Below, piece by piece: positions 1 through 64,000 of a DNA stretch of 64,000 bases. This stretch comes from an uncultured Alphaproteobacteria bacterium (GTDB lineage: Bacteria; Pseudomonadota; Alphaproteobacteria; Rhodobacterales; Rhodobacteraceae). The stretch covers positions 40,377-104,376 of the forward strand of contig CACAAX010000001.1 in the NCBI GenBank assembly GCA_902530595.1. Reading direction: 5' to 3'. A program made the position numbers and the translations under genes. A model generated the notes under the pieces. It was not told where the DNA came from. It searched no databases and saw only the letters and a list, made by a program, of their open reading frames with translations. The first letter of the stretch is position 1, and each line of letters starts with the position of its first letter.

Positions 1-2017
1 GAGGATAGAAACGTTCTTCAGTCTCTTGATCTATAATTGCGGAATGCCTCTGGGAAAAAGTACCTCTTTTCGAATCTTGGCCAGACAGCCTAACCGAAAA
101 CCCCTCATTTAACAAAGAGCCAAATGCAAGCGCTTCAGCCGTTGCCCAGTCAATACCTCTTCCTTTGTTTAAGGTATCCTTTTTATTTTCTATCATTCTG
201 GACACTGTTTTGTGTATATTGAAATTATTTGGGACGGTTGTTAGTACCTTCGATATTTTTTTAAACACATCCTTCTTTATGGAGGTTTTTCCCCTTTCGT
301 AGTTGTCCGGTCGCTTAGTAAGCCCTGACCACCTTCCATCAAGCCAGTCAGCCTTATTCGGTTTGTAGTTTTTTCCTGCTTCAAACTCGTCATTTAAAAA
401 GCTTTGAAAATTTGATTTTAACTTGTTCAACTCACCATCTCTTAGTATTCCTTCTGCCTCCAGCTTTCTGGCGTATAATTCAAGAGCGGTCGGATGGGTT
501 TTAATTTTTTTGTACATGATAGGTTGGGTAAACATAGGCTCATCACCTTCATTATGCCCAAAACGTCGGTAGCAAAAAATATCAATCACAACGTCTTTCT
601 TAAATTTTTGTCTGAACTCTGTGGCCACTTTCGCAGCGTGAACTACCGCTTCCGGATCATCGCCATTAACATGGAAAATTGGTGCTTCCACCATCAGCGC
701 AATATCTGTTGGGTATGGTGATGACCTTGAATAGAGAGGTGCGGTCGTGAAACCAATTTGATTATTGACGACGATATGGATAGTGCCGCCTGTGCGATGT
801 CCTTTCAGACCGGAAAGACCAAAGCATTCAGCAACGATACCTTGGCCTGCAAAAGCTGCATCCCCATGAAGCAAAACAGGTAGAACCTTTTCTCTTTCTT
901 TATCGTCGAGCTGCTCTTGCTTTGCCCTTACTTTTCCTAATACGACGGGATTAACAGCCTCTAAGTGAGAAGGATTGGCCGTTAGAGATAAATGCACTTT
1001 GTTACCATCGAACTCTCGGTCAGACGAAGCACCCAAATGATATTTTACATCACCGGAGCCATCAACATCTTCGGGTTTATAGCTCCCACCTTGGAACTCG
1101 TTAAAAATCGCTTTAAAAGGCTTGCTCATCACATTAGCTAGTATTGATAATCTTCCTCTGTGAGGCATACCTATAACAATCTCCTTAACTCCTAAATTTC
1201 CGCCTCTCTTTATTATTTGCTCCATAGCAGGAATTAGGGATTCTCCCCCATCCAATCCAAACCTTTTTGTTCCTGTATATTTAACGTGAAGAAATTTTTC
1301 AAACCCTTCAGCTTCTATTAGCTTGTTTAATATAGCTTTTCGTCCCTCTTCTGTGAATTGTATTTCTTTACCCAGTCCTTCAATACGTTCCTTCAGCCAA
1401 GCTGACTGTTCCGGGTTTGAAATATGCATATACTGAAGGGCAAAGGTTCCACAATAGGTTCTTTCAAGTAGAGACATAATCTCACTCATTGAAGCAACTT
1501 CCAATCCCAATACATTATCAATATATATCTCTCTCTCCATATCTTCTTCAGAAAAACCATAGTTTTTCGGATCCAGTTCCGGATGATATGGAAGGCTATT
1601 GATTTCAAGTGGGTCAAGCTTTGCTTTTAAATGGCCTCTTATTCTGAAAGCTCTAATAATCATAAGAGCTCTTAAACTATCTATCACTTTTTCTTTCAAG
1701 TTATCTGTACTTTTGAAGAAATCAGATTTTTCCGAATATGCTAAAATTTTTTCTTCTAATGCTTCTGTAGATTGTGAACTCCAAAAGCTATTATCTTGTA
1801 TACCAAAATCTTGCTTTTGATCTACAGGCCAATCACTTCTGGACCATGATGCTTTCTCAGCTGAAGTATCGCTTGTTTTAAAAAAAGATGACCATGATTG
1901 ATCTACCGATTTAGGGTCTTTAAGATACATATTTTGTAGATACTCAAGATACCTAGAGTTTCCTCCATTAAGGATGTCTTCCGCTTTTTTAGAGTTTTTA
2001 GAGTCCATTTTATTCAT
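1..2017 (-). CDS. sucA: 2-oxoglutarate dehydrogenase E1 component (partial, runs off the left edge)
   Basis: My own reverse-strand translation from the ATG at 2017 gives MNKMDSKNSKKAEDILNGGNSRYLEYLQNMYLKDPKSVDQSW..., then GMPHRGRLSILANVMSKP, HGDAAFAGQGIVAECFGLSGLKGHRTGGTIHIVVNNQIGFTT and FCYRRFGHNEGDEPMFTQP, all characteristic of SucA; followed gene order with sucD/sucC. Not in the ORF track because it is open at the edge. Confidence 0.95.
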   Translation of the reverse strand, partial: MNKMDSKNSKKAEDILNGGNSRYLEYLQNMYLKDPKSVDQSWSSFFKTSDTSAEKASWSRSDWPVDQKQDFGIQDNSFWSSQSTEALEEKILAYSEKSDFFKSTDNLKEKVIDSLRALMIIRAFRIRGHLKAKLDPLEINSLPYHPELDPKNYGFSEEDMEREIYIDNVLGLEVASMSEIMSLLERTYCGTFALQYMHISNPEQSAWLKERIEGLGKEIQFTEEGRKAILNKLIEAEGFEKFLHVKYTGTKRFGLDGGESLIPAMEQIIKRGGNLGVKEIVIGMPHRGRLSILANVMSKPFKAIFNEFQGGSYKPEDVDGSGDVKYHLGASSDREFDGNKVHLSLTANPSHLEAVNPVVLGKVRAKQEQLDDKEREKVLPVLLHGDAAFAGQGIVAECFGLSGLKGHRTGGTIHIVVNNQIGFTTAPLYSRSSPYPTDIALMVEAPIFHVNGDDPEAVVHAAKVATEFRQKFKKDVVIDIFCYRRFGHNEGDEPMFTQPIMYKKIKTHPTALELYARKLEAEGILRDGELNKLKSNFQSFLNDEFEAGKNYKPNKADWLDGRWSGLTKRPDNYERGKTSIKKDVFKKISKVLTTVPNNFNIHKTVSRMIENKKDTLNKGRGIDWATAEALAFGSLLNEGFSVRLSGQDSKRGTFSQRHSAIIDQETEERFYP

Positions 2018-2083
2018 GGTTATTTACTACATAATTCATTCATCAATATTACAGTACTTACCGGCATTTTCTAGTATGTTTGG

Positions 2084-2971
2084 CTAATTTTTTTGAATTG
2101 CTGCTTGTACGGCTTCTCCTAAAGTGGCTGGACTATCTGAAACAATAACCCCAGCTTTTTTCATTGCTTCCATTTTATCTTCAGCGGCACCCATACCTCC
2201 CGCTACTATAGCTCCAGCATGCCCCATTCTTCTTCCCTTGGGAGCTGTTCTTCCAGCAATGAAACCCGCAATCGGTTTTGATCTTCCCTTTTTGCGCTCC
2301 TTTATTAAAAATTCGCAAGTTTCTTCCTCAGCGCTGCCACCGATCTCTCCTATCATTATAATAGATTGTGTTTCATCATCGCTTAAAAACTTATCAATTA
2401 CATCGATGAATTCTGTTCCTTTAATAGGGTCACCTCCTATACCAATACAAGAAGATTGACCTAATCCAATTTTTGTTGTTTGATCAACAGCCTCATAAGT
2501 TAGTGTTCCAGATCGCGAGACAACACCTACAGTTCCTTTTTTATGAATATGCCCTGGCATTATCCCAATCTTGCATTGCCCCGGTGTTATTACGCCTGGA
2601 CAATTTGGCCCTATTAAAATTGATTTTGATCGTGATAAAACTGCCTTTACTCTCATCATGTCTAAAATAGGTATGCCTTCTGTGATGCAAACTATTAAAT
2701 CGATTTCGGCATCAACCGCCTCTAATATTGCATCAGCGGCGAAGGGTGGTGGTACATAGATTGCGCTTGCGTTGGCCCCTGTAGCTATCTTCGCTTCCTC
2801 CACAGAATTGAACATGGGAAGGTGTAGGTGAGTTCCTCCACCTTTTCCAGGGGTAACTCCCCCTACCATTTTTGTTCCATACTTTATAGCCTGTTCTGTA
2901 TGGAAGGAACCTTGGCTTCCTGTAAGACCTTGGCAAATAACTTTAGTATCTGAATTTATATAAATACTCAT
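2084..2971 (-). CDS. sucD: Succinyl-CoA ligase alpha subunit
   Basis: ORF protein [29 protein letters not shown]...[20 protein letters not shown]..., typical SucD; adjacent to sucC. Confidence 0.97.
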
Positions 2972-2978
2972 ATTTAGC

Positions 2979-4181
2979 TCACTTTATCTGCGCAACTATT
3001 CTAGCCGCGGCATCATTTAAATTGTCCGCAGTGATTACGTTTAAGCCACTTTGCTCTATAATCTTTTTTCCTTCATCGACATTTGTTCCTTCAAGCCTTA
3101 CTACCAGTGGAACTTTTAATCCTACTTCTTTAGTAGCTTGAACCACTCCTTCAGCAATCACATCGCAACGCATTATTCCACCAAAGATGTTAACTAATAT
3201 TCCTTTTACATTTTTATCCGATGTGATTATTTTAAATGCTTCTGTAACCTTTTCCTTTGTCGCTCCCCCACCGACATCCAGAAAGTTCGCTGGCTCGGAA
3301 CCATTCAGTTTAATTATATCCATAGTTGCCATAGCTAATCCGGCACCATTTACCATGCAACCAATCTCTCCATCTAACGATATATAATTGAGATCATATT
3401 TTGATGCTTCTAACTCTTTTGGATCTTCTTCAGTAATGTCCCTTAAAGTTTCTAAATCCTTGTTTTTGAAAAGAGCATTGCCGTCAAAGCTCATCTTGCA
3501 ATCGAGACAAATTAAGGAATTATCTTTGGTCATTATTAAAGGATTAATTTCAATCATATCGCAATTTTTCTCGATAAAAAGATTGTAGAGGTTTCGTGTC
3601 ATTTTAACGCATTGCTTAAAAGCAGCATCCTTTAAGTCCAAAGCAAATGCTATTTTTCTCCCATGGTGGTCAGAAAACCCTTCGGCGGGATCAACAATAA
3701 TTGTCACAATATCAGTTGGATTTTCCTTGGCTACCTTTTCAATATCCATGCCGCCTTTTCTAGAGCATACAAACGACACAGAACTGGAAGACCGATCAAC
3801 CAAAAGCGCCAGGTAAAATTCTTTAACTATACTACATCCTAGTTCGACGTAGACTTTGTTAACAGTTTTACCACCATCCCCAGTTTGTTTTGTAACTAGC
3901 GTTTTACCCAACATTTTATGCGCTTGCTCAAGGGCATCATTAGCATTTTTAGAAATTCTAACACCCCCACCATCACCGGCATCTTTTTCTTTAAATTTAC
4001 CCTTTCCGCGCCCTCCTGCATGGATCTGTGCTTTTACCGCAAATAAAGGTTCTTCACCTGCTTGTTCGGAAAGTGTTTTGAGAGAAGATAAATTACTCTG
4101 TAAATCTAAGACTATTCCAGGCTGAACTGGAATATCGAATTGACTAAGCAATGATTTTCCCTGAAATTCGTGTATATTCAT
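2979..4181 (-). CDS. sucC: Succinyl-CoA ligase beta subunit (ADP-forming)
   Basis: [22 protein letters not shown]...ATP-grasp; [14 protein letters not shown] motif. Confidence 0.97.
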
Positions 4182-4201
4182 TTGCCCCCCTTCTTTACAA
4201 T

Positions 4202-5200
<999 letters not shown>

Positions 5201-5346
5201 TTATCTTTGATCTAATGGAAAATAAATTCGAAATATTTGTAGATAAAGCTTAAGTCAAAAAGTAAAATAATTTTTTATGAATTTCAAACTTATTTATTGA
5301 AATATTAGATTATATATTATTGAGATATTCGTGAGGACCTAGAGTT

Positions 5347-6222
5347 ATGTCAGAATTTTATCCACATCGATCCGCCTTGTATATGCCGGGCTCAAACGAG
5401 AGAGCGCTTGAAAAGGCGAAGTCTTTATCGGCAGACCTTTTTATATTCGATATGGAGGATGCTGTTTCGCCTGAAAAAAAGGAGCAAGCGAGGAATTTGA
5501 TTTTACGTGTATTATCGAAAGAAAAAGCCGATTACAGGGGAAAAAAGATTCTCACCAGAATAAATTCAATGGATACAGTCTGGGCGAATATGGACCTGGA
5601 GTGTCTTCAAAAAAGTGGGACCGATGGTATTCTATTCCCAAAAGTTTCGGAGGTTTCTGATATGTTGTTGATTCAGAAAAGGCTCGGAGAGCTGAATTTT
5701 AAAAAGCCTCCTGAGATTTGGATAATGGCTGAAACCCCAAAATGCGTGTTGAACTTGGGTAAGATTTTGGAAGAATTTTCTAACATCGGTGGGATAGTTG
5801 TAGGAACTAATGACCTTGCAAAAGAGCTCGTTCTTCCTAAACAAACTGGTCGAGCAGGGCTGTTGTATGCTCTTGGCTCAATTATATTAACAGCGAAGGC
5901 ATACAACGTTATTACGTTGGATGGAGTATTTAATGGGATATCAGATGAAGACGGTTTATGCTCTGAGGCTAAAGAAGGCAAAAACATGGGGTATGATGGT
6001 AAAACTCTTATTCATCCTAACCAGATAGACATAACAAACATTATATTTTCTCCTACTGAAAAAGAAATTGATATGGCAAATAAAATAATCGAGGCCTATG
6101 AAAAAGCTAAAGAAGAAAAAAGTGGTGTAACAACTGTTGACGGTGTTCTAGTTGAAGAATTACACGTAAAGCAGTCCCTTGCATTAATAAGTAAAATGAA
6201 AATGATCCAGAGTATGAGTTGA
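5347..6222 (+). CDS. HpcH/HpaI aldolase/citrate lyase family; probable L-malyl-CoA/beta-methylmalyl-CoA lyase
   Basis: RSALYMPGSNERALEKAKSLSADLFIFDMEDAVSPEKKEQAR CitE-like fold; next to mesaconyl-CoA hydratase and near ccr/ecm. Confidence 0.85.
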   Translation: MSEFYPHRSALYMPGSNERALEKAKSLSADLFIFDMEDAVSPEKKEQARNLILRVLSKEKADYRGKKILTRINSMDTVWANMDLECLQKSGTDGILFPKVSEVSDMLLIQKRLGELNFKKPPEIWIMAETPKCVLNLGKILEEFSNIGGIVVGTNDLAKELVLPKQTGRAGLLYALGSIILTAKAYNVITLDGVFNGISDEDGLCSEAKEGKNMGYDGKTLIHPNQIDITNIIFSPTEKEIDMANKIIEAYEKAKEEKSGVTTVDGVLVEELHVKQSLALISKMKMIQSMS

Positions 6223-7271
6223 ATTTGAGCGATTTTGATACTAACTTAGGCCGTTTTTTTGAAGATTATGCTGTGGGCGATATTATTGCGCACGCTACTC
6301 CCAGGACACTGACAGAAGCAGACGCGTCTCTTTATATTTCGATATACCCGACGAGGTTTGCTATTCAATCCTCAGCAGAATTTGCTAAAAATTGCGGATT
6401 AAAAGATCGTCCTCTGGATGATTTAATCGTTTTTCATACTGTCTTTGGTAAAACAGTACCAGATATATCAATTAATGCAGTGGCTAATCTTGGTTATGCA
6501 GAGGGTAAATTTGCTAAAACGGTTTTTGCTGGAGAAACATTATCAGTTAAATCCGAGATCATCGGTCTTAAGCAAAACTCAAACCGAAAAACAGGAATTG
6601 TCTATGTGAAGACAAAAGGACAAAATTCAACTGGAGAAACCATTTTAGAATACAAAAGATGGGTGATGGTAAAGAAGAGATTTGTTGGTGTCGAAGACAC
6701 TCCCTCGAATATACCCCATCTGAAGACTTCATTAGATGGAAGCGAGCTAAATGTTCCTGAGCAGCTTGATTTTACAAAATATGATTCAAATGCAGCAGGA
6801 TCAAAAAAAAGCTTTATTGATTATCAAGTAGGTGAACTGATTGATCACATTGATGGGAACACCATATGTGAAGCGGATCATCTTTTCGCAACCCGATTAT
6901 GGCAAAATAATTCTAAAGTGCATTTTGATATCAATGCTCGTGAGGATAAAAAGAGACTAATTTATGGAGGCCACATAATATCTTTGGTTAGAGCATTAAG
7001 TTTTAACGGCCTAGAAAACGCGCAATTGATCGTGGGTATTAACGGTGGTACCCATGCTAATCCAGCATTTGCTGAGGATACCATATATTGCTGGTCAGAA
7101 GTTTTGGAAAAGGTCGATCTTAATGTTCGCAACATAGCAGCTCTAAGACTAAGAAGTGTGGGTACAAAAGAAAAAAACCATAGTATGAAAGTAAAGAGTG
7201 ATGATGGGAGATATTTACCAACTACAGTTTTAGATTTTGATTACTGGGTATTAGTTCCTAGAGAACTGTAA
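6219..7271 (+). CDS. mch: MaoC-like dehydratase; probable mesaconyl-CoA hydratase
   Basis: Tandem hot-dog protein GRFFEDYAVGDIIAHATPRTLTEADASLYISIYPTRFA...; TTG start overlaps the upstream stop by 4 nt; EMC-pathway neighbourhood. Confidence 0.82.
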   Translation: MNLSDFDTNLGRFFEDYAVGDIIAHATPRTLTEADASLYISIYPTRFAIQSSAEFAKNCGLKDRPLDDLIVFHTVFGKTVPDISINAVANLGYAEGKFAKTVFAGETLSVKSEIIGLKQNSNRKTGIVYVKTKGQNSTGETILEYKRWVMVKKRFVGVEDTPSNIPHLKTSLDGSELNVPEQLDFTKYDSNAAGSKKSFIDYQVGELIDHIDGNTICEADHLFATRLWQNNSKVHFDINAREDKKRLIYGGHIISLVRALSFNGLENAQLIVGINGGTHANPAFAEDTIYCWSEVLEKVDLNVRNIAALRLRSVGTKEKNHSMKVKSDDGRYLPTTVLDFDYWVLVPREL

Positions 7272-7343
7272 CTGGGTACCCCACTTGCACAAAAATTTTT
7301 TAGATATATATTAAAGCCAATCGGTAGCTAGGATTTTAAAACC

Positions 7344-7718
7344 ATGGACAATAGACCTCTATCTCCTCACTTGACGGTGTACAAACCACAGATAACGTCT
7401 GTGTTATCAATCTTCCATCGTATTACTGGTGCTGGTCTAACAGCGTCAACGGTACTCGTCGTATTCTGGCTGGCATCTTTAGCTATGGGTGAATTTACAT
7501 TCAAAAGTTTTAACATTTTTTTAAATAACCCATTGATTATATCAGTTCTAGTTTGCTCACTTTGGGCGCTTTGGTATCATTTTTGTACAGGACTACGCCA
7601 TCTATATTGGGATATGGGTTATGGGTACAGCTTAAAGTCTGTTACAATCAGCGGATGGGTAGCAGTGGCTTGCTCATTTCTCCTTACATTTCTAACTCTT
7701 TTATTTTTCGTCAGTTAA
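7344..7718 (+). CDS. sdhC: Succinate dehydrogenase cytochrome b556 subunit
   Basis: MDNRPLSPHLTVYKPQITSVLSIFHRITG plus SLWALWYHFCTGLRHLYWDMGYG; upstream of sdhD/A/B. Confidence 0.95.
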   Translation: MDNRPLSPHLTVYKPQITSVLSIFHRITGAGLTASTVLVVFWLASLAMGEFTFKSFNIFLNNPLIISVLVCSLWALWYHFCTGLRHLYWDMGYGYSLKSVTISGWVAVACSFLLTFLTLLFFVS

Positions 7719-8048
7719 ATGACAGACGGGATTAAACATTGGAAATATTCGAGGATTAGTTCCATTGTACTAGTCCCGCTTACAATCTGGTTTGTTACAT
7801 TTTTCAGTAAAAATTTTGGAATGCCATTCGAACAAGTTGCTAGTTCATTATCTACACCCTTAAATTCTTTACTGATGTTGACATTTATTACAGCGACAAT
7901 TTTTCATCTGCAACAGGGTTTACAAGTTATTATTGAAGACTATGTTTATAAGAGACTGTGGATTAATTTAAATATAATATTCTGTAGCTTACTCTTTATT
8001 GTGAGCTTAATTAGTCTTGGAAAATTGGTATTAGTAGGTGTTTTATGA
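7719..8048 (+). CDS. sdhD: Succinate dehydrogenase hydrophobic membrane anchor subunit
   Basis: Position between sdhC and sdh[15 protein letters not shown] motif with three hydrophobic segments. Confidence 0.92.
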
Positions 8049-9853
8049 ATTCATATGAAATCACAGACCACGTCTATGACGTAGTAGTGGTAGGAGCTGG
8101 CGGTGCCGGGTTGAGAGCAACTCTTGGGATGGCTGAGCAAGGCCTAAAAACCGCCTGTGTAACTAAGCTATTTCCGACCAGAAGTCACACAGTGGCTGCC
8201 CAAGGGGGAATTGCCGCATCGTTATCAAATATGGGACCAGATCATTGGCATTGGCATATGTATGATACGGTAAAAGGGTCAGATTGGCTAGGAGACAGTG
8301 ATGCAATGGAATATCTCGCAAAGGAGGCGCCAAAAGCTGTTTATGAGCTAGAACATTATGGAGTGCCATTTTCTAGAACGGAGGAAGGCAAGATTTATCA
8401 AAGGCCCTTTGGTGGACACACTACAGAATTTGGTGAAGGACCTCCTGTGCAACGAACTTGTGCCGCAGCTGATCGTACCGGTCACGCAATTCTACACACT
8501 CTTTACGGCCAATCATTAAAAAACAATGCCGAGTTTTTCATAGAGTTCTTTGCAATCGATTTAATAATGACAGAAGATGGTGTTTGTCAGGGTATCATAG
8601 CGTGGAAATTGGATGATGGAACTCTACACAGGTTTAATGCGAAGATGGTGGTTTTAGCAACTGGGGGATATGGTAGAGCATATTTTTCTGCGACATCCGC
8701 GCATTCCTGCACTGGTGACGGGAATGGAATGGTTGCGAGACAAGGATTACCTCTTCAAGACATGGAATTTGTACAATTTCACCCTACTGGGATTTATGGG
8801 GCTGGATGTCTCATTACCGAGGGTGCTAGAGGTGAAGGAGGATATCTTACTAACTCTGATGGCGAAAGATTTATGGAGAGATATGCTCCAACCTACAAGG
8901 ACCTTGCTAGCAGGGACGTTGTATCTAGATGTATGACAATGGAAATAAGAGATGGTCGCGGAGTTGGATCAGAGAAAGACCACATCTTCTTGCATCTTAA
9001 TCATCTTCCACCTGAAACATTAGCTGAAAGGCTCCCAGGCATATCGGAAAGTGCCAGAGTTTTTGCAGGGGTCGATGTAAACAAGGATCCTATACCAGTT
9101 TTACCAACTGTGCATTACAATATGGGTGGTATCCCGACAAACTATTGGGGCGAGGTAATAAGTCCTGATGAAAAAGATCAAAACAAAATATTGCCGGGAC
9201 TAATGGCTGTTGGTGAAGCGGGATGCGCTTCAGTCCATGGAGCTAATCGCTTAGGATCAAATAGCTTAATAGACCTAGTTGTTTTTGGAAGAGCAGCCGC
9301 GATCAAGGCAGCTAAAGTCGTAGATAAGAAAGAAAGCAATAGGCCCTTAAATAAGAACTCTGTTGATCAAGCAATTGGCAGGTTAGATCGACTTAGATTT
9401 TCCAAGGGTACAACTCCTACGGCTGAGTTAAGATTGAAAATGCAAAAAACGATGCAGTCTGACGCTGCGGTTTTCAGGTCAGACAAGACTTTATCAGACG
9501 GTTGTGAAAAAATGGGTGATATAGCCGCCGGCATAGACTACGTAAATGTTACCGATAAATCAATGATATGGAACACTGATTTAATGGAGACATTGGAACT
9601 TACGAATTTAATGCCAAATGCTTTGGCAACAATTGTTTCCGCTGAGGCTCGTAAAGAAAGTAGAGGAGCTCATGCACAGGAAGACCATCCTGATAGGGAT
9701 GATGAAAATTGGCGAGTACACTCACTAGCCAAGATATCGGAAAATGGTTTTGTGAGTCTTAGCTACAGGGATGTAATTACTAAACCTCTAAGTGACATAA
9801 AGGATGGCGGAATAGATACAGCAAAGATCAAACCTAAAGCAAGGGTTTATTAA
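8045..9853 (+). CDS. sdhA: Succinate dehydrogenase flavoprotein subunit
   Basis: [42 protein letters not shown]. Confidence 0.98.
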
Positions 9854-9856
9854 AAA

Positions 9857-10633
9857 ATGGTGGAATTAAGATTACCAAAAAACTCTAGAGTAATGGAAGG
9901 TATTACATGGGAAAAGCCTTCGGACGCAGAAAATGTACAAGAAGTTAGAATATATCGATACAACCCAGAAGATAGCGAAAACCCTCGTTTAGATACCTTT
10001 TTTGTAGATCTTGATAAGTGCGGTCCAATGATATTGGACGCGCTGATAAAAATAAAAAACGAGATAGATCCAACATTAACTTTTAGGCGCTCTTGTAGAG
10101 AAGGTATATGTGGCTCTTGCTCAATGAATATTGGGGGGGTCAATACGCTTGCATGCCTTAAAGGAATGAAGGAATTTAAGGGACCAATTAACATTTACCC
10201 TTTACCTCATCTGCCAGTAATCAAAGATTTGGTTCCGGACTTAAATCAATTTTACAAGCAACATGCTAGTATAAAACCATGGTTGGAAACTTTTACAGAC
10301 GAACCGAATGAGGAATGGTTGCAATCTGAGGAAGATAGAAAAGAACTCGATGGACTCTATGAATGTGTAATGTGTGCTTGCTGTTCAACTTCTTGTCCAA
10401 GCTATTGGTGGAATGGAGATAAATATTTAGGCCCAGCTGCATTGTTGCATGCATATCGATGGATTATCGACAGCAGAGATCAGGATAGAAAAGCCAGGCT
10501 AGATGACCTAAACGACTCTTTTAAACTGTATAGGTGCCACACGATAATGAATTGTGCAAAGGCATGTCCGAAGGGCTTAAACCCTGCAAAAGTTATAGCA
10601 GAGATAAAAAAGTTACAGTTGCAGAACAACTAA
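9857..10633 (+). CDS. sdhB: Succinate dehydrogenase iron-sulfur subunit
   Basis: [53 protein letters not shown] cluster motifs. Confidence 0.98.
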
Positions 10634-10646
10634 GATAGGTTGTAAA

Positions 10647-12656
10647 CTAAGCAGCGCTCTGCTCAACAAAATCCGACATATCTGATATTATCGTATTAAG
10701 ATCATAGTCTTTCGGTGTGTAGACTTTTTTCACACCCATTTTCCGAATAATTTCGAAATCTTTTTCAGGTATAATGCCTCCTACTATTACTGGTATTTTT
10801 GTCATATTTTTTGTTTTCAATAAGTTTGTAAGATCTTCTAAAATCTCTAGATGGCTCCCAGACAGTATTGATAACCCAATAATGTGAACGGACTCTTCTA
10901 AAGCAGAGTTGACTATTTGGTTTGGTGTAAGTCGAATTCCTTGGTAAACAACATCAAATCCAGCTTCCTTTGCCCTCATTGCGATTTGCTCAGCACCATT
11001 TGAATGTCCATCAAGGCCGGGCTTTCCTATTAAGAGTTTAATATTTCTTTTAAGCTTTTTAGCTACTTCTTTTACTCTCTTTTGAAGCATAGGTAGGCTT
11101 TCGCTGTCTAAAGATTTTGAAACAGTCACTCCTGTTGGCGCTCTAAATTCTCCAAACACTTCTCTCATCGTATCAGCCCATTCGCCTGTAGTAACCCCTG
11201 CTTTTGCTGCTTCGATAGACGCTGGCATTATATTTATTTTTTCTCTGGCTGCATTCTTTAGCTGTTCTTTAGCCTTTTCAACCAAATCATTATTTCTTCT
11301 CGATCTCCACTCTAAAAGAGACGAAATTTGAATTTTCTCTATTTCTTTATCAACCACCTGTACATTATTGCTGTCCCCTGAGGAAAGGCCACTTTTTTCA
11401 GAAGTAGTAAATTTATTAACTCCAACAACGATTGTTTTACCACTTTCAATTTTAGATAACCTTTCTGCATTAGATGAAACTAGAGCCCTTTTCATATAGT
11501 CTAGGGCCGCTACTGTTCCGCCCATTTTGTCAATTTTCGCTACCTTTATTTTAACTTGTTCAAGTATCTGTTTAACCTTTTTATCTATAATTGGGTTTTG
11601 ATCAAATATATCTTCATACTCTAAAATGTCTGTTTCATAGGCTAAGACTTGCTGCATTCTTAGAGACCATTGCTGATCCCATGGCCTTGGAAGTCCCATC
11701 GCTTCATTCCAAGCAGGAAGCTGTATTGCTCTTGCTCTAGCGTTTTTTGAGAGGGTTACAGCTAATAATTCGAGCAATATTCGGTAAACATTATTTTCAG
11801 GTTGTTGTTCAGTTAGCCCTAAACTGTTTACCTGTACACCATACCTAAACCGTCTCAGTTTTTCTTCTTTCACACCATATTTGGTGAGACATATTTCATT
11901 CCATAAGTCCACAAAGGCGCGCATTTTACAGATTTCACCAATAAACTTTATTCCCGCATTAACAAAAAAGGATACCCTTCCTACTATGAAGGGAAACTCT
12001 TTAGCAGACACTCGAAGGCGAATTTTATCCAATACTGCTGTTGCAGTCGAAATTGCAAAGGCCACCTCCTCTTCAATCGTTGCCCCAGCTTCCTGGAGAT
12101 GATACGAACAAATATTAATAGGGTTCCACTTCGGAATATTTCTGTAGCAATATTCTGTGACATCAGCGATTAAATTTAAACTATCCTCTGGTGGAAATAT
12201 GTAGGTTCCTCTACTCAAGTATTCTTTAATGATGTCATTCTGGACAGTGCCCTGCAATGCATTAACTTTTAGGTCTTGATTCTCTGCTAAGGCTATATAG
12301 AGAGCTAAAAGCCACGGTGCCGTCGCATTTATTGTCATTGAAGTGTTCATTTTATCAATAGGAATGTCGTTGAAAAGTGTTTGCATATCGCCCAGATGAT
12401 TGACTGGAACGCCAACTTTTCCAACTTCTCCCCTAGCTAGCTGGTGATCACTATCATAACCCGTCTGGGTTGGTAGATCAAAAGCAACTGAAAGGCCAGT
12501 TTGGCCCTTACTTAGATTATCTCTGAAGAGCTTGTTGCTTGCTGAAGCCGAACTATGGCCCGCATAAGTTCTAAATATCCAAGGCTTAGAATTCATACTA
12601 CCGTCTTTTATTGAAGAAAAACATTTTTTCAAGTCAAATCTTCTTATTAGAAACAC
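10647..12656 (-). CDS. ecm: Methylmalonyl-CoA mutase family; probable ethylmalonyl-CoA mutase
   Basis: RTYAGHSSASASNKLFRDNLSKGQTGLSVAFDLPTQTGYDSD; C-terminal B12-binding IGKPGLDGHSNGAEQIA; divergent partner of ccr. Start may be the internal ATG near 12596. Confidence 0.85.
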   Translation of the reverse strand: MFLIRRFDLKKCFSSIKDGSMNSKPWIFRTYAGHSSASASNKLFRDNLSKGQTGLSVAFDLPTQTGYDSDHQLARGEVGKVGVPVNHLGDMQTLFNDIPIDKMNTSMTINATAPWLLALYIALAENQDLKVNALQGTVQNDIIKEYLSRGTYIFPPEDSLNLIADVTEYCYRNIPKWNPINICSYHLQEAGATIEEEVAFAISTATAVLDKIRLRVSAKEFPFIVGRVSFFVNAGIKFIGEICKMRAFVDLWNEICLTKYGVKEEKLRRFRYGVQVNSLGLTEQQPENNVYRILLELLAVTLSKNARARAIQLPAWNEAMGLPRPWDQQWSLRMQQVLAYETDILEYEDIFDQNPIIDKKVKQILEQVKIKVAKIDKMGGTVAALDYMKRALVSSNAERLSKIESGKTIVVGVNKFTTSEKSGLSSGDSNNVQVVDKEIEKIQISSLLEWRSRRNNDLVEKAKEQLKNAAREKINIMPASIEAAKAGVTTGEWADTMREVFGEFRAPTGVTVSKSLDSESLPMLQKRVKEVAKKLKRNIKLLIGKPGLDGHSNGAEQIAMRAKEAGFDVVYQGIRLTPNQIVNSALEESVHIIGLSILSGSHLEILEDLTNLLKTKNMTKIPVIVGGIIPEKDFEIIRKMGVKKVYTPKDYDLNTIISDMSDFVEQSAA

Positions 12657-12760
12657 TGCTTAGATTTAATACTTGGACTTTTGAAAATGTAGGGATCTAA
12701 TCACATAGGGTAAATATGAGTTGAAATAGAACCAAGAATCATTCATAAAAAATCAAAAAA

Positions 12761-14035
12761 ATGGATAATGCAATGCCTGAAGTAAAAGCAAAAAATATTT
12801 ATGAAGTGGGTGAGATACCCCAACTAGGTCAAGTTCCAGAAAAAATGTATGCATGGGCTATAAGACGAGAAAGACATGGTGTTCCAGAAAAAAGTTTCCA
12901 AATTGAACAGGTAGATACCCCCAAGGTTGATAGTAATGAGGTGTTAGTTTTCGTTATGGCTGCTGGTGTAAATTATAATGGAATTTGGGCTGGTCTAGGC
13001 GAACCTATTTCTCCCTTTGATGTTCATAAAGCTGATTATCATATTGCTGGTTCAGATGCATCTGGAATAGTTTGGGCGGTGGGTGAAAAAGTAAACCGCT
13101 GGAAGGTTGGCGATGAAGTGGTAATTCATTGCAATCAAGATGATGGAGATGATGAGCAATGCAATGGTGGTGACCCTATGTATTCTCCAAGTCAACGCAT
13201 TTGGGGATATGAAACACCTGATGGATCATTTAGTCAATTTACAGCTGTACAATCGCAACAACTCATGTCACGGCCCAAACATCTAACTTGGGAGGAAGCG
13301 GCATGTTATACTTTAACCCTTGCCACTGCGTATAGAATGCTTTTTGGTCATGCGCCACATGAGTTGAGGCCAGGTCAAAATGTATTGGTTTGGGGGGCGT
13401 CTGGAGGGTTAGGCTCATATGCAATTCAATTGATAAACACTGCGGGCGCTAATGCAATAGGGGTTATATCCGACGAAGATAAAAGAGACTTTGTATTGGG
13501 TTTAGGCGCAAAAGGAGTGATTAACAGAAAAGATTTTAATTGTTGGGGTCAAATGCCGACTGTTAATAGCGCAGAATTCCGTACGTGGATGGGAGAAGCC
13601 AGAAAGTTTGGGAAAGCAATTTGGGATATTCTCGGTAAAGGTGTTAATGTTGATATGGTTTTTGAACATCCTGGAGAAAGTACGTTCCCAGTATCTGTCT
13701 TTGTTGTAAAAAAAGGGGGTATAGTTGTGATATGTGCCGGAACCACGGGTTATAATCTTACTTTTGACGCAAGATATTTGTGGATGAATCAAAAAAGAGT
13801 TCAGGGTAGCCATTTTGCCAATCTTTTTCAAGCAAGTGCAGCTAATCAACTGATGTTAGATAGGCGTATAGACCCCTGTATGTCGGAAGTATTTCCTTGG
13901 CATAAGATACCAAGTGCGCACACCAAAATGATGGATAATCTTCATAAACCGGGAAATATGGCTGTTTTGGTTGGTGCTCCAAAAACAGGTTTGAGGACAA
14001 TCGAGGATGCTAGGCACGCTAGCATTAGCATTTAG
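12761..14035 (+). CDS. ccr: Crotonyl-CoA carboxylase/reductase
   Basis: MYAWAIRRERHGVPEKSFQIEQVDTP..., HIAGSDASGIVWAVGEKVNRWKVGDEVV; characteristic Ccr sequence, ecm neighbour. Confidence 0.93.
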   Translation: MDNAMPEVKAKNIYEVGEIPQLGQVPEKMYAWAIRRERHGVPEKSFQIEQVDTPKVDSNEVLVFVMAAGVNYNGIWAGLGEPISPFDVHKADYHIAGSDASGIVWAVGEKVNRWKVGDEVVIHCNQDDGDDEQCNGGDPMYSPSQRIWGYETPDGSFSQFTAVQSQQLMSRPKHLTWEEAACYTLTLATAYRMLFGHAPHELRPGQNVLVWGASGGLGSYAIQLINTAGANAIGVISDEDKRDFVLGLGAKGVINRKDFNCWGQMPTVNSAEFRTWMGEARKFGKAIWDILGKGVNVDMVFEHPGESTFPVSVFVVKKGGIVVICAGTTGYNLTFDARYLWMNQKRVQGSHFANLFQASAANQLMLDRRIDPCMSEVFPWHKIPSAHTKMMDNLHKPGNMAVLVGAPKTGLRTIEDARHASISI

Positions 14036-14040
14036 TAAAA

Positions 14041-14790
14041 CTACCTGTACAACCAACGAAATATCTGAGCTGCGGAAAACCCTAGAAATAGAGCGATTAT
14101 TACTGAAAATAATCCGTAAAAAACTGGATTATTCTTTGAATTCGATGACAAAAACTCTTGTACACCGACTTTTGACACTTTGACGCTTTGCTCAGACTTA
14201 CTTAGCTCGATTCCTTGCTGATCGATTAATGTCATTTTAATTTTATATTTGCCTGGATGAATTTTTTTGGGAAGGGTCACTTTGTATGAGAACAATTTTT
14301 TATCGATTATATTTATTTTTTCTTCGAAAATACTCAACTTACCAAGCTTTTTCTTTAATCTAGTAAGCTCATGGTAATATTGCTCCACTCCATTGTCATC
14401 TTCTGGTGTAGAGTTTGTTTCTAGAAAGTCATAAAAAATGGATTTCAATTTCTGGTATTCGATTTCTTTCAAAATCGGATGTTCAGGATTGGAAATACTT
14501 ATTTTGTAAAAACTTGGTATATCTTGAAACTGCGCAATTTTCTTGTTAACCCAAATCCCCCAGATTTGAACTTTTTTTGTGATATCGACTGATGTTGAAG
14601 GACCAATAACTTCGACTAATAAGGATGTGTTATCATTTTCCGGTGAAAGCGCCCCAAAAACTAAAAGACTTGTTCCATCAAATCGTGTGGACAATTCGAT
14701 ATCAGTCTTATCGATATCAGAAATTACTGCGCCCAAAGAGAATGAAGACATTGAAAATATAAAAATAACACTAAAGATGAGCGCTCTCAT
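14041..14790 (-). CDS. TIGR02186-like membrane-anchored protein of unknown function
   Basis: N-terminal signal peptide, C-terminal TM (FYGLFSVIIALFLGFSAAQIFRWLYR); 4-nt overlap with the TauE/SafE gene, an association typical of the family. Confidence 0.65.
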   Translation of the reverse strand: MRALIFSVIFIFSMSSFSLGAVISDIDKTDIELSTRFDGTSLLVFGALSPENDNTSLLVEVIGPSTSVDITKKVQIWGIWVNKKIAQFQDIPSFYKISISNPEHPILKEIEYQKLKSIFYDFLETNSTPEDDNGVEQYYHELTRLKKKLGKLSIFEEKINIIDKKLFSYKVTLPKKIHPGKYKIKMTLIDQQGIELSKSEQSVKVSKVGVQEFLSSNSKNNPVFYGLFSVIIALFLGFSAAQIFRWLYR

Positions 14791-15707
14791 GACTCATTAC
14801 TATACGTTATTGAAAATAAATCGTTAGGCGTCATCATTAAATCTAAGGCAAGCTTTAGACAGACCAAAAGAACAATTATTGCTAAAAGAATTCTAATTTC
14901 TTCAGCCTTCAGTTTAACCGTAACTCTTGCTCCAAGTTGTGCGCCTAAAACGCCTCCAACAATCAAAATCAAAGCAAGTAAAAGATCGACAGTTTTATTC
15001 TGCGTAGCGTGCATGAAGGTGGTAAAGGCTGTTATGAAAGTTATCTGATAGAGTGAAGTGCCGATTACTACTTTAGTGGGCATACCTAAAATGTAAATCA
15101 TTGCAGGTATCAGTATGAAACCTCCGCCTACGCCCATTATCGATGCTAAAATACCTATAATAAAACCGATAACAACAGGAGGGATTGCACTAATGTATAA
15201 GTTGGAACTTTTAAATCTGGTCTTAAATGGTAGCCCATGAATCCAGTTATGCTTTTTCTTATGATTGAAAGTGTTTACAGACTTTCGACTTCTTTGAATC
15301 GTAGATAAGCTCTCAAGAAACATAAGAGTTCCTATGCTACCAAGAAATAAAATGTAGCAAAGAGAAACAAACAAGTCTATTTGCCCATAACTTTTGACTA
15401 TTCTAAAAACTTCAACACCGACCGCGGAACCAAGTAGGCCACCGACGACTAGAATATTTCCCATCTTGAAATCTACCGCTCTTCTTTTTAGATGCGCTAA
15501 GACACCAGAAAAAGAAGATGCTGCTATTTGGTTCGCTTCGGTTGCAACAGCAACGGCGGCGGGAATTCCAAGGAATATTAAGAGTGGGGTCATAAGAAAT
15601 CCCCCTCCAATGCCAAAAACACCGGATAGAAAACCTACGGCTGCGCCAAGTATAAGAAGAACAAACAAATCTACAGGCACATCAGCTATTGGTAGAAAAA
15701 TCTGCAT
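14787..15707 (-). CDS. TauE/SafE family sulfite/sulfonate exporter-like permease
   Basis: GAAVGFLSGVFGIGGGFLMTPLLIFLGIP and LASIMGVGGGFILIPAMIYILGMP repeats. Confidence 0.9.
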   Translation of the reverse strand: MQIFLPIADVPVDLFVLLILGAAVGFLSGVFGIGGGFLMTPLLIFLGIPAAVAVATEANQIAASSFSGVLAHLKRRAVDFKMGNILVVGGLLGSAVGVEVFRIVKSYGQIDLFVSLCYILFLGSIGTLMFLESLSTIQRSRKSVNTFNHKKKHNWIHGLPFKTRFKSSNLYISAIPPVVIGFIIGILASIMGVGGGFILIPAMIYILGMPTKVVIGTSLYQITFITAFTTFMHATQNKTVDLLLALILIVGGVLGAQLGARVTVKLKAEEIRILLAIIVLLVCLKLALDLMMTPNDLFSITYSNES

Positions 15708-15858
15708 TAGAATAACTTTTTCAGCTTATCAGTTTGATGGTAGTTTTATTTAACATTTATGGTTTAAAACTTTAAGTTAATGGTATACCGTGAGAGTGTT
15801 ATATTATAGTTATAATACAAGTCATTACTTTTTTTAAAAAATTATTAGGGAGAATTAG

Positions 15859-16857
15859 ATGCGTAAATTTATTCAGCTATTTACTGTAGCGATTATCGCG
15901 TTCTCTGCCTCTATACTTTCTGCAGATATAAAGCCTGCAGTAATATATGATATGGGTGGAAAATTTGATAAATCGTTTAATGAAAGCGTTTACAACGGAG
16001 CTCAACGTTTCACAAAAGAAACCGGTATCAAAGTTATGGAGTTTGAGGTTACGAATGAAGCTCAGCGTGAGCAGGGAATGCGAAAAATGGCACAGAGAGG
16101 AGCGAACGTTATTGTTTGCGTTGGTTTTGCACAAGCTGATGCTTGTGATAAAGTTGCAAAAGAGTTTCCAAATACAAAGTTTTCGATCATCGATGTTGGT
16201 TGGTTAGACAACGCTAATATGCGCCAATACGTTTTTAAGGAACATGAAGGATCCTTTTTGGTCGGTGCATTAGCTGCTATGGCTTCTAAAACTGGTAAAG
16301 TTGGTTTCGTAGGAGGAATGGACATTCCTTTGATTAGAAAGTTTGCCTGTGGATATGTTCAGGGAGCAAAGGCGGTTAATTCAAAGGTAGAAGTATATCA
16401 AAATATGACGGGAACAACGCCTGCGGCATGGAATGATCCAGCAAAGGGATCAGAGCTTGCAAAATCCCAATTTGATCGTGGAGCCGATGTCGTTTACGCA
16501 GCTGCTGGAGGTACTGGAGCGGGAGTATATCAAGCCGCCGCAGACTCAGGCAAACTGGCAATAGGTGTTGATAGTAATCAAAACTACATGCATCCAGGTA
16601 CCATGCTAACTTCAATGCTTAAAAGGGTTGATTTAGCCACTTATGAAACCTTCATGGACGTTAAGTCAGGCAACTTCACGAGTGGAGTCAAAGTACTAGG
16701 ACTAGCTGAAGATGGAGTTGGTTGGGCATTTGATGAATATAACAAGCCCCTTATCACTGATGTAATGAAGTCAACAATAAACGGTTTGTCAGACAAAGTT
16801 AAGAGTGGATCGATAAAAGTTCACGACTATATGAGCGATAATAACTGCCCATCATAG
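15859..16857 (+). CDS. BMP family substrate-binding protein (probable nucleoside ABC transporter)
   Basis: Signal peptide; PAVIYDMGGKFDKSFNESVYNGAQRF; adjacent to matching ATPase and two permeases. Confidence 0.92.
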   Translation: MRKFIQLFTVAIIAFSASILSADIKPAVIYDMGGKFDKSFNESVYNGAQRFTKETGIKVMEFEVTNEAQREQGMRKMAQRGANVIVCVGFAQADACDKVAKEFPNTKFSIIDVGWLDNANMRQYVFKEHEGSFLVGALAAMASKTGKVGFVGGMDIPLIRKFACGYVQGAKAVNSKVEVYQNMTGTTPAAWNDPAKGSELAKSQFDRGADVVYAAAGGTGAGVYQAAADSGKLAIGVDSNQNYMHPGTMLTSMLKRVDLATYETFMDVKSGNFTSGVKVLGLAEDGVGWAFDEYNKPLITDVMKSTINGLSDKVKSGSIKVHDYMSDNNCPS

Positions 16858-16869
16858 AATTAACTTCTA

Positions 16870-18447
16870 ATGAAAAATATTGAAAACAAGGAAGGCAGTG
16901 AGACAATCGAATCATTGCCTTCCTCCACTAAATTAGCAATTGAGCTAAAAAATATTACTAAAAGGTTTGGTCATGTTGTAGCTAACAGTGACGTAAACCT
17001 TAAAGTCAGCACAGGTACTATCCATGGAATAGTTGGAGAGAACGGTGCTGGCAAATCAACTTTAATGAATATTTTATTCGGCTTGTATAAGCCGGACAGT
17101 GGAATGATTTTTTTAAATGGTCAAGCAGTTGACGTGAACTCTCCAGAAAAATCTATAGCTCTAGGAATTGGTATGGTGCATCAGCATTTCATGTTGGTTC
17201 CGACCTTTACTGTTTTAGAGAATGCAATGCTTGGTAATGAAGGAAGCATGTTTTTGCAAAGTGGGGAGGAGTTTGCTCTTGATAGATTGAGAGGTTTATC
17301 AGAAAATTATGGGCTTGATGTTGACTTTGAAGCGATAATATCAGAAACCCCGGTCGGAATGCAACAGCGGGTAGAAATTTTAAAAGCTCTCAACAGAGGA
17401 GCTAAAATTCTAATTTTAGACGAGCCAACAGGTGTCCTAACTCCGCAAGAGACTATTGGTTTATTTGATATTCTGAGATCTTTAAGGGAACAAGGGGTCA
17501 CCATAGTTTTGATAACACATAAACTTAAAGAGATCATGAGTATTACTGATACAGTATCGGTGATGCGAGGCGGAAAGGTTGTCGCAAATTTTTCTACAGA
17601 AAAAACATCACCTGAAGAGTTGGCTGAAAATATGGTTGGCAGAAAAGTGCTGTTATCAATTAAAAAGCCTACTTTAAAGGTAGGGAACCCAGTTCTTGAG
17701 GTAAAAAACGTTAGCCATGAAAGCAAAGATGGTGTCAATGTGCTGAAAGATATTTCATTCGATTTAAGGCAAGGAGAGATATTAGGAATTGCAGGAGTAG
17801 CTGGCAATGGACAATCGGAACTTTTGGATATTCTTTCGGGTATAGAGACTCTTCAGAGAGGGCAAATTACCGTTAATGATAAAACAATCCTGCCATACCA
17901 AGATTGGAATTCAAAAAAGGCAAGAGAGTTTGGCGTTGCTCATGTGCCCGAGGATAGACACAAAAGAGGTTTGGTATTACCTTTTTATAATTATGAAAAT
18001 AGCATATTGGGTTACCATCGGAATGAGGAGTATTCTAGTGGTTTTCTGATGGATAAAAGGAAAATATTTAATTTTGTGGATGACCTTGTTGAAAATTTTG
18101 ATGTAAGACCTAGAAGCTCTTCAATCTCTTCAAGCAAGTTATCTGGTGGAAATCAGCAAAAGTTGGTCTTGGCAAGAGAGATAGAAAGTAATCCAAAAAT
18201 CCTTTTAGTTGGCCAACCTACTAGAGGAGTGGATATAGGAGCAATTGAAAGAATATATGAAGATTTAATGAAGTTGAAAAGTAAAGGTACAGCTATCTTA
18301 CTTGTTTCAGTTGAGCTAGACGAAATTATGTCTTTATCTGATAGAATTATAGTTATGAACCAAGGCAGTATCGTCGGAGAAACTAATAGTTCCGATGCAA
18401 CTGAGTTAGACCTTGGAAAAATGATGTCAGGTCTCGAAAAAGTTTAA
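16870..18447 (+). CDS. ABC transporter ATP-binding protein, two ATPase domains (sugar/nucleoside type)
   Basis: GIVGENGAGKSTLMNILFGLYKPDSG; second domain LSGGNQQKLVLAREIESNPKILLVGQPTRGVDIGA. Confidence 0.95.
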   Translation: MKNIENKEGSETIESLPSSTKLAIELKNITKRFGHVVANSDVNLKVSTGTIHGIVGENGAGKSTLMNILFGLYKPDSGMIFLNGQAVDVNSPEKSIALGIGMVHQHFMLVPTFTVLENAMLGNEGSMFLQSGEEFALDRLRGLSENYGLDVDFEAIISETPVGMQQRVEILKALNRGAKILILDEPTGVLTPQETIGLFDILRSLREQGVTIVLITHKLKEIMSITDTVSVMRGGKVVANFSTEKTSPEELAENMVGRKVLLSIKKPTLKVGNPVLEVKNVSHESKDGVNVLKDISFDLRQGEILGIAGVAGNGQSELLDILSGIETLQRGQITVNDKTILPYQDWNSKKAREFGVAHVPEDRHKRGLVLPFYNYENSILGYHRNEEYSSGFLMDKRKIFNFVDDLVENFDVRPRSSSISSSKLSGGNQQKLVLAREIESNPKILLVGQPTRGVDIGAIERIYEDLMKLKSKGTAILLVSVELDEIMSLSDRIIVMNQGSIVGETNSSDATELDLGKMMSGLEKV

Positions 18448-18456
18448 GAGGTTAGA

Positions 18457-19569
18457 ATGAGTGATAGTAATATTATTCCTAAATGGCTCTCGGTAGGCTT
18501 AATACCACTGATGAATTTGTTTCTAGCTTTTTGTGTGTCTGGATTATTTATTTTGTTTATTGGAGAAAATCCTTTTAGAGCAATTTCTGTCATGATAAAA
18601 GGCGCTTTCTATTACCCTGGGGCAATAGGGTACACGCTTTATTATACAACTAACTTTATATTCACCGGACTTGCAGTTGCTCTAGCATTTCATGCTCGGC
18701 TCTTCAATATCGGTGGTGAAGGACAGGCATATGTAGGTGGACTTGGGGTGGGTCTAGTATGCTTGGTTTTTGATCAGCATGTTGTCGGTTTTTTAGTTAC
18801 GATATTAGCTATTTTGGGATCAGTTATTTTTGGGGCTATTTGGGGTATAATTCCAGGATACCTTCAAGCGAAAAGAGGTAGTCATATTGTGATAACAACA
18901 ATTATGTTCAACTTTATCGCAGCAGCACTGATGGTGTATTTGTTGGTTAATGTAATAATAGAACCTGGACAGATGTCTCCTGAGACAAGAGACTTTGCAT
19001 CAGGTGTGGGGTTGGTGCAAATACACATATTGGCAAAATATCTGGGATTAGATATAGCTATGTCCCCCTTAAATCTCTCTTTTATAGTCGCTCTAACTGT
19101 CTCGGTTGGTTTTTGGTTTTTAGTATGGAGAACAAAGTTTGGTTATGAGGCGAGATCTCTTGGTCACTCGGAAACAGCAGCCATATATGCTGGTATTAAA
19201 GTATCATCTACAATTATAATTGTCATGGCTATTTCTGGAGGTCTTGCTGGTCTGGTTGCAATTAATGAACTGTTGGGAGTGCACAATAAGCTGCTTTTGG
19301 GTTTTACGGCGGGATATGGCTTTACTGGTATAGCAGTTGCCTTGATGGGAAGAAATCATCCTTTTGGTATATTTCTGGCCAGTCTTTTATTCGGAGCTTT
19401 GTACCAAGGTGGAACGGAATTAGACTTTGAGTTTTCATCAATAACAAGGGAAATGGTTTTGCTTATTCAAGGTTTAATAATACTTTTTTCTGGAGCGTTA
19501 GCTTATATGTTAAACCCTTTAGTGGAGAGAGCTTACCTAAAGTATTACGGGAATTATAGTAGTGCCTGA
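18457..19569 (+). CDS. ABC transporter permease (nucleoside type)
   Basis: Multi-TM; FNIGGEGQAYVGGLGVGL motif; cluster position. Confidence 0.93.
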   Translation: MSDSNIIPKWLSVGLIPLMNLFLAFCVSGLFILFIGENPFRAISVMIKGAFYYPGAIGYTLYYTTNFIFTGLAVALAFHARLFNIGGEGQAYVGGLGVGLVCLVFDQHVVGFLVTILAILGSVIFGAIWGIIPGYLQAKRGSHIVITTIMFNFIAAALMVYLLVNVIIEPGQMSPETRDFASGVGLVQIHILAKYLGLDIAMSPLNLSFIVALTVSVGFWFLVWRTKFGYEARSLGHSETAAIYAGIKVSSTIIIVMAISGGLAGLVAINELLGVHNKLLLGFTAGYGFTGIAVALMGRNHPFGIFLASLLFGALYQGGTELDFEFSSITREMVLLIQGLIILFSGALAYMLNPLVERAYLKYYGNYSSA

Positions 19570-20536
19570 AAGTTTTCAACTTATAATCTCCTTGCTTGAC
19601 TCCACTATTAGGATTGCAACACCACTAATATTTTGTGCGATGGCGGGTATTTTTTCTGAGAGAAGTGGTATCATAGATATTGGATTAGAGGGCAAGATGC
19701 TGCTATCTGCTTTTGTAGCTGCAACAGCGACATTCTTGACTGGGTCGCCAATTTTAGGATTATTTGCTGCTATTTTAGCTTCATGTGGTGCGTCTTTTAT
19801 ACATGGGTTCGCTTGTATTACAAATAGAGGTGACCAAGTCATAAGTGGTTTAGCTATAAATATTCTAGCATCAGGCTTGACAATAACCTTAGGAATAGCT
19901 CTGTTCTCTAGAGGTGGTCAAACGCCGCCTTTAGCATCAGAACAAAGATTTATGCCTATTGAGTTTCCTTTTCTTGATGAGATGAGTTATGTTCCAGTTT
20001 TGGGGGATCTATTTGTTGAAGTAATTTCAGGCCATAATATTCTAGTTTACCTTTCAGTTTTAGCCGTTTTTTTCACTTACTATGTAATTTTTAAAACTAG
20101 GTTTGGTCTTCGACTAAGGGCTGTAGGGGAGAAACCCGAAGCAGTTGATACTGCAGGGATTTCAGTAATTAAACTGCGATATCAATCTATTTTAATTGCC
20201 GGAATGTTATGCGGACTTGCAGGAGCTTATTTATCGATTGCTCATGGTGCGGGATTTGGAAGAGAGATGTCTGCCGGTAAAGGTTATATCGCGTTAGCAG
20301 CAATGATTTTTGGTAAATGGAACCCAATTCCAACTTTATTTGCGTGCCTTTTGTTCGGATTTTTAGAGGCATTAGGGGTAAGGCTAGAGGGAGTCGAGTT
20401 AATGTGGATTGGGGAAGTTCCAGTGCAAGTAATGCAGGCATTACCTTATGTTCTCACTGTAGTCTTGTTGGCTGGTTTTATTGGAAAAGCAAGGGCACCA
20501 GGAGCCATAGGCGTTCCCTATAGCAAAGAGGGTTAA
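19562..20536 (+). CDS. ABC transporter permease (nucleoside type)
   Basis: SGIIDIGLEGKMLLSAFVAA, multi-TM; overlaps upstream permease gene. Confidence 0.93.
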   Translation: MPESFQLIISLLDSTIRIATPLIFCAMAGIFSERSGIIDIGLEGKMLLSAFVAATATFLTGSPILGLFAAILASCGASFIHGFACITNRGDQVISGLAINILASGLTITLGIALFSRGGQTPPLASEQRFMPIEFPFLDEMSYVPVLGDLFVEVISGHNILVYLSVLAVFFTYYVIFKTRFGLRLRAVGEKPEAVDTAGISVIKLRYQSILIAGMLCGLAGAYLSIAHGAGFGREMSAGKGYIALAAMIFGKWNPIPTLFACLLFGFLEALGVRLEGVELMWIGEVPVQVMQALPYVLTVVLLAGFIGKARAPGAIGVPYSKEG

Positions 20537-20952
20537 GTTTTTAAATTCAGTTTCATTATTATTGCATCCTCTCGTATACCTGAAATGTTTCTGTAATAAT
20601 TTTTTCGAAATCCGTATTCTATAAAATTTAACGAAAGATACATATTTTTTGCTGGGATGTTATTAATTCCTACTTCAAGAATTATAAAGTCGGCTGCATA
20701 ATATTTGGAAAAGCTTATAATACTCTTAAGTAACTTTTTCCCTAATCCTCTACCTCGGAAACTTTCTGCAACGCCAATAAAGTATATCTCTACCTCGCGA
20801 TCGGTAAGACCTAGTATAGCTATGGCATTTTGCTCTTTTTCGATCTTGATATTTTTAGACTTCTGAAATTGTTTGAAATCTTCCAAAGAGAACTGAATTG
20901 ACTCTATGTCTACACATTTCTTATAGAGATTAAAATATTCCTCAGCTGACAT
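20533..20952 (-). CDS. rimI: GNAT acetyltransferase, RimI-like
   Basis: VAESFRGRGLGKKLLKSIISF; EVGINNIPAKNMYLSLNFIEYGFRKNYY; adjacent to tsaB. Confidence 0.82.
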   Translation of the reverse strand: MSAEEYFNLYKKCVDIESIQFSLEDFKQFQKSKNIKIEKEQNAIAILGLTDREVEIYFIGVAESFRGRGLGKKLLKSIISFSKYYAADFIILEVGINNIPAKNMYLSLNFIEYGFRKNYYRNISGIREDAIIMKLNLKT

Positions 20953-21597
20953 CTAATGGTTTATCGAGTATTTTCGGTCCTTTATATTTGGCGAATAAAG
21001 ACTGACCAGGTGATATGTATAAAGGCTTTGGTAAAAATTTTTCGGAACTTACCACTTTTCTTGAGAAATTAAGTAAATCTCGGATAGATATCTCATTTTG
21101 TTCGATAAATTTTCTTAGTTTAATACTTTTTGCTATTTCCTCCGCTTTATATCCAACAACTACTAAGTCAGAGTGATCGTCGAAGGTTTTAATATCTTCT
21201 ATTTCTGAAGAGGATATAAAAATAGGCTCTTCATCTTTCAATATGCACCAGTAAATTTTATTACCTCTATATTTTAGGGAAATTAAAGCGGACTTATAGA
21301 TTTTTGATAGAGCTTGAAACTTGTTTACACCTATTAGTTGAATAGGTAAGGAACAACAGACACCCTTCATAGCAGATATTGATGCCCTAATCCCGTTAAA
21401 ATTTCCAGGCCCAGTACAGACCACAATTCTTTTAATTTCATGTATCTTTAAATTATTTTTATTTAAAAAATCTGAGAGAAAAAAAAAATTTTATCAAAAT
21501 CTGGTTGGTCTACATTTTTATAGTCAGAAAACACATTACGAATATCAAGCCCAAATTTTATATCTGAGGTAGTAAGGTCTACGGCGAGCGTGTTCAT
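20942..21597 (-). pseudogene. tsaB: tRNA threonylcarbamoyladenosine biosynthesis protein TsaB, apparent frameshift at 10-nt A/T homopolymer (about 21479-21488)
   Basis: N-terminal part from ATG 21597 reads MNTLAVDLTTSDIKFGLDIRNVFSDYKNVDQPDFDKIFF..., which goes out of frame at T10; the downstream frame (ORF 20942..21424) carries VCTGPGNFNGIRASISAMKG. Adding 1 nt (or removing 2) in the run joins both halves. Confidence 0.8.
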
Positions 21598-21608
21598 GGC
21601 CTTATTTC

Positions 21609-22166
21609 TCAAGCTACAGGTCTAACTTCGGTCACTTCAGGAATATAATGCTTAAGTAGATTTTCAATGCCCATTTTTAATGTCATCGTTGAAGAAGGAC
21701 ATCCAGCGCAAGCCCCTTGCATATGCAAGTAGACTATTCCTTCCTGGAAACTCTGAAAAGTTATATCTCCGCCATCTTGAGCAACTGCCGGTCTAACCCT
21801 AGTATCTAAAAGGTCTGTTATTTTTTTTACTATTTCAATGTCAGGTCCATCATGAATTTTGTGCATTGAGTCTCTAGACTCTTCTTTTAATATTTCCTCA
21901 CCAGATTGTAAAAAGTCCATAATCGTCCCCAGCAAAGCTGGCTTTATATGCTCCCATAAGAAATCTTCCCTCTTAGTAATTGTAATAAAGTCGCTGCCCA
22001 GAAAGACACCAACTACACCTTCTACGCCAAACAGCTTTTTCGCTAAAGGTGAACTCTCAATATTATCACCCTCATTAAAGTTGGCGGTACCTGTGCCCAA
22101 AACGGTTTGACCAGGTAAGAACTTTAGCGTTGCCGGGTTGGGTGTCTCTTCTGTTTGGATGAACAT
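21609..22166 (-). CDS. NifU-family Fe-S scaffold protein (Nfu N-terminal + NifU C-terminal CxxC)
   Basis: MFIQTEETPNPATLKFLPGQ; MQGACAGCPSSTMTLKMGIENLLKHYIPEV. Confidence 0.95.
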   Translation of the reverse strand: MFIQTEETPNPATLKFLPGQTVLGTGTANFNEGDNIESSPLAKKLFGVEGVVGVFLGSDFITITKREDFLWEHIKPALLGTIMDFLQSGEEILKEESRDSMHKIHDGPDIEIVKKITDLLDTRVRPAVAQDGGDITFQSFQEGIVYLHMQGACAGCPSSTMTLKMGIENLLKHYIPEVTEVRPVA

Positions 22167-22227
22167 TATCTTTCTCCAGTAGTTATGTTTTTAATTTAGA
22201 TAGTCACCATTCTAGCATTTTTCAAGG

Positions 22228-22686
22228 TTAAGATACAGCTTCAATTCTTTCCTTTGTCATTGAGCCTGGAACGATAGTAACAGGTATAGGCAAGTTTCCT
22301 CCGTCTCGTGAAACTAATTGGCTAATTAATGGCCCAGGACCTTCACTCGAATTGTTTGCTCCTAAAACAAGTACCCCAACTTCCTTATCTTCCGAAATTT
22401 GATTAAGTACCTCAGTAGCTTTTTCTCCTTCTCGAATAACTAATTCAGCTTCAAGCTTTAGCTCGTCTTTCATCCAGTTTGAATATATTTGAAAATTTTC
22501 TTCAATCGTTTCTCTTGCTTCTTCTCTCATTTTTTCGGCAACGCCAAGCCAGTGTGTTTGATCTTGAGGTGTGATAATCGCCAGCACTTCAACACCACCA
22601 CCAGTTTTAGCGGCTCTAGTCGCCGCATAGTGAAGCGCATTTAAGAACTCGGGACTATTATCCATTATGACTAAAAATTTTCTCAC
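22228..22686 (-). CDS. Universal stress protein family
   Basis: MRKFLVIMDNSPEFLNALHYAATRA...VLVLGANNSSEGPGPL...PVTIVPG. Confidence 0.88.
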   Translation of the reverse strand: MRKFLVIMDNSPEFLNALHYAATRAAKTGGGVEVLAIITPQDQTHWLGVAEKMREEARETIEENFQIYSNWMKDELKLEAELVIREGEKATEVLNQISEDKEVGVLVLGANNSSEGPGPLISQLVSRDGGNLPIPVTIVPGSMTKERIEAVS

Positions 22687-22747
22687 AATTCCCCTATAAA
22701 AAAATTGCTATCCATAGTAACCTAAAAATCTAAGAAACATTAGATTT

Positions 22748-23758
22748 TTATTTCAAGAAACCGACTATCTCACGTGTCTTTTGTAATATTGGTCGAGAAA
22801 TATGATCAGCTTCTTCAGAACCCATTCGCAAAATTTCCACTATATATGTTTCTTCATTCAAAAGCTTCTTTATCTCTTTATTTATTGGATCAAGTTCAGA
22901 AATAAGGATATCTGATAGCTCATCTTTCAATTTTTTAAAATCTGATCCTGAAAATTGCTCCAATGTTTTTTCAATAGATTGATTGGCTAAAGTTGCATAG
23001 ATTCCAAGCAAATTTTCTGCTTCTGGGCGGTTAACAAGTTCTTCTTTAACGCTCGGTATTTCAAAGGGATCGGTTTTTGCCTTTTGAATTTTTTTTCTAA
23101 TAGAATCGCTATCATCGGTTAGGTTTATGCGAGACATCTCTGACGCTTCTGACTTAGACATTTTCTTGGTTCCATCTCTCAAAGACATTATTCTTGTGGC
23201 TGTTCCTTCTATAATTGGCTCCGGTATTGGGAAAAAGCCTGGCGTCTTGAAGTCATTATTAAATTTCATAGCTATATCACGAGTTAATTCGAGATGTTGT
23301 TTTTGGTCTTCACCTACCGGTACATGAGTGGCGTGATAAGCAAGAATGTCCGCAGCCATTAGAGTTGGGTAACAATAAAGTCCAAGAGAAGCATTTTCTC
23401 TATTTTTCCCAGCCTTCTCTTTAAATTGTGTCATACGATTCAGCCACCCAATTCTTGCTACACAATTGAATATCCATGCTAGCTCTGTATGTGTCGAGAC
23501 TTGACTTTGGTTGAATATAATTGAATTTTCTTGCCGTAAACCACAGGCTAGAAAAGCGGCGGTTACCTCGATAGTATTTCGGCGTAATTCTTTTGGATCT
23601 TGCCAATTGGTTATTGCATGAAGATCTACCAGGCAATAAATGCACATGGTATCAGCATCTTGAAGCTCAACAAATCGCTTAACAGCTCCGAGATAATTTC
23701 CTAAGTGGAGGTTTCCAGTGGGCTGCACACCAGAAAAAACTAATTTACTATCCATCAA
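22748..23758 (-). CDS. trpS: Tryptophanyl-tRNA synthetase
   Basis: [34 protein letters not shown]. Confidence 0.97.
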
Positions 23759-23772
23759 AAACGTCTCTTATA

Positions 23773-25320
23773 TTATTTACCAAAGTCATTGACCCAAAAA
23801 TTCTTATCCAATATACCCAAAAACTTTAGGCATGCAAAATAACTAATTCCTGATAGGGGTATGACCATACTCAACCATAGGATTGTGAGGACTTGAGTAG
23901 AAAAATACTGAAGTGTAAAAGATTTCGTCAATATTAACAAAATGAGCATAAAGCAACTGCTAAGGACAATCCTTGGTAGGCCCCGTTTAAAAGCACTATT
24001 AAAATAAAAACCAAATTTGTAGGTATGATAGACTAATGAAATAAACACCAACCAATTTGTGATTGCGTATGCTATTGGAGGCGCTAAAAACTTGAATATA
24101 TCTAGTAAGGTATAAGCAAGACTTACGTTTAAGAAAACAGATGCTAGCGAGTAATAAAAAGGTATCCTGATATTTTTCTCTGCAAAATAAAAGTTGAGTA
24201 ATAGCATTTGTAAGCTTATTGGTATGATACTTAAGCTGTAAATTGATAAAGCTTTACTGGTTTGAATAGCATCATTCACTAAAAAATTGCCTCTTTGAAA
24301 TAGAGACGATATGATCTCGGAATTCAAATATATTAAACCTACAGAGGCAGGCAGTGCAAAAATAAGGGACAGTTGCATAGACTGGTTTAGATATGAGTTG
24401 CCCTCAGCTTTTCGACCACTTTTTTTGAGTGAACTAAGTTTTGGTAGAGTAACAACATTTAAAGCAACCCCAATAAGCGCAATTGGAAGCTGTGCAAGCC
24501 TATCAGCATAAATAAGCCATACCATAGCACCATCAAAAAGTGATGATATTTGTCTACCCACTACGAGATTTATTTGTGAAACGCCACTTGCTAAACTAAT
24601 GGGTATTGATTTTAAAAATAGTTCTTTTGAGATACTTAGATTCGGATTTAAGGCAGATAAATTTACTGAAGTAAGAGAGATTCCATTCAACCTGCATGCT
24701 ATGAAAACCATTACTAAGTTGACAAAGCCAGAAGCCAATACAGCTACGCAAAGATTATAACCAAAATCACTAGAGTAAAGGGCAGAAAAAATTAATGAAC
24801 CAATAAGAAATAAGTTTAAAACACCCTGTGTAGCGGTACTGATGTGATATAGGTTGAGAGCATTAAGTACTGAATTGAATAATTGTACCAGTGAGATGAG
24901 AAGAATGTACGGAAACATTATCCTTCCATATAGTACGGCCAATTCGAACCTTTCGTCATATAAAAAACCAAACGCAAGTGCTTTTATTAAAGCAGGCATA
25001 AAAATCACTCCTAGTATTGAAATCAAACCTAAGGTTATAAAAAGAGAAAAAAACACAATTGTCACCAGCTCGTTAGTGTTTTTTTTTCTACCTTTGACAC
25101 CTATAAAAATCGGTATAAACACTTTATTAAATGAACCCTCAGCAAATATTCGCCTAAGCATATTCGGAACAGTAAATGCGAGTAAAAAAGCCTGAGCCAC
25201 TGGACCTGAACCAAGAAAGAGAGCCAGAAAAATATCGCGCAAAAATCCTAATATTCGGCTAAAGAGTGTCCAAAGACCAACAATTGAGAAGTTATTAATA
25301 AGAGCGGATTTCTTTGTCAT
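23773..25320 (-). CDS. murJ: Lipid II flippase MurJ (MviN)
   Basis: SALINNFSIVGLWTLFSRILGFLRDIFLA; multi-TM; next to glnD. Confidence 0.93.
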   Translation of the reverse strand: MTKKSALINNFSIVGLWTLFSRILGFLRDIFLALFLGSGPVAQAFLLAFTVPNMLRRIFAEGSFNKVFIPIFIGVKGRKKNTNELVTIVFFSLFITLGLISILGVIFMPALIKALAFGFLYDERFELAVLYGRIMFPYILLISLVQLFNSVLNALNLYHISTATQGVLNLFLIGSLIFSALYSSDFGYNLCVAVLASGFVNLVMVFIACRLNGISLTSVNLSALNPNLSISKELFLKSIPISLASGVSQINLVVGRQISSLFDGAMVWLIYADRLAQLPIALIGVALNVVTLPKLSSLKKSGRKAEGNSYLNQSMQLSLIFALPASVGLIYLNSEIISSLFQRGNFLVNDAIQTSKALSIYSLSIIPISLQMLLLNFYFAEKNIRIPFYYSLASVFLNVSLAYTLLDIFKFLAPPIAYAITNWLVFISLVYHTYKFGFYFNSAFKRGLPRIVLSSCFMLILLILTKSFTLQYFSTQVLTILWLSMVIPLSGISYFACLKFLGILDKNFWVNDFGK

Positions 25321-28094
25321 TAATTTTTTAGCGCCTTCTTAAAATGTTTATCAAGATAAAACAAAAGCTCCTTCCTCACTTGCTCTAACTTTTGTGAGGA
25401 TGTAATTTTTTCGCCAAATAAATCATTTACATAAAATGTGTCTACAGCTTGCTCTCCATATGTAGCAATAACCGCAGACCTTATCGTAATTTGATTCTGA
25501 AATAGTGTATTTGTTATGTTATAGAGAAGGCCTAATCTATCTCGAGTATCAACTTCAATCATAGTTTGTTTATGCGACCCTTTGTTATCAAAAGAAATCT
25601 TTGTGGGAACCTCAAAGTACTTCTCACGGTCTTTTATTTTGTCTTGTTTCTCTAAAATTGATTTTGTGATAATCTCCCCTGAGAGAGTTTTCTTAACTGT
25701 TTCTAACAACTTTTTAGTTTTTCTTTCATCATATTTTTTTCCAAGATTGTCTTGTATCCAAAAAATGAAATTTGCTATTCCGTCTTTTGTTGTAAATGTT
25801 TTTGCATCAATAACATTAGCAGAGGCAATTGCTAGTGCTCCTGCCAATCTTGAAAAAATGCCAGGATGGTCTTCCATGACAAAAATTATCTTTGTTATAT
25901 CACGCTCGTTGTCATATGCAGGTTCAACCTGCAATGGATCTTGCTCAAGCCTTATGATCATTTCGGCTATAAGCTTTTGGGTTGGCGTATCTAAAACTAG
26001 CCAATAAGCATCAAAATGGCGCAAAGTTTCCTTTTTGATATCTTCATTGTTAAACCCTTGGAGATATCCCTTAAGCTTTATTTTTGCTGTATCTATTCGC
26101 TCTGATCTTGTTTCAACCTTGATATCTTTTGAAACCAATTTAAGTGTTTGAAAGTAAAGGCTTTCAAGTAGAGACTTTTTCCAATTGTTCCATGCATCAG
26201 AAGATACCCCTTTTATATCACAAACAGTTAGTATAAATAGTAGATCTAGTGTTTCTCTATCTGTGACATACTCTTGAAAATCTATAATTGTTTTTTGGTC
26301 TGATAAATCTCGTTTTTGAGCAAAATCAGACATCATTAAATGATTTCTCACTAACCAACAAATTTTCTTACGTTCACTATCTTTCAGAGAAAACCTTTTA
26401 CATAATTTGGTGGCAATTTTCTCACCCTCAATAGAGTGGTCATTTTCTAGCCCCTTTCCAATATCATGAAAGAGTATTGAGAGATACAGTACTTTTCTAT
26501 TAAGAGATTTCCTCGAAAATATTTCCTCTACAGCTGTTCCATAGTTTTTAGGTAATTTTTCAATCTCGGATAAAACTTTTAAGCATTGAATCGTATGTTC
26601 GTCGACAGTGAACCAGTGGTACATATTAAACTGCATTAACGCTACAATTCTGCCAAAGTCAGGTATAAATGCCCCTAAAAACCCAACTTCGTTCATTCTT
26701 CTCAGAACTCTTTCGGGATTGCCGTAGTCAATCAATAAACTTAAAAACAGGTCATTTGCCTCAAAACTATTTTTGAGCTCAGAGTCTACCAAATCTAAAT
26801 TTTGTGAAACTAGTCTTAATGCTTGTGGATGAATTAGTATTTTAGAATCGAGGGCACAAATGAATAACTTTAAAATATTTACGGGTTTTTCTGTTAAAAA
26901 ATTTTTATCTTTGATATTGAGTCTGCCTTTTTCAATAATTAACCCTGGTTGCAATTGCTTTAATGATCTTCCGGAAAGTCCCAGCAGTTCTGAGAGGTTT
27001 CTCTTAAATCCTTTTTTCTTTGCTAAATAATTCTCTTCTATTGCGGTTAAGAATATTCTCGTAAGATCTCCAACATTTTTTGCCTGCAGAAAATATTTTT
27101 GCATAAATATCTCTACGCCTCTTCTCGAGTTATCATCTTCAATATTTAAGCCTTTTGCTAAATCAGCTTGAATGTTAAAAGTTAATTTCTCATTAGCGTA
27201 ACCTGATATTTGATGAATTTTACACCTTATAAACCAAAGAAAGTTTTCCGCTTCTGTAAATATTTCTAGCTCGCTCTCCTTAAAGATCTTTTTCTCTATA
27301 AGGGATTGGATGTTATCGGTTCTATAAATATACTTTGATATCCAGTATAAGGTATGGAGGTCTCGTAGTCCTCCCTTACCTTCTTTAATATTTGGCTCCA
27401 GCATATACCGCGCATTAGCATGCTTAAGGTGTCTTTCTGCTCTCTCCGAAAGCTTTCCTTCCACAAAGATCGATGCTTTTTTCGAAAAAACTTTTTTCTT
27501 TAGCGTAGTCTCTAATTCTTCAAATAAGTCTCTACTTCCACATAAGTATCTCTTCTCCAGCATTGAGGTTCGTATTGTTAAGTCATCCAAACCTAGTTGA
27601 ACACAATCAGATATAGTTCTAGATGAGTGACCTACTTTAAATTTTAAATCCCAAAGTAGATACAATACTGACTCTACTACACTCTTAGCCCAACCTGTCT
27701 GACGTTTATTGGACAGGAATAATAAATCTATGTCGGAATAAGGAGCCATTTCACCCCTTCCGAAACCTCCTACAGCAACCAATGATAAGCTTTGACTGCC
27801 AGAAGGGTGAGTAAACGGATGAAATTTTTTATGGACTAGATTAAAAACAGTAGTAACCAATATATCTGTTTTTTTACAAAAAAGGGTTTTCGCTTCGTTC
27901 CCTAAAAAAGGGCATTTGTTTAGAAAATCAAAAGCGACTTGGGTCATGAGCTCATTAGAAGCTCTAAGCATGGATGTTATCTTTGCTCTTGTCTTCACAT
28001 CTGGATTATTGGGAATAGCTAAATCTAAAAGTTCCTTATTTAGCTTTTCTCTGTAACTATCCAATTCGATTATGGTCTTCTTTGCTGTCTGCAT
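25320..28094 (-). CDS. glnD: Bifunctional uridylyltransferase/uridylyl-removing enzyme
   Basis: LVAVGGFGRGEMAPYSDIDLLFL; LFHDIGKGLENDHS HD domain; two C-terminal ACT domains. Confidence 0.96.
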   Translation of the reverse strand: MQTAKKTIIELDSYREKLNKELLDLAIPNNPDVKTRAKITSMLRASNELMTQVAFDFLNKCPFLGNEAKTLFCKKTDILVTTVFNLVHKKFHPFTHPSGSQSLSLVAVGGFGRGEMAPYSDIDLLFLSNKRQTGWAKSVVESVLYLLWDLKFKVGHSSRTISDCVQLGLDDLTIRTSMLEKRYLCGSRDLFEELETTLKKKVFSKKASIFVEGKLSERAERHLKHANARYMLEPNIKEGKGGLRDLHTLYWISKYIYRTDNIQSLIEKKIFKESELEIFTEAENFLWFIRCKIHQISGYANEKLTFNIQADLAKGLNIEDDNSRRGVEIFMQKYFLQAKNVGDLTRIFLTAIEENYLAKKKGFKRNLSELLGLSGRSLKQLQPGLIIEKGRLNIKDKNFLTEKPVNILKLFICALDSKILIHPQALRLVSQNLDLVDSELKNSFEANDLFLSLLIDYGNPERVLRRMNEVGFLGAFIPDFGRIVALMQFNMYHWFTVDEHTIQCLKVLSEIEKLPKNYGTAVEEIFSRKSLNRKVLYLSILFHDIGKGLENDHSIEGEKIATKLCKRFSLKDSERKKICWLVRNHLMMSDFAQKRDLSDQKTIIDFQEYVTDRETLDLLFILTVCDIKGVSSDAWNNWKKSLLESLYFQTLKLVSKDIKVETRSERIDTAKIKLKGYLQGFNNEDIKKETLRHFDAYWLVLDTPTQKLIAEMIIRLEQDPLQVEPAYDNERDITKIIFVMEDHPGIFSRLAGALAIASANVIDAKTFTTKDGIANFIFWIQDNLGKKYDERKTKKLLETVKKTLSGEIITKSILEKQDKIKDREKYFEVPTKISFDNKGSHKQTMIEVDTRDRLGLLYNITNTLFQNQITIRSAVIATYGEQAVDTFYVNDLFGEKITSSQKLEQVRKELLFYLDKHFKKALKN

Positions 28095-28211
28095 AAACTA
28101 GAGTAATATTATATTTAGTTAGACTACACGAGAGAATTATTAAAAAATTTACAAAGTCTGGAAAGCTTTAGATTGAGAAGTTATATTAAATTGCTAGATT
28201 TTTGATTAAGT

Positions 28212-29081
28212 ATGAACGAATTTGTGTATCCAGAAATTAAGTCCGGCTTATATCTTGTTTCACTTCCAGTGGGGTGTCTAAGTGATATCAGTTTTAGAGC
28301 ACTACATATGTTAAGTAATTCTGATTACGTAGCTGGCGAAGATACTCGAAGTGTAAGATCACTATTTAAATTATTGAAAATTAGAAAATCAATAAAGTCT
28401 ATAATTTCATATCACGATCATAGCTCAGCTCATACAAGAGGGAAAATAATAGAATTAATTAAACAAGGCAAAAGTGTGGCTTTAGTCAGTGACGCGGGTA
28501 CACCATTGATTTCAGATCCTGGTTATAAACTGGTAAAGACTACAATTGAAGAGGGTTTTGAGGTTTTTAGCGTTCCTGGGCCCTCCTCTGTTATTGCGGC
28601 ATTAACAGTATCAGGCTTGCCAACGGATACGTTTAGTTTTTTGGGGTTTTTACCGAATACCAAAAGCAAGAAGAAAAAACTATTAGAAACGTATTTAAAT
28701 CTAGGCTCTTCTTTGGTTATTTTTGAGAGTGGCAAGAGACTACAAAAAACGTTGGAACTGTTAGCAGAAACTTGCAGACCATCCACTGAAATATGTATCT
28801 GTCGGGAGCTAACGAAATTAAATGAAGAGGTAACCAGGTTTAAAGCACAAGAAGGTATAAAGGTTACAAAAAAAATGAGATCCTTAAAAGGAGAGTTTGT
28901 AATTGTAGTAGGAAAAAATGAGGCTCGAGATTTTGACTTGAAAAACCTTGATGAACAGCTTAGAAAAATAAAAAAATCGATGAGCATGAAAGATTCAGTG
29001 GATTTTCTAGCTGAGAAGCTAAATATCCAAAAAAGAATTATATATAAAAAAGCCCTAACGATATTTAAAGATAACAATTAA
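28212..29081 (+). CDS. rsmI: 16S rRNA (cytidine-2'-O)-methyltransferase
   Basis: GLYLVSLPVGCLSDISFRALHMLSNSDYVAGEDTRSVRSLF; VSDAGTPLISDPGYKLV; VPGPSSVIAALTVSGLPTDTFSFLGFLP. Confidence 0.93.
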   Translation: MNEFVYPEIKSGLYLVSLPVGCLSDISFRALHMLSNSDYVAGEDTRSVRSLFKLLKIRKSIKSIISYHDHSSAHTRGKIIELIKQGKSVALVSDAGTPLISDPGYKLVKTTIEEGFEVFSVPGPSSVIAALTVSGLPTDTFSFLGFLPNTKSKKKKLLETYLNLGSSLVIFESGKRLQKTLELLAETCRPSTEICICRELTKLNEEVTRFKAQEGIKVTKKMRSLKGEFVIVVGKNEARDFDLKNLDEQLRKIKKSMSMKDSVDFLAEKLNIQKRIIYKKALTIFKDNN

Positions 29082-29100
29082 CCTAGATTGGTATGTATTT

Positions 29101-30054
29101 ATGAAACTCAAGATAGCATTTCAGATGGATCCAATATCTGATGTTGACATTAACGGAGACACTTCATTTAGATTGGCAGAGGAAGCCCAAAAAAGGAGTC
29201 ATCAAATATACTATTTTAATCCTGAAAGCTTAGTCTATGAAAGCGGGAAAATTATTGCGTATGGCCAAAAAGTAGATATAGATCGGGAGGGTAAACCAGT
29301 AATTTCTCTGCAAAAAGAGCAGAAAATAGATTTGTCGGAGGAAGTAGATATAGTCTTCTTAAGACAAGATCCTCCTTTCGATATGCTTTACATAACTACG
29401 ACTTTCTTGTTAGAAAGGCTCAAGGGTAAAACTTTAGTTCTCAATGACCCATATTGGGTGAGAAACTCTCCAGAAAAACTATTAGTTCTCGACTTCATAG
29501 ACTTAATGCCACCAACCGTTATTACAAGAAGCCTAAGGTCAATTATTGATTTTCGAAATAGATACAAAGATGTAATTCTTAAGCCTCTATATGGAAATGG
29601 AGGGACAGGTGTATTTAGATTGGTAGAAGGCGACAAAAACTTGAATGTTTTCTTTGAAACATTCGTAAATAACTCAAGAGAGCCGATCATTGTTCAACAA
29701 TTTTTGCCAGATGTGTCTAATGGAGATAAGAGAATTATTTTAGTTGATGGAGAGCCGATTGGTGCTATCAACCGTATTCCCCCTCAGGACGATATTCGAT
29801 CAAATATGCATGTTGGTGGTACACCTGCAAAGTCAAACTTGACTGCAAGAGATACTGAAATATGTAAAAGGCTCTCACCGGTGTTGAAAAAGAAAAATTT
29901 ATTTTTTGTGGGAATAGATGTAATTGGTCAGCATTTAACAGAAATAAATGTGACTTCGCCTACGGGCTTGCAAGAACTAGAGCGCTTCGAAAACAAGAAT
30001 TATGCGCAAACAATTTGGGAAGGTATCGAGAAAAAATGGAAGAGCGAGCAATAG
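29101..30054 (+). CDS. gshB: Glutathione synthase
   Basis: MKLKIAFQMDPISDVDINGDTSFRLAEEAQKR; ATP-grasp; NVTSPTGLQELERF. Confidence 0.96.
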   Translation: MKLKIAFQMDPISDVDINGDTSFRLAEEAQKRSHQIYYFNPESLVYESGKIIAYGQKVDIDREGKPVISLQKEQKIDLSEEVDIVFLRQDPPFDMLYITTTFLLERLKGKTLVLNDPYWVRNSPEKLLVLDFIDLMPPTVITRSLRSIIDFRNRYKDVILKPLYGNGGTGVFRLVEGDKNLNVFFETFVNNSREPIIVQQFLPDVSNGDKRIILVDGEPIGAINRIPPQDDIRSNMHVGGTPAKSNLTARDTEICKRLSPVLKKKNLFFVGIDVIGQHLTEINVTSPTGLQELERFENKNYAQTIWEGIEKKWKSEQ

Positions 30055-30680
30055 ATAATAAGACCACATTTATAGCAATTATTATGATGGCCTCAGTGGT
30101 TATTCTTTCCAATATATTGGTCCAGTTTTATCTAGGTGCTTTTTTGACTTATGGAGCGTTTACCTATCCAATAGCTTTTCTGATTAATGACGTTGTGAAT
30201 AAACTAGAGGGTCCCAGAAGAGCAAGGCAAGTGATTTTTTGGGGTTTTGTCGTCGGCGTTGTATGTTCTTTAATTGGTAGTCAAATTGAGGGCGAGTTTG
30301 GTCCTTTGGTTACCTTAAGGATTGCTGTGGGCTCAGGTCTTGCATTCTTGATAGCACATTTTAGTGACACTTATGTTTTTCATTTTTTTAGAAAATTAAG
30401 ATGGTGGGTTCCCCCTTTGGTATCATCAACAATAGGCTCAGCTCTTGATACGTTGATATTTTTCTCTATAGCGTTTTCAGCAACATTCGTATTTATTGAA
30501 CCACAAAATGATGTAGCGTGGGCGAACGAGGCGTCAGCGCTATTGAACTTTTTTCCAATAGACACACCTTTATGGGTAAGTATGGCTGCAGCTGACTTCA
30601 TGGTAAAATTAGTTCTGGCATCCTTATTCTTGATCCCATTTAGAAGGATAGTTTCATCAGCTCGCCAAATAAATGTATGA
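30036..30680 (+). CDS. VUT/YhhQ family queuosine precursor transporter
   Basis: MEERAIDNKTTFIAIIMMASVVILSNILVQF...GAFTYPIAFLINDVVNKLEGPRRAR; ORF track start 30015 is probably too early, ATG at 30036 overlaps gshB. Confidence 0.87.
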   Translation: MEERAIDNKTTFIAIIMMASVVILSNILVQFYLGAFLTYGAFTYPIAFLINDVVNKLEGPRRARQVIFWGFVVGVVCSLIGSQIEGEFGPLVTLRIAVGSGLAFLIAHFSDTYVFHFFRKLRWWVPPLVSSTIGSALDTLIFFSIAFSATFVFIEPQNDVAWANEASALLNFFPIDTPLWVSMAAADFMVKLVLASLFLIPFRRIVSSARQINV

Positions 30681-30682
30681 TA

Positions 30683-31150
30683 TTAGCTTTGCTTCATTAG
30701 TCTTGATTTTTCCCTTTGCCAATCTCTCTTTTTCTCAGTTTGTCTCTTGTCGACGACCTTTTTTCCTTTAGCAATACCAATTAAAAGTTTAACTTTCCCT
30801 TTTTCGTTTAAGTAAAGTTTTAGAGGAATAAGAGTCATTCTTTCCCTAGTTAAATTTACCCACAGCTTCTTCAGTTGCTTTTTATTGATAAGTAGTTTGC
30901 GCCTTCTTCTTTCTTCATGACCAAATGTTTTTGAATTGCTGTGAAGAGGTATATAACAGTTAATCAGCCACAACTCTCCTTCCTCGATACTTGCATAACT
31001 TTCAGCAATAAGACCCCTGCTATCTCTCAGAGACTTCACTTCTGAACCCACCAAAACCAGACCACACTCAAGTGTCTCACCAATCTCATAGTTGTATCTA
31101 GCTTTACGATTTTCGGCGAGTGATTTGGATGATACTTTTTTTTTACTCAT
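30683..31150 (-). CDS. smpB: SsrA-binding protein
   Basis: [43 protein letters not shown]. Confidence 0.97.
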
Positions 31151-32048
31151 CGGAAGCGGAGATTAAACCTGCGGTATGCATAGCTGATTTTATCTGGCTC
31201 TCTGTCTCTGTAGATATTGTACAAAGAGGTGCTCTAACTTCATTTTCACATTTGCTAAGTAGGCTTAGAGCGTATTTAGTCGGCGCTGGGCTTGGCTCTG
31301 CGAAGGCGGCACGGTGAAGGGGTAGTAGTTTATCCTGATATTCAAGTGCGCTTTTATAATTACCAGCCAGCATCGCATCTTGAAAGAGTGCTGAAAGTTT
31401 TGGAGCAATATTTGCAATTACCGAAATGCAACCGACACCACCATGCGCATTAAACCCTAGCGCGGTGGCATCCTCGCCAGATAATTGGAGAAAATCGGTT
31501 CCACACGTTTCTCTGGTATCAGAAACCCTAGAGACATCACCAGTTGCATCTTTGACTCCAATAATTCGTGGTAATTTAGATAACTGACCCATAGTATCAG
31601 GGTTCATATCAATGATCGATCGACCTGGAATATTATAAATTATAATAGGTAAATTTGAGTTATCATGCAGTCTCGTGTAATGATTAAGAAGACCTTTTTG
31701 ATTTGGTTTGTTGTAGTATGGAGTAACTACTAACGCAGCATCAGCTCCTACTCTTTCAGAAAATTCCATAAGTTCTATGGACTCGGCAGTACTATTGGAG
31801 CCTGCACCGGCTATTATTGGTATTCTCTTTCCTGAGAAGTTTATTATTGCTTCCACAACTTCCTTATGTTCTTCATGACTCAGTGTCGGAGATTCACCAG
31901 TTGTTCCAACCGCCACTATTGCAGAACTTCCCTCGCTGATATGCCACTCAACTAAATTCTCAAGTGCAGAAAAGTCAACTTCTCCATTTTTAAACGGAGT
32001 AATCAGTGCAGGGATCGAACCTTTAAACATTATTTTTAACCTTTTCAA
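31143..32048 (-). CDS. dapA: 4-hydroxy-tetrahydrodipicolinate synthase
   Basis: [48 protein letters not shown]. Confidence 0.96.
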
Positions 32049-32177
32049 TAATTACAATTGTAACATAATATATAGGAAACAAAAATTCGCAAGATTCATA
32101 ATCTCGTTCCCAAAACTCTGAGTTTACAATTCTGCATTTTTTCAGATAACCAAATCAAGATAGGTAAAATCCTTATT

Positions 32178-34265
32178 ATGAAAAAACTGTTTTTGCTAAT
32201 TTTCACTTCAATTCTCGTTCTTTTTAAAGCAAGCATGGCTGAGGATTTGGAGGATTACATAAATAAAGGGCATGTAGAAGTTTTAGTAGAAGCACTTAAG
32301 TATTCTGATGCAAGTATGTTTGATGAGGCACAAAATGAAATAAAAGACACCAATAATGAAAATTTGCTGTTGTTTATCAAATGGCTAAAATTACGGGAGG
32401 GTAAAGGAAGTTTTTTGGAATATTCAGAGTTTTTGAAATATCATGAACATTGGCCTCAACAGCGTTTATTAAAAAAATTGGGAGAGCTCTCTATTGACGA
32501 AAGTGTAAAAAGAAGCGACATACAAACATTTTTCAAAGTTGGTGCAGATTGCAAAAAACTAAAAGAGGCTTCATCTCGTTTATATGAAGACCACTGCCTT
32601 CCTCAGACAGCCCAAGGCTCGATAGCTCTCTTGCAGACACTAAACGCAAATACCAATACTGAATTTTTTAATGAGGTTTTGGAAAAGCTAGTTGTAAGAC
32701 AAATAGTGACAGATAAGCAATGGAACTATCTGAATACCTATCACAAAAGTAAATTAGCTGAGATGGCTACACAGCGATTTAAACACTTTAAGAAAAAATC
32801 TGACCTAAATGAGTTGGATAGAATTTCAATTTTTTTAGATGAAAAGGAATTGAAGATTTTAAAAAGTGTAAAACAGTATAAAGAAATAAAGAAACTGTCT
32901 AAAAATTTTACGTATAAAGCCAAAGACTTCAATGATGTAGGGGTGGCATATGATTACATCTCTCTTTTGAGGAGGTCTGGCCAGTTTGATTTGGCTCAAA
33001 AGCTTATTAGGAAAAATTCATCAAGGCATTTTGATATTATTGAAGATGAAAGATGGCTTCAAATTAAGCAAATTTACTCTCTCAGAGCGCTGAGAGGAGG
33101 ATACGCTAACAGAGCTTATGAAATAGCAAACACCAAATATAATTTTTCTGACAATCCAAACGCTCTTAGCGATTTTCTTTATCTTGAATGGTTGGCAGGT
33201 TTTATTGCTTTAGAATTCTTCAATGACCCTAAATTAGCGAAAAAACATTTCTTAAATTTCTTTACATTACTAAAAGAGTGGGAAGAAAAATCCAACTATC
33301 TAAATGAAATTGGTTATCATAAAGATATAATTTCACTTGACATCGCTAGTGCTAGAATTGGTTATTGGCTTGGAAAAACCTTTATACAATTGGGCGACAA
33401 AAAGAGTGCTCAGGAATTTTTTGCCTTATCGGCGAACTATGATTACTCCTTTTATGGTCAGCTTTCTCTCGAGAGGTTGAAGATAAAGCCTAGCCCACGC
33501 TATGTGACAAGAAAAGATAGTAAAGGTTTTAAGATAAATAATCAAAAAGACCTAGTTGAGGTAGCCGCCAGTCTATATTTCGCGGAAAGGGGGGTTTTGT
33601 CCGATTATATATTTGGACATCTGGCTAAGGACCTATCAGAGCAAGAAAGATATAAGCTTTGTCATATACTTCACGACGCTGGATTTATAAAGGGCTCGCT
33701 GACAGTAGCGAAAAAGTCAACAGAAAAAGGAACCCCCCTACATAGTGAATTGTTCCCAACCAATAAAGATTTTGTATTTGATCAGAATGTCGATAAGTCA
33801 CTGGTTTTATCGGTTATAAGGCAAGAAAGCGAGTTTTTTAGAGCTGCAAAGTCTAGAACGGGAGCACTTGGTTTAATGCAATTAATGCCTAACACGGCAA
33901 AAGAAGTGGCTAGAAAACTAAAAATTAAATATCAAAAGTCGAAGCTCATTACTGATGAGAATTATAATATTCGCTTGGGGTCATATTATTTGAAGTATTT
34001 ATTAAAAAGATACGAAGGTAGTAAAGTTCTTACTTTAGCAGCCTATAATGCTGGTCCTGCAAATTTGAAAAAATGGTTATCTAATATGGGAGATCCAAGA
34101 AAAAAGGGTATTGACCCTCTAGTATGGATTGAATTGATACCATACCCAGAAACAAGAAACTATATAAAGCGTGTATTGGAGGCCGTTTGGATATACGATA
34201 GTAAGATCTCCGGATCAATTGAAAAGCCAAACTTGGCAAAAAAATATTTTGGCCATCGTTTTTAA
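32178..34265 (+). CDS. slt: Soluble lytic murein transglycosylase
   Basis: Signal peptide; C-terminal SLT domain VIRQESEFFRAAKSRTGALGLMQLMPNTAKEVARKL...LAAYNAGPANLKKWL. Confidence 0.92.
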   Translation: MKKLFLLIFTSILVLFKASMAEDLEDYINKGHVEVLVEALKYSDASMFDEAQNEIKDTNNENLLLFIKWLKLREGKGSFLEYSEFLKYHEHWPQQRLLKKLGELSIDESVKRSDIQTFFKVGADCKKLKEASSRLYEDHCLPQTAQGSIALLQTLNANTNTEFFNEVLEKLVVRQIVTDKQWNYLNTYHKSKLAEMATQRFKHFKKKSDLNELDRISIFLDEKELKILKSVKQYKEIKKLSKNFTYKAKDFNDVGVAYDYISLLRRSGQFDLAQKLIRKNSSRHFDIIEDERWLQIKQIYSLRALRGGYANRAYEIANTKYNFSDNPNALSDFLYLEWLAGFIALEFFNDPKLAKKHFLNFFTLLKEWEEKSNYLNEIGYHKDIISLDIASARIGYWLGKTFIQLGDKKSAQEFFALSANYDYSFYGQLSLERLKIKPSPRYVTRKDSKGFKINNQKDLVEVAASLYFAERGVLSDYIFGHLAKDLSEQERYKLCHILHDAGFIKGSLTVAKKSTEKGTPLHSELFPTNKDFVFDQNVDKSLVLSVIRQESEFFRAAKSRTGALGLMQLMPNTAKEVARKLKIKYQKSKLITDENYNIRLGSYYLKYLLKRYEGSKVLTLAAYNAGPANLKKWLSNMGDPRKKGIDPLVWIELIPYPETRNYIKRVLEAVWIYDSKISGSIEKPNLAKKYFGHRF

Positions 34266-34309
34266 ATTTGAATAAAAACCAAGTTGCCAAACGTTTATAT
34301 GAAAAATTT

Positions 34310-35185
34310 TCAGTTTTTTAGATTTTTGGCAGTGTTGTCGAGTAAGTATGAGAAAATACCCGCAAATATAACGATCGAAGAGCCTATTATGATAGGCCAC
34401 GTTATACTCTCATTAAACATTAGAACTCCAATAATGCCAGCAAAAACCAAGTGGAAATAAGCAAATGGTTGAATAACGGTTGCTTCAGCAAACTCGAATG
34501 CTTTGATAAGTACGAAATGACCAACGATACCCAAAATACATAATATTAACATTAAGAGAATATCTGATCTTTCAATAGGTATAATGTAAAATGGAGCTAT
34601 AAGCGTTGAGAAGAAAGCTCCAATAAATCCTGTCCAAATTAAACTTGTATAACTACTGTCACTAAAACTTGCCATCCTTGTTAAAACTCCATAAAGGGCA
34701 AATAAGACCGCTCCAATGAATGGAATAATTGATTGCATTTGAAATACATCACCACTAGGTTTGACAATTATCAATACCCCTAAGAATCCTACCAGTACTA
34801 TCCCAAATTTCAGCTTTGTAACAGCTTCTTTTAATATAAAGTATGAAAAGATTACGACCAATAAAGGATAGCTTGAAAAAATTGCTGATGTAGCAACTAA
34901 GCCCACTATAGTGAAGGAGTAGACGGTGACAAATATTTCGGCTACCAAAATACTACTTCTTAAAATCTGCAGGAGTGGTCTTTTGCTGAATACAAGGGAA
35001 CGCGATTTCTTAAATAAAAAAAAGTATAAAGAAATTCCTGCAGCTAATGCCCAAAATCTTAGTATAATCGTCAACGTAACAGAGTATTTTTCAGCGAGAT
35101 ATCTTGAGAGGCCATCTTGTGTAGCAAAAACTAGAGTAGCAATAAGCATTAGAGCTATTCCCAATCTAACGTTCTGACCAGTCAA
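34310..35185 (-). CDS. EamA/DMT superfamily transporter
   Basis: About ten hydrophobic segments; EamA-like repeats (GISLYFFLFKKSRS...; IGVLMFNESITWPIIIGSSIVIFAGIF). Confidence 0.9.
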   Translation of the reverse strand: MTGQNVRLGIALMLIATLVFATQDGLSRYLAEKYSVTLTIILRFWALAAGISLYFFLFKKSRSLVFSKRPLLQILRSSILVAEIFVTVYSFTIVGLVATSAIFSSYPLLVVIFSYFILKEAVTKLKFGIVLVGFLGVLIIVKPSGDVFQMQSIIPFIGAVLFALYGVLTRMASFSDSSYTSLIWTGFIGAFFSTLIAPFYIIPIERSDILLMLILCILGIVGHFVLIKAFEFAEATVIQPFAYFHLVFAGIIGVLMFNESITWPIIIGSSIVIFAGIFSYLLDNTAKNLKN

Positions 35186-36013
35186 TTATGATGCCACTGC
35201 AGACATGGACAAAACCCCAGACTTATCGGTAACCCAAAACTCTCCAGTATCTGAAGTGTTAATGGAAAATTCATCGGACACAAATACTGGGTTTAGTGCT
35301 CTATATTTAAAAAACTGCAACCCACCCTCAAACTTCTGCTCTGCAGCATCAATTAAATTTTGAGCTAGTAATGGGCCATGAACGACTAGTGAAGGGTAGT
35401 ATTCAACAGTTTTGCAATAATCCACATCATAGTGAATTCTATGACTATTCATGGTTAATGCAGAATATTTAAAAAGTTGATTTTCTGTATACTTCCTATT
35501 CAAACAAGATTCAGAGCGTTTTTTGTGCGGCTTGTGCACCCTCTGATCAAATCCTAAACGCTTGGGAAGATATACGAGGCTTTGCCGTTCGATTAGAAGT
35601 GTCGTGTCGTTATTTTTCAGTTCATTTTTTATTTCAATTACACAGAAGTCACCTGAATTACCTTTTTTGTAATTTATACTTTCAAGTGTAATAACTCTTG
35701 TTATTTCCATTCCAATCAAAAGTGGCTCAAAAAAGTTAATTTCACTTCCTCCCCACATTCTTCTAGGGAAGCCGGTATCTGGAATTATGTTGTTTCCTGG
35801 CTTAATGTGGCCATCCAACCCGAGGAGCTTATCTTCAGCAGTCTCCCAACAGAAAAACCAATGCCAGTACTTAGGGAGTGGTTCGCCTAACTTTAATTCA
35901 AGTTCATTTACTTGGAAAAAATCCTTAGCAACGCGTGATCTCGCTATATCAACTTTATCTTTAATTACTTTTTGTTTCTCTAAATTTTTTCTAATATCTT
36001 CTTGTGTGAGCAT
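35186..36013 (-). CDS. FAS1-like/MaoC-type dehydratase, mesaconyl-C4-CoA hydratase-like
   Basis: LPKYWHWFFCWE...DGHIKPGNNIIPDTGFPRRMWGGSEINFFEPLLIGMEITR; C-terminal RIHYDVDYCKTVEYYPSLVVHGPLLAQNLID. Confidence 0.78.
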   Translation of the reverse strand: MLTQEDIRKNLEKQKVIKDKVDIARSRVAKDFFQVNELELKLGEPLPKYWHWFFCWETAEDKLLGLDGHIKPGNNIIPDTGFPRRMWGGSEINFFEPLLIGMEITRVITLESINYKKGNSGDFCVIEIKNELKNNDTTLLIERQSLVYLPKRLGFDQRVHKPHKKRSESCLNRKYTENQLFKYSALTMNSHRIHYDVDYCKTVEYYPSLVVHGPLLAQNLIDAAEQKFEGGLQFFKYRALNPVFVSDEFSINTSDTGEFWVTDKSGVLSMSAVAS

Positions 36014-36057
36014 TTTATTTGGCCAAAATGAGATTGCTTATCGGCATTCCAGAAGCA

Positions 36058-36615
36058 TTATATCGAGGATTGTGCAAGAAATTTTTCTAGCAATTTATCT
36101 AGCAACTCATTCGATTTTTCATCAGTAAGGTCTCCAGCCTCATTAAAGGCTCTGCTTGAATGACCAATTAAAACTTCAGGAGTCTGTATTATTTTGCAGT
36201 CAAAGGGAGTTAGGCACATTCTGAGCATGTATTGACTTCTTTCCCCACCAGACCGGCCATCGGTAGCAGAAACTATAGCTATGGTTTTTGACGTAAACGG
36301 ATTAGGCTTTAATCTAGACATCCAATCAAACGAATTTTTTAACGCACCAGAAATACCTTTATTGTATTCTGGTGTTGATATGATTATTCCTGAGGCCCGG
36401 CTAAGAGTCTCTCCAAGTTTTATAACAGTCTCTGGAATACCGGCTTCCTTTTCCAAATCGTCGTTGTAAAGGGGAAGATTAATATTACCGAATGAAAAAT
36501 GTATATCACCATCTTTCAATTTAATTTTTTTTTCTATATATTTTATTAGTTTCGTGTTTGAGGACGCTTTTCTGAGTGAGCCAGAAAGTCCAACTATTGT
36601 CGTAGATTTGATCAT
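36058..36615 (-). CDS. NADPH-dependent FMN reductase family protein
   Basis: GLSGSLRKASSNTKLIKYIE; STPEYNKGISGALKNSFDWMSR. Confidence 0.9.
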   Translation of the reverse strand: MIKSTTIVGLSGSLRKASSNTKLIKYIEKKIKLKDGDIHFSFGNINLPLYNDDLEKEAGIPETVIKLGETLSRASGIIISTPEYNKGISGALKNSFDWMSRLKPNPFTSKTIAIVSATDGRSGGERSQYMLRMCLTPFDCKIIQTPEVLIGHSSRAFNEAGDLTDEKSNELLDKLLEKFLAQSSI

Positions 36616-36753
36616 GTTATTTTCCAGCTACTTTGAATATGAGTCTTGCTGTAGTTTCACAAGGATTGGGTTGTGTTTTTTATAGTGATTTATTTATAAC
36701 TGAAGGTTATAAGGTTGATAATCAATTTTTTCAAATAAAAAGGAAGAGTTTTT

Positions 36754-39700
36754 TTGGATATTACAAAACTTCGACTTCTAGGCTTCAAAAGCTTTGTAGA
36801 TTCCACTGAGCTGGAATTATTGCCAGGGCTCACTGGAATAGTAGGGCCTAACGGTTGTGGAAAATCGAATATTATAGATGCATTCCAATGGTTGATGGGT
36901 GAGAGTAGACCATCTTCAATGAGGGCATCTGGAATGGAAGACGTGATCTTTGCCGGCGTAGAAGGAAGAAGCCCAAGGAACTTCGCTGAAGTCACCTTAG
37001 AAATTGATAACTCTGAACAAAAAGCTGCTAGCGAATTCAACCGACACAAAGAAATTGAGATATCGAGAAAGATTACAAGAGAAATAGGTTCGTCATACCG
37101 ACTCAATGGGAAAGAAGTGAGAGCACGCGATGTACAGACACTATTTGCAGATTGTTCATCAGGTTCTAATTCTTCTAGCCTCATTAAACAGGGGCAAATT
37201 GCAGAGCTTTTAAACATGAAGCCTAAAGACCGAAAAAAGATTTTAGAAGAGGCGGCTGGAATTTCAGGGCTTTACCATCGTCGCCATGAAGCCCAATTAA
37301 AACTTAATGGAGCGGAGAGAAATCTTGACAGACTTCAAGATTTAATTTCTCAACTTGAGGTGCAGTTAAAAACCATTGAAAAGCAGGCGCGAGAGGCTGA
37401 AAGATATGCAAAGTTATCTAAAGAAATTAGAACACTGAAGGGCATATTGTTACTAAAACAGTATTTAAGTTTGAGATCCGATATTAGCTCTGTAGATACA
37501 TCTTACACTGAAAATTTGAAAAGACTATCCCGTCTGGAGACTGAAGACCGTGAACTTCAAAAAAAAATCGATATTGAAAATGAAAATATCTCAAAACAAA
37601 AATTAGATGTCGAGGAAAAATCAGAGGCCCACCAAAATACTCTATTAGAACGACAAGTTGTGTTGAATGAAATTAACTTAACAGAGAGAAAAGCTAACGA
37701 ATTACAGAGTCAATTGACTCAAAGCGAAGCTGATTTGCAAAGAGAAGAGCAGTTGATGGCAGATGCAGAGAGTAATATGGTAGATCAAAACAACCTATTA
37801 CGGGAAGTAGACGAAAAACTGCATGACATTGATGAAAAAATTGAGAATGAAAAGGAAGCAATAGAACAAAACAACCAACGCATTCAAGCAGTAAACGAGA
37901 GCTATAATTCATTAAGAGATAAGTTGAATGAGTTGAGAGCTGAAAAAATTCTAAATGAAAAAAGAAAAGAAGAACGTTCATCTACTCTTTTAGACTTAAA
38001 TAGATATATCGAAAAGCTTAATGACGCTTTAGAAAAATTAAAGAGTGCTGAACAACATGAAATAAACAAACTTGAAGACCTTATTAAGGAACAAGATAAT
38101 CTTAAATCTACATACCAAACTGATGCCAATTATTTTTTTCAAAAAGAAAAAGATTTTCAAAAAAATCAGGAGGAGATTGCAATTGTTGATAACGAAATCA
38201 ATAAGCTCAATGCAACAAAGGCTGTAAATATTTCTGAGCTCGAGGCATCAAAAGGTCTTCTAAGTAAAAATAATGATCAAAAAACTGTTTTTGATAAACT
38301 AGAAATTGAAAATGGATTTGAACGTTGTCTAGATGCACTATTCTTTTCAGAGTTAGAATACCCAGAGATAACAAAAAGAAAAATATCTGGTTGGCAAAAT
38401 GTTCTTGATAAAATCGATAATAAAATAAAAAAGAACTTTTCTAATTTAGAAAATTTATCTTCGCGTATTAAGGGTCCTGATGTTTTAAATTATCTCTTCG
38501 AGCATGTTGGGATAGTCTCTTCAACCGAAGAGGGAGATAAACTCAGTAAGATGCTTCTTCCTGGCCAACAGCTTATTACAAAAGAGGGAGATTTATGGCG
38601 ATGGGATGGGTTTGTAAGGTATTCGACAGGGGAAATCTCAAAAAATGAATTAAAAGTGAGGAATCAAAAAAAAGTGGTCGAGATACAAGACAGGCTTAAG
38701 GAAATAGAGTCCCAGCTAGATGGTTTACAAAATAAAAAGACGATACTGGAAGAAAAAACGTCTTCATTCGGAAACTTAGAGACAGAAAGATTGAAAATAT
38801 CTAAAGGAGGGTCTAATCTTCAGGCCTTGGAAGGTGAAATTGCACGACATAAGAACCAGCGCGCTATCGCTAGCGACAATATCATTTCACTAGAGAAGAA
38901 AATCGAGGAAGAGACTGCCCAACTCAAAAAATATCAGGAGCATGATAGTGACAAAGGGGATCCCGTTGACCCAGATTCTGACAAAAATGAGAACCAATTA
39001 CTCGTTAGTAATTTAGAGGAATTGGATAAACAAAGAGAAGAGTTAAGAACTGAAAAGGCAAATTTTGATAAACTTACGGACGATAAAAACTCTTTAGGAG
39101 AAAGAAAAGAAGAAATCGAGATAAATCGATCAAAATGGAAGGCTCAGTCAGAAATTGCTATCGAAAGAAAATCAAGTATTAAAGCAAGAATAGAGAGTCT
39201 GAAGTTAGAGATTGAAAAAACCTCATCACGCCCAGGAGATCTAGAAAATAGTAAAGAGGTTATCGATAGAAAAATGGAGGTTACTAGTAAAGAGCTTGTG
39301 AATGCTCGGGATACGTTAGCTTCATCAGAAGGTAATCTAAGAAAGTTACAATCCAGAAATAAGGAACTCATAGCAGAGCTTGGATTAGAGAAAGAAAATC
39401 AAGTAAGATTAACTACAAAAAAAGAGGGTTTGGCTGATAATATTGCTGAGTTAGATAGTAGAATAAATAACGAATATAATGTAAAATTTGATAAATTTCA
39501 GGATGAGTTTTCAAATAATCAAATCAAGGATTTTTCTCAAGCAGAAATAGAGACGAGATTAGAAAAACAGATCAGATTTAGAGATAATCTTGGGTCTGTT
39601 AACTTAAGAGCTGAGCAAGACGCAAAAGAGATTAGAGATGAGCTCGAAACAATCCTAACTGAGAGAAACGATGTAGGTCAAGCAATTGAGAAGTTAAACG

Positions 39701-40209
39701 CGGCGGTAAGAAGTATCAATAAGGATGGCAGACAGAAATTGACTGAGGCCTTTACTGAAGTAAATAAAACGTTTCAAACACTCTTCACTAGACTTTTTCA
39801 AGGTGGGAAGGCAGAGCTCGCATTGGTAGATAGCACAGATCCACTAGAGGCGGGTTTAGAAATAATGTGTCAACCACCAGGAAAAAAAGTTACCACAATT
39901 TCACTTCTGTCGGGAGGTGAACAAACACTAACAGCTCTAGCGTTGATTTTTGCGGTATTTCTATCAAACCCAAGTCCCATATGCTTAATGGATGAGGTTG
40001 ATGCGCCTTTGGATGATGCAAACATCGAAAAATACTGTGATATTCTCGACTTTATGATTAACGAAACTAACACAAGATTTATTGTTATTACTCATAACAT
40101 AATAACTATTACTAGAATGGACAGATTGTTTGGTGTTACCATGATGGAACCAGGAGTAAGCCAATTAGTTGGGGTTGATCTCACTCGCGCAGAAGAGTTA
40201 ATTAACTGA
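36754..40209 (+). CDS. smc: Chromosome segregation protein SMC
   Basis: KLRLLGFKSFVDSTELELLPGLTGIVGPNGCGKSNIIDAFQWLMGE; long coiled coil; LLSGGEQTLTALALIFAVFLSNPSPICLMDEVDAPLDDANIEK. TTG start. Confidence 0.96.
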   Translation: MDITKLRLLGFKSFVDSTELELLPGLTGIVGPNGCGKSNIIDAFQWLMGESRPSSMRASGMEDVIFAGVEGRSPRNFAEVTLEIDNSEQKAASEFNRHKEIEISRKITREIGSSYRLNGKEVRARDVQTLFADCSSGSNSSSLIKQGQIAELLNMKPKDRKKILEEAAGISGLYHRRHEAQLKLNGAERNLDRLQDLISQLEVQLKTIEKQAREAERYAKLSKEIRTLKGILLLKQYLSLRSDISSVDTSYTENLKRLSRLETEDRELQKKIDIENENISKQKLDVEEKSEAHQNTLLERQVVLNEINLTERKANELQSQLTQSEADLQREEQLMADAESNMVDQNNLLREVDEKLHDIDEKIENEKEAIEQNNQRIQAVNESYNSLRDKLNELRAEKILNEKRKEERSSTLLDLNRYIEKLNDALEKLKSAEQHEINKLEDLIKEQDNLKSTYQTDANYFFQKEKDFQKNQEEIAIVDNEINKLNATKAVNISELEASKGLLSKNNDQKTVFDKLEIENGFERCLDALFFSELEYPEITKRKISGWQNVLDKIDNKIKKNFSNLENLSSRIKGPDVLNYLFEHVGIVSSTEEGDKLSKMLLPGQQLITKEGDLWRWDGFVRYSTGEISKNELKVRNQKKVVEIQDRLKEIESQLDGLQNKKTILEEKTSSFGNLETERLKISKGGSNLQALEGEIARHKNQRAIASDNIISLEKKIEEETAQLKKYQEHDSDKGDPVDPDSDKNENQLLVSNLEELDKQREELRTEKANFDKLTDDKNSLGERKEEIEINRSKWKAQSEIAIERKSSIKARIESLKLEIEKTSSRPGDLENSKEVIDRKMEVTSKELVNARDTLASSEGNLRKLQSRNKELIAELGLEKENQVRLTTKKEGLADNIAELDSRINNEYNVKFDKFQDEFSNNQIKDFSQAEIETRLEKQIRFRDNLGSVNLRAEQDAKEIRDELETILTERNDVGQAIEKLNAAVRSINKDGRQKLTEAFTEVNKTFQTLFTRLFQGGKAELALVDSTDPLEAGLEIMCQPPGKKVTTISLLSGGEQTLTALALIFAVFLSNPSPICLMDEVDAPLDDANIEKYCDILDFMINETNTRFIVITHNIITITRMDRLFGVTMMEPGVSQLVGVDLTRAEELIN

Positions 40210-40216
40210 GGTTTTT

Positions 40217-41044
40217 ATGGAAGATGATTTCAAAAATATAGTTTCTACAGATTGGCTTGCACAACATTTAGAGGCTCCTGATATAAGGATAATTGATTCT
40301 AGTTGGTATTTTCCGCAAGAGAAACGAAACGCAGAACAAGAATTTTTAGAATGTCATATTCCGGGGGCATCTTTCTTTGATATTGACAAAATAAAAGATA
40401 ACGACAGCGACTTACCTCACATGCTACCACCCTCGGAGATGTTCAATTCTACTGTCCGGAAACTCGGTATAGGTGATGGACATAAAGTCGTCATATACGA
40501 TGGATTAGGAATGAGGTCTGCTGCTCGACTATGGTGGATGTTTAAAGTGTTTGGATACTCTGATGTAGTTGTACTTGATGGAGGATTCCCAAAGTGGGTT
40601 AAAGAAAATAGATCGACTACAGCTGATCTAAACGAGAAAGAAATTAGACACCTGACTATCTATGAAGATAAGAGTATAGTAGCTGATAGGGATGATGTTC
40701 TGAGAGCAACTAAATTAAATCATTGCTCAATAATTGATGCGCGTTCAGAGGAGCGTTTTATGGGAACAGCGCCTGAACCAAGAAGTGGTTTGCGATCTGG
40801 ATCAATAGAAAATTCAATTAATGTTCCTTATGAAACTCTATTGAATGAAGATTTTACGTTTAAAAAAAAGCGAGAGATTTTAGATATCTTTTCTAAGAAG
40901 GGTGTAGTTTTTAATAATTATATTATTACAACTTGCGGGTCAGGAGTAACTGCAGCGGTTTTATATTTAGCGTTAGACGAAATTGGCTGTTCAAAAATTT
41001 CCTTATATGATGGTTCCTGGGCGGAGTGGGGAAAAATTGATTAG
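40217..41044 (+). CDS. sseA: 3-mercaptopyruvate/thiosulfate sulfurtransferase (two rhodanese domains)
   Basis: VSTDWLAQHLEAPDIRIIDSSWYFP; TTCGSGVTAAVLYLALDEIG. Confidence 0.92.
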   Translation: MEDDFKNIVSTDWLAQHLEAPDIRIIDSSWYFPQEKRNAEQEFLECHIPGASFFDIDKIKDNDSDLPHMLPPSEMFNSTVRKLGIGDGHKVVIYDGLGMRSAARLWWMFKVFGYSDVVVLDGGFPKWVKENRSTTADLNEKEIRHLTIYEDKSIVADRDDVLRATKLNHCSIIDARSEERFMGTAPEPRSGLRSGSIENSINVPYETLLNEDFTFKKKREILDIFSKKGVVFNNYIITTCGSGVTAAVLYLALDEIGCSKISLYDGSWAEWGKID

Positions 41045-41053
41045 AAGTTTCAA

Positions 41054-41617
41054 ATGCAACATCAAGAAGCAAGCAGAATATTAAACTATACTGTCTCATT
41101 TTTGTCTTTAGAAACTAAGGATATTAAGTATTTTAAAAATGTTTTGGGTAATCATGCTATAAGCTTTCTTAAAGCAATATCACCAAATACATCATATTTT
41201 TTATATCTTTATAAGGAGGTTGGTCGAAAATATGAGTGGACCGATTGGTTGCGATCCGAAAAAAGCAAGTTGGAAAGCTTTTTGACTGACGATAACGTTA
41301 TTCTATATTCTCTCATTCTCCGAGGCGTACCTAAGGGCTTTTTTGTTCTCGATTATAGGCTTTTACCCGTTTGTGACTTAGCCTATTTTGGGTTGTTTGA
41401 TGACGTAACTGGCAAAGGCTTAGGTAAATTTATGATGAACAGAGTTTTTGAGGAAGTAATGGAGAGGGGTGATGTAAAAACACTAACTGTCAACACTAAT
41501 ACACTGGACCACAAAAGTGCCCTTCCTCTTTACCAAAAAGCTGGATTTAATATATATAAAATAGAGAATCATAAGAGAAGTGCGTCGTCTCAATTGGAAA
41601 ATAAGGAGTATCTATAA
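41054..41617 (+). CDS. GNAT family N-acetyltransferase
   Basis: YFGLFDDVTGKGLGKFMMNRVFEEV...TNTLDHKSALPLYQKAGFNIYK. Confidence 0.85.
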   Translation: MQHQEASRILNYTVSFLSLETKDIKYFKNVLGNHAISFLKAISPNTSYFLYLYKEVGRKYEWTDWLRSEKSKLESFLTDDNVILYSLILRGVPKGFFVLDYRLLPVCDLAYFGLFDDVTGKGLGKFMMNRVFEEVMERGDVKTLTVNTNTLDHKSALPLYQKAGFNIYKIENHKRSASSQLENKEYL

Positions 41618-42796
41618 ATGTTCGAGCATTTAAATAGTCAACCATCAGATAAAATAATGGAGTTAATGGCTCAATACGCGGAGGATACAAGAACAAATAA
41701 GTTAGATTTGGGTGTGGGCGTTTACAAGAATGCCGAAGGAGCAACACCAATAATGAAAGCAGTAAAAAAAAGTGAAGAGATACTGCACAGATCGCAGGAT
41801 AGTAAAAGTTATGTTGGCTTAGTAGGCTCAATTGAATTCTCCAAAAATATAGGAGGATTAGTCTTAAATAACTCTGTAGATGACAAAAGGCTCTCATTTG
41901 CTCAAGCGCCTGGAGGAACCGGGGCCTTACACCAACTTCTTCTTTTAGCCAGAGCTACAAAGAGCGTCGGTAATGTTTGGGTTTCAAATCCAAGCTGGCC
42001 CAATCACCAAGCTATTTTGAAACACTTGGGCATGAATATGAGCTCCTATTATTATTTTGATGAGACCACATGTGAAGTGAATTTTGACAAAATGTATAAA
42101 GACCTCAATGATATGCGTGAAAACGATATATTGTTATTGCATGGATGTTGTCACAACCCTACTGGAGCAAATTTAAGCTTGGAACAATGGGTAGAGATAA
42201 CACAATTGGTTCAGGACAAAAATGTTTTACCTTTCATAGATCTTGCATATCAAGGCTTTGGAGACGGCATAGCTAAAGATGTTGAAGGTCTAAATTATCT
42301 TATAAAAAATGTATCAGAAGCAATGATTGCTGTCTCGTGCTCAAAAAATTTTGGTGTTTACAGAGATAGAGTAGGCGTAGCTATTGTAGTTTCAGAGCCA
42401 GCGAAACAACATGTAGTTCAAGATAACCTTAAATCATTAAACCGGCTTACATTTTCTTTCCCTCCAGACCACGGTGCTGCAGTAGTTAATCAAATATTGC
42501 AGGATGAAACGCTTAAGGTTCTGTGGAAAGACGAACTAGAAGAAATGCGTGTAAATATGTTGGATTTGAGAGAGAGGCTTGCATCAGAATTGCAACGAGA
42601 AACTAAATCAGAGCGTTTCAGTTTTGTTAATAAGCATAGGGGTATGTTTTCTAAGTTAGGCTTAACTTCCGACCAAGTTGAGGTTTTAAGAAAGGATCAT
42701 GGAATATATATGGTCTCCGATAGTAGAATAAATGTAGCGGGTTTGCGTAAAGACGTGATAAATTATTTATCAAGTGCGATTGCGAGTATTATTTAA
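41618..42796 (+). CDS. Aromatic amino acid/aspartate aminotransferase (class I)
   Basis: [58 protein letters not shown]. Confidence 0.92.
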
Positions 42797-42843
42797 AGCT
42801 GACGAAGATTTGTTTAAGAACAATTATAATTAGGATTAAAGGA

Positions 42844-44790
42844 ATGAAAACTGTAGAAGGATATCAGCCCAAGGAAGAGTTTTCCAAAAAAGCGCTTATA
42901 GATAGGACCAAATATCATGAAATGTATACAAGGTCAGTTGAAAGCCCTGAGGCGTTTTGGGAGGATCAGGGCCGTAATCGACTGCTATGGCAAAAAGAAT
43001 TTACTAAAGTCAAAAATGTTTCATATTCCCATCCTGATATTTCTATAAAGTGGTTTGAAGATGGTGTGCTAAATGTGTCTGAAAACTGTGTAGATAGACA
43101 CCTAGAAAACAAAAGCGAAAAAGTGGCAATCCTATGGGAGGGTGATGAGCCAGGGGTTTCTAAAAAAATTACGTACAGAGAACTCCATGAAAATGTGTGT
43201 AAGGTTGGAAACGTTTTAAAGGATCGAGGCATAAAGAAAGGGGATAGAGTAATTTTGTATTTGCCGATGGTTCCAGAAGCGGCTTACGCCATGTTAGCAT
43301 GTGCCAGAGTGGGCGCCATACACTCTGTTGTTTTCGCAGGTTTTTCTCCAGAAGCGCTTGCGAGTCGAATTATTGATTGTGGAGCAAAAGCGGTGATTAC
43401 AGCCAATGAAGCGCCACGAGGTGGAAAACAAACTCCTTTAAAGAAGAATGTTGATGAGGCTTTGGAGATATCCGGAGATATAACCTCTCTTGTTTTGAAG
43501 AGAACTTCAACAGAAGTTAGCATGAAGGAGGGGCGTGATTTCTGGTTGAATGATTTAATGGATAAAGCAAGTACTGTTTGTCCTCCTGAACCTATGAATG
43601 CAGAAGACCCGCTCTTTATACTCTATACCTCCGGCTCAACAGGAAAACCTAAGGGTGTTTTACATTCAACGGCGGGATATATTCTGTATGCTTCAATGAC
43701 ACATAAATTTGTTTTTGATTATAATGATGGAGATATCTATTGGTGCACTGCTGATGTAGGTTGGGTAACTGGTCACAGCTATATCGTTTATGGGCCTTTA
43801 GCAAATGGAGCAACGACTCTCATGTTTGAGGGCGTTCCTACCTATCCTGACGCATCACGATTTTGGCAAATATGTGAAAAATATAAAGTAAATCAATTTT
43901 ATACGGCTCCAACAGCTATAAGAGCCTTGATGGGGCTAGGTGACGAATTTGTTAATAAAAATGATTTGTCTAGCATTCGAATTCTAGGCACTGTAGGAGA
44001 GCCTATTAATCCTGAAGCATGGGAGTGGTATAATCGGGTAGTAGGTAAAAACAATTGCCCAATAGTCGATACGTGGTGGCAAACCGAAACAGGTGGAATT
44101 CTTATTACACCTTTACCAGGAGCTACAACAACCAAGCCTGGTTCTGCAACTTTACCCTTTTTTGGTATTGAGCCTGCAATTCTTGACCCAAACTCTGGAG
44201 AAGAGATATCTGATGAGGAGTGTGAAGGCGTATTGGTAATTAAGGATAGTTGGCCAGGACAAATGCGTACTGTCTTCGGAGATCACGATAGGTTTGTTTC
44301 GACGTATTTTAATGATTATAAAGGTTATTACTTTTCAGGTGATGGGTGTAGAAGGGATAAAGATGGGTATTACTGGATCACTGGAAGAGTCGATGACGTT
44401 TTAAATGTTTCAGGTCATAGAATGGGAACAGCGGAAATTGAAAGTGCTTTAGTCGCTCATCCAAAAGTTAATGAGAGTGCAGTAGTTGGTTTCCCCCACC
44501 CAATTAAAGGCCAAGGGATATACGCATATGTATCTCTAATGTCCGGAGAGAAAAACTCTGATGAACTTTTGAAAGAGCTTCAGGATTGGGTTAGAAAAGA
44601 AATTGGTCCTATTGCAAAGCCTGATATTATTCAATTTTCCCCAGGTCTTCCAAAAACTAGATCAGGTAAGATAATGAGAAGGATTTTGCGAAAAATCGCT
44701 GAGGATGATTTTAGCAATTTAGGTGATACATCTACTTTAGCAGAACCTGCTGTCGTTGATGATCTGATTACTAATCGTAAGAAGCTTTAA
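42844..44790 (+). CDS. acs: Acetyl-CoA synthetase
   Basis: [57 protein letters not shown]-terminal [16 protein letters not shown]. Confidence 0.96.
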
Positions 44791-44804
44791 AGTGAATTAA
44801 ATTA

Positions 44805-45149
44805 ATGAGGATATCTGTGGTTAAAAACTTTTTTATTATAACTTTTTGTTTATTGACAGTTGCTTGTCAAACAAATCAAACTAGTTTCGAGCAACCCAAT
44901 ATTACAGGGAACTACACTGGCCCAACAATCGGGAATAAGGTCAAGCTAACAGATGATGGTCAGTGTATAGCACGTAATTTGAGCTTTTTAGTGGGGCAAC
45001 CTGAATCGGCGCTCGGTGCAATGGAGTACCCATCCAATACTAGGATTATTTTCTTAGATAGAAATGAAAGTATTGAGAATACTAACCCCAAAAGATTGAG
45101 TATTATTGTTGGCAGTCAGAAAAAGATAGTTAGCGTCTATTGCGGTTAA
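44805..45149 (+). CDS. Small lipoprotein resembling I78-family peptidase inhibitor
   Basis: Lipobox LLTVAC; C-terminal half CIARNLSFLVGQPESAL...TRIIFLDRNESIENTNPKRLSIIVGSQKKIVSVYCG follows the I78 pattern (paired Cys, SVYCG end). Confidence 0.68.
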   Translation: MRISVVKNFFIITFCLLTVACQTNQTSFEQPNITGNYTGPTIGNKVKLTDDGQCIARNLSFLVGQPESALGAMEYPSNTRIIFLDRNESIENTNPKRLSIIVGSQKKIVSVYCG

Positions 45150-45154
45150 ACTCG

Positions 45155-48001
45155 TTAGACACTACGGCTACAATATTCTTCTATGAATCTCTTCTTGAGA
45201 AAGGGTCTTAGTAGTTTTACGGGGTGTATAGATAGACTTAACCGTAGAGATTGATAATCTAAAATCAATTCTTCACCTAAAGTCATATTAGGAAGATTGA
45301 TGCTTTTTTCTGGTAAGTATTCCTTCTCAGAATAACCTTCAAAAAGGGCTAAAGAATTTGTTTTTTTTATAGCTTGAGCATCCCACAGTAATAGTCTTCT
45401 GTTTTTATTAAGAGAGTGAAAGCAATTTGCTTTAATCAGCAGCTTTATAATACTTGGGCCCAGTTTAATACGATGCCATAAATCTTGGGGATCATTATAA
45501 CCATTGCCTCTCTCTTTAATAATTCTATCGACGTCATTTTTTGACAGTCCTTTGATCTGCCTGAACCCCAGGCGTAAACTAAAACAAGGTTCGCCGTGAT
45601 TTTCTAGAGAATGGTTCCATTCGCTTTTGTTTATGCATATTTCTTTAACTTTTACTCCGTGATTTTTTGCATCACGTATTATTTGGGAAGCAGAGTAGAA
45701 TCCCATCGGTTGAGAGTTTAGTAAAGCGCAGGCAAAAACATCAGGATAATGATATTTTATCCAAGCTGATGCATATACAAGAATAGCGAAGCTTGCAGCA
45801 TGACTTTCAGGAAATCCGTATTCACCAAACCCCGATATCTGAGAAAAGCACTTTGTAGCAAAATCCTTGTCGTATCCATTTTTTTGCATGCCATCAATAA
45901 ATCTTTTTTTAAACTTACTAACAGTACCGTTTCTCTTAAACGTTGCTAATGATTTTCTCAGTCTATCAGTATCTCTCAAGGAAAATCCCGCACCTTTCAT
46001 TGCAATTTGTATTGCTTGTTCTTGAAATAGTGGCACGCCAAGAGTCTTACCAAGAATTTCTTTTAGTTTTTCGGAAGGAAAAGTAACTTTTTCTTGTCCA
46101 TTTCTTCTTTTTATATAGGGGTGAACCATATCCCCCTGAATTGGCCCAGGTCTGACGATGGCAACTTGTATTACCAGATCATAAAAGCATTGTGGTTTTA
46201 ATCTCGGAAGGAAGTTCATTTGGGCTCTGCTTTCAACCTGAAAAACCCCTATAGTGTCCGCTTTGGAAAGCATATTAAAGACACGTGTATCTCGATGTGG
46301 AATATTGTTTAGGCTAACTTTCCGGTTGTGATGGTTTTTTATTAAATCAAAAGATTTTTTTATACATGTCAGCATCCCAAGAGCTAAAATATCTATCTTT
46401 AGTATACCTAAAAAGTCTATGTCATCTTTATCCCATGCTATTATACTTCTGCCTTCCATAGCAGTATTTTCAATAGATGTAATCTCATCCAAATAATCCT
46501 CAGTAATTATAAAGCCACCTACATGCTGACCTAAGTGTCTAGGAAAGCCTATCAATTGGTCGCTGAGGGCCAAAGTCTCCAATATTCTAGTATGGTCATT
46601 CTTACCTTTTAAGTTGTTATTATTGTAATGAGGTATCTTATGTCTATCCCATCCAACAATATTTTCAGCCATCGAGGATATTATTTCTTTGCTTAACCCC
46701 ATTACTTTGCCTACATCTCTTATCGCTCCTTTCGCTCTGTAGTGGATGACTGTAGCGCATAAGGCAGCTCTTCTTTCGCCATATTTCCTATATATTTCGT
46801 CTATTATCTCCTGTCTGCGTTCATGCTCAAAATCAATGTCAATGTCAGGAGGTTCGTTTCTCGCTTCTGATATAAAGCGCTCGAATACCATAGACCCAAT
46901 CTCCGGGCTAACGGACGTTACTCCCAAAGAAAAACAAACTATGGAATTAGCAGCAGAGCCACGGCCTTGACACAAAATACCTCTACTTCTTGCAAATTTC
47001 ACTATGTCGTACACTGTGAGGAAATAGGGAGCGTATTTGAGTTTTTTTATTAACAGAAGTTCTTTTTTTACTCCCTTTAATATTTTCACAGGAATATTTT
47101 TTGCATAATATTCATTTAATCCATTAAAGGTTAGCTCGTGTAATATTGTATCGGGGTTCTCTCCTTTGAGCACTTCTTTAGGGTATGTATAGCTGAGTTC
47201 GTCTAAAGAAAACGAGCATCTATCGCTTACAAAGTTAGTGTTGTGTATCGCTTCAGGATAATCTTTGAATATAGTTATAAAATCATGGGGTGATCGCATT
47301 CTTTGCTCTCCATTAGTGCTTGATTCAACTCCCAGGTCATCTATAGTGCATTTCATTTTTATTGCAGATAGGGTATCTCTGACTTTTCGTCTCGAGCCAT
47401 GATGCATTAGAGGAGTAGAAGACCCTACAACTCCACACTTAGCATTTTTTGCAAACTTATTGATTTTGTAAAAACGTATTTCATCCAAGCCATCATATCT
47501 GGGCGCCATAACTATATATATAGATCTACTATTATTTCTCTTGAGTATTTGGATAAACCTCAACCACTCAAGCCTCTCTGAAAGGCTATGATTTTTTTCT
47601 GAAATATGAGCTAAGAATATAATGCCATCTTGGTTTTTGAGAATACTTTCATAGTCAATATGGGAATAACCCTTCTTCGAATTTTTTTTTCCAGTAGTTA
47701 AAACTTTGCATATGTTTTTCCATCCTTGTCGTGTCTGAGCTAAGCATGTTATTTCAGTTCTATGAGTTGTGACAATAGTAACTCCTGGTATTAGTTTTAG
47801 AGGAGAGTATTTACTTTTAGTATCATATTCGATTTCCTTTATAGTTCTAAGCCCTCTTACTATTCCAGAAATGCAATTTTTGTCGACAATTGCTATAGAT
47901 TTTAATCCAAACTCTATTGCTCTTTCAACATACTCTTCAGGATGGCTAGCTCCTTCTAGGAAGCTGAAATTAGATGTTATGCAAAGCTCTGAATACGACA
48001 A
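45155..48001 (-). CDS. dnaE2: Error-prone DNA polymerase DnaE2/ImuC, apparently lacking the C-terminal OB-fold
   Basis: PHP domain N-terminus MSYSELCITSNFSFLEGASHPEEYVERA; PDIDIDFEHERRQEIIDEIYRKYG; follows imuB. Protein stops just after LGEELILDYQSLRLSLSIHPVKLLRPFLKKR. Confidence 0.93.
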   Translation of the reverse strand: MSYSELCITSNFSFLEGASHPEEYVERAIEFGLKSIAIVDKNCISGIVRGLRTIKEIEYDTKSKYSPLKLIPGVTIVTTHRTEITCLAQTRQGWKNICKVLTTGKKNSKKGYSHIDYESILKNQDGIIFLAHISEKNHSLSERLEWLRFIQILKRNNSRSIYIVMAPRYDGLDEIRFYKINKFAKNAKCGVVGSSTPLMHHGSRRKVRDTLSAIKMKCTIDDLGVESSTNGEQRMRSPHDFITIFKDYPEAIHNTNFVSDRCSFSLDELSYTYPKEVLKGENPDTILHELTFNGLNEYYAKNIPVKILKGVKKELLLIKKLKYAPYFLTVYDIVKFARSRGILCQGRGSAANSIVCFSLGVTSVSPEIGSMVFERFISEARNEPPDIDIDFEHERRQEIIDEIYRKYGERRAALCATVIHYRAKGAIRDVGKVMGLSKEIISSMAENIVGWDRHKIPHYNNNNLKGKNDHTRILETLALSDQLIGFPRHLGQHVGGFIITEDYLDEITSIENTAMEGRSIIAWDKDDIDFLGILKIDILALGMLTCIKKSFDLIKNHHNRKVSLNNIPHRDTRVFNMLSKADTIGVFQVESRAQMNFLPRLKPQCFYDLVIQVAIVRPGPIQGDMVHPYIKRRNGQEKVTFPSEKLKEILGKTLGVPLFQEQAIQIAMKGAGFSLRDTDRLRKSLATFKRNGTVSKFKKRFIDGMQKNGYDKDFATKCFSQISGFGEYGFPESHAASFAILVYASAWIKYHYPDVFACALLNSQPMGFYSASQIIRDAKNHGVKVKEICINKSEWNHSLENHGEPCFSLRLGFRQIKGLSKNDVDRIIKERGNGYNDPQDLWHRIKLGPSIIKLLIKANCFHSLNKNRRLLLWDAQAIKKTNSLALFEGYSEKEYLPEKSINLPNMTLGEELILDYQSLRLSLSIHPVKLLRPFLKKRFIEEYCSRSV

Positions 48002-48027
48002 CTAAAAGTTCTATCTTATTAAGCTAT

Positions 48028-48909
48028 TCAACCTGCCTTATTGGAAGACAGTTGAAAGATTATATAGTGATTGAATTTTATAAAATTATCAGAATTTCTT
48101 ATATTTCCGTAAATTCTATCATGTAACCGTCTGCGCTTTTTCTGGTTTACTATAGTCTTATAGACTAGACTAAACAGCTTCATTTTCCAAGGATGGCTTG
48201 CTACTAAGCCTTGATGTACTTTGTCTATTCCAACGCCAACTACATTATAAAATTTTTGCTCTATATCTAAAGATGGAGCAACAGATTTTGTTATATCTTT
48301 TTTTGATATAATATTCAAATCTACATCTTTAATTAGTTTCAGCATTTCCGATAAAGGATGTCCTCCTCCTGGTCTTCTGTTGTGACTACTATGCTTGACG
48401 TCAGAGCGGAAGCAATCCGCAACCAATATTTGTCCACCTTTGTTTAGTAATCCTTTAGCCTTTTTTAGCGCAATCTTTGCAGGAATATATTGAAAGCTTT
48501 CTGAAAACAGACATAAGTCAAATGTCTGTTTTTTTTTGGGTTCATAATCTTCAAACCTTATATTATGAACTTCAGCTTTATTATTTGTATTTTCTAAACA
48601 TCGTTTGCTTAGTATATCGCTAGGTACAATAATAGTGACGCTATGGCCTAAGGAGATTAACTTCTTTGCTGTTTCCCCAGCACCTCCGCCAATATCAAGG
48701 ATCTTCAGCTTTTTCTTTTTTGGAAAGTATTTGAACAGTATTTTTGTATACTGTTCTTGAGCCTTACCCAAATTCTCAAGACAAGGGTCTAGGTTGTCCC
48801 AAACGCCATAGTGCATGTTCTCTTTTCCAGTAACAAATTTTGCTATTGCCAAAGAAACCTCAAGCCCAAGAGCTTTAGTATCTAATGTATTATTTTTTTG
48901 AAATTGCAT
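48028..48909 (-). CDS. Class I SAM-dependent methyltransferase
   Basis: LKILDIGGGAGETAKKLISLGHSVTIIVPS motif I; FDLCLFSESFQYIPAKIALKKAKGLLNKGGQILVADCF. Confidence 0.88.
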   Translation of the reverse strand: MQFQKNNTLDTKALGLEVSLAIAKFVTGKENMHYGVWDNLDPCLENLGKAQEQYTKILFKYFPKKKKLKILDIGGGAGETAKKLISLGHSVTIIVPSDILSKRCLENTNNKAEVHNIRFEDYEPKKKQTFDLCLFSESFQYIPAKIALKKAKGLLNKGGQILVADCFRSDVKHSSHNRRPGGGHPLSEMLKLIKDVDLNIISKKDITKSVAPSLDIEQKFYNVVGVGIDKVHQGLVASHPWKMKLFSLVYKTIVNQKKRRRLHDRIYGNIRNSDNFIKFNHYIIFQLSSNKAG

Positions 48910-48931
48910 CCCTATTTACAGCCTAAATATA

Positions 48932-50620
48932 CTAACAAAAATTACCATGTACAAACCATCTATTTTCTGAAATCTTATTCTTTTCTTCAAACATCCACAA
49001 CCTTGCACCACACGTTGTTGTCACCTCCCAATAGTCACGTAATCTAAAATTCGTCCCTTTATCCTTGTTCCACCATTCAGACGCTATTCTTTCAGGTCCA
49101 CGTACATAGCAGGCTTTATACTTTTTTCCTCTCCAACTGAATTTATTCAGATAGTCATTTCTATACAAAGTAGCATTAATGAGATCCGGTGAATATAAAA
49201 GTATTGGTCTGATAAATTTACTTTTCTGCCATTGATTACCTGTTTTTCTTTTTGGTTTGAATTCATCTAAAGAAAAAGTTTTCTCTGGTATGTGACTGTG
49301 GCGTTGTGCGAAGGATTTCACCTTATTTTTCCCTAACCTAGCTTCGATTCTGGCCATCAATAAACTTATTTTTTCTTCCTCATTTAGATATTTAGAAGTG
49401 CAATCTCTACCAGGAACATTTATAGCTATTTGTCTTTCTCTTGCTTCTTCAATATGTACTCCTTCAAGAATTATTGCTTCTATATTTTTGAGACTTTTGA
49501 TAGTCTTGAGTTTTTCTAGCATTACCAGTTCTATTTTGGCTTTGTCTTGCGTGGGGTTACTGAAATTTATCTCTATAAGTAATTTGTTGTTTGGTGGAAA
49601 CTTAACATTACATCTTCTAATTAGCTTTTTATTTTTCTCGAGCTTATCACATAGTTTCTTAATAAGAGTTTTGATGAATTCACTTATACCTTGAAGAGTT
49701 ATTTCTCCTAAGAACAGTTCTATTGAAAAGGAATATTTTTCTTCCAAGACAATTTTATTGAATAATTCTGTTTCTTTACCCAAAACTTGCCGTACTCTTT
49801 TGGTTATATGATTGCCAAATCTTCTATTAATAGAAGTCGAATCTATGTTTATTAGATCTCCAACTTTGTATATACCAAATAAATTTAATAGATTTACATC
49901 GGTACTTTCTATATTCAACGCTTCCACTGGTAAGGAAATAAGAGATTTTTCTGTTTTATCATTATCAATTATTCTAGATTTGTATATGGAGTCATTAACA
50001 GAATAGCCTGTATTAAAGATAGATAATTTCTTGTGCAAATTCTCGGTATCTCTGTCGCTAGGAATTTTAATCCTTGTAGCTCTACTTTGATCATTGATTA
50101 TTTTTCTAAGATTTACTCTTGGTTGTTTTTGATTGGAACTATTTTGGAATCTTGCTGTTGCCCAAGCGGCTCCCTGAGTTCCCGCAATCCCTATAATGCT
50201 GAGTATATTAATTTTAGAAAAATGAGTTGTTAGTTGATGTATAAAGTCTTTCTCTTTCCCCGTGAATTTCTCGCATCCTGTTATATCAAGCATCAAGCTA
50301 TCATAGCCATCTAATCTTACAAGAGGCGTGAATTGATATGTGAAACTAAAAAGTTTAATTAGTTTTTTTTTAAGATCCGAATGTTGAACTGTTTTACTAA
50401 TCACATGAGGGTTCAATGTCAGAGTTTCCTTAGTAGACATTCCAGCGCATATATTTAGCTTTTTAGCTAATCTATTTGCGCATATTATTTCCTCCCCTTC
50501 AGAAAAAGAAACAACTAGAGGTAATGAATCTAATAGGGGTTCTTTAGATAATATCGTCTCTAATGGTAACTGTGGAAACCAAATGGAAGCGAATCTATTT
50601 TTCAATTTTATTTTGTTCAT
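48932..50620 (-). CDS. imuB: ImuB-like Y-family polymerase-related protein
   Basis: RFASIWFPQLPLETILSKEPLLDSLPLVVSFSEGEEIICANRLAKKLNICAGM; C-terminus SEWWNKDKGTNFRLRDYWEVTTTCGARLWMFEE...WFVHGNF; followed by dnaE2. Confidence 0.93.
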   Translation of the reverse strand: MNKIKLKNRFASIWFPQLPLETILSKEPLLDSLPLVVSFSEGEEIICANRLAKKLNICAGMSTKETLTLNPHVISKTVQHSDLKKKLIKLFSFTYQFTPLVRLDGYDSLMLDITGCEKFTGKEKDFIHQLTTHFSKINILSIIGIAGTQGAAWATARFQNSSNQKQPRVNLRKIINDQSRATRIKIPSDRDTENLHKKLSIFNTGYSVNDSIYKSRIIDNDKTEKSLISLPVEALNIESTDVNLLNLFGIYKVGDLINIDSTSINRRFGNHITKRVRQVLGKETELFNKIVLEEKYSFSIELFLGEITLQGISEFIKTLIKKLCDKLEKNKKLIRRCNVKFPPNNKLLIEINFSNPTQDKAKIELVMLEKLKTIKSLKNIEAIILEGVHIEEARERQIAINVPGRDCTSKYLNEEEKISLLMARIEARLGKNKVKSFAQRHSHIPEKTFSLDEFKPKRKTGNQWQKSKFIRPILLYSPDLINATLYRNDYLNKFSWRGKKYKACYVRGPERIASEWWNKDKGTNFRLRDYWEVTTTCGARLWMFEEKNKISENRWFVHGNFC

Positions 50621-50629
50621 GCTTTGTTC
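50615..50629. promoter_or_regulatory. Putative alphaproteobacterial LexA (SOS) box GTTC-N7-GTTC overlapping the imuB start codon
   Basis: GTTCATGCTTTGTTC on + strand (GAACAAAGCATGAAC on the imuB coding strand); matches the GTTCN7GTTC direct-repeat operator known for alphaproteobacterial LexA; imuB/dnaE2 are classic SOS targets. Confidence 0.8.
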
Positions 50630-50848
50630 TTTTTAATTGTAAATGAATGAAAAGTCCAACTCAATTTTGTACTTTGGCATACAGCAGATATGAAAATTAT
50701 TTTACCTATCTTTTGTAAACATACCCTGATAGGATCTGCGATAATAATTTTGTGACAGAAGATAATGATCAAAAAAAAGAATATTTTTTAAAGCATTAAT
50801 AGAATTTGAATTGTATGATACTGAAATAGTATAGTAGAAAAGAACGCT

Positions 50849-51355
50849 ATGATATCCAGAAAAAATAAGTTTGATTACGATGAGCTAATATCATGCGCTA
50901 AGGGTGAACTGTTTGGAATAGGTAACCCTCAACTTCCAATGCCTCCTATGCTTATGATTGATAGGGTAACAGAGATATCAGATGATGACGGTGAACACAA
51001 TAAAGGACATGTGATAGCAGAGTTCGACATAAATCCAAAATTGTGGTTTTTTGACTGTCATTTTAAGGGAGATCCTGTAATGCCAGGGTGTCTGGGTCTA
51101 GACGCATTATGGCAACTAACTGGATTTAATCTAGGATGGAGAGAAATGAAAGGTCGAGGCAGAGCTCTAGGTGTGGGTGAGGTGAAGTTTACAGGAATGG
51201 TAACACCAGATATAAAACTTGTGAGATACGAAGTAAATTTTACAAGAGTTATTGATAGAAAGTTAAAGCTAGGCATGGCTAATGGAACTATGTATGCAGA
51301 TAATGAAAAAATATATTCAGCTGAAAATATGAAGGTAGGGTTGTTTCAGAGCTAA
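50849..51355 (+). CDS. fabA: 3-hydroxydecanoyl-ACP dehydratase/isomerase
   Basis: LPMPPMLMIDRVTEISDDDGEHNKGHVIAEFDINPKLWFFDCHFKGDPVMPGCLGLDALWQLTGF. Confidence 0.97.
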   Translation: MISRKNKFDYDELISCAKGELFGIGNPQLPMPPMLMIDRVTEISDDDGEHNKGHVIAEFDINPKLWFFDCHFKGDPVMPGCLGLDALWQLTGFNLGWREMKGRGRALGVGEVKFTGMVTPDIKLVRYEVNFTRVIDRKLKLGMANGTMYADNEKIYSAENMKVGLFQS

Positions 51356-51383
51356 CCTATTTATATAGGAGAAAAGTACGATT

Positions 51384-52610
51384 ATGCGTCGAGCAGTTAT
51401 TACAGGTTTAGGAATTGTTTCATGTATCGGTATTGATAAGAAGTCAGTAGAAGAGAGTCTTAGAAAAGGAACTTCTGGTATAAGCAAAAGTCCTGACTAT
51501 GAAGAACATGGATTCAGAAGTAGAGTTCATGGAAGACCAGATATAAATATAGAGGATTTTATAGATAAAAGGCAGCTAAGGTTTATGGGAGATGGTGCAG
51601 CCTTTAACTTTATAGCTATGCAACAAGCTATAGATGATAGCGGGCTAGAGGAAAAAGAAGTTTCCAATGAAAGAACAGGGCTTATCGTTGGATCAGGAGG
51701 ACCTTCAACAAAAAACTTATTTTCTGCGCATAAAACTGTAATAGAAAAAGGTAGCCCTAAGAGGATGGGACCTTTTATGGTTACAAGGGGTATGTCATCT
51801 ACAAACTCAGCTTGTATAGCTACTCCTTTCAAAATAAAGGGTGTTAACTATTCAATAACTTCAGCTTGTTCAACCTCTGCCCATTGTATAGGAAATGCTG
51901 TTGAGCAAATACAGCTAAACAAGCAAGATGTAGTATTTGCGGGTGGGGGAGAAGAGTTGGACTGGACGCTCTCTTGTCTTTTTGATGCCATGGGTGCAAT
52001 GTCTAGCAAATATAATGATACTCCCGAAAACGCTTCAAGAGCTTTCGACAGAGATAGAGATGGCTTCGTTATTGCAGGTGGCGGTGGAGTAGTTGTCGTA
52101 GAGGAGTTAAACCACGCTATTGCCAGAGGAGCAAAAATATATGCTGAAGTCACAGGTTATGGCGCAACCTCCGATGGTTATGATATGGTAGCGCCATCAG
52201 GTGAAGGAGCTGAGAGATCGATGAGATTAGCTTTGACCTCTTTAAACGGTAGGAAAGTTAATTATATTAATGCACATGGTACTTCAACTCCAGCTGGAGA
52301 TGTCACTGAGATAAAAGCGGTTAGAAATGTATTCGCTGAAGAAAAACAACCTTTAGTTGCTTCCACGAAATCACTTACTGGTCATAGTCTTGGTGCCGCA
52401 GGTGTCCAAGAAGCTATTTATTCACTGATTATGATGGAAAATAACTTTATATCTGCAAGTGCTAATGTTTTTAATTTGGATGAAGAAATCAATTCTAATG
52501 AAGTGGCTACGGGATTGGTAGAAGGAATTGAATTGGATACTGTTTTATCGAATAGCTTTGGCTTTGGAGGAACCAATGCCTCATTAGTATTAAGTAAGTA
52601 TACTGGTTAA
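51384..52610 (+). CDS. fabB: 3-oxoacyl-ACP synthase I
   Basis: [70 protein letters not shown]. Confidence 0.97.
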
Positions 52611-53413
52611 TGTCTTTGCCAGGCCTTATGAAAAATAAAAAGGGTTTGGTTATGGGTGTAGCCAATCAAAAGTCCATTGCATGGGGAATAGCTGAAGTAT
52701 TAAGTGCAGAAGGAGCATCTTTAGCATTAAGTTATCAGGGTGAAAACTTTAAAAAGAGAGTAGAGCCATTGGCCGAGAGTATAGGCTCAAAGCTTTTATT
52801 TGATGTTGATGTCTCAGATGAAAGTTCCATAGATAAATGTTTTAATCATTTATCAAAGGAGTGGGGATCGCTAGATTTTGTAGTACATGCGCTTGCTTTT
52901 TCTGACAAATCTGAACTGTCTGGTAGGTTTATCAATACTTCGAGGCAGAATTTTTTAAATTCTCTGGATATATCTTGTTTCAGCCTAATTGATGTCTCAA
53001 AGCGATGCTCTTCTCTTATGAAACAAGGTGGAGCGATTTTAACACTCAGTTATTTAGGTTCGCAAAGAGTTACTCCAAATTATAACGTGATGGGAGTAGC
53101 AAAAGCCGCTTTAGAATCATCGGTTAGATATCTTGCAAGTGATTTGGGTGAAGATGGGATTAGAGTGAATGCTATTAGTGCCGGGCCAATGAAAACACTT
53201 GCGGGAGCTGCTATAGGTGGAGCGAGAAGAGTTTTTCGTCTTTCCGAGCAAAATTCTCCCTTAAAGTCAAACCCAACATTAAAATCAGTAGGGGGCACAG
53301 CTGCGTTTTTACTAAGTGATTATGGATTGCATGTTTCTGGGGAAGTAATCTTTGTAGATGGTGGTTACCATGTTATGGGTATGCCCAAATTAGATAACAT
53401 TGAGAAGGCATGA
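52610..53413 (+). CDS. fabI: Enoyl-ACP reductase (NADH)
   Basis: KGLVMGVANQKSIAWGIAEVLSAEGASLALSYQGE; YNVMGVAKAALESSVRYLASDLG. Confidence 0.96.
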   Translation: MSLPGLMKNKKGLVMGVANQKSIAWGIAEVLSAEGASLALSYQGENFKKRVEPLAESIGSKLLFDVDVSDESSIDKCFNHLSKEWGSLDFVVHALAFSDKSELSGRFINTSRQNFLNSLDISCFSLIDVSKRCSSLMKQGGAILTLSYLGSQRVTPNYNVMGVAKAALESSVRYLASDLGEDGIRVNAISAGPMKTLAGAAIGGARRVFRLSEQNSPLKSNPTLKSVGGTAAFLLSDYGLHVSGEVIFVDGGYHVMGMPKLDNIEKA

Positions 53414-54398
53414 GTTGGTAGATTTCTCTCTTATTTCTGATACATACGATAAAATCCATCAGCATTTAGTTGAAACGCCTTTACTAGAATCGCCTTTCCT
53501 AAGTAAACGACTAAATAAGCGTGTTTTCATCAAAGCTGAGTGCCTACAAAAAACAGGTTCTTTTAAATATAGAGGAAGTTGGTCTTCTTTTGTAAATAAT
53601 GACTTCGAAGACTTAAAAAAGGGTGTATTAGCGTACTCTTCGGGAAATCATGCCCAAGGTATAGCAGCCGTTGCAAATCAACATAAAATTCAAGCTACAA
53701 TCATCATGCCAAAGGATGCTCCTAGACTTAAGATAAAAAATACACAGTCATATGGAGCTAATGTAGTATTTTACGATCGAATAAAAGAAAGTAGAGAAGA
53801 GATTGGTGAAAGGCTGCAGAAAGAAAAAAATTTAAAGCTTATAAGACCCTATGATGATCCCTTTGTAATTGCTGGACAAGGCTCTCTGGGAATTGAGCTA
53901 ATCAATCAAGCAAAAAGGATGAAATTAGATGCGGCAGATGTACTAGTTTGTTGTGGAGGAGGAGGATTAGCTTCAGGTATTAGTTTAGCTTTTCAGGGAT
54001 TAAATGAGAATTTTAAGGTTAGAACTTGTGAACCTGAAAATTTTGACGATATGGCTCGATCATTAAAGCAAAAGAGTAGAATAACGAATAAGGCGATGGA
54101 TGGATCTATTTGCGATGCTATTTTGACTCCCACGCCAGGGGAGTTAACTTTTGAAATTCTTGAAAAGTATGCGGCTCCTGGTCTAGTCGCTAGTGATGAA
54201 CAGGTTCTTGAGGCAATGTCCTTGTTATTCTTGCATCATAATCTAGTTGTTGAGCCTGGAGGTGCCATCTCACTCGCAGCAGCGCTCCATCAGCATGGAA
54301 AAATACACTCAGATGCGCTTATTATAGTCTGTACAGGTGGAAATGTTGACCCAGTTATTTTTTCAAGAGCTTTAGATCTAATTGATTCTAAAGATTAA
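53400..54398 (+). CDS. Threonine/serine dehydratase-like PLP enzyme
   Basis: ECLQKTGSFKYRGSW; AYSSGNHAQGIAAVA; VCCGGGGLASGI. TTG start (53400 or 53415), overlaps fabI end. Confidence 0.9.
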   Translation: MRRHELVDFSLISDTYDKIHQHLVETPLLESPFLSKRLNKRVFIKAECLQKTGSFKYRGSWSSFVNNDFEDLKKGVLAYSSGNHAQGIAAVANQHKIQATIIMPKDAPRLKIKNTQSYGANVVFYDRIKESREEIGERLQKEKNLKLIRPYDDPFVIAGQGSLGIELINQAKRMKLDAADVLVCCGGGGLASGISLAFQGLNENFKVRTCEPENFDDMARSLKQKSRITNKAMDGSICDAILTPTPGELTFEILEKYAAPGLVASDEQVLEAMSLLFLHHNLVVEPGGAISLAAALHQHGKIHSDALIIVCTGGNVDPVIFSRALDLIDSKD

Positions 54399-54568
54399 GT
54401 ATATTTTTTTAATAGTTGCTTCGTAAGGCGTTTTTTATACCGACGTTGTCTTTGTCGGCTCTTAGTTATATTCGCTCGCCAATGTTCACGCTTGTCCTTT
54501 ACGATCTCTTCGAAATCTCGAGCTACTTCAATATTATTGGCATCTATTTCATATGTTCTTTTGGTCAT
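54395..54568 (-). CDS. Small basic protein of unknown function, 57 aa (not in ORF track)
   Basis: Reverse strand ATG 54568 to TAA 54395: MTKRTYEIDANNIEVARDFEEIVKDKREHWRANITKSRQRQRRYKKRLTKQLLKKYT; only coherent ORF in the gap; stop codon overlaps the stop of the convergent dehydratase gene. Confidence 0.5.
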   Translation of the reverse strand: MTKRTYEIDANNIEVARDFEEIVKDKREHWRANITKSRQRQRRYKKRLTKQLLKKYT

Positions 54569-54618
54569 ATGTAAATAAATAGCCTTAATATAATATAATC
54601 AAAAAACTATTTACAAAT

Positions 54619-54633
54619 GTTCGCTTTTTGTTC
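54619..54633. promoter_or_regulatory. Putative LexA (SOS) box GTTC-N7-GTTC
   Basis: GTTCGCTTTTTGTTC; lies between TTTACA (54610-54615) and TATTTT (54634-54639), a plausible -35/-10 pair with 18-nt spacer, directly upstream of the 102-aa ORF. Confidence 0.7.
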
Positions 54634-54644
54634 TATTTTAAGCT

Positions 54645-54953
54645 ATGAGTATGTACGAATCATATAAATCCATCTCAAAAAAAATCACTTTGAAGGATGT
54701 GAAAAACTTATTCAGAGAGAACGAAAAGACCTGGAATAATTTTATTCGTTTAGAGGGGCAAACTATAATTTTTAATGGTTGCACAGTTCAAATTTCCTGT
54801 AATTTAGATTGCTCTGTAGTATTTAGAACTAGAGAGGAAAGGCACAGTGAGTGTCTGCAATACATCATAAGTTGTCTTGAGTTTGGTCTAGACACAAAGA
54901 TTTGGCATGAGGAGATTTTAACGGAAGTTAATACCCTTTACGAGACTATTTAA
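54645..54953 (+). CDS. Uncharacterised 102-aa protein, candidate SOS-regulated
   Basis: Complete ORF MSMYESYKSISKKITLKDVKNLFRENEKTWNNFIRLEGQTIIFNGCTVQISCNLDCSVVF...; preceded by SOS-like box and promoter-like hexamers; followed by a possible terminator. Confidence 0.72.
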   Translation: MSMYESYKSISKKITLKDVKNLFRENEKTWNNFIRLEGQTIIFNGCTVQISCNLDCSVVFRTREERHSECLQYIISCLEFGLDTKIWHEEILTEVNTLYETI

Positions 54954-54962
54954 GCCAAGCGT

Positions 54963-55007
54963 AAAATTAGCCCAAAAGATATTTTTAAATTTTTCGCTAA
55001 TTTTTTT
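54963..55007 (+). terminator. Possible intrinsic terminator downstream of the 102-aa ORF
   Basis: AAAATTAGC (54963-54971) / GCTAATTTT (54996-55004) perfect 9-bp inverted repeat, 24-nt loop, followed by T-run. AT-rich stem and long loop limit confidence. Confidence 0.4.
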
Positions 55008-55083
55008 ATAAATTAAACAGGTGTTAAGCAAAGTTTAAATAACTAAAATACGATTACTTGCTAAAAAGTAAAAAGTTCTACAA

Positions 55084-55686
55084 ATGATTGATCGAGAAAT
55101 AAACAGATACATAGACAACTATTTAAATCCTATTGCAAATATTTTCTATAAAATTGGCGTGGACGCAAATTGGATTACTTTTTTGGGATTAGTCGTAACC
55201 TTTATATGCTTCGCAGCCTTATCATACGGATTGTTTTATTTAGGATTAATACTAATCCTAATTAATAGGTTTTTGGATGGTTTAGACGGCAGATTGGCAC
55301 GAATTGGCACACCAAGAAAGTTTGGTGCTTTTTTTGATATTACGTCCGACTTTGCGTTCTATGCTTTAATCCCTTTAGGCTTTGCAGTGTTTTCTCCATA
55401 TGAAAATGCATTGCCGACAGCTTTTTTACTGGCAGCTTTTTATGTAAATGGATCAAGCTTTTTTGCCGAAGCTATCATAATCGAAAAATATAATATTAAA
55501 ATTGACCGAGCGGATAAGGGATTCTTTTACTCTTCTGGATTGATTGAGGGTTTTGAAACTATCTGTTTCTTTTTATTTATTTGCTTTTTTCCAAATGTAT
55601 ACGCTAACGCTGCGTATATTTTTTTCACCCTAACACTATTAACGCATGTGATACGAGTATTTAAATCATTTAAGCGTTTTCTATAA
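55084..55686 (+). CDS. CDP-alcohol phosphatidyltransferase family protein
   Basis: NRFLDGLDGRLARIGTPRKFGAFFDITSDFAFYA matches the DGxxAR...G..D...D signature; multi-TM. Confidence 0.88.
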   Translation: MIDREINRYIDNYLNPIANIFYKIGVDANWITFLGLVVTFICFAALSYGLFYLGLILILINRFLDGLDGRLARIGTPRKFGAFFDITSDFAFYALIPLGFAVFSPYENALPTAFLLAAFYVNGSSFFAEAIIIEKYNIKIDRADKGFFYSSGLIEGFETICFFLFICFFPNVYANAAYIFFTLTLLTHVIRVFKSFKRFL

Positions 55687-55687
55687 T

Positions 55688-58228
55688 TTATTGAGCTCTG
55701 TCTATAATCCTTTCGTTTTGGGGATCATATGGACTGTCTCCAACTATCTCTGCATTCCAAAACGCATCATCGATTTTTATCCTAAGCTTTGTGCCTACTT
55801 CAGAAAATGAGGACTTTACATAACCTATACCAATACTCCTTTTAAAATGTACTGAATATCCTGCTGAGGTTAATCTACCAAGCATTACCTCTTCCGTTTC
55901 ATTATATAATGCTTCTCTTCCCCAAGGATCTATATCCTTTGGACCATCTATAAGCAGTGTTACACAAGAAACATCGGTTTTCCTTTTTAGGAGGGCGTCT
56001 TTCCCTAAAAAGTTTTTGTTAATATCCACAAATCTACTGAGCTTAGACTCGAATGGCCCAGCGTCTCTTCCCAGATCTGATCCAAATGCTTTGTAGGATT
56101 TTTCTTGCCTGAGCCAATTTTGCGCTCTAGCGCCAACCAATTTCAAATTAAACTCCTTCCCTGAACTCAGTAATATATCTAGTAAATAATTTTGCATCTC
56201 AATAGGATGATGGAGTTCCCAGCCAAGCTCACCTGTATAAGCAACTCTAAGAGCTCTAACTGGACACATACCAATTTCGATATCTCTGTATGAAAGCCAT
56301 GGAAACTCTTTGTTTGAAAGAGTTTTGTCCGGATCCTCACTTACAACTATTTTTTTTAAAAAACTCCTGGAATTCGGTCCTGCAATTGAAAATACACCCC
56401 ATTGGCTCGTGCAATCGTAAATGTTTACACTATCGAATTTGCTATCAGCCAGGGACTTGTGTAAATAATCAGAATCATATTCAGTCCAAGCACCAGCTGA
56501 GATTAGATAGTAGCTTTCCTCTGAAAGACAAACTATTGTATATTCAGTCCTGATAGTACCTAAAATAGATAAAGCATAGGTGAGATTAATTCTCCCCTCA
56601 CTAGGCAATTTGTTACAAGTAAACCAATCTAGAAACTTTCTTGCATTTTTCCCAATAACTAGATGTTTTGTGAAAGCGGTTGAGTCAATCAGACCTAAAC
56701 CTGATCGAATTGCTTCTGCTTCATTCTTTGAATGCTCCCACCAACCGCCTCTTCTGAAACTTCTTGATTGCTTATCATCGAAGTCATTTTCAGCAAAATA
56801 ATTGGGTCGCTCCCATCCATTAATCTGACCAAATTGTGCCCCTAATTCCTTTAACCTATCGTAAGATGGTGCCGTTCTTAAAGGCCGGCATGCTTCTCTC
56901 TCTTCATCAGGATGATGCAAGATAAAAACATGTTCATAGGCTTCTTCATTCTTTTTCATTGCGTATTGAGTAGTCATCCAATTCCCATATCTTCTTGGGT
57001 CTAAAGATCCCATATCTATTTCCGCTTCTCCATCAACAATCAATTGTGCTAAATAATAACCCGCTCCACCAGCAGCTGTTATACCAAATGAAAATCCTTC
57101 AGCTATCCATGCATTTTTAAGCCCAGGAGCTGGTCCTAGTAGTGGATTTCCATCTGGTGTGTAACAAATAGGACCATTATAATCGTCTTTTATGCCGAGC
57201 GTTTCGCTCGATGGAATTCTATGGATAAAAGAGATGTATTCTTTTTCTATTCTTTCTAAATCGAGTGGAAATAGATCGGCTCGAAAATTTTTTGGTACTC
57301 CGAATTCAAACTTTGCAGGGGCATTTTTTTCATATGGACCTAATATCCAACCGGCTTGTTCTTCTCTTACATACCACTTTGCGTCGGCATCGCGAATGAC
57401 CGGATGTTCTCCATTTTTTTCTCGATACTTTTGAAGTTCAGGATCTTTTTCTGTAACAATGTATTGATGCTCCACCGGAATTGCAGGAATTTTTATACCT
57501 AACTTCTTTGCTGTAGCTTGAGAATGGTTTCCTGTAGCAGTAATCAAATGCTCGCATGAAAAAGATATCCTTTCATCATTATGAACAAGATTTCCTCCTT
57601 TCTCTTCCATATAATTGCAAGATACTTTCCATTCATCTTTTTCATAATTAAAATCTGTAGCTTCAATTTTTCTGATAATATCTACCCCGAGATTTCGTGA
57701 TGCTTTCGCCATAACTTGTGTCACATCAGCAGGATTGATATAACCATCCGTTGGATGAAATATCGCTCCAACTAGGTCCGATGTATTGATTAAAGGCCAC
57801 CTTTCCTTAATTTCTTTAGGGGTTAGCCACTCATATGGAATTCCCACTGTTTCGGCGGTTGATGCGTATAACTTATATTCATCCATTCTCTCACTCGTTT
57901 GAGCCATCCTTAAATTGCCAACTTGTGAGAAACCTACAGACATTTCAGTTTGTTTTTCTAATAATGGGTACAATTTTAGAGAATAGTCGTGTATATGTGA
58001 TGTCGCGTAAGACATATTGAAAAGTGGAAGAAGACCTGCTGCATGCCATGTGGAACCTGAAGTTAACTCGTCTCTTTCTAATAGCAACACATCCTTCAAA
58101 CCTTTAAGGGCTAGGTGATATGCTATGCTTACGCCTACAACCCCACCACCAACTACTATAGCCTGATAATTAGTCTTCATATTCCCCCCAAAATTCTTCC
58201 CTTTTGCAAAAAAAAGGTTTAATAACAC
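55688..58228 (-). CDS. FAD-dependent oxidoreductase with C-terminal GcvT/aminomethyltransferase domains (dimethylglycine/sarcosine dehydrogenase-like)
   Basis: AIVVGGGVVGVSIAYHLALKGLKDVLLLERDELTSGSTWHAAGLLP; C-terminal half ARKFLDWFTCNKLP...VRALRVAYTGELGWELHHPIE...SAGYSVHFKRSIGIGYV. True start probably the ATG at about 58180. Confidence 0.9.
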   Translation of the reverse strand: MLLNLFFAKGKNFGGNMKTNYQAIVVGGGVVGVSIAYHLALKGLKDVLLLERDELTSGSTWHAAGLLPLFNMSYATSHIHDYSLKLYPLLEKQTEMSVGFSQVGNLRMAQTSERMDEYKLYASTAETVGIPYEWLTPKEIKERWPLINTSDLVGAIFHPTDGYINPADVTQVMAKASRNLGVDIIRKIEATDFNYEKDEWKVSCNYMEEKGGNLVHNDERISFSCEHLITATGNHSQATAKKLGIKIPAIPVEHQYIVTEKDPELQKYREKNGEHPVIRDADAKWYVREEQAGWILGPYEKNAPAKFEFGVPKNFRADLFPLDLERIEKEYISFIHRIPSSETLGIKDDYNGPICYTPDGNPLLGPAPGLKNAWIAEGFSFGITAAGGAGYYLAQLIVDGEAEIDMGSLDPRRYGNWMTTQYAMKKNEEAYEHVFILHHPDEEREACRPLRTAPSYDRLKELGAQFGQINGWERPNYFAENDFDDKQSRSFRRGGWWEHSKNEAEAIRSGLGLIDSTAFTKHLVIGKNARKFLDWFTCNKLPSEGRINLTYALSILGTIRTEYTIVCLSEESYYLISAGAWTEYDSDYLHKSLADSKFDSVNIYDCTSQWGVFSIAGPNSRSFLKKIVVSEDPDKTLSNKEFPWLSYRDIEIGMCPVRALRVAYTGELGWELHHPIEMQNYLLDILLSSGKEFNLKLVGARAQNWLRQEKSYKAFGSDLGRDAGPFESKLSRFVDINKNFLGKDALLKRKTDVSCVTLLIDGPKDIDPWGREALYNETEEVMLGRLTSAGYSVHFKRSIGIGYVKSSFSEVGTKLRIKIDDAFWNAEIVGDSPYDPQNERIIDRAQ

Positions 58229-58268
58229 TTACTCGCTGTTTAACAATATTCTAAACCAGGTAACATAG

Positions 58269-59576
58269 ATGTCTAACAAAAAGAAAGTTTTCATTAAGAC
58301 CTATGGCTGTCAAATGAATGAATATGACAGTGAAAAGTTGGTGTTGGACTTAGAAAAAAATCACTATGAACAAACAACTGAAATCCAAGAAGCGGATATG
58401 GTTGTACTGAATACTTGTAATATTAGAGAGAAAGCTGCTGAGAAAGTCTATTCGGAACTTGGTAGAATAAAGAAATTTAAAGATCACAAAACTGATTTAA
58501 AAATTGGTATTACTGGCTGCGTAGCACAGGCAGAGTCTTTGGAAATATTTGAAAGACAGCCAGCAGTCGACTTTATCGTTGGTCCTCAATCATACCATAA
58601 ATTCCCAGAGATTATTTCTAAGTTAAAGGATGGTGAGAGGAATATAATTGAAACCAGCTTTGAAGCTTCAGATAAATTTAAGAGTATTGCTTCCTTAGCA
58701 GGGAAACCTAAACCCTCGGCTTTTGTAACAATCCAGGAAGGCTGTGACAAATTCTGTACGTTTTGTGTCGTTCCGTACACAAGAGGAAAAGAGGTATCGA
58801 GAAGTCAAAACGATATTTTAAGTGAGATAAGAGAAAGTGCAAAAAAAGGTGCGAAAGAGGTAATTCTTTTAGGACAAAATGTTAATTCATATAATTTTGA
58901 GGGAATAAGTTTTTCATCATTAATTTATTCATTGGCAGAGATCGATGAGATCAAGAGGATTCGATTCATGACGTCTCACCCAAGGGATATGACCGATGAA
59001 TTGATAAATGCCTTTGGCGTAATCCCTAAATTAATGCCTTTTTTACATCTTCCAGTTCAATCAGGAAGTAACAGAATTCTGAAGTCTATGAACAGAGGTC
59101 ATTTGGTTGAAGAATATGTGGAAATAATTAACAAACTGAGATTTATAAGAAAAGATATTTGCTTTTCAAGTGATTTCATAGTGGGATATCCAGGAGAAAC
59201 CGATAAAGATTTTCAGGAAACCATTGATTTATGTAAACAAGTTCAGTTTGCACAGGCTTACAGCTTCAACTATTCGTCTCGCCCTGGAACACCAGCCTCA
59301 AGAAAAGAAGAGCTGGACGAGAACTTAAAAAAGACAAGATTGCATGTCTTACAAGATTTATTAAATAAGCAGCAAACAACCTTTCTCAACGAACAGAAAA
59401 ACAGAATACATAAAGTGTTGTTTGAAAAAATTGGCAGGGGAATTGATGAGTATGTTGGTAGAACTGAGCAGTTTTCTCCAGTTACTGTGGTGAGTAAAGA
59501 GAACATAGTAGGAGAGATACGAATGGTAAAAATTAATTCAGTTATGTCACACTCCTTGAAGGGTGTTTTAAAATAA
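58269..59576 (+). CDS. miaB: tRNA-2-methylthio-N6-dimethylallyladenosine synthase
   Basis: KVFIKTYGCQMNEYDSEK; radical SAM IQEGCDKFCTFCVVPYTRGKEVSR. Confidence 0.97.
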   Translation: MSNKKKVFIKTYGCQMNEYDSEKLVLDLEKNHYEQTTEIQEADMVVLNTCNIREKAAEKVYSELGRIKKFKDHKTDLKIGITGCVAQAESLEIFERQPAVDFIVGPQSYHKFPEIISKLKDGERNIIETSFEASDKFKSIASLAGKPKPSAFVTIQEGCDKFCTFCVVPYTRGKEVSRSQNDILSEIRESAKKGAKEVILLGQNVNSYNFEGISFSSLIYSLAEIDEIKRIRFMTSHPRDMTDELINAFGVIPKLMPFLHLPVQSGSNRILKSMNRGHLVEEYVEIINKLRFIRKDICFSSDFIVGYPGETDKDFQETIDLCKQVQFAQAYSFNYSSRPGTPASRKEELDENLKKTRLHVLQDLLNKQQTTFLNEQKNRIHKVLFEKIGRGIDEYVGRTEQFSPVTVVSKENIVGEIRMVKINSVMSHSLKGVLK

Positions 59577-59648
59577 ATTGCTACCGGAATATTGAATAAT
59601 TTTCTATTGATAATAATATAAAAGGAATGAGGTCATTATATAAATAAC

Positions 59649-60674
59649 ATGGGTTTCATAGAAAGCTCAAATACTCTCCGTTTCAGTTCTAACAAGTTAC
59701 TGATAGAACTCTGTGGCCAACTAGATATAAATCTTTCTAAGATTGAAAGCTGGGCTAGAGTTCAGATAGTGCGTCGTGGAAATGCCTTATCAATCTACGG
59801 CGCTAAGGAGGATTGTGATATTACAAGAAAGTTAATTAGTGACTTATACTCTGATCTTGAGCGTGGAAAAACTTTAGATGAACGTGAGTTGGACGTTTAT
59901 TTTCAACAAATTGAAGACGAAAAAGTCAAACAAATTAAAAGCAAAAATGTAAGTGATGAGGTTGTGAATAAAAAAGCAAGCTACTTAGAGATTAAAACTC
60001 AAAAAAAATTAGTGCAGGCAAAATCAAGGAATCAAAATTCTTTTATTAACTCGATGCTAAGTAAGGAGCTGGTGTTTGGGATTGGCCCAGCTGGGACAGG
60101 AAAAACATATCTAGCTATTGCTGTCGGTGTTTCTTTGTTTTCTCAAGGTTTGGTTGAAAAAATTGTTTTAACTAGACCAGCTGTTGAGGCAGGAGAAAGA
60201 TTAGGTTTTTTGCCTGGCGATATGAAAGAAAAGGTAGATCCCTATATGCAACCTCTCTACGATGCGCTGAATGATTTTTTACCTGGTAAAGTCGTATCAA
60301 AAATGTACGAGAGGGGCTCAATAGAAATAGCTCCGTTAGCTTTTATGAGAGGGAGAACGCTAAAAGATGCATTTATCGTTTTGGACGAGGGCCAAAATGC
60401 ATCACCTTCCCAGATGAAAATGTTTTTAACTAGACTTGGGATAGGTTCAAGAATGGTCGTTACAGGTGATATTACTCAAATTGATTTGCCCAAGGGATTT
60501 AAAAGTGGATTGGTGGAAGCATCAGAAATTTTGTCGAAAATGAAAGAGGTTGATTTTATTAAATTCAATGATGTTGATACCGTAAGACATTCTTTAGTAA
60601 GAAAAATAGCTAGAGCTTACGAAAAAAACTCAATACAAAGTGTAAACTCTGAAAACTTAAAAAATGACAGTTAG
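59649..60674 (+). CDS. phoH: PhoH family ATPase
   Basis: LVFGIGPAGTGKTYLAIAVGVSLF; FIVLDEGQNASPSQMKMFLTRLGIGSRMVVTGDITQIDLP. Confidence 0.95.
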   Translation: MGFIESSNTLRFSSNKLLIELCGQLDINLSKIESWARVQIVRRGNALSIYGAKEDCDITRKLISDLYSDLERGKTLDERELDVYFQQIEDEKVKQIKSKNVSDEVVNKKASYLEIKTQKKLVQAKSRNQNSFINSMLSKELVFGIGPAGTGKTYLAIAVGVSLFSQGLVEKIVLTRPAVEAGERLGFLPGDMKEKVDPYMQPLYDALNDFLPGKVVSKMYERGSIEIAPLAFMRGRTLKDAFIVLDEGQNASPSQMKMFLTRLGIGSRMVVTGDITQIDLPKGFKSGLVEASEILSKMKEVDFIKFNDVDTVRHSLVRKIARAYEKNSIQSVNSENLKNDS

Positions 60675-61167
60675 AGTATCAGTAAATTATAATGATCCAA
60701 GATGGAAACGCTTTGACTTAACCAGACACGCAAGTTTGTTAGTATCTAAAGTTGTTCAGCTTCATCAGATCAAGTTAAATGATCTTTCTCTGTCAGTGTT
60801 AGCTTGTAGTGACGCTAGGATCAAAGAGCTAAATAGGCAATACAGAAAAAAAAATAAAGCAACAAACGTTTTAGCGTGGCCAGCTATTCACCGTTTTTTT
60901 AATTTTGATCAAAACTATCAGTCTTTCAATGAAAATAATTATTTGTTTTTAGGAGATATAGCAATATCTTATGAAAGATGTTTGAGAGAAGCATCAGCCC
61001 AGAATATTCAATTCAACAAACATTGCTGTAAATTGTTAGCTCATGCAATACTTCATTTATTGGGTTATGAACATGATGTATCTGTGAAGACTAAGAGAAT
61101 GCAGTTAATGGAAACCAGAATTTTAAATTCTGTCCTGACAAACAGACCAAAGTTATATAACATCTAA
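60664..61167 (+). CDS. ybeY: rRNA maturation RNase YbeY
   Basis: NRQYRKKNKATNVLAWPA; LLAHAILHLLGYEHD metal-binding motif; between phoH and corC. Confidence 0.95.
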   Translation: MTVRVSVNYNDPRWKRFDLTRHASLLVSKVVQLHQIKLNDLSLSVLACSDARIKELNRQYRKKNKATNVLAWPAIHRFFNFDQNYQSFNENNYLFLGDIAISYERCLREASAQNIQFNKHCCKLLAHAILHLLGYEHDVSVKTKRMQLMETRILNSVLTNRPKLYNI

Positions 61168-61183
61168 TTAGAGTTTAAGTTTA

Positions 61184-61993
61184 ATGTTTAAGTTATTCGT
61201 GACAAAATTTTTAGACGGATTGTCTCTTCAAAAAAAGCCGATAAATTTGGCTGAGAAGAAAGCAATAGAGCCATCGAACAAACACATTGTCCAAAAAGAA
61301 ATATCTTTTAATCTGCATAATCAAAGAGTTGATGATGTAGCCATACCGAAAGCAGATATTGTGGCCGCACCTGAGAATATCACTTTATTGGAACTCACAA
61401 AAATATTTAGAGAATCAAACTTGACTAGGGTTCCTATATTTAAAAGTACCCTTGATAACCCAATTGGTTTTGTGCATTTAAAAGATCTGGCTCTAAGAAA
61501 TGGATTTGGTAAGCAGAAAAAATTTAATATTAAAGATTTAATTAGACCTTTAATATATGTCCCGCCCTCTATGACATTGGGAACTCTCTTACAAAAGATG
61601 CAAGCTGAGCGAATTCATATGTCACTGGTTATTGACGAATACGGAGGGGTCGAGGGGCTGTTAACAATTGAAGATCTGTTAGAGCAAATAGTTGGCGAAA
61701 TCAATGATGAACATGAGCTTAAAGAAGATCTCTTATGGAGCAGAGAAAAAGACAATGTTTTCATTGTTAATGCTAGGCTTAACTTAGAGGATTTTAAATC
61801 TCAGGCTGGTGTTGACTTAACAAAAAGAAGAAATGGTGAAGAATATGATACTATTGGGGGCTTGGTATTTAATATCACCAACCGAATACCTTCTCGAGGT
61901 GAGGTAGTAACAGATTCCTCAGGGAATGAATTTTCCGTATTAGATGCAGACCCTCGAAGTATAAAAAGATTGAGGCTAAATTTAAGAAGTTGA
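61184..61993 (+). CDS. CBS-domain / CorC-HlyC family protein
   Basis: CBS pair, LVIDEYGGVEGLLTIEDLLEQIVGEINDEHE; CorC_HlyC C-terminal domain. Confidence 0.93.
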   Translation: MFKLFVTKFLDGLSLQKKPINLAEKKAIEPSNKHIVQKEISFNLHNQRVDDVAIPKADIVAAPENITLLELTKIFRESNLTRVPIFKSTLDNPIGFVHLKDLALRNGFGKQKKFNIKDLIRPLIYVPPSMTLGTLLQKMQAERIHMSLVIDEYGGVEGLLTIEDLLEQIVGEINDEHELKEDLLWSREKDNVFIVNARLNLEDFKSQAGVDLTKRRNGEEYDTIGGLVFNITNRIPSRGEVVTDSSGNEFSVLDADPRSIKRLRLNLRS

Positions 61994-61996
61994 TTT

Positions 61997-63526
61997 GTGA
62001 TATCTAGGATAATAACACTTTCAAAGTCTGTTTTTTTAAGATTTTTTTTATTAGGCTTAGTATTAGCCTTTACACAAGAACCATTTAACTTACCCTATTG
62101 TACATTTTTGGTGTTACCTTTAGTACCCTTTTTGGTGATAAGATCTCTAAAAACTTCTAAACAGTATTCATTAGGTGGGTTTGCTTTCGGTTTCGGTTAT
62201 TTTGGTTTAACGTTCATTTGGATAATTAACCCCTTCCTGGTTGACCCTCAAAAGAATATTTGGCTGGCGCCCTTCGCGTATACTCTTTTTGTCTCATTAC
62301 TTTCCCTTTTTTGGGCTCTTGCATTTTATGTTTTCAGCTATTTCATGAGGGATGAACAGGAAAACCACAAAAAAGTATTTTGTTTGTCAATTGTTTTTGC
62401 AACAGCTGAGTTATTCCGATGTTACCTATTTTCAGGGTTCCCATGGGCAATACTATCTTACGCTTGGTTAGATACACCGGTATCTGTATTTGTAACCTGG
62501 CTTGGGCCTTATATTTTTAATTCGATAATCATTATTACAGGATTCACCTTATTCTATTCTTCACCAGCAACTAGTACCATTAAGGTTATTTTTATCTTTG
62601 CCGCGCTTTTGGGCTTACAGAGTAAATATTTAGATAGAGGGCTCGAGGAAGCTAAAGAATATTTAACTGTAAGGTTGGTTCAACCTAATATCCAACAGAG
62701 AGACAAATGGAAAAAGGAGAATGAATTAAATCATATGGAAATATTAATTGACTTGAGCAATAAAAGTCCAAAACCTGATCTAATTGTATGGCCAGAAACA
62801 GCCGTTTACTGGCTTCCAGAAGAAAATCCAGAGAAACTTAAAATTATAGCTGAGCAGGTGAGATCTCCATTGATATTTGGAGCTTTACGGTTCAACAGAG
62901 ACACTAAAAAACTATTTAATGCAATTTTCTTGATTGATAGGAAAGGAAAAATTCAAAGCATTTATGACAAAACATTTTTGGTTCCGTTTGGAGAGTATTT
63001 GCCACTAAGAGGATTGCTGAAATACGTAAATATTTTTAATAATAGCTATCGTTCGGTTGATGGCTTTAGTAGTGGCACAGGCTTGAAGTTAATAAAGAAA
63101 TCAGGGGTCCCAATATTTCTCCCACTTATTTGTTATGAAGCACTATTTTCAAATGAAATTTTAGGAGTAGTTAAAGAGGCACGGTGGATACTAAACGTAA
63201 CAAATGATGCGTGGTTTGGGAATGGTGGCGGTCCAAAACAACACTTAAAGATTGCAAGAATGAGAGCTTTGGAAAATAATATCCCCCTCATAAGAGTTTC
63301 AAATAATGGTATTTCTGCCAAGATTTCAAAGAATGGAAAAATTGAAAAGCATATTGCACTAAATAAAAGAGACTTTTTAGATGTTGAGCTTGGTTTGAAC
63401 GTCAAAAGACAAAGTACATATTACACAACCATTGGGAAAAACGTCTCATCATATTTCCATTTAGTGCTTTTATTACTTACTCTTTTATATTATTCAATAT
63501 TAAAAAAAAGAAAAAAAGGAGGATAA
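61997..63526 (+). CDS. lnt: Apolipoprotein N-acyltransferase
   Basis: Multi-TM N-terminus; nitrilase domain [16 protein letters not shown]...[10 protein letters not shown]...[12 protein letters not shown]. Confidence 0.95.
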
Positions 63527-63527
63527 A

Positions 63528-64000
63528 GTGGCTAGAAAAGATTACATGTTCACTTCTGAGTCAGTTTCAGAAGGCCATCCGGATAAAATATGTGACCGAA
63601 TTTCTGATGCAGTTTTAGACTTCTGTTTAAAAAAGGATAGTTTTGCCAGGGTAGCATGTGAAACTTTCGCAACAACTAACACCGTGGTCGTTGGGGGCGA
63701 AGTGGGATTTCAGTCTGCTTCGCATTCTCAGTCACTTGCCTCTGAGATAAAGCCACTTGTTGTGAATGAAGTAAAGGAGATTGGGTATGAGCAGCAAGGA
63801 TTTCACTGGAATAACTTAAATGTATCAAATTTTATACATCAACAATCTAGTGATATCTCTCAAGGAGTTGATAAAGATGGAGCTGGTGATCAGGGTATAA
63901 TGTTTGGGTATGCAGTCAATGAAACGGAGGAGTTAATGCCCGCCCCAATTCAATACTCTCATTTAATTTTAAAATCTTTGGCGGATGCTAGGCATAATAA
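63528..64000 (+). CDS. metK: S-adenosylmethionine synthetase (partial, runs off the right edge)
   Basis: GTG start after [43 protein letters not shown]...[13 protein letters not shown]-like region ([17 protein letters not shown]). Confidence 0.95.

Follow-up and report, generated by a model that had tools for sequence, protein, structure and literature searches.

The window analyzed here, a 64,000-nucleotide stretch of DNA from an uncultured Rhodobacteraceae bacterium, contains a genus-restricted gene for a 102-aa protein (ORF102; 54645..54953, plus strand) preceded by a putative LexA-controlled promoter. A predicted LexA operator of the GTTC-N7-GTTC type, GTTCGCTTTTTGTTC, occupies positions 54619..54633 on the same strand, between a -35-like hexamer, TTTACA (54610..54615), and a -10-like hexamer, TATTTT (54634..54639), which abuts the operator; the ATG of ORF102 is at 54645. 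These positions, taken from the first-pass annotation, proved exact to the base. The predicted GTTCN7GTTC operator overlaps the ORF102 promoter, as in members of the alphaproteobacterial LexA (SOS) regulon. The -10-like hexamer is weak, and since it ends 5 nt ahead of the ATG, the ORF102 mRNA is probably leaderless, starting at or beside the ATG. A divergent gene, p57 (54396..54566, minus strand), encodes a 57-aa basic protein and is separated from ORF102 by a 78-bp intergenic region. Two mutasome genes lie in the same window, imuB (48932..50620, minus strand; Pfam IMS, E 3.5e-13) and dnaE2 (45155..48001, minus strand). A second predicted LexA operator (50615..50629, plus strand) overlaps the start of imuB, about 4 kb from ORF102, where the same motif had indeed been reported; this box is found in 15 distinct sequences of the genus, and imuB falls in the same predicted LexA regulon as ORF102.

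By count, the bare 8-base motif is not enriched. The window holds three copies of GTTC-N7-GTTC versus 1.35 expected, in agreement with the chance-match estimate that accompanied the first-pass annotation, and 15 of 100 shuffles reach three; the third copy (40764-40778) lies inside a 275-aa ORF. Genome-wide, there are 19 copies versus 31 for the reversed control. With the bare count at chance level, conservation and context had to decide. In an alignment of 14 distinct ORF102 upstream sequences, all eight half-site bases are invariant, while mean identity is 0.86 over the 35 intergenic columns that lie beyond the promoter. TTTACA is identical in 13 of the 14 genomes, the -10-like hexamer reads TATTTT in nine, TAATTT in two, TATTCT in two and TACTTT in one, and the gap between box and ATG is 11 nt in all genomes except one, where it is 12 nt. 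Failure to find the operator upstream of orthologues had been set beforehand as a possible refutation, and it is kept in 14/14 genomes. It is this conservation, together with the context, that makes the predicted ORF102 operator real.

The same operator is found on the central SOS genes. For Caulobacter, the LexA consensus has been published as GTTCN7GTTC (PMC4211646, PMC12700426), and work on Dinoroseobacter counted both orientations as LexA motifs (PMC6473078). The assembly to which the window belongs is 62% complete and lacks recA and lexA, and the operators were compared in congeners only. There, GAAC-N7-GAAC, the GTTC repeat as read on the opposite strand, precedes recA in 15/15 genomes and lexA in 11/12, the exception being the lexA of G001, so that in congeners the second refutation set beforehand, a different operator on recA and lexA, did not materialize either; in L066, a locus that starts near a contig end, the box lies ~30 bp before lexA. 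An extended motif, TGTTCNNNNTWTGTTC, was then written from intergenic sites of the window's own genome plus the recA and lexA sites. As TGTTCN4TWTGTTC, it has 106 sites in 22 genomes versus 4 for the reversed control, an enrichment that is partly fitted and no independent test because the motif was chosen from known sites. Among 97 distinct sites, 94 lie beside seven units: imuA (20), imuB (15), recA (14), lexA (9), and, with 12 each, a 38-aa peptide gene adjacent to recG, ORF102, and a gene for a stand-alone DnaE2 OB domain. A further site (L116) belongs to the peptide next to recG in a divergent genome, bringing the total to 95/97. The motifs at L119:1575 and L121:1502 (G009 and G005) have no assigned neighbor gene, and a box in G009 (C21) that had been attributed to imuB belongs to imuA. 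As far as the extended motif sees, the predicted SOS regulon of the genus comprises about seven units, and ORF102 is a constant member of it; any weaker boxes (e.g. at uvrA) would escape this motif.

Taken with the box kept in 14/14 genomes and the operator common to recA and lexA, these 95/97 sites on seven SOS-type units give strong sequence support to the LexA operator and DNA damage regulation that had been proposed for ORF102, which is very probably a LexA-repressed SOS gene. By analogy with established alphaproteobacterial SOS biology, LexA would bind at this promoter, be cleaved, and so allow induction by damage. In the undamaged cell, LexA bound to GTTC-N7-GTTC, which takes up the -35/-10 spacer, would block RNA polymerase. 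Upon damage, RecA assembled on single-stranded DNA would trigger LexA self-cleavage, the ORF102 promoter would open, and the mRNA, probably leaderless, would be translated into a soluble, acidic 12-kDa protein.

Of the 22 genomes available for this Rhodobacteraceae genus, 14 yield an ORF102 orthologue in a protein search, with 81-100% identity. The gene follows tdcB in 14/14 genomes in which tdcB is complete; in the eight other congeners tdcB is missing or truncated, and we do not regard these as true absences. Relative to the window copy, dN/dS is mostly 0.06-0.18, with dS up to ~0.7 and one very close pair being uninformative. ORF102 is a real gene under purifying selection. The predicted pI is 5.4, and the maximum 19-residue hydropathy is 1.24, versus 2.48 for the 38-aa recG-adjacent peptide, with no membrane segment. 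Four cysteines (C46, C52, C70 and C77) are invariant among orthologues. The cysteine cluster previously pointed out in GCTVQISCNLDC did not hold up, C55 being replaced by a serine in every orthologue but the near-identical G004 copy. In public records, the same sequences occur mainly in marine single-cell genomes, alongside MED-G56 and further MAGs labeled Alphaproteobacteria or Rhodobacteraceae. One contig with a 97% identical ORF102 (L035) sits in a MAG labeled Gammaproteobacteria, which is probably a binning or labeling error.

Outside the genus, profile searches that covered 396 other genera of the family, 387 class-level genomes, and 399 phylum-level genomes detected no ORF102 relatives, and phage and plasmid records, Pfam, NCBIfam, PHROGs, and PADLOC gave no match either. 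The weak matches that did appear in the class and phylum (E 0.003-0.05) were rejected: most are in broken frames, six class-level matches have no LexA box nearby, and the single phylum-level match has an in-frame stop. A Pfam PRRSV_2b match (E 0.026), below the cut-off, was likewise set aside as chance. A sequence search of the PDB returned only E values of 0.29 and worse. Two AlphaFold models, with pLDDT of 49 and 46, share, loosely and with low confidence, helices followed by a three-strand meander (residues 40-62) and then another two helices; the low pLDDT is probably due to the shallow alignment. Since the models are poor and Foldseek with the first of them returned nothing below E 0.001, no fold is claimed for ORF102.

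Only in this genus is ORF102 present, flanked by tdcB and a CDP-alcohol phosphatidyltransferase gene. In two other genera of the family (G078 and G137), the order imuB, Fur-family regulator, fabA, fabB, fabI, tdcB, DMGDH-like gene, miaB is kept, with one extra gene ahead of tdcB in G137; the regulator is irr-like, as judged by place and sequence. The gene directly after tdcB is that for the CDP-alcohol phosphatidyltransferase in G078 and the DMGDH-like gene in G137, and neither ORF102 nor p57 is present at either locus. ORF102 would thus have been gained in this genus, or have diverged beyond recognition and moved. Because two other genera hold the same order without it, the gene appears to be a genus-specific addition to the SOS regulon. 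ORF102 is a new gene, and its regulon is of a known kind; the gene clearly illustrates the entry of a lineage-specific protein into a core stress regulon, here in an AT-rich ocean bacterium. As in the Caulobacter-type LexA regulon, GTTCN7GTTC lies inside the promoter and the targets include recA, lexA, and genes of the imuA-imuB-dnaE2 type; the genus differs in that only some seven units bear the extended motif, one of them encoding a protein found nowhere else. Because the units are so few, each is a strong lead to a function in DNA damage, and ORF102 is the sole one of them without a functional clue. So small an SOS regulon also makes the needs of a minimal SOS response testable.

ORF102 may be a small cytoplasmic modulator of RecA filaments or of the ImuA-ImuB-DnaE2 mutasome, a reading that we favor by elimination and from co-regulation. 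It has the same operator as the mutasome genes, and imuB is nearby, but it has no sequence similarity to any part of the mutasome, and fab genes and tdcB intervene. The hhalign comparisons with ImuA, ImuB, DnaE2, OB, RecA, and LexA gave probabilities below 1%, like the controls. ORF102 is also reminiscent of DinI, the enterobacterial modulator of RecA filaments, in being small, acidic, and predicted to be SOS-controlled, and its low-confidence models show strands followed by a helix. However, there is no significant similarity between them, hhalign against E. coli DinI (a single sequence) giving 0.9%, with no Pfam DinI match. More speculatively, ORF102 could be the first member of a novel family of proteins regulating RecA or the split DnaE2 mutasome described below, one that a single AT-rich marine genus acquired and incorporated into its minimal, roughly seven-unit SOS regulon.

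It is doubtful that ORF102 is instead a checkpoint protein, a soluble inhibitor under LexA control that acts on cell division or on the start of replication. A small division inhibitor that evolves fast is a usual member of LexA regulons, and ORF102 is likewise small, besides being lineage-restricted, but it has no membrane segment, and the 38-aa recG-adjacent membrane peptide fits the role better. The latter, predicted to be a single-helix membrane peptide, adjoins recG in the genus (L110, L111, L113, L125, and others), and its gene has two overlapping LexA boxes, that is, three tandem half-sites in 11-nt steps. Similar LexA-boxed small peptides occur beside recG in G009, G137, and G078 (L116, L195, and L216). 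The peptide is a candidate SidA-like SOS division inhibitor, SidA being the 29-aa SOS division inhibitor of Caulobacter (PMC4211646). ORF102 resembles SidA in being small and predicted to be LexA-controlled, but it differs in that it is 102 aa long and soluble, rather than a very short single-span inner-membrane peptide. The checkpoint or repair accessory role suggested by the first-pass annotation finds no support, ORF102 being soluble, having no relative of known function, and being a poorer checkpoint candidate than the 38-aa peptide.

We consider it rather improbable that ORF102 is a recruited phage, defense, or toxin-like gene that hitched itself to LexA control. The gene is genus-specific, sits at a fixed spot, and has no known relatives, and we infer that such genes often stem from mobile elements. 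Against such an origin, the phage and plasmid records, PHROGs, and PADLOC gave no match, there are no mobile genes beside ORF102 in the window, and the gene is in the same place in every genome, under strong purifying selection and without variable presence.

That the conserved box serves p57 instead of ORF102, or both, is very unlikely. The two genes do have a common intergenic region, but on the ORF102 strand the box is bracketed by the conserved hexamers at a spacing that hardly varies, and no exact box is found near the p57 homologues of other genera. The p57 protein, which belongs to no Pfam family, has homologues scattered over ~14 further genera of the family; the ones examined are 52-65% identical to it. 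Those examined elsewhere have no ORF102-like neighbor, and because homologues occur in genera without ORF102, p57 is probably not a functional partner of it. Finally, a chance match upstream of a gene outside SOS control, which the bare count alone would allow, is scarcely credible: conservation is perfect over 14 genomes despite synonymous divergence of up to ~0.7, and recA, lexA, imuA, and imuB have the extended motif too.

The DnaE2 encoded in the window is 948 aa long and matches NF004225 over positions 5-941 of 1047, without the C-terminal OB domain, and it has the same length in four congeners. A separate, LexA-boxed 111-aa OB protein (L012:1518-1853) matches positions 938-1037 of the same model, which indicates that DnaE2 is split. 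A limited literature search found no description of such a split. About half of the matches in the family have the OB domain in a short open frame, several of them with a LexA box ahead. Between imuB and dnaE2 lies a class-I methyltransferase gene (48028-48909, minus strand), and a similar gene precedes dnaE2 in G137 (L209). The imuA gene is on another contig than imuB (L010:849-1481, minus strand), where it has its own LexA box and lies beside a gene for a 173-aa cytochrome-c-like protein; its product is a divergent 210-aa protein with a weak match to the ImuA model (E 0.0022).
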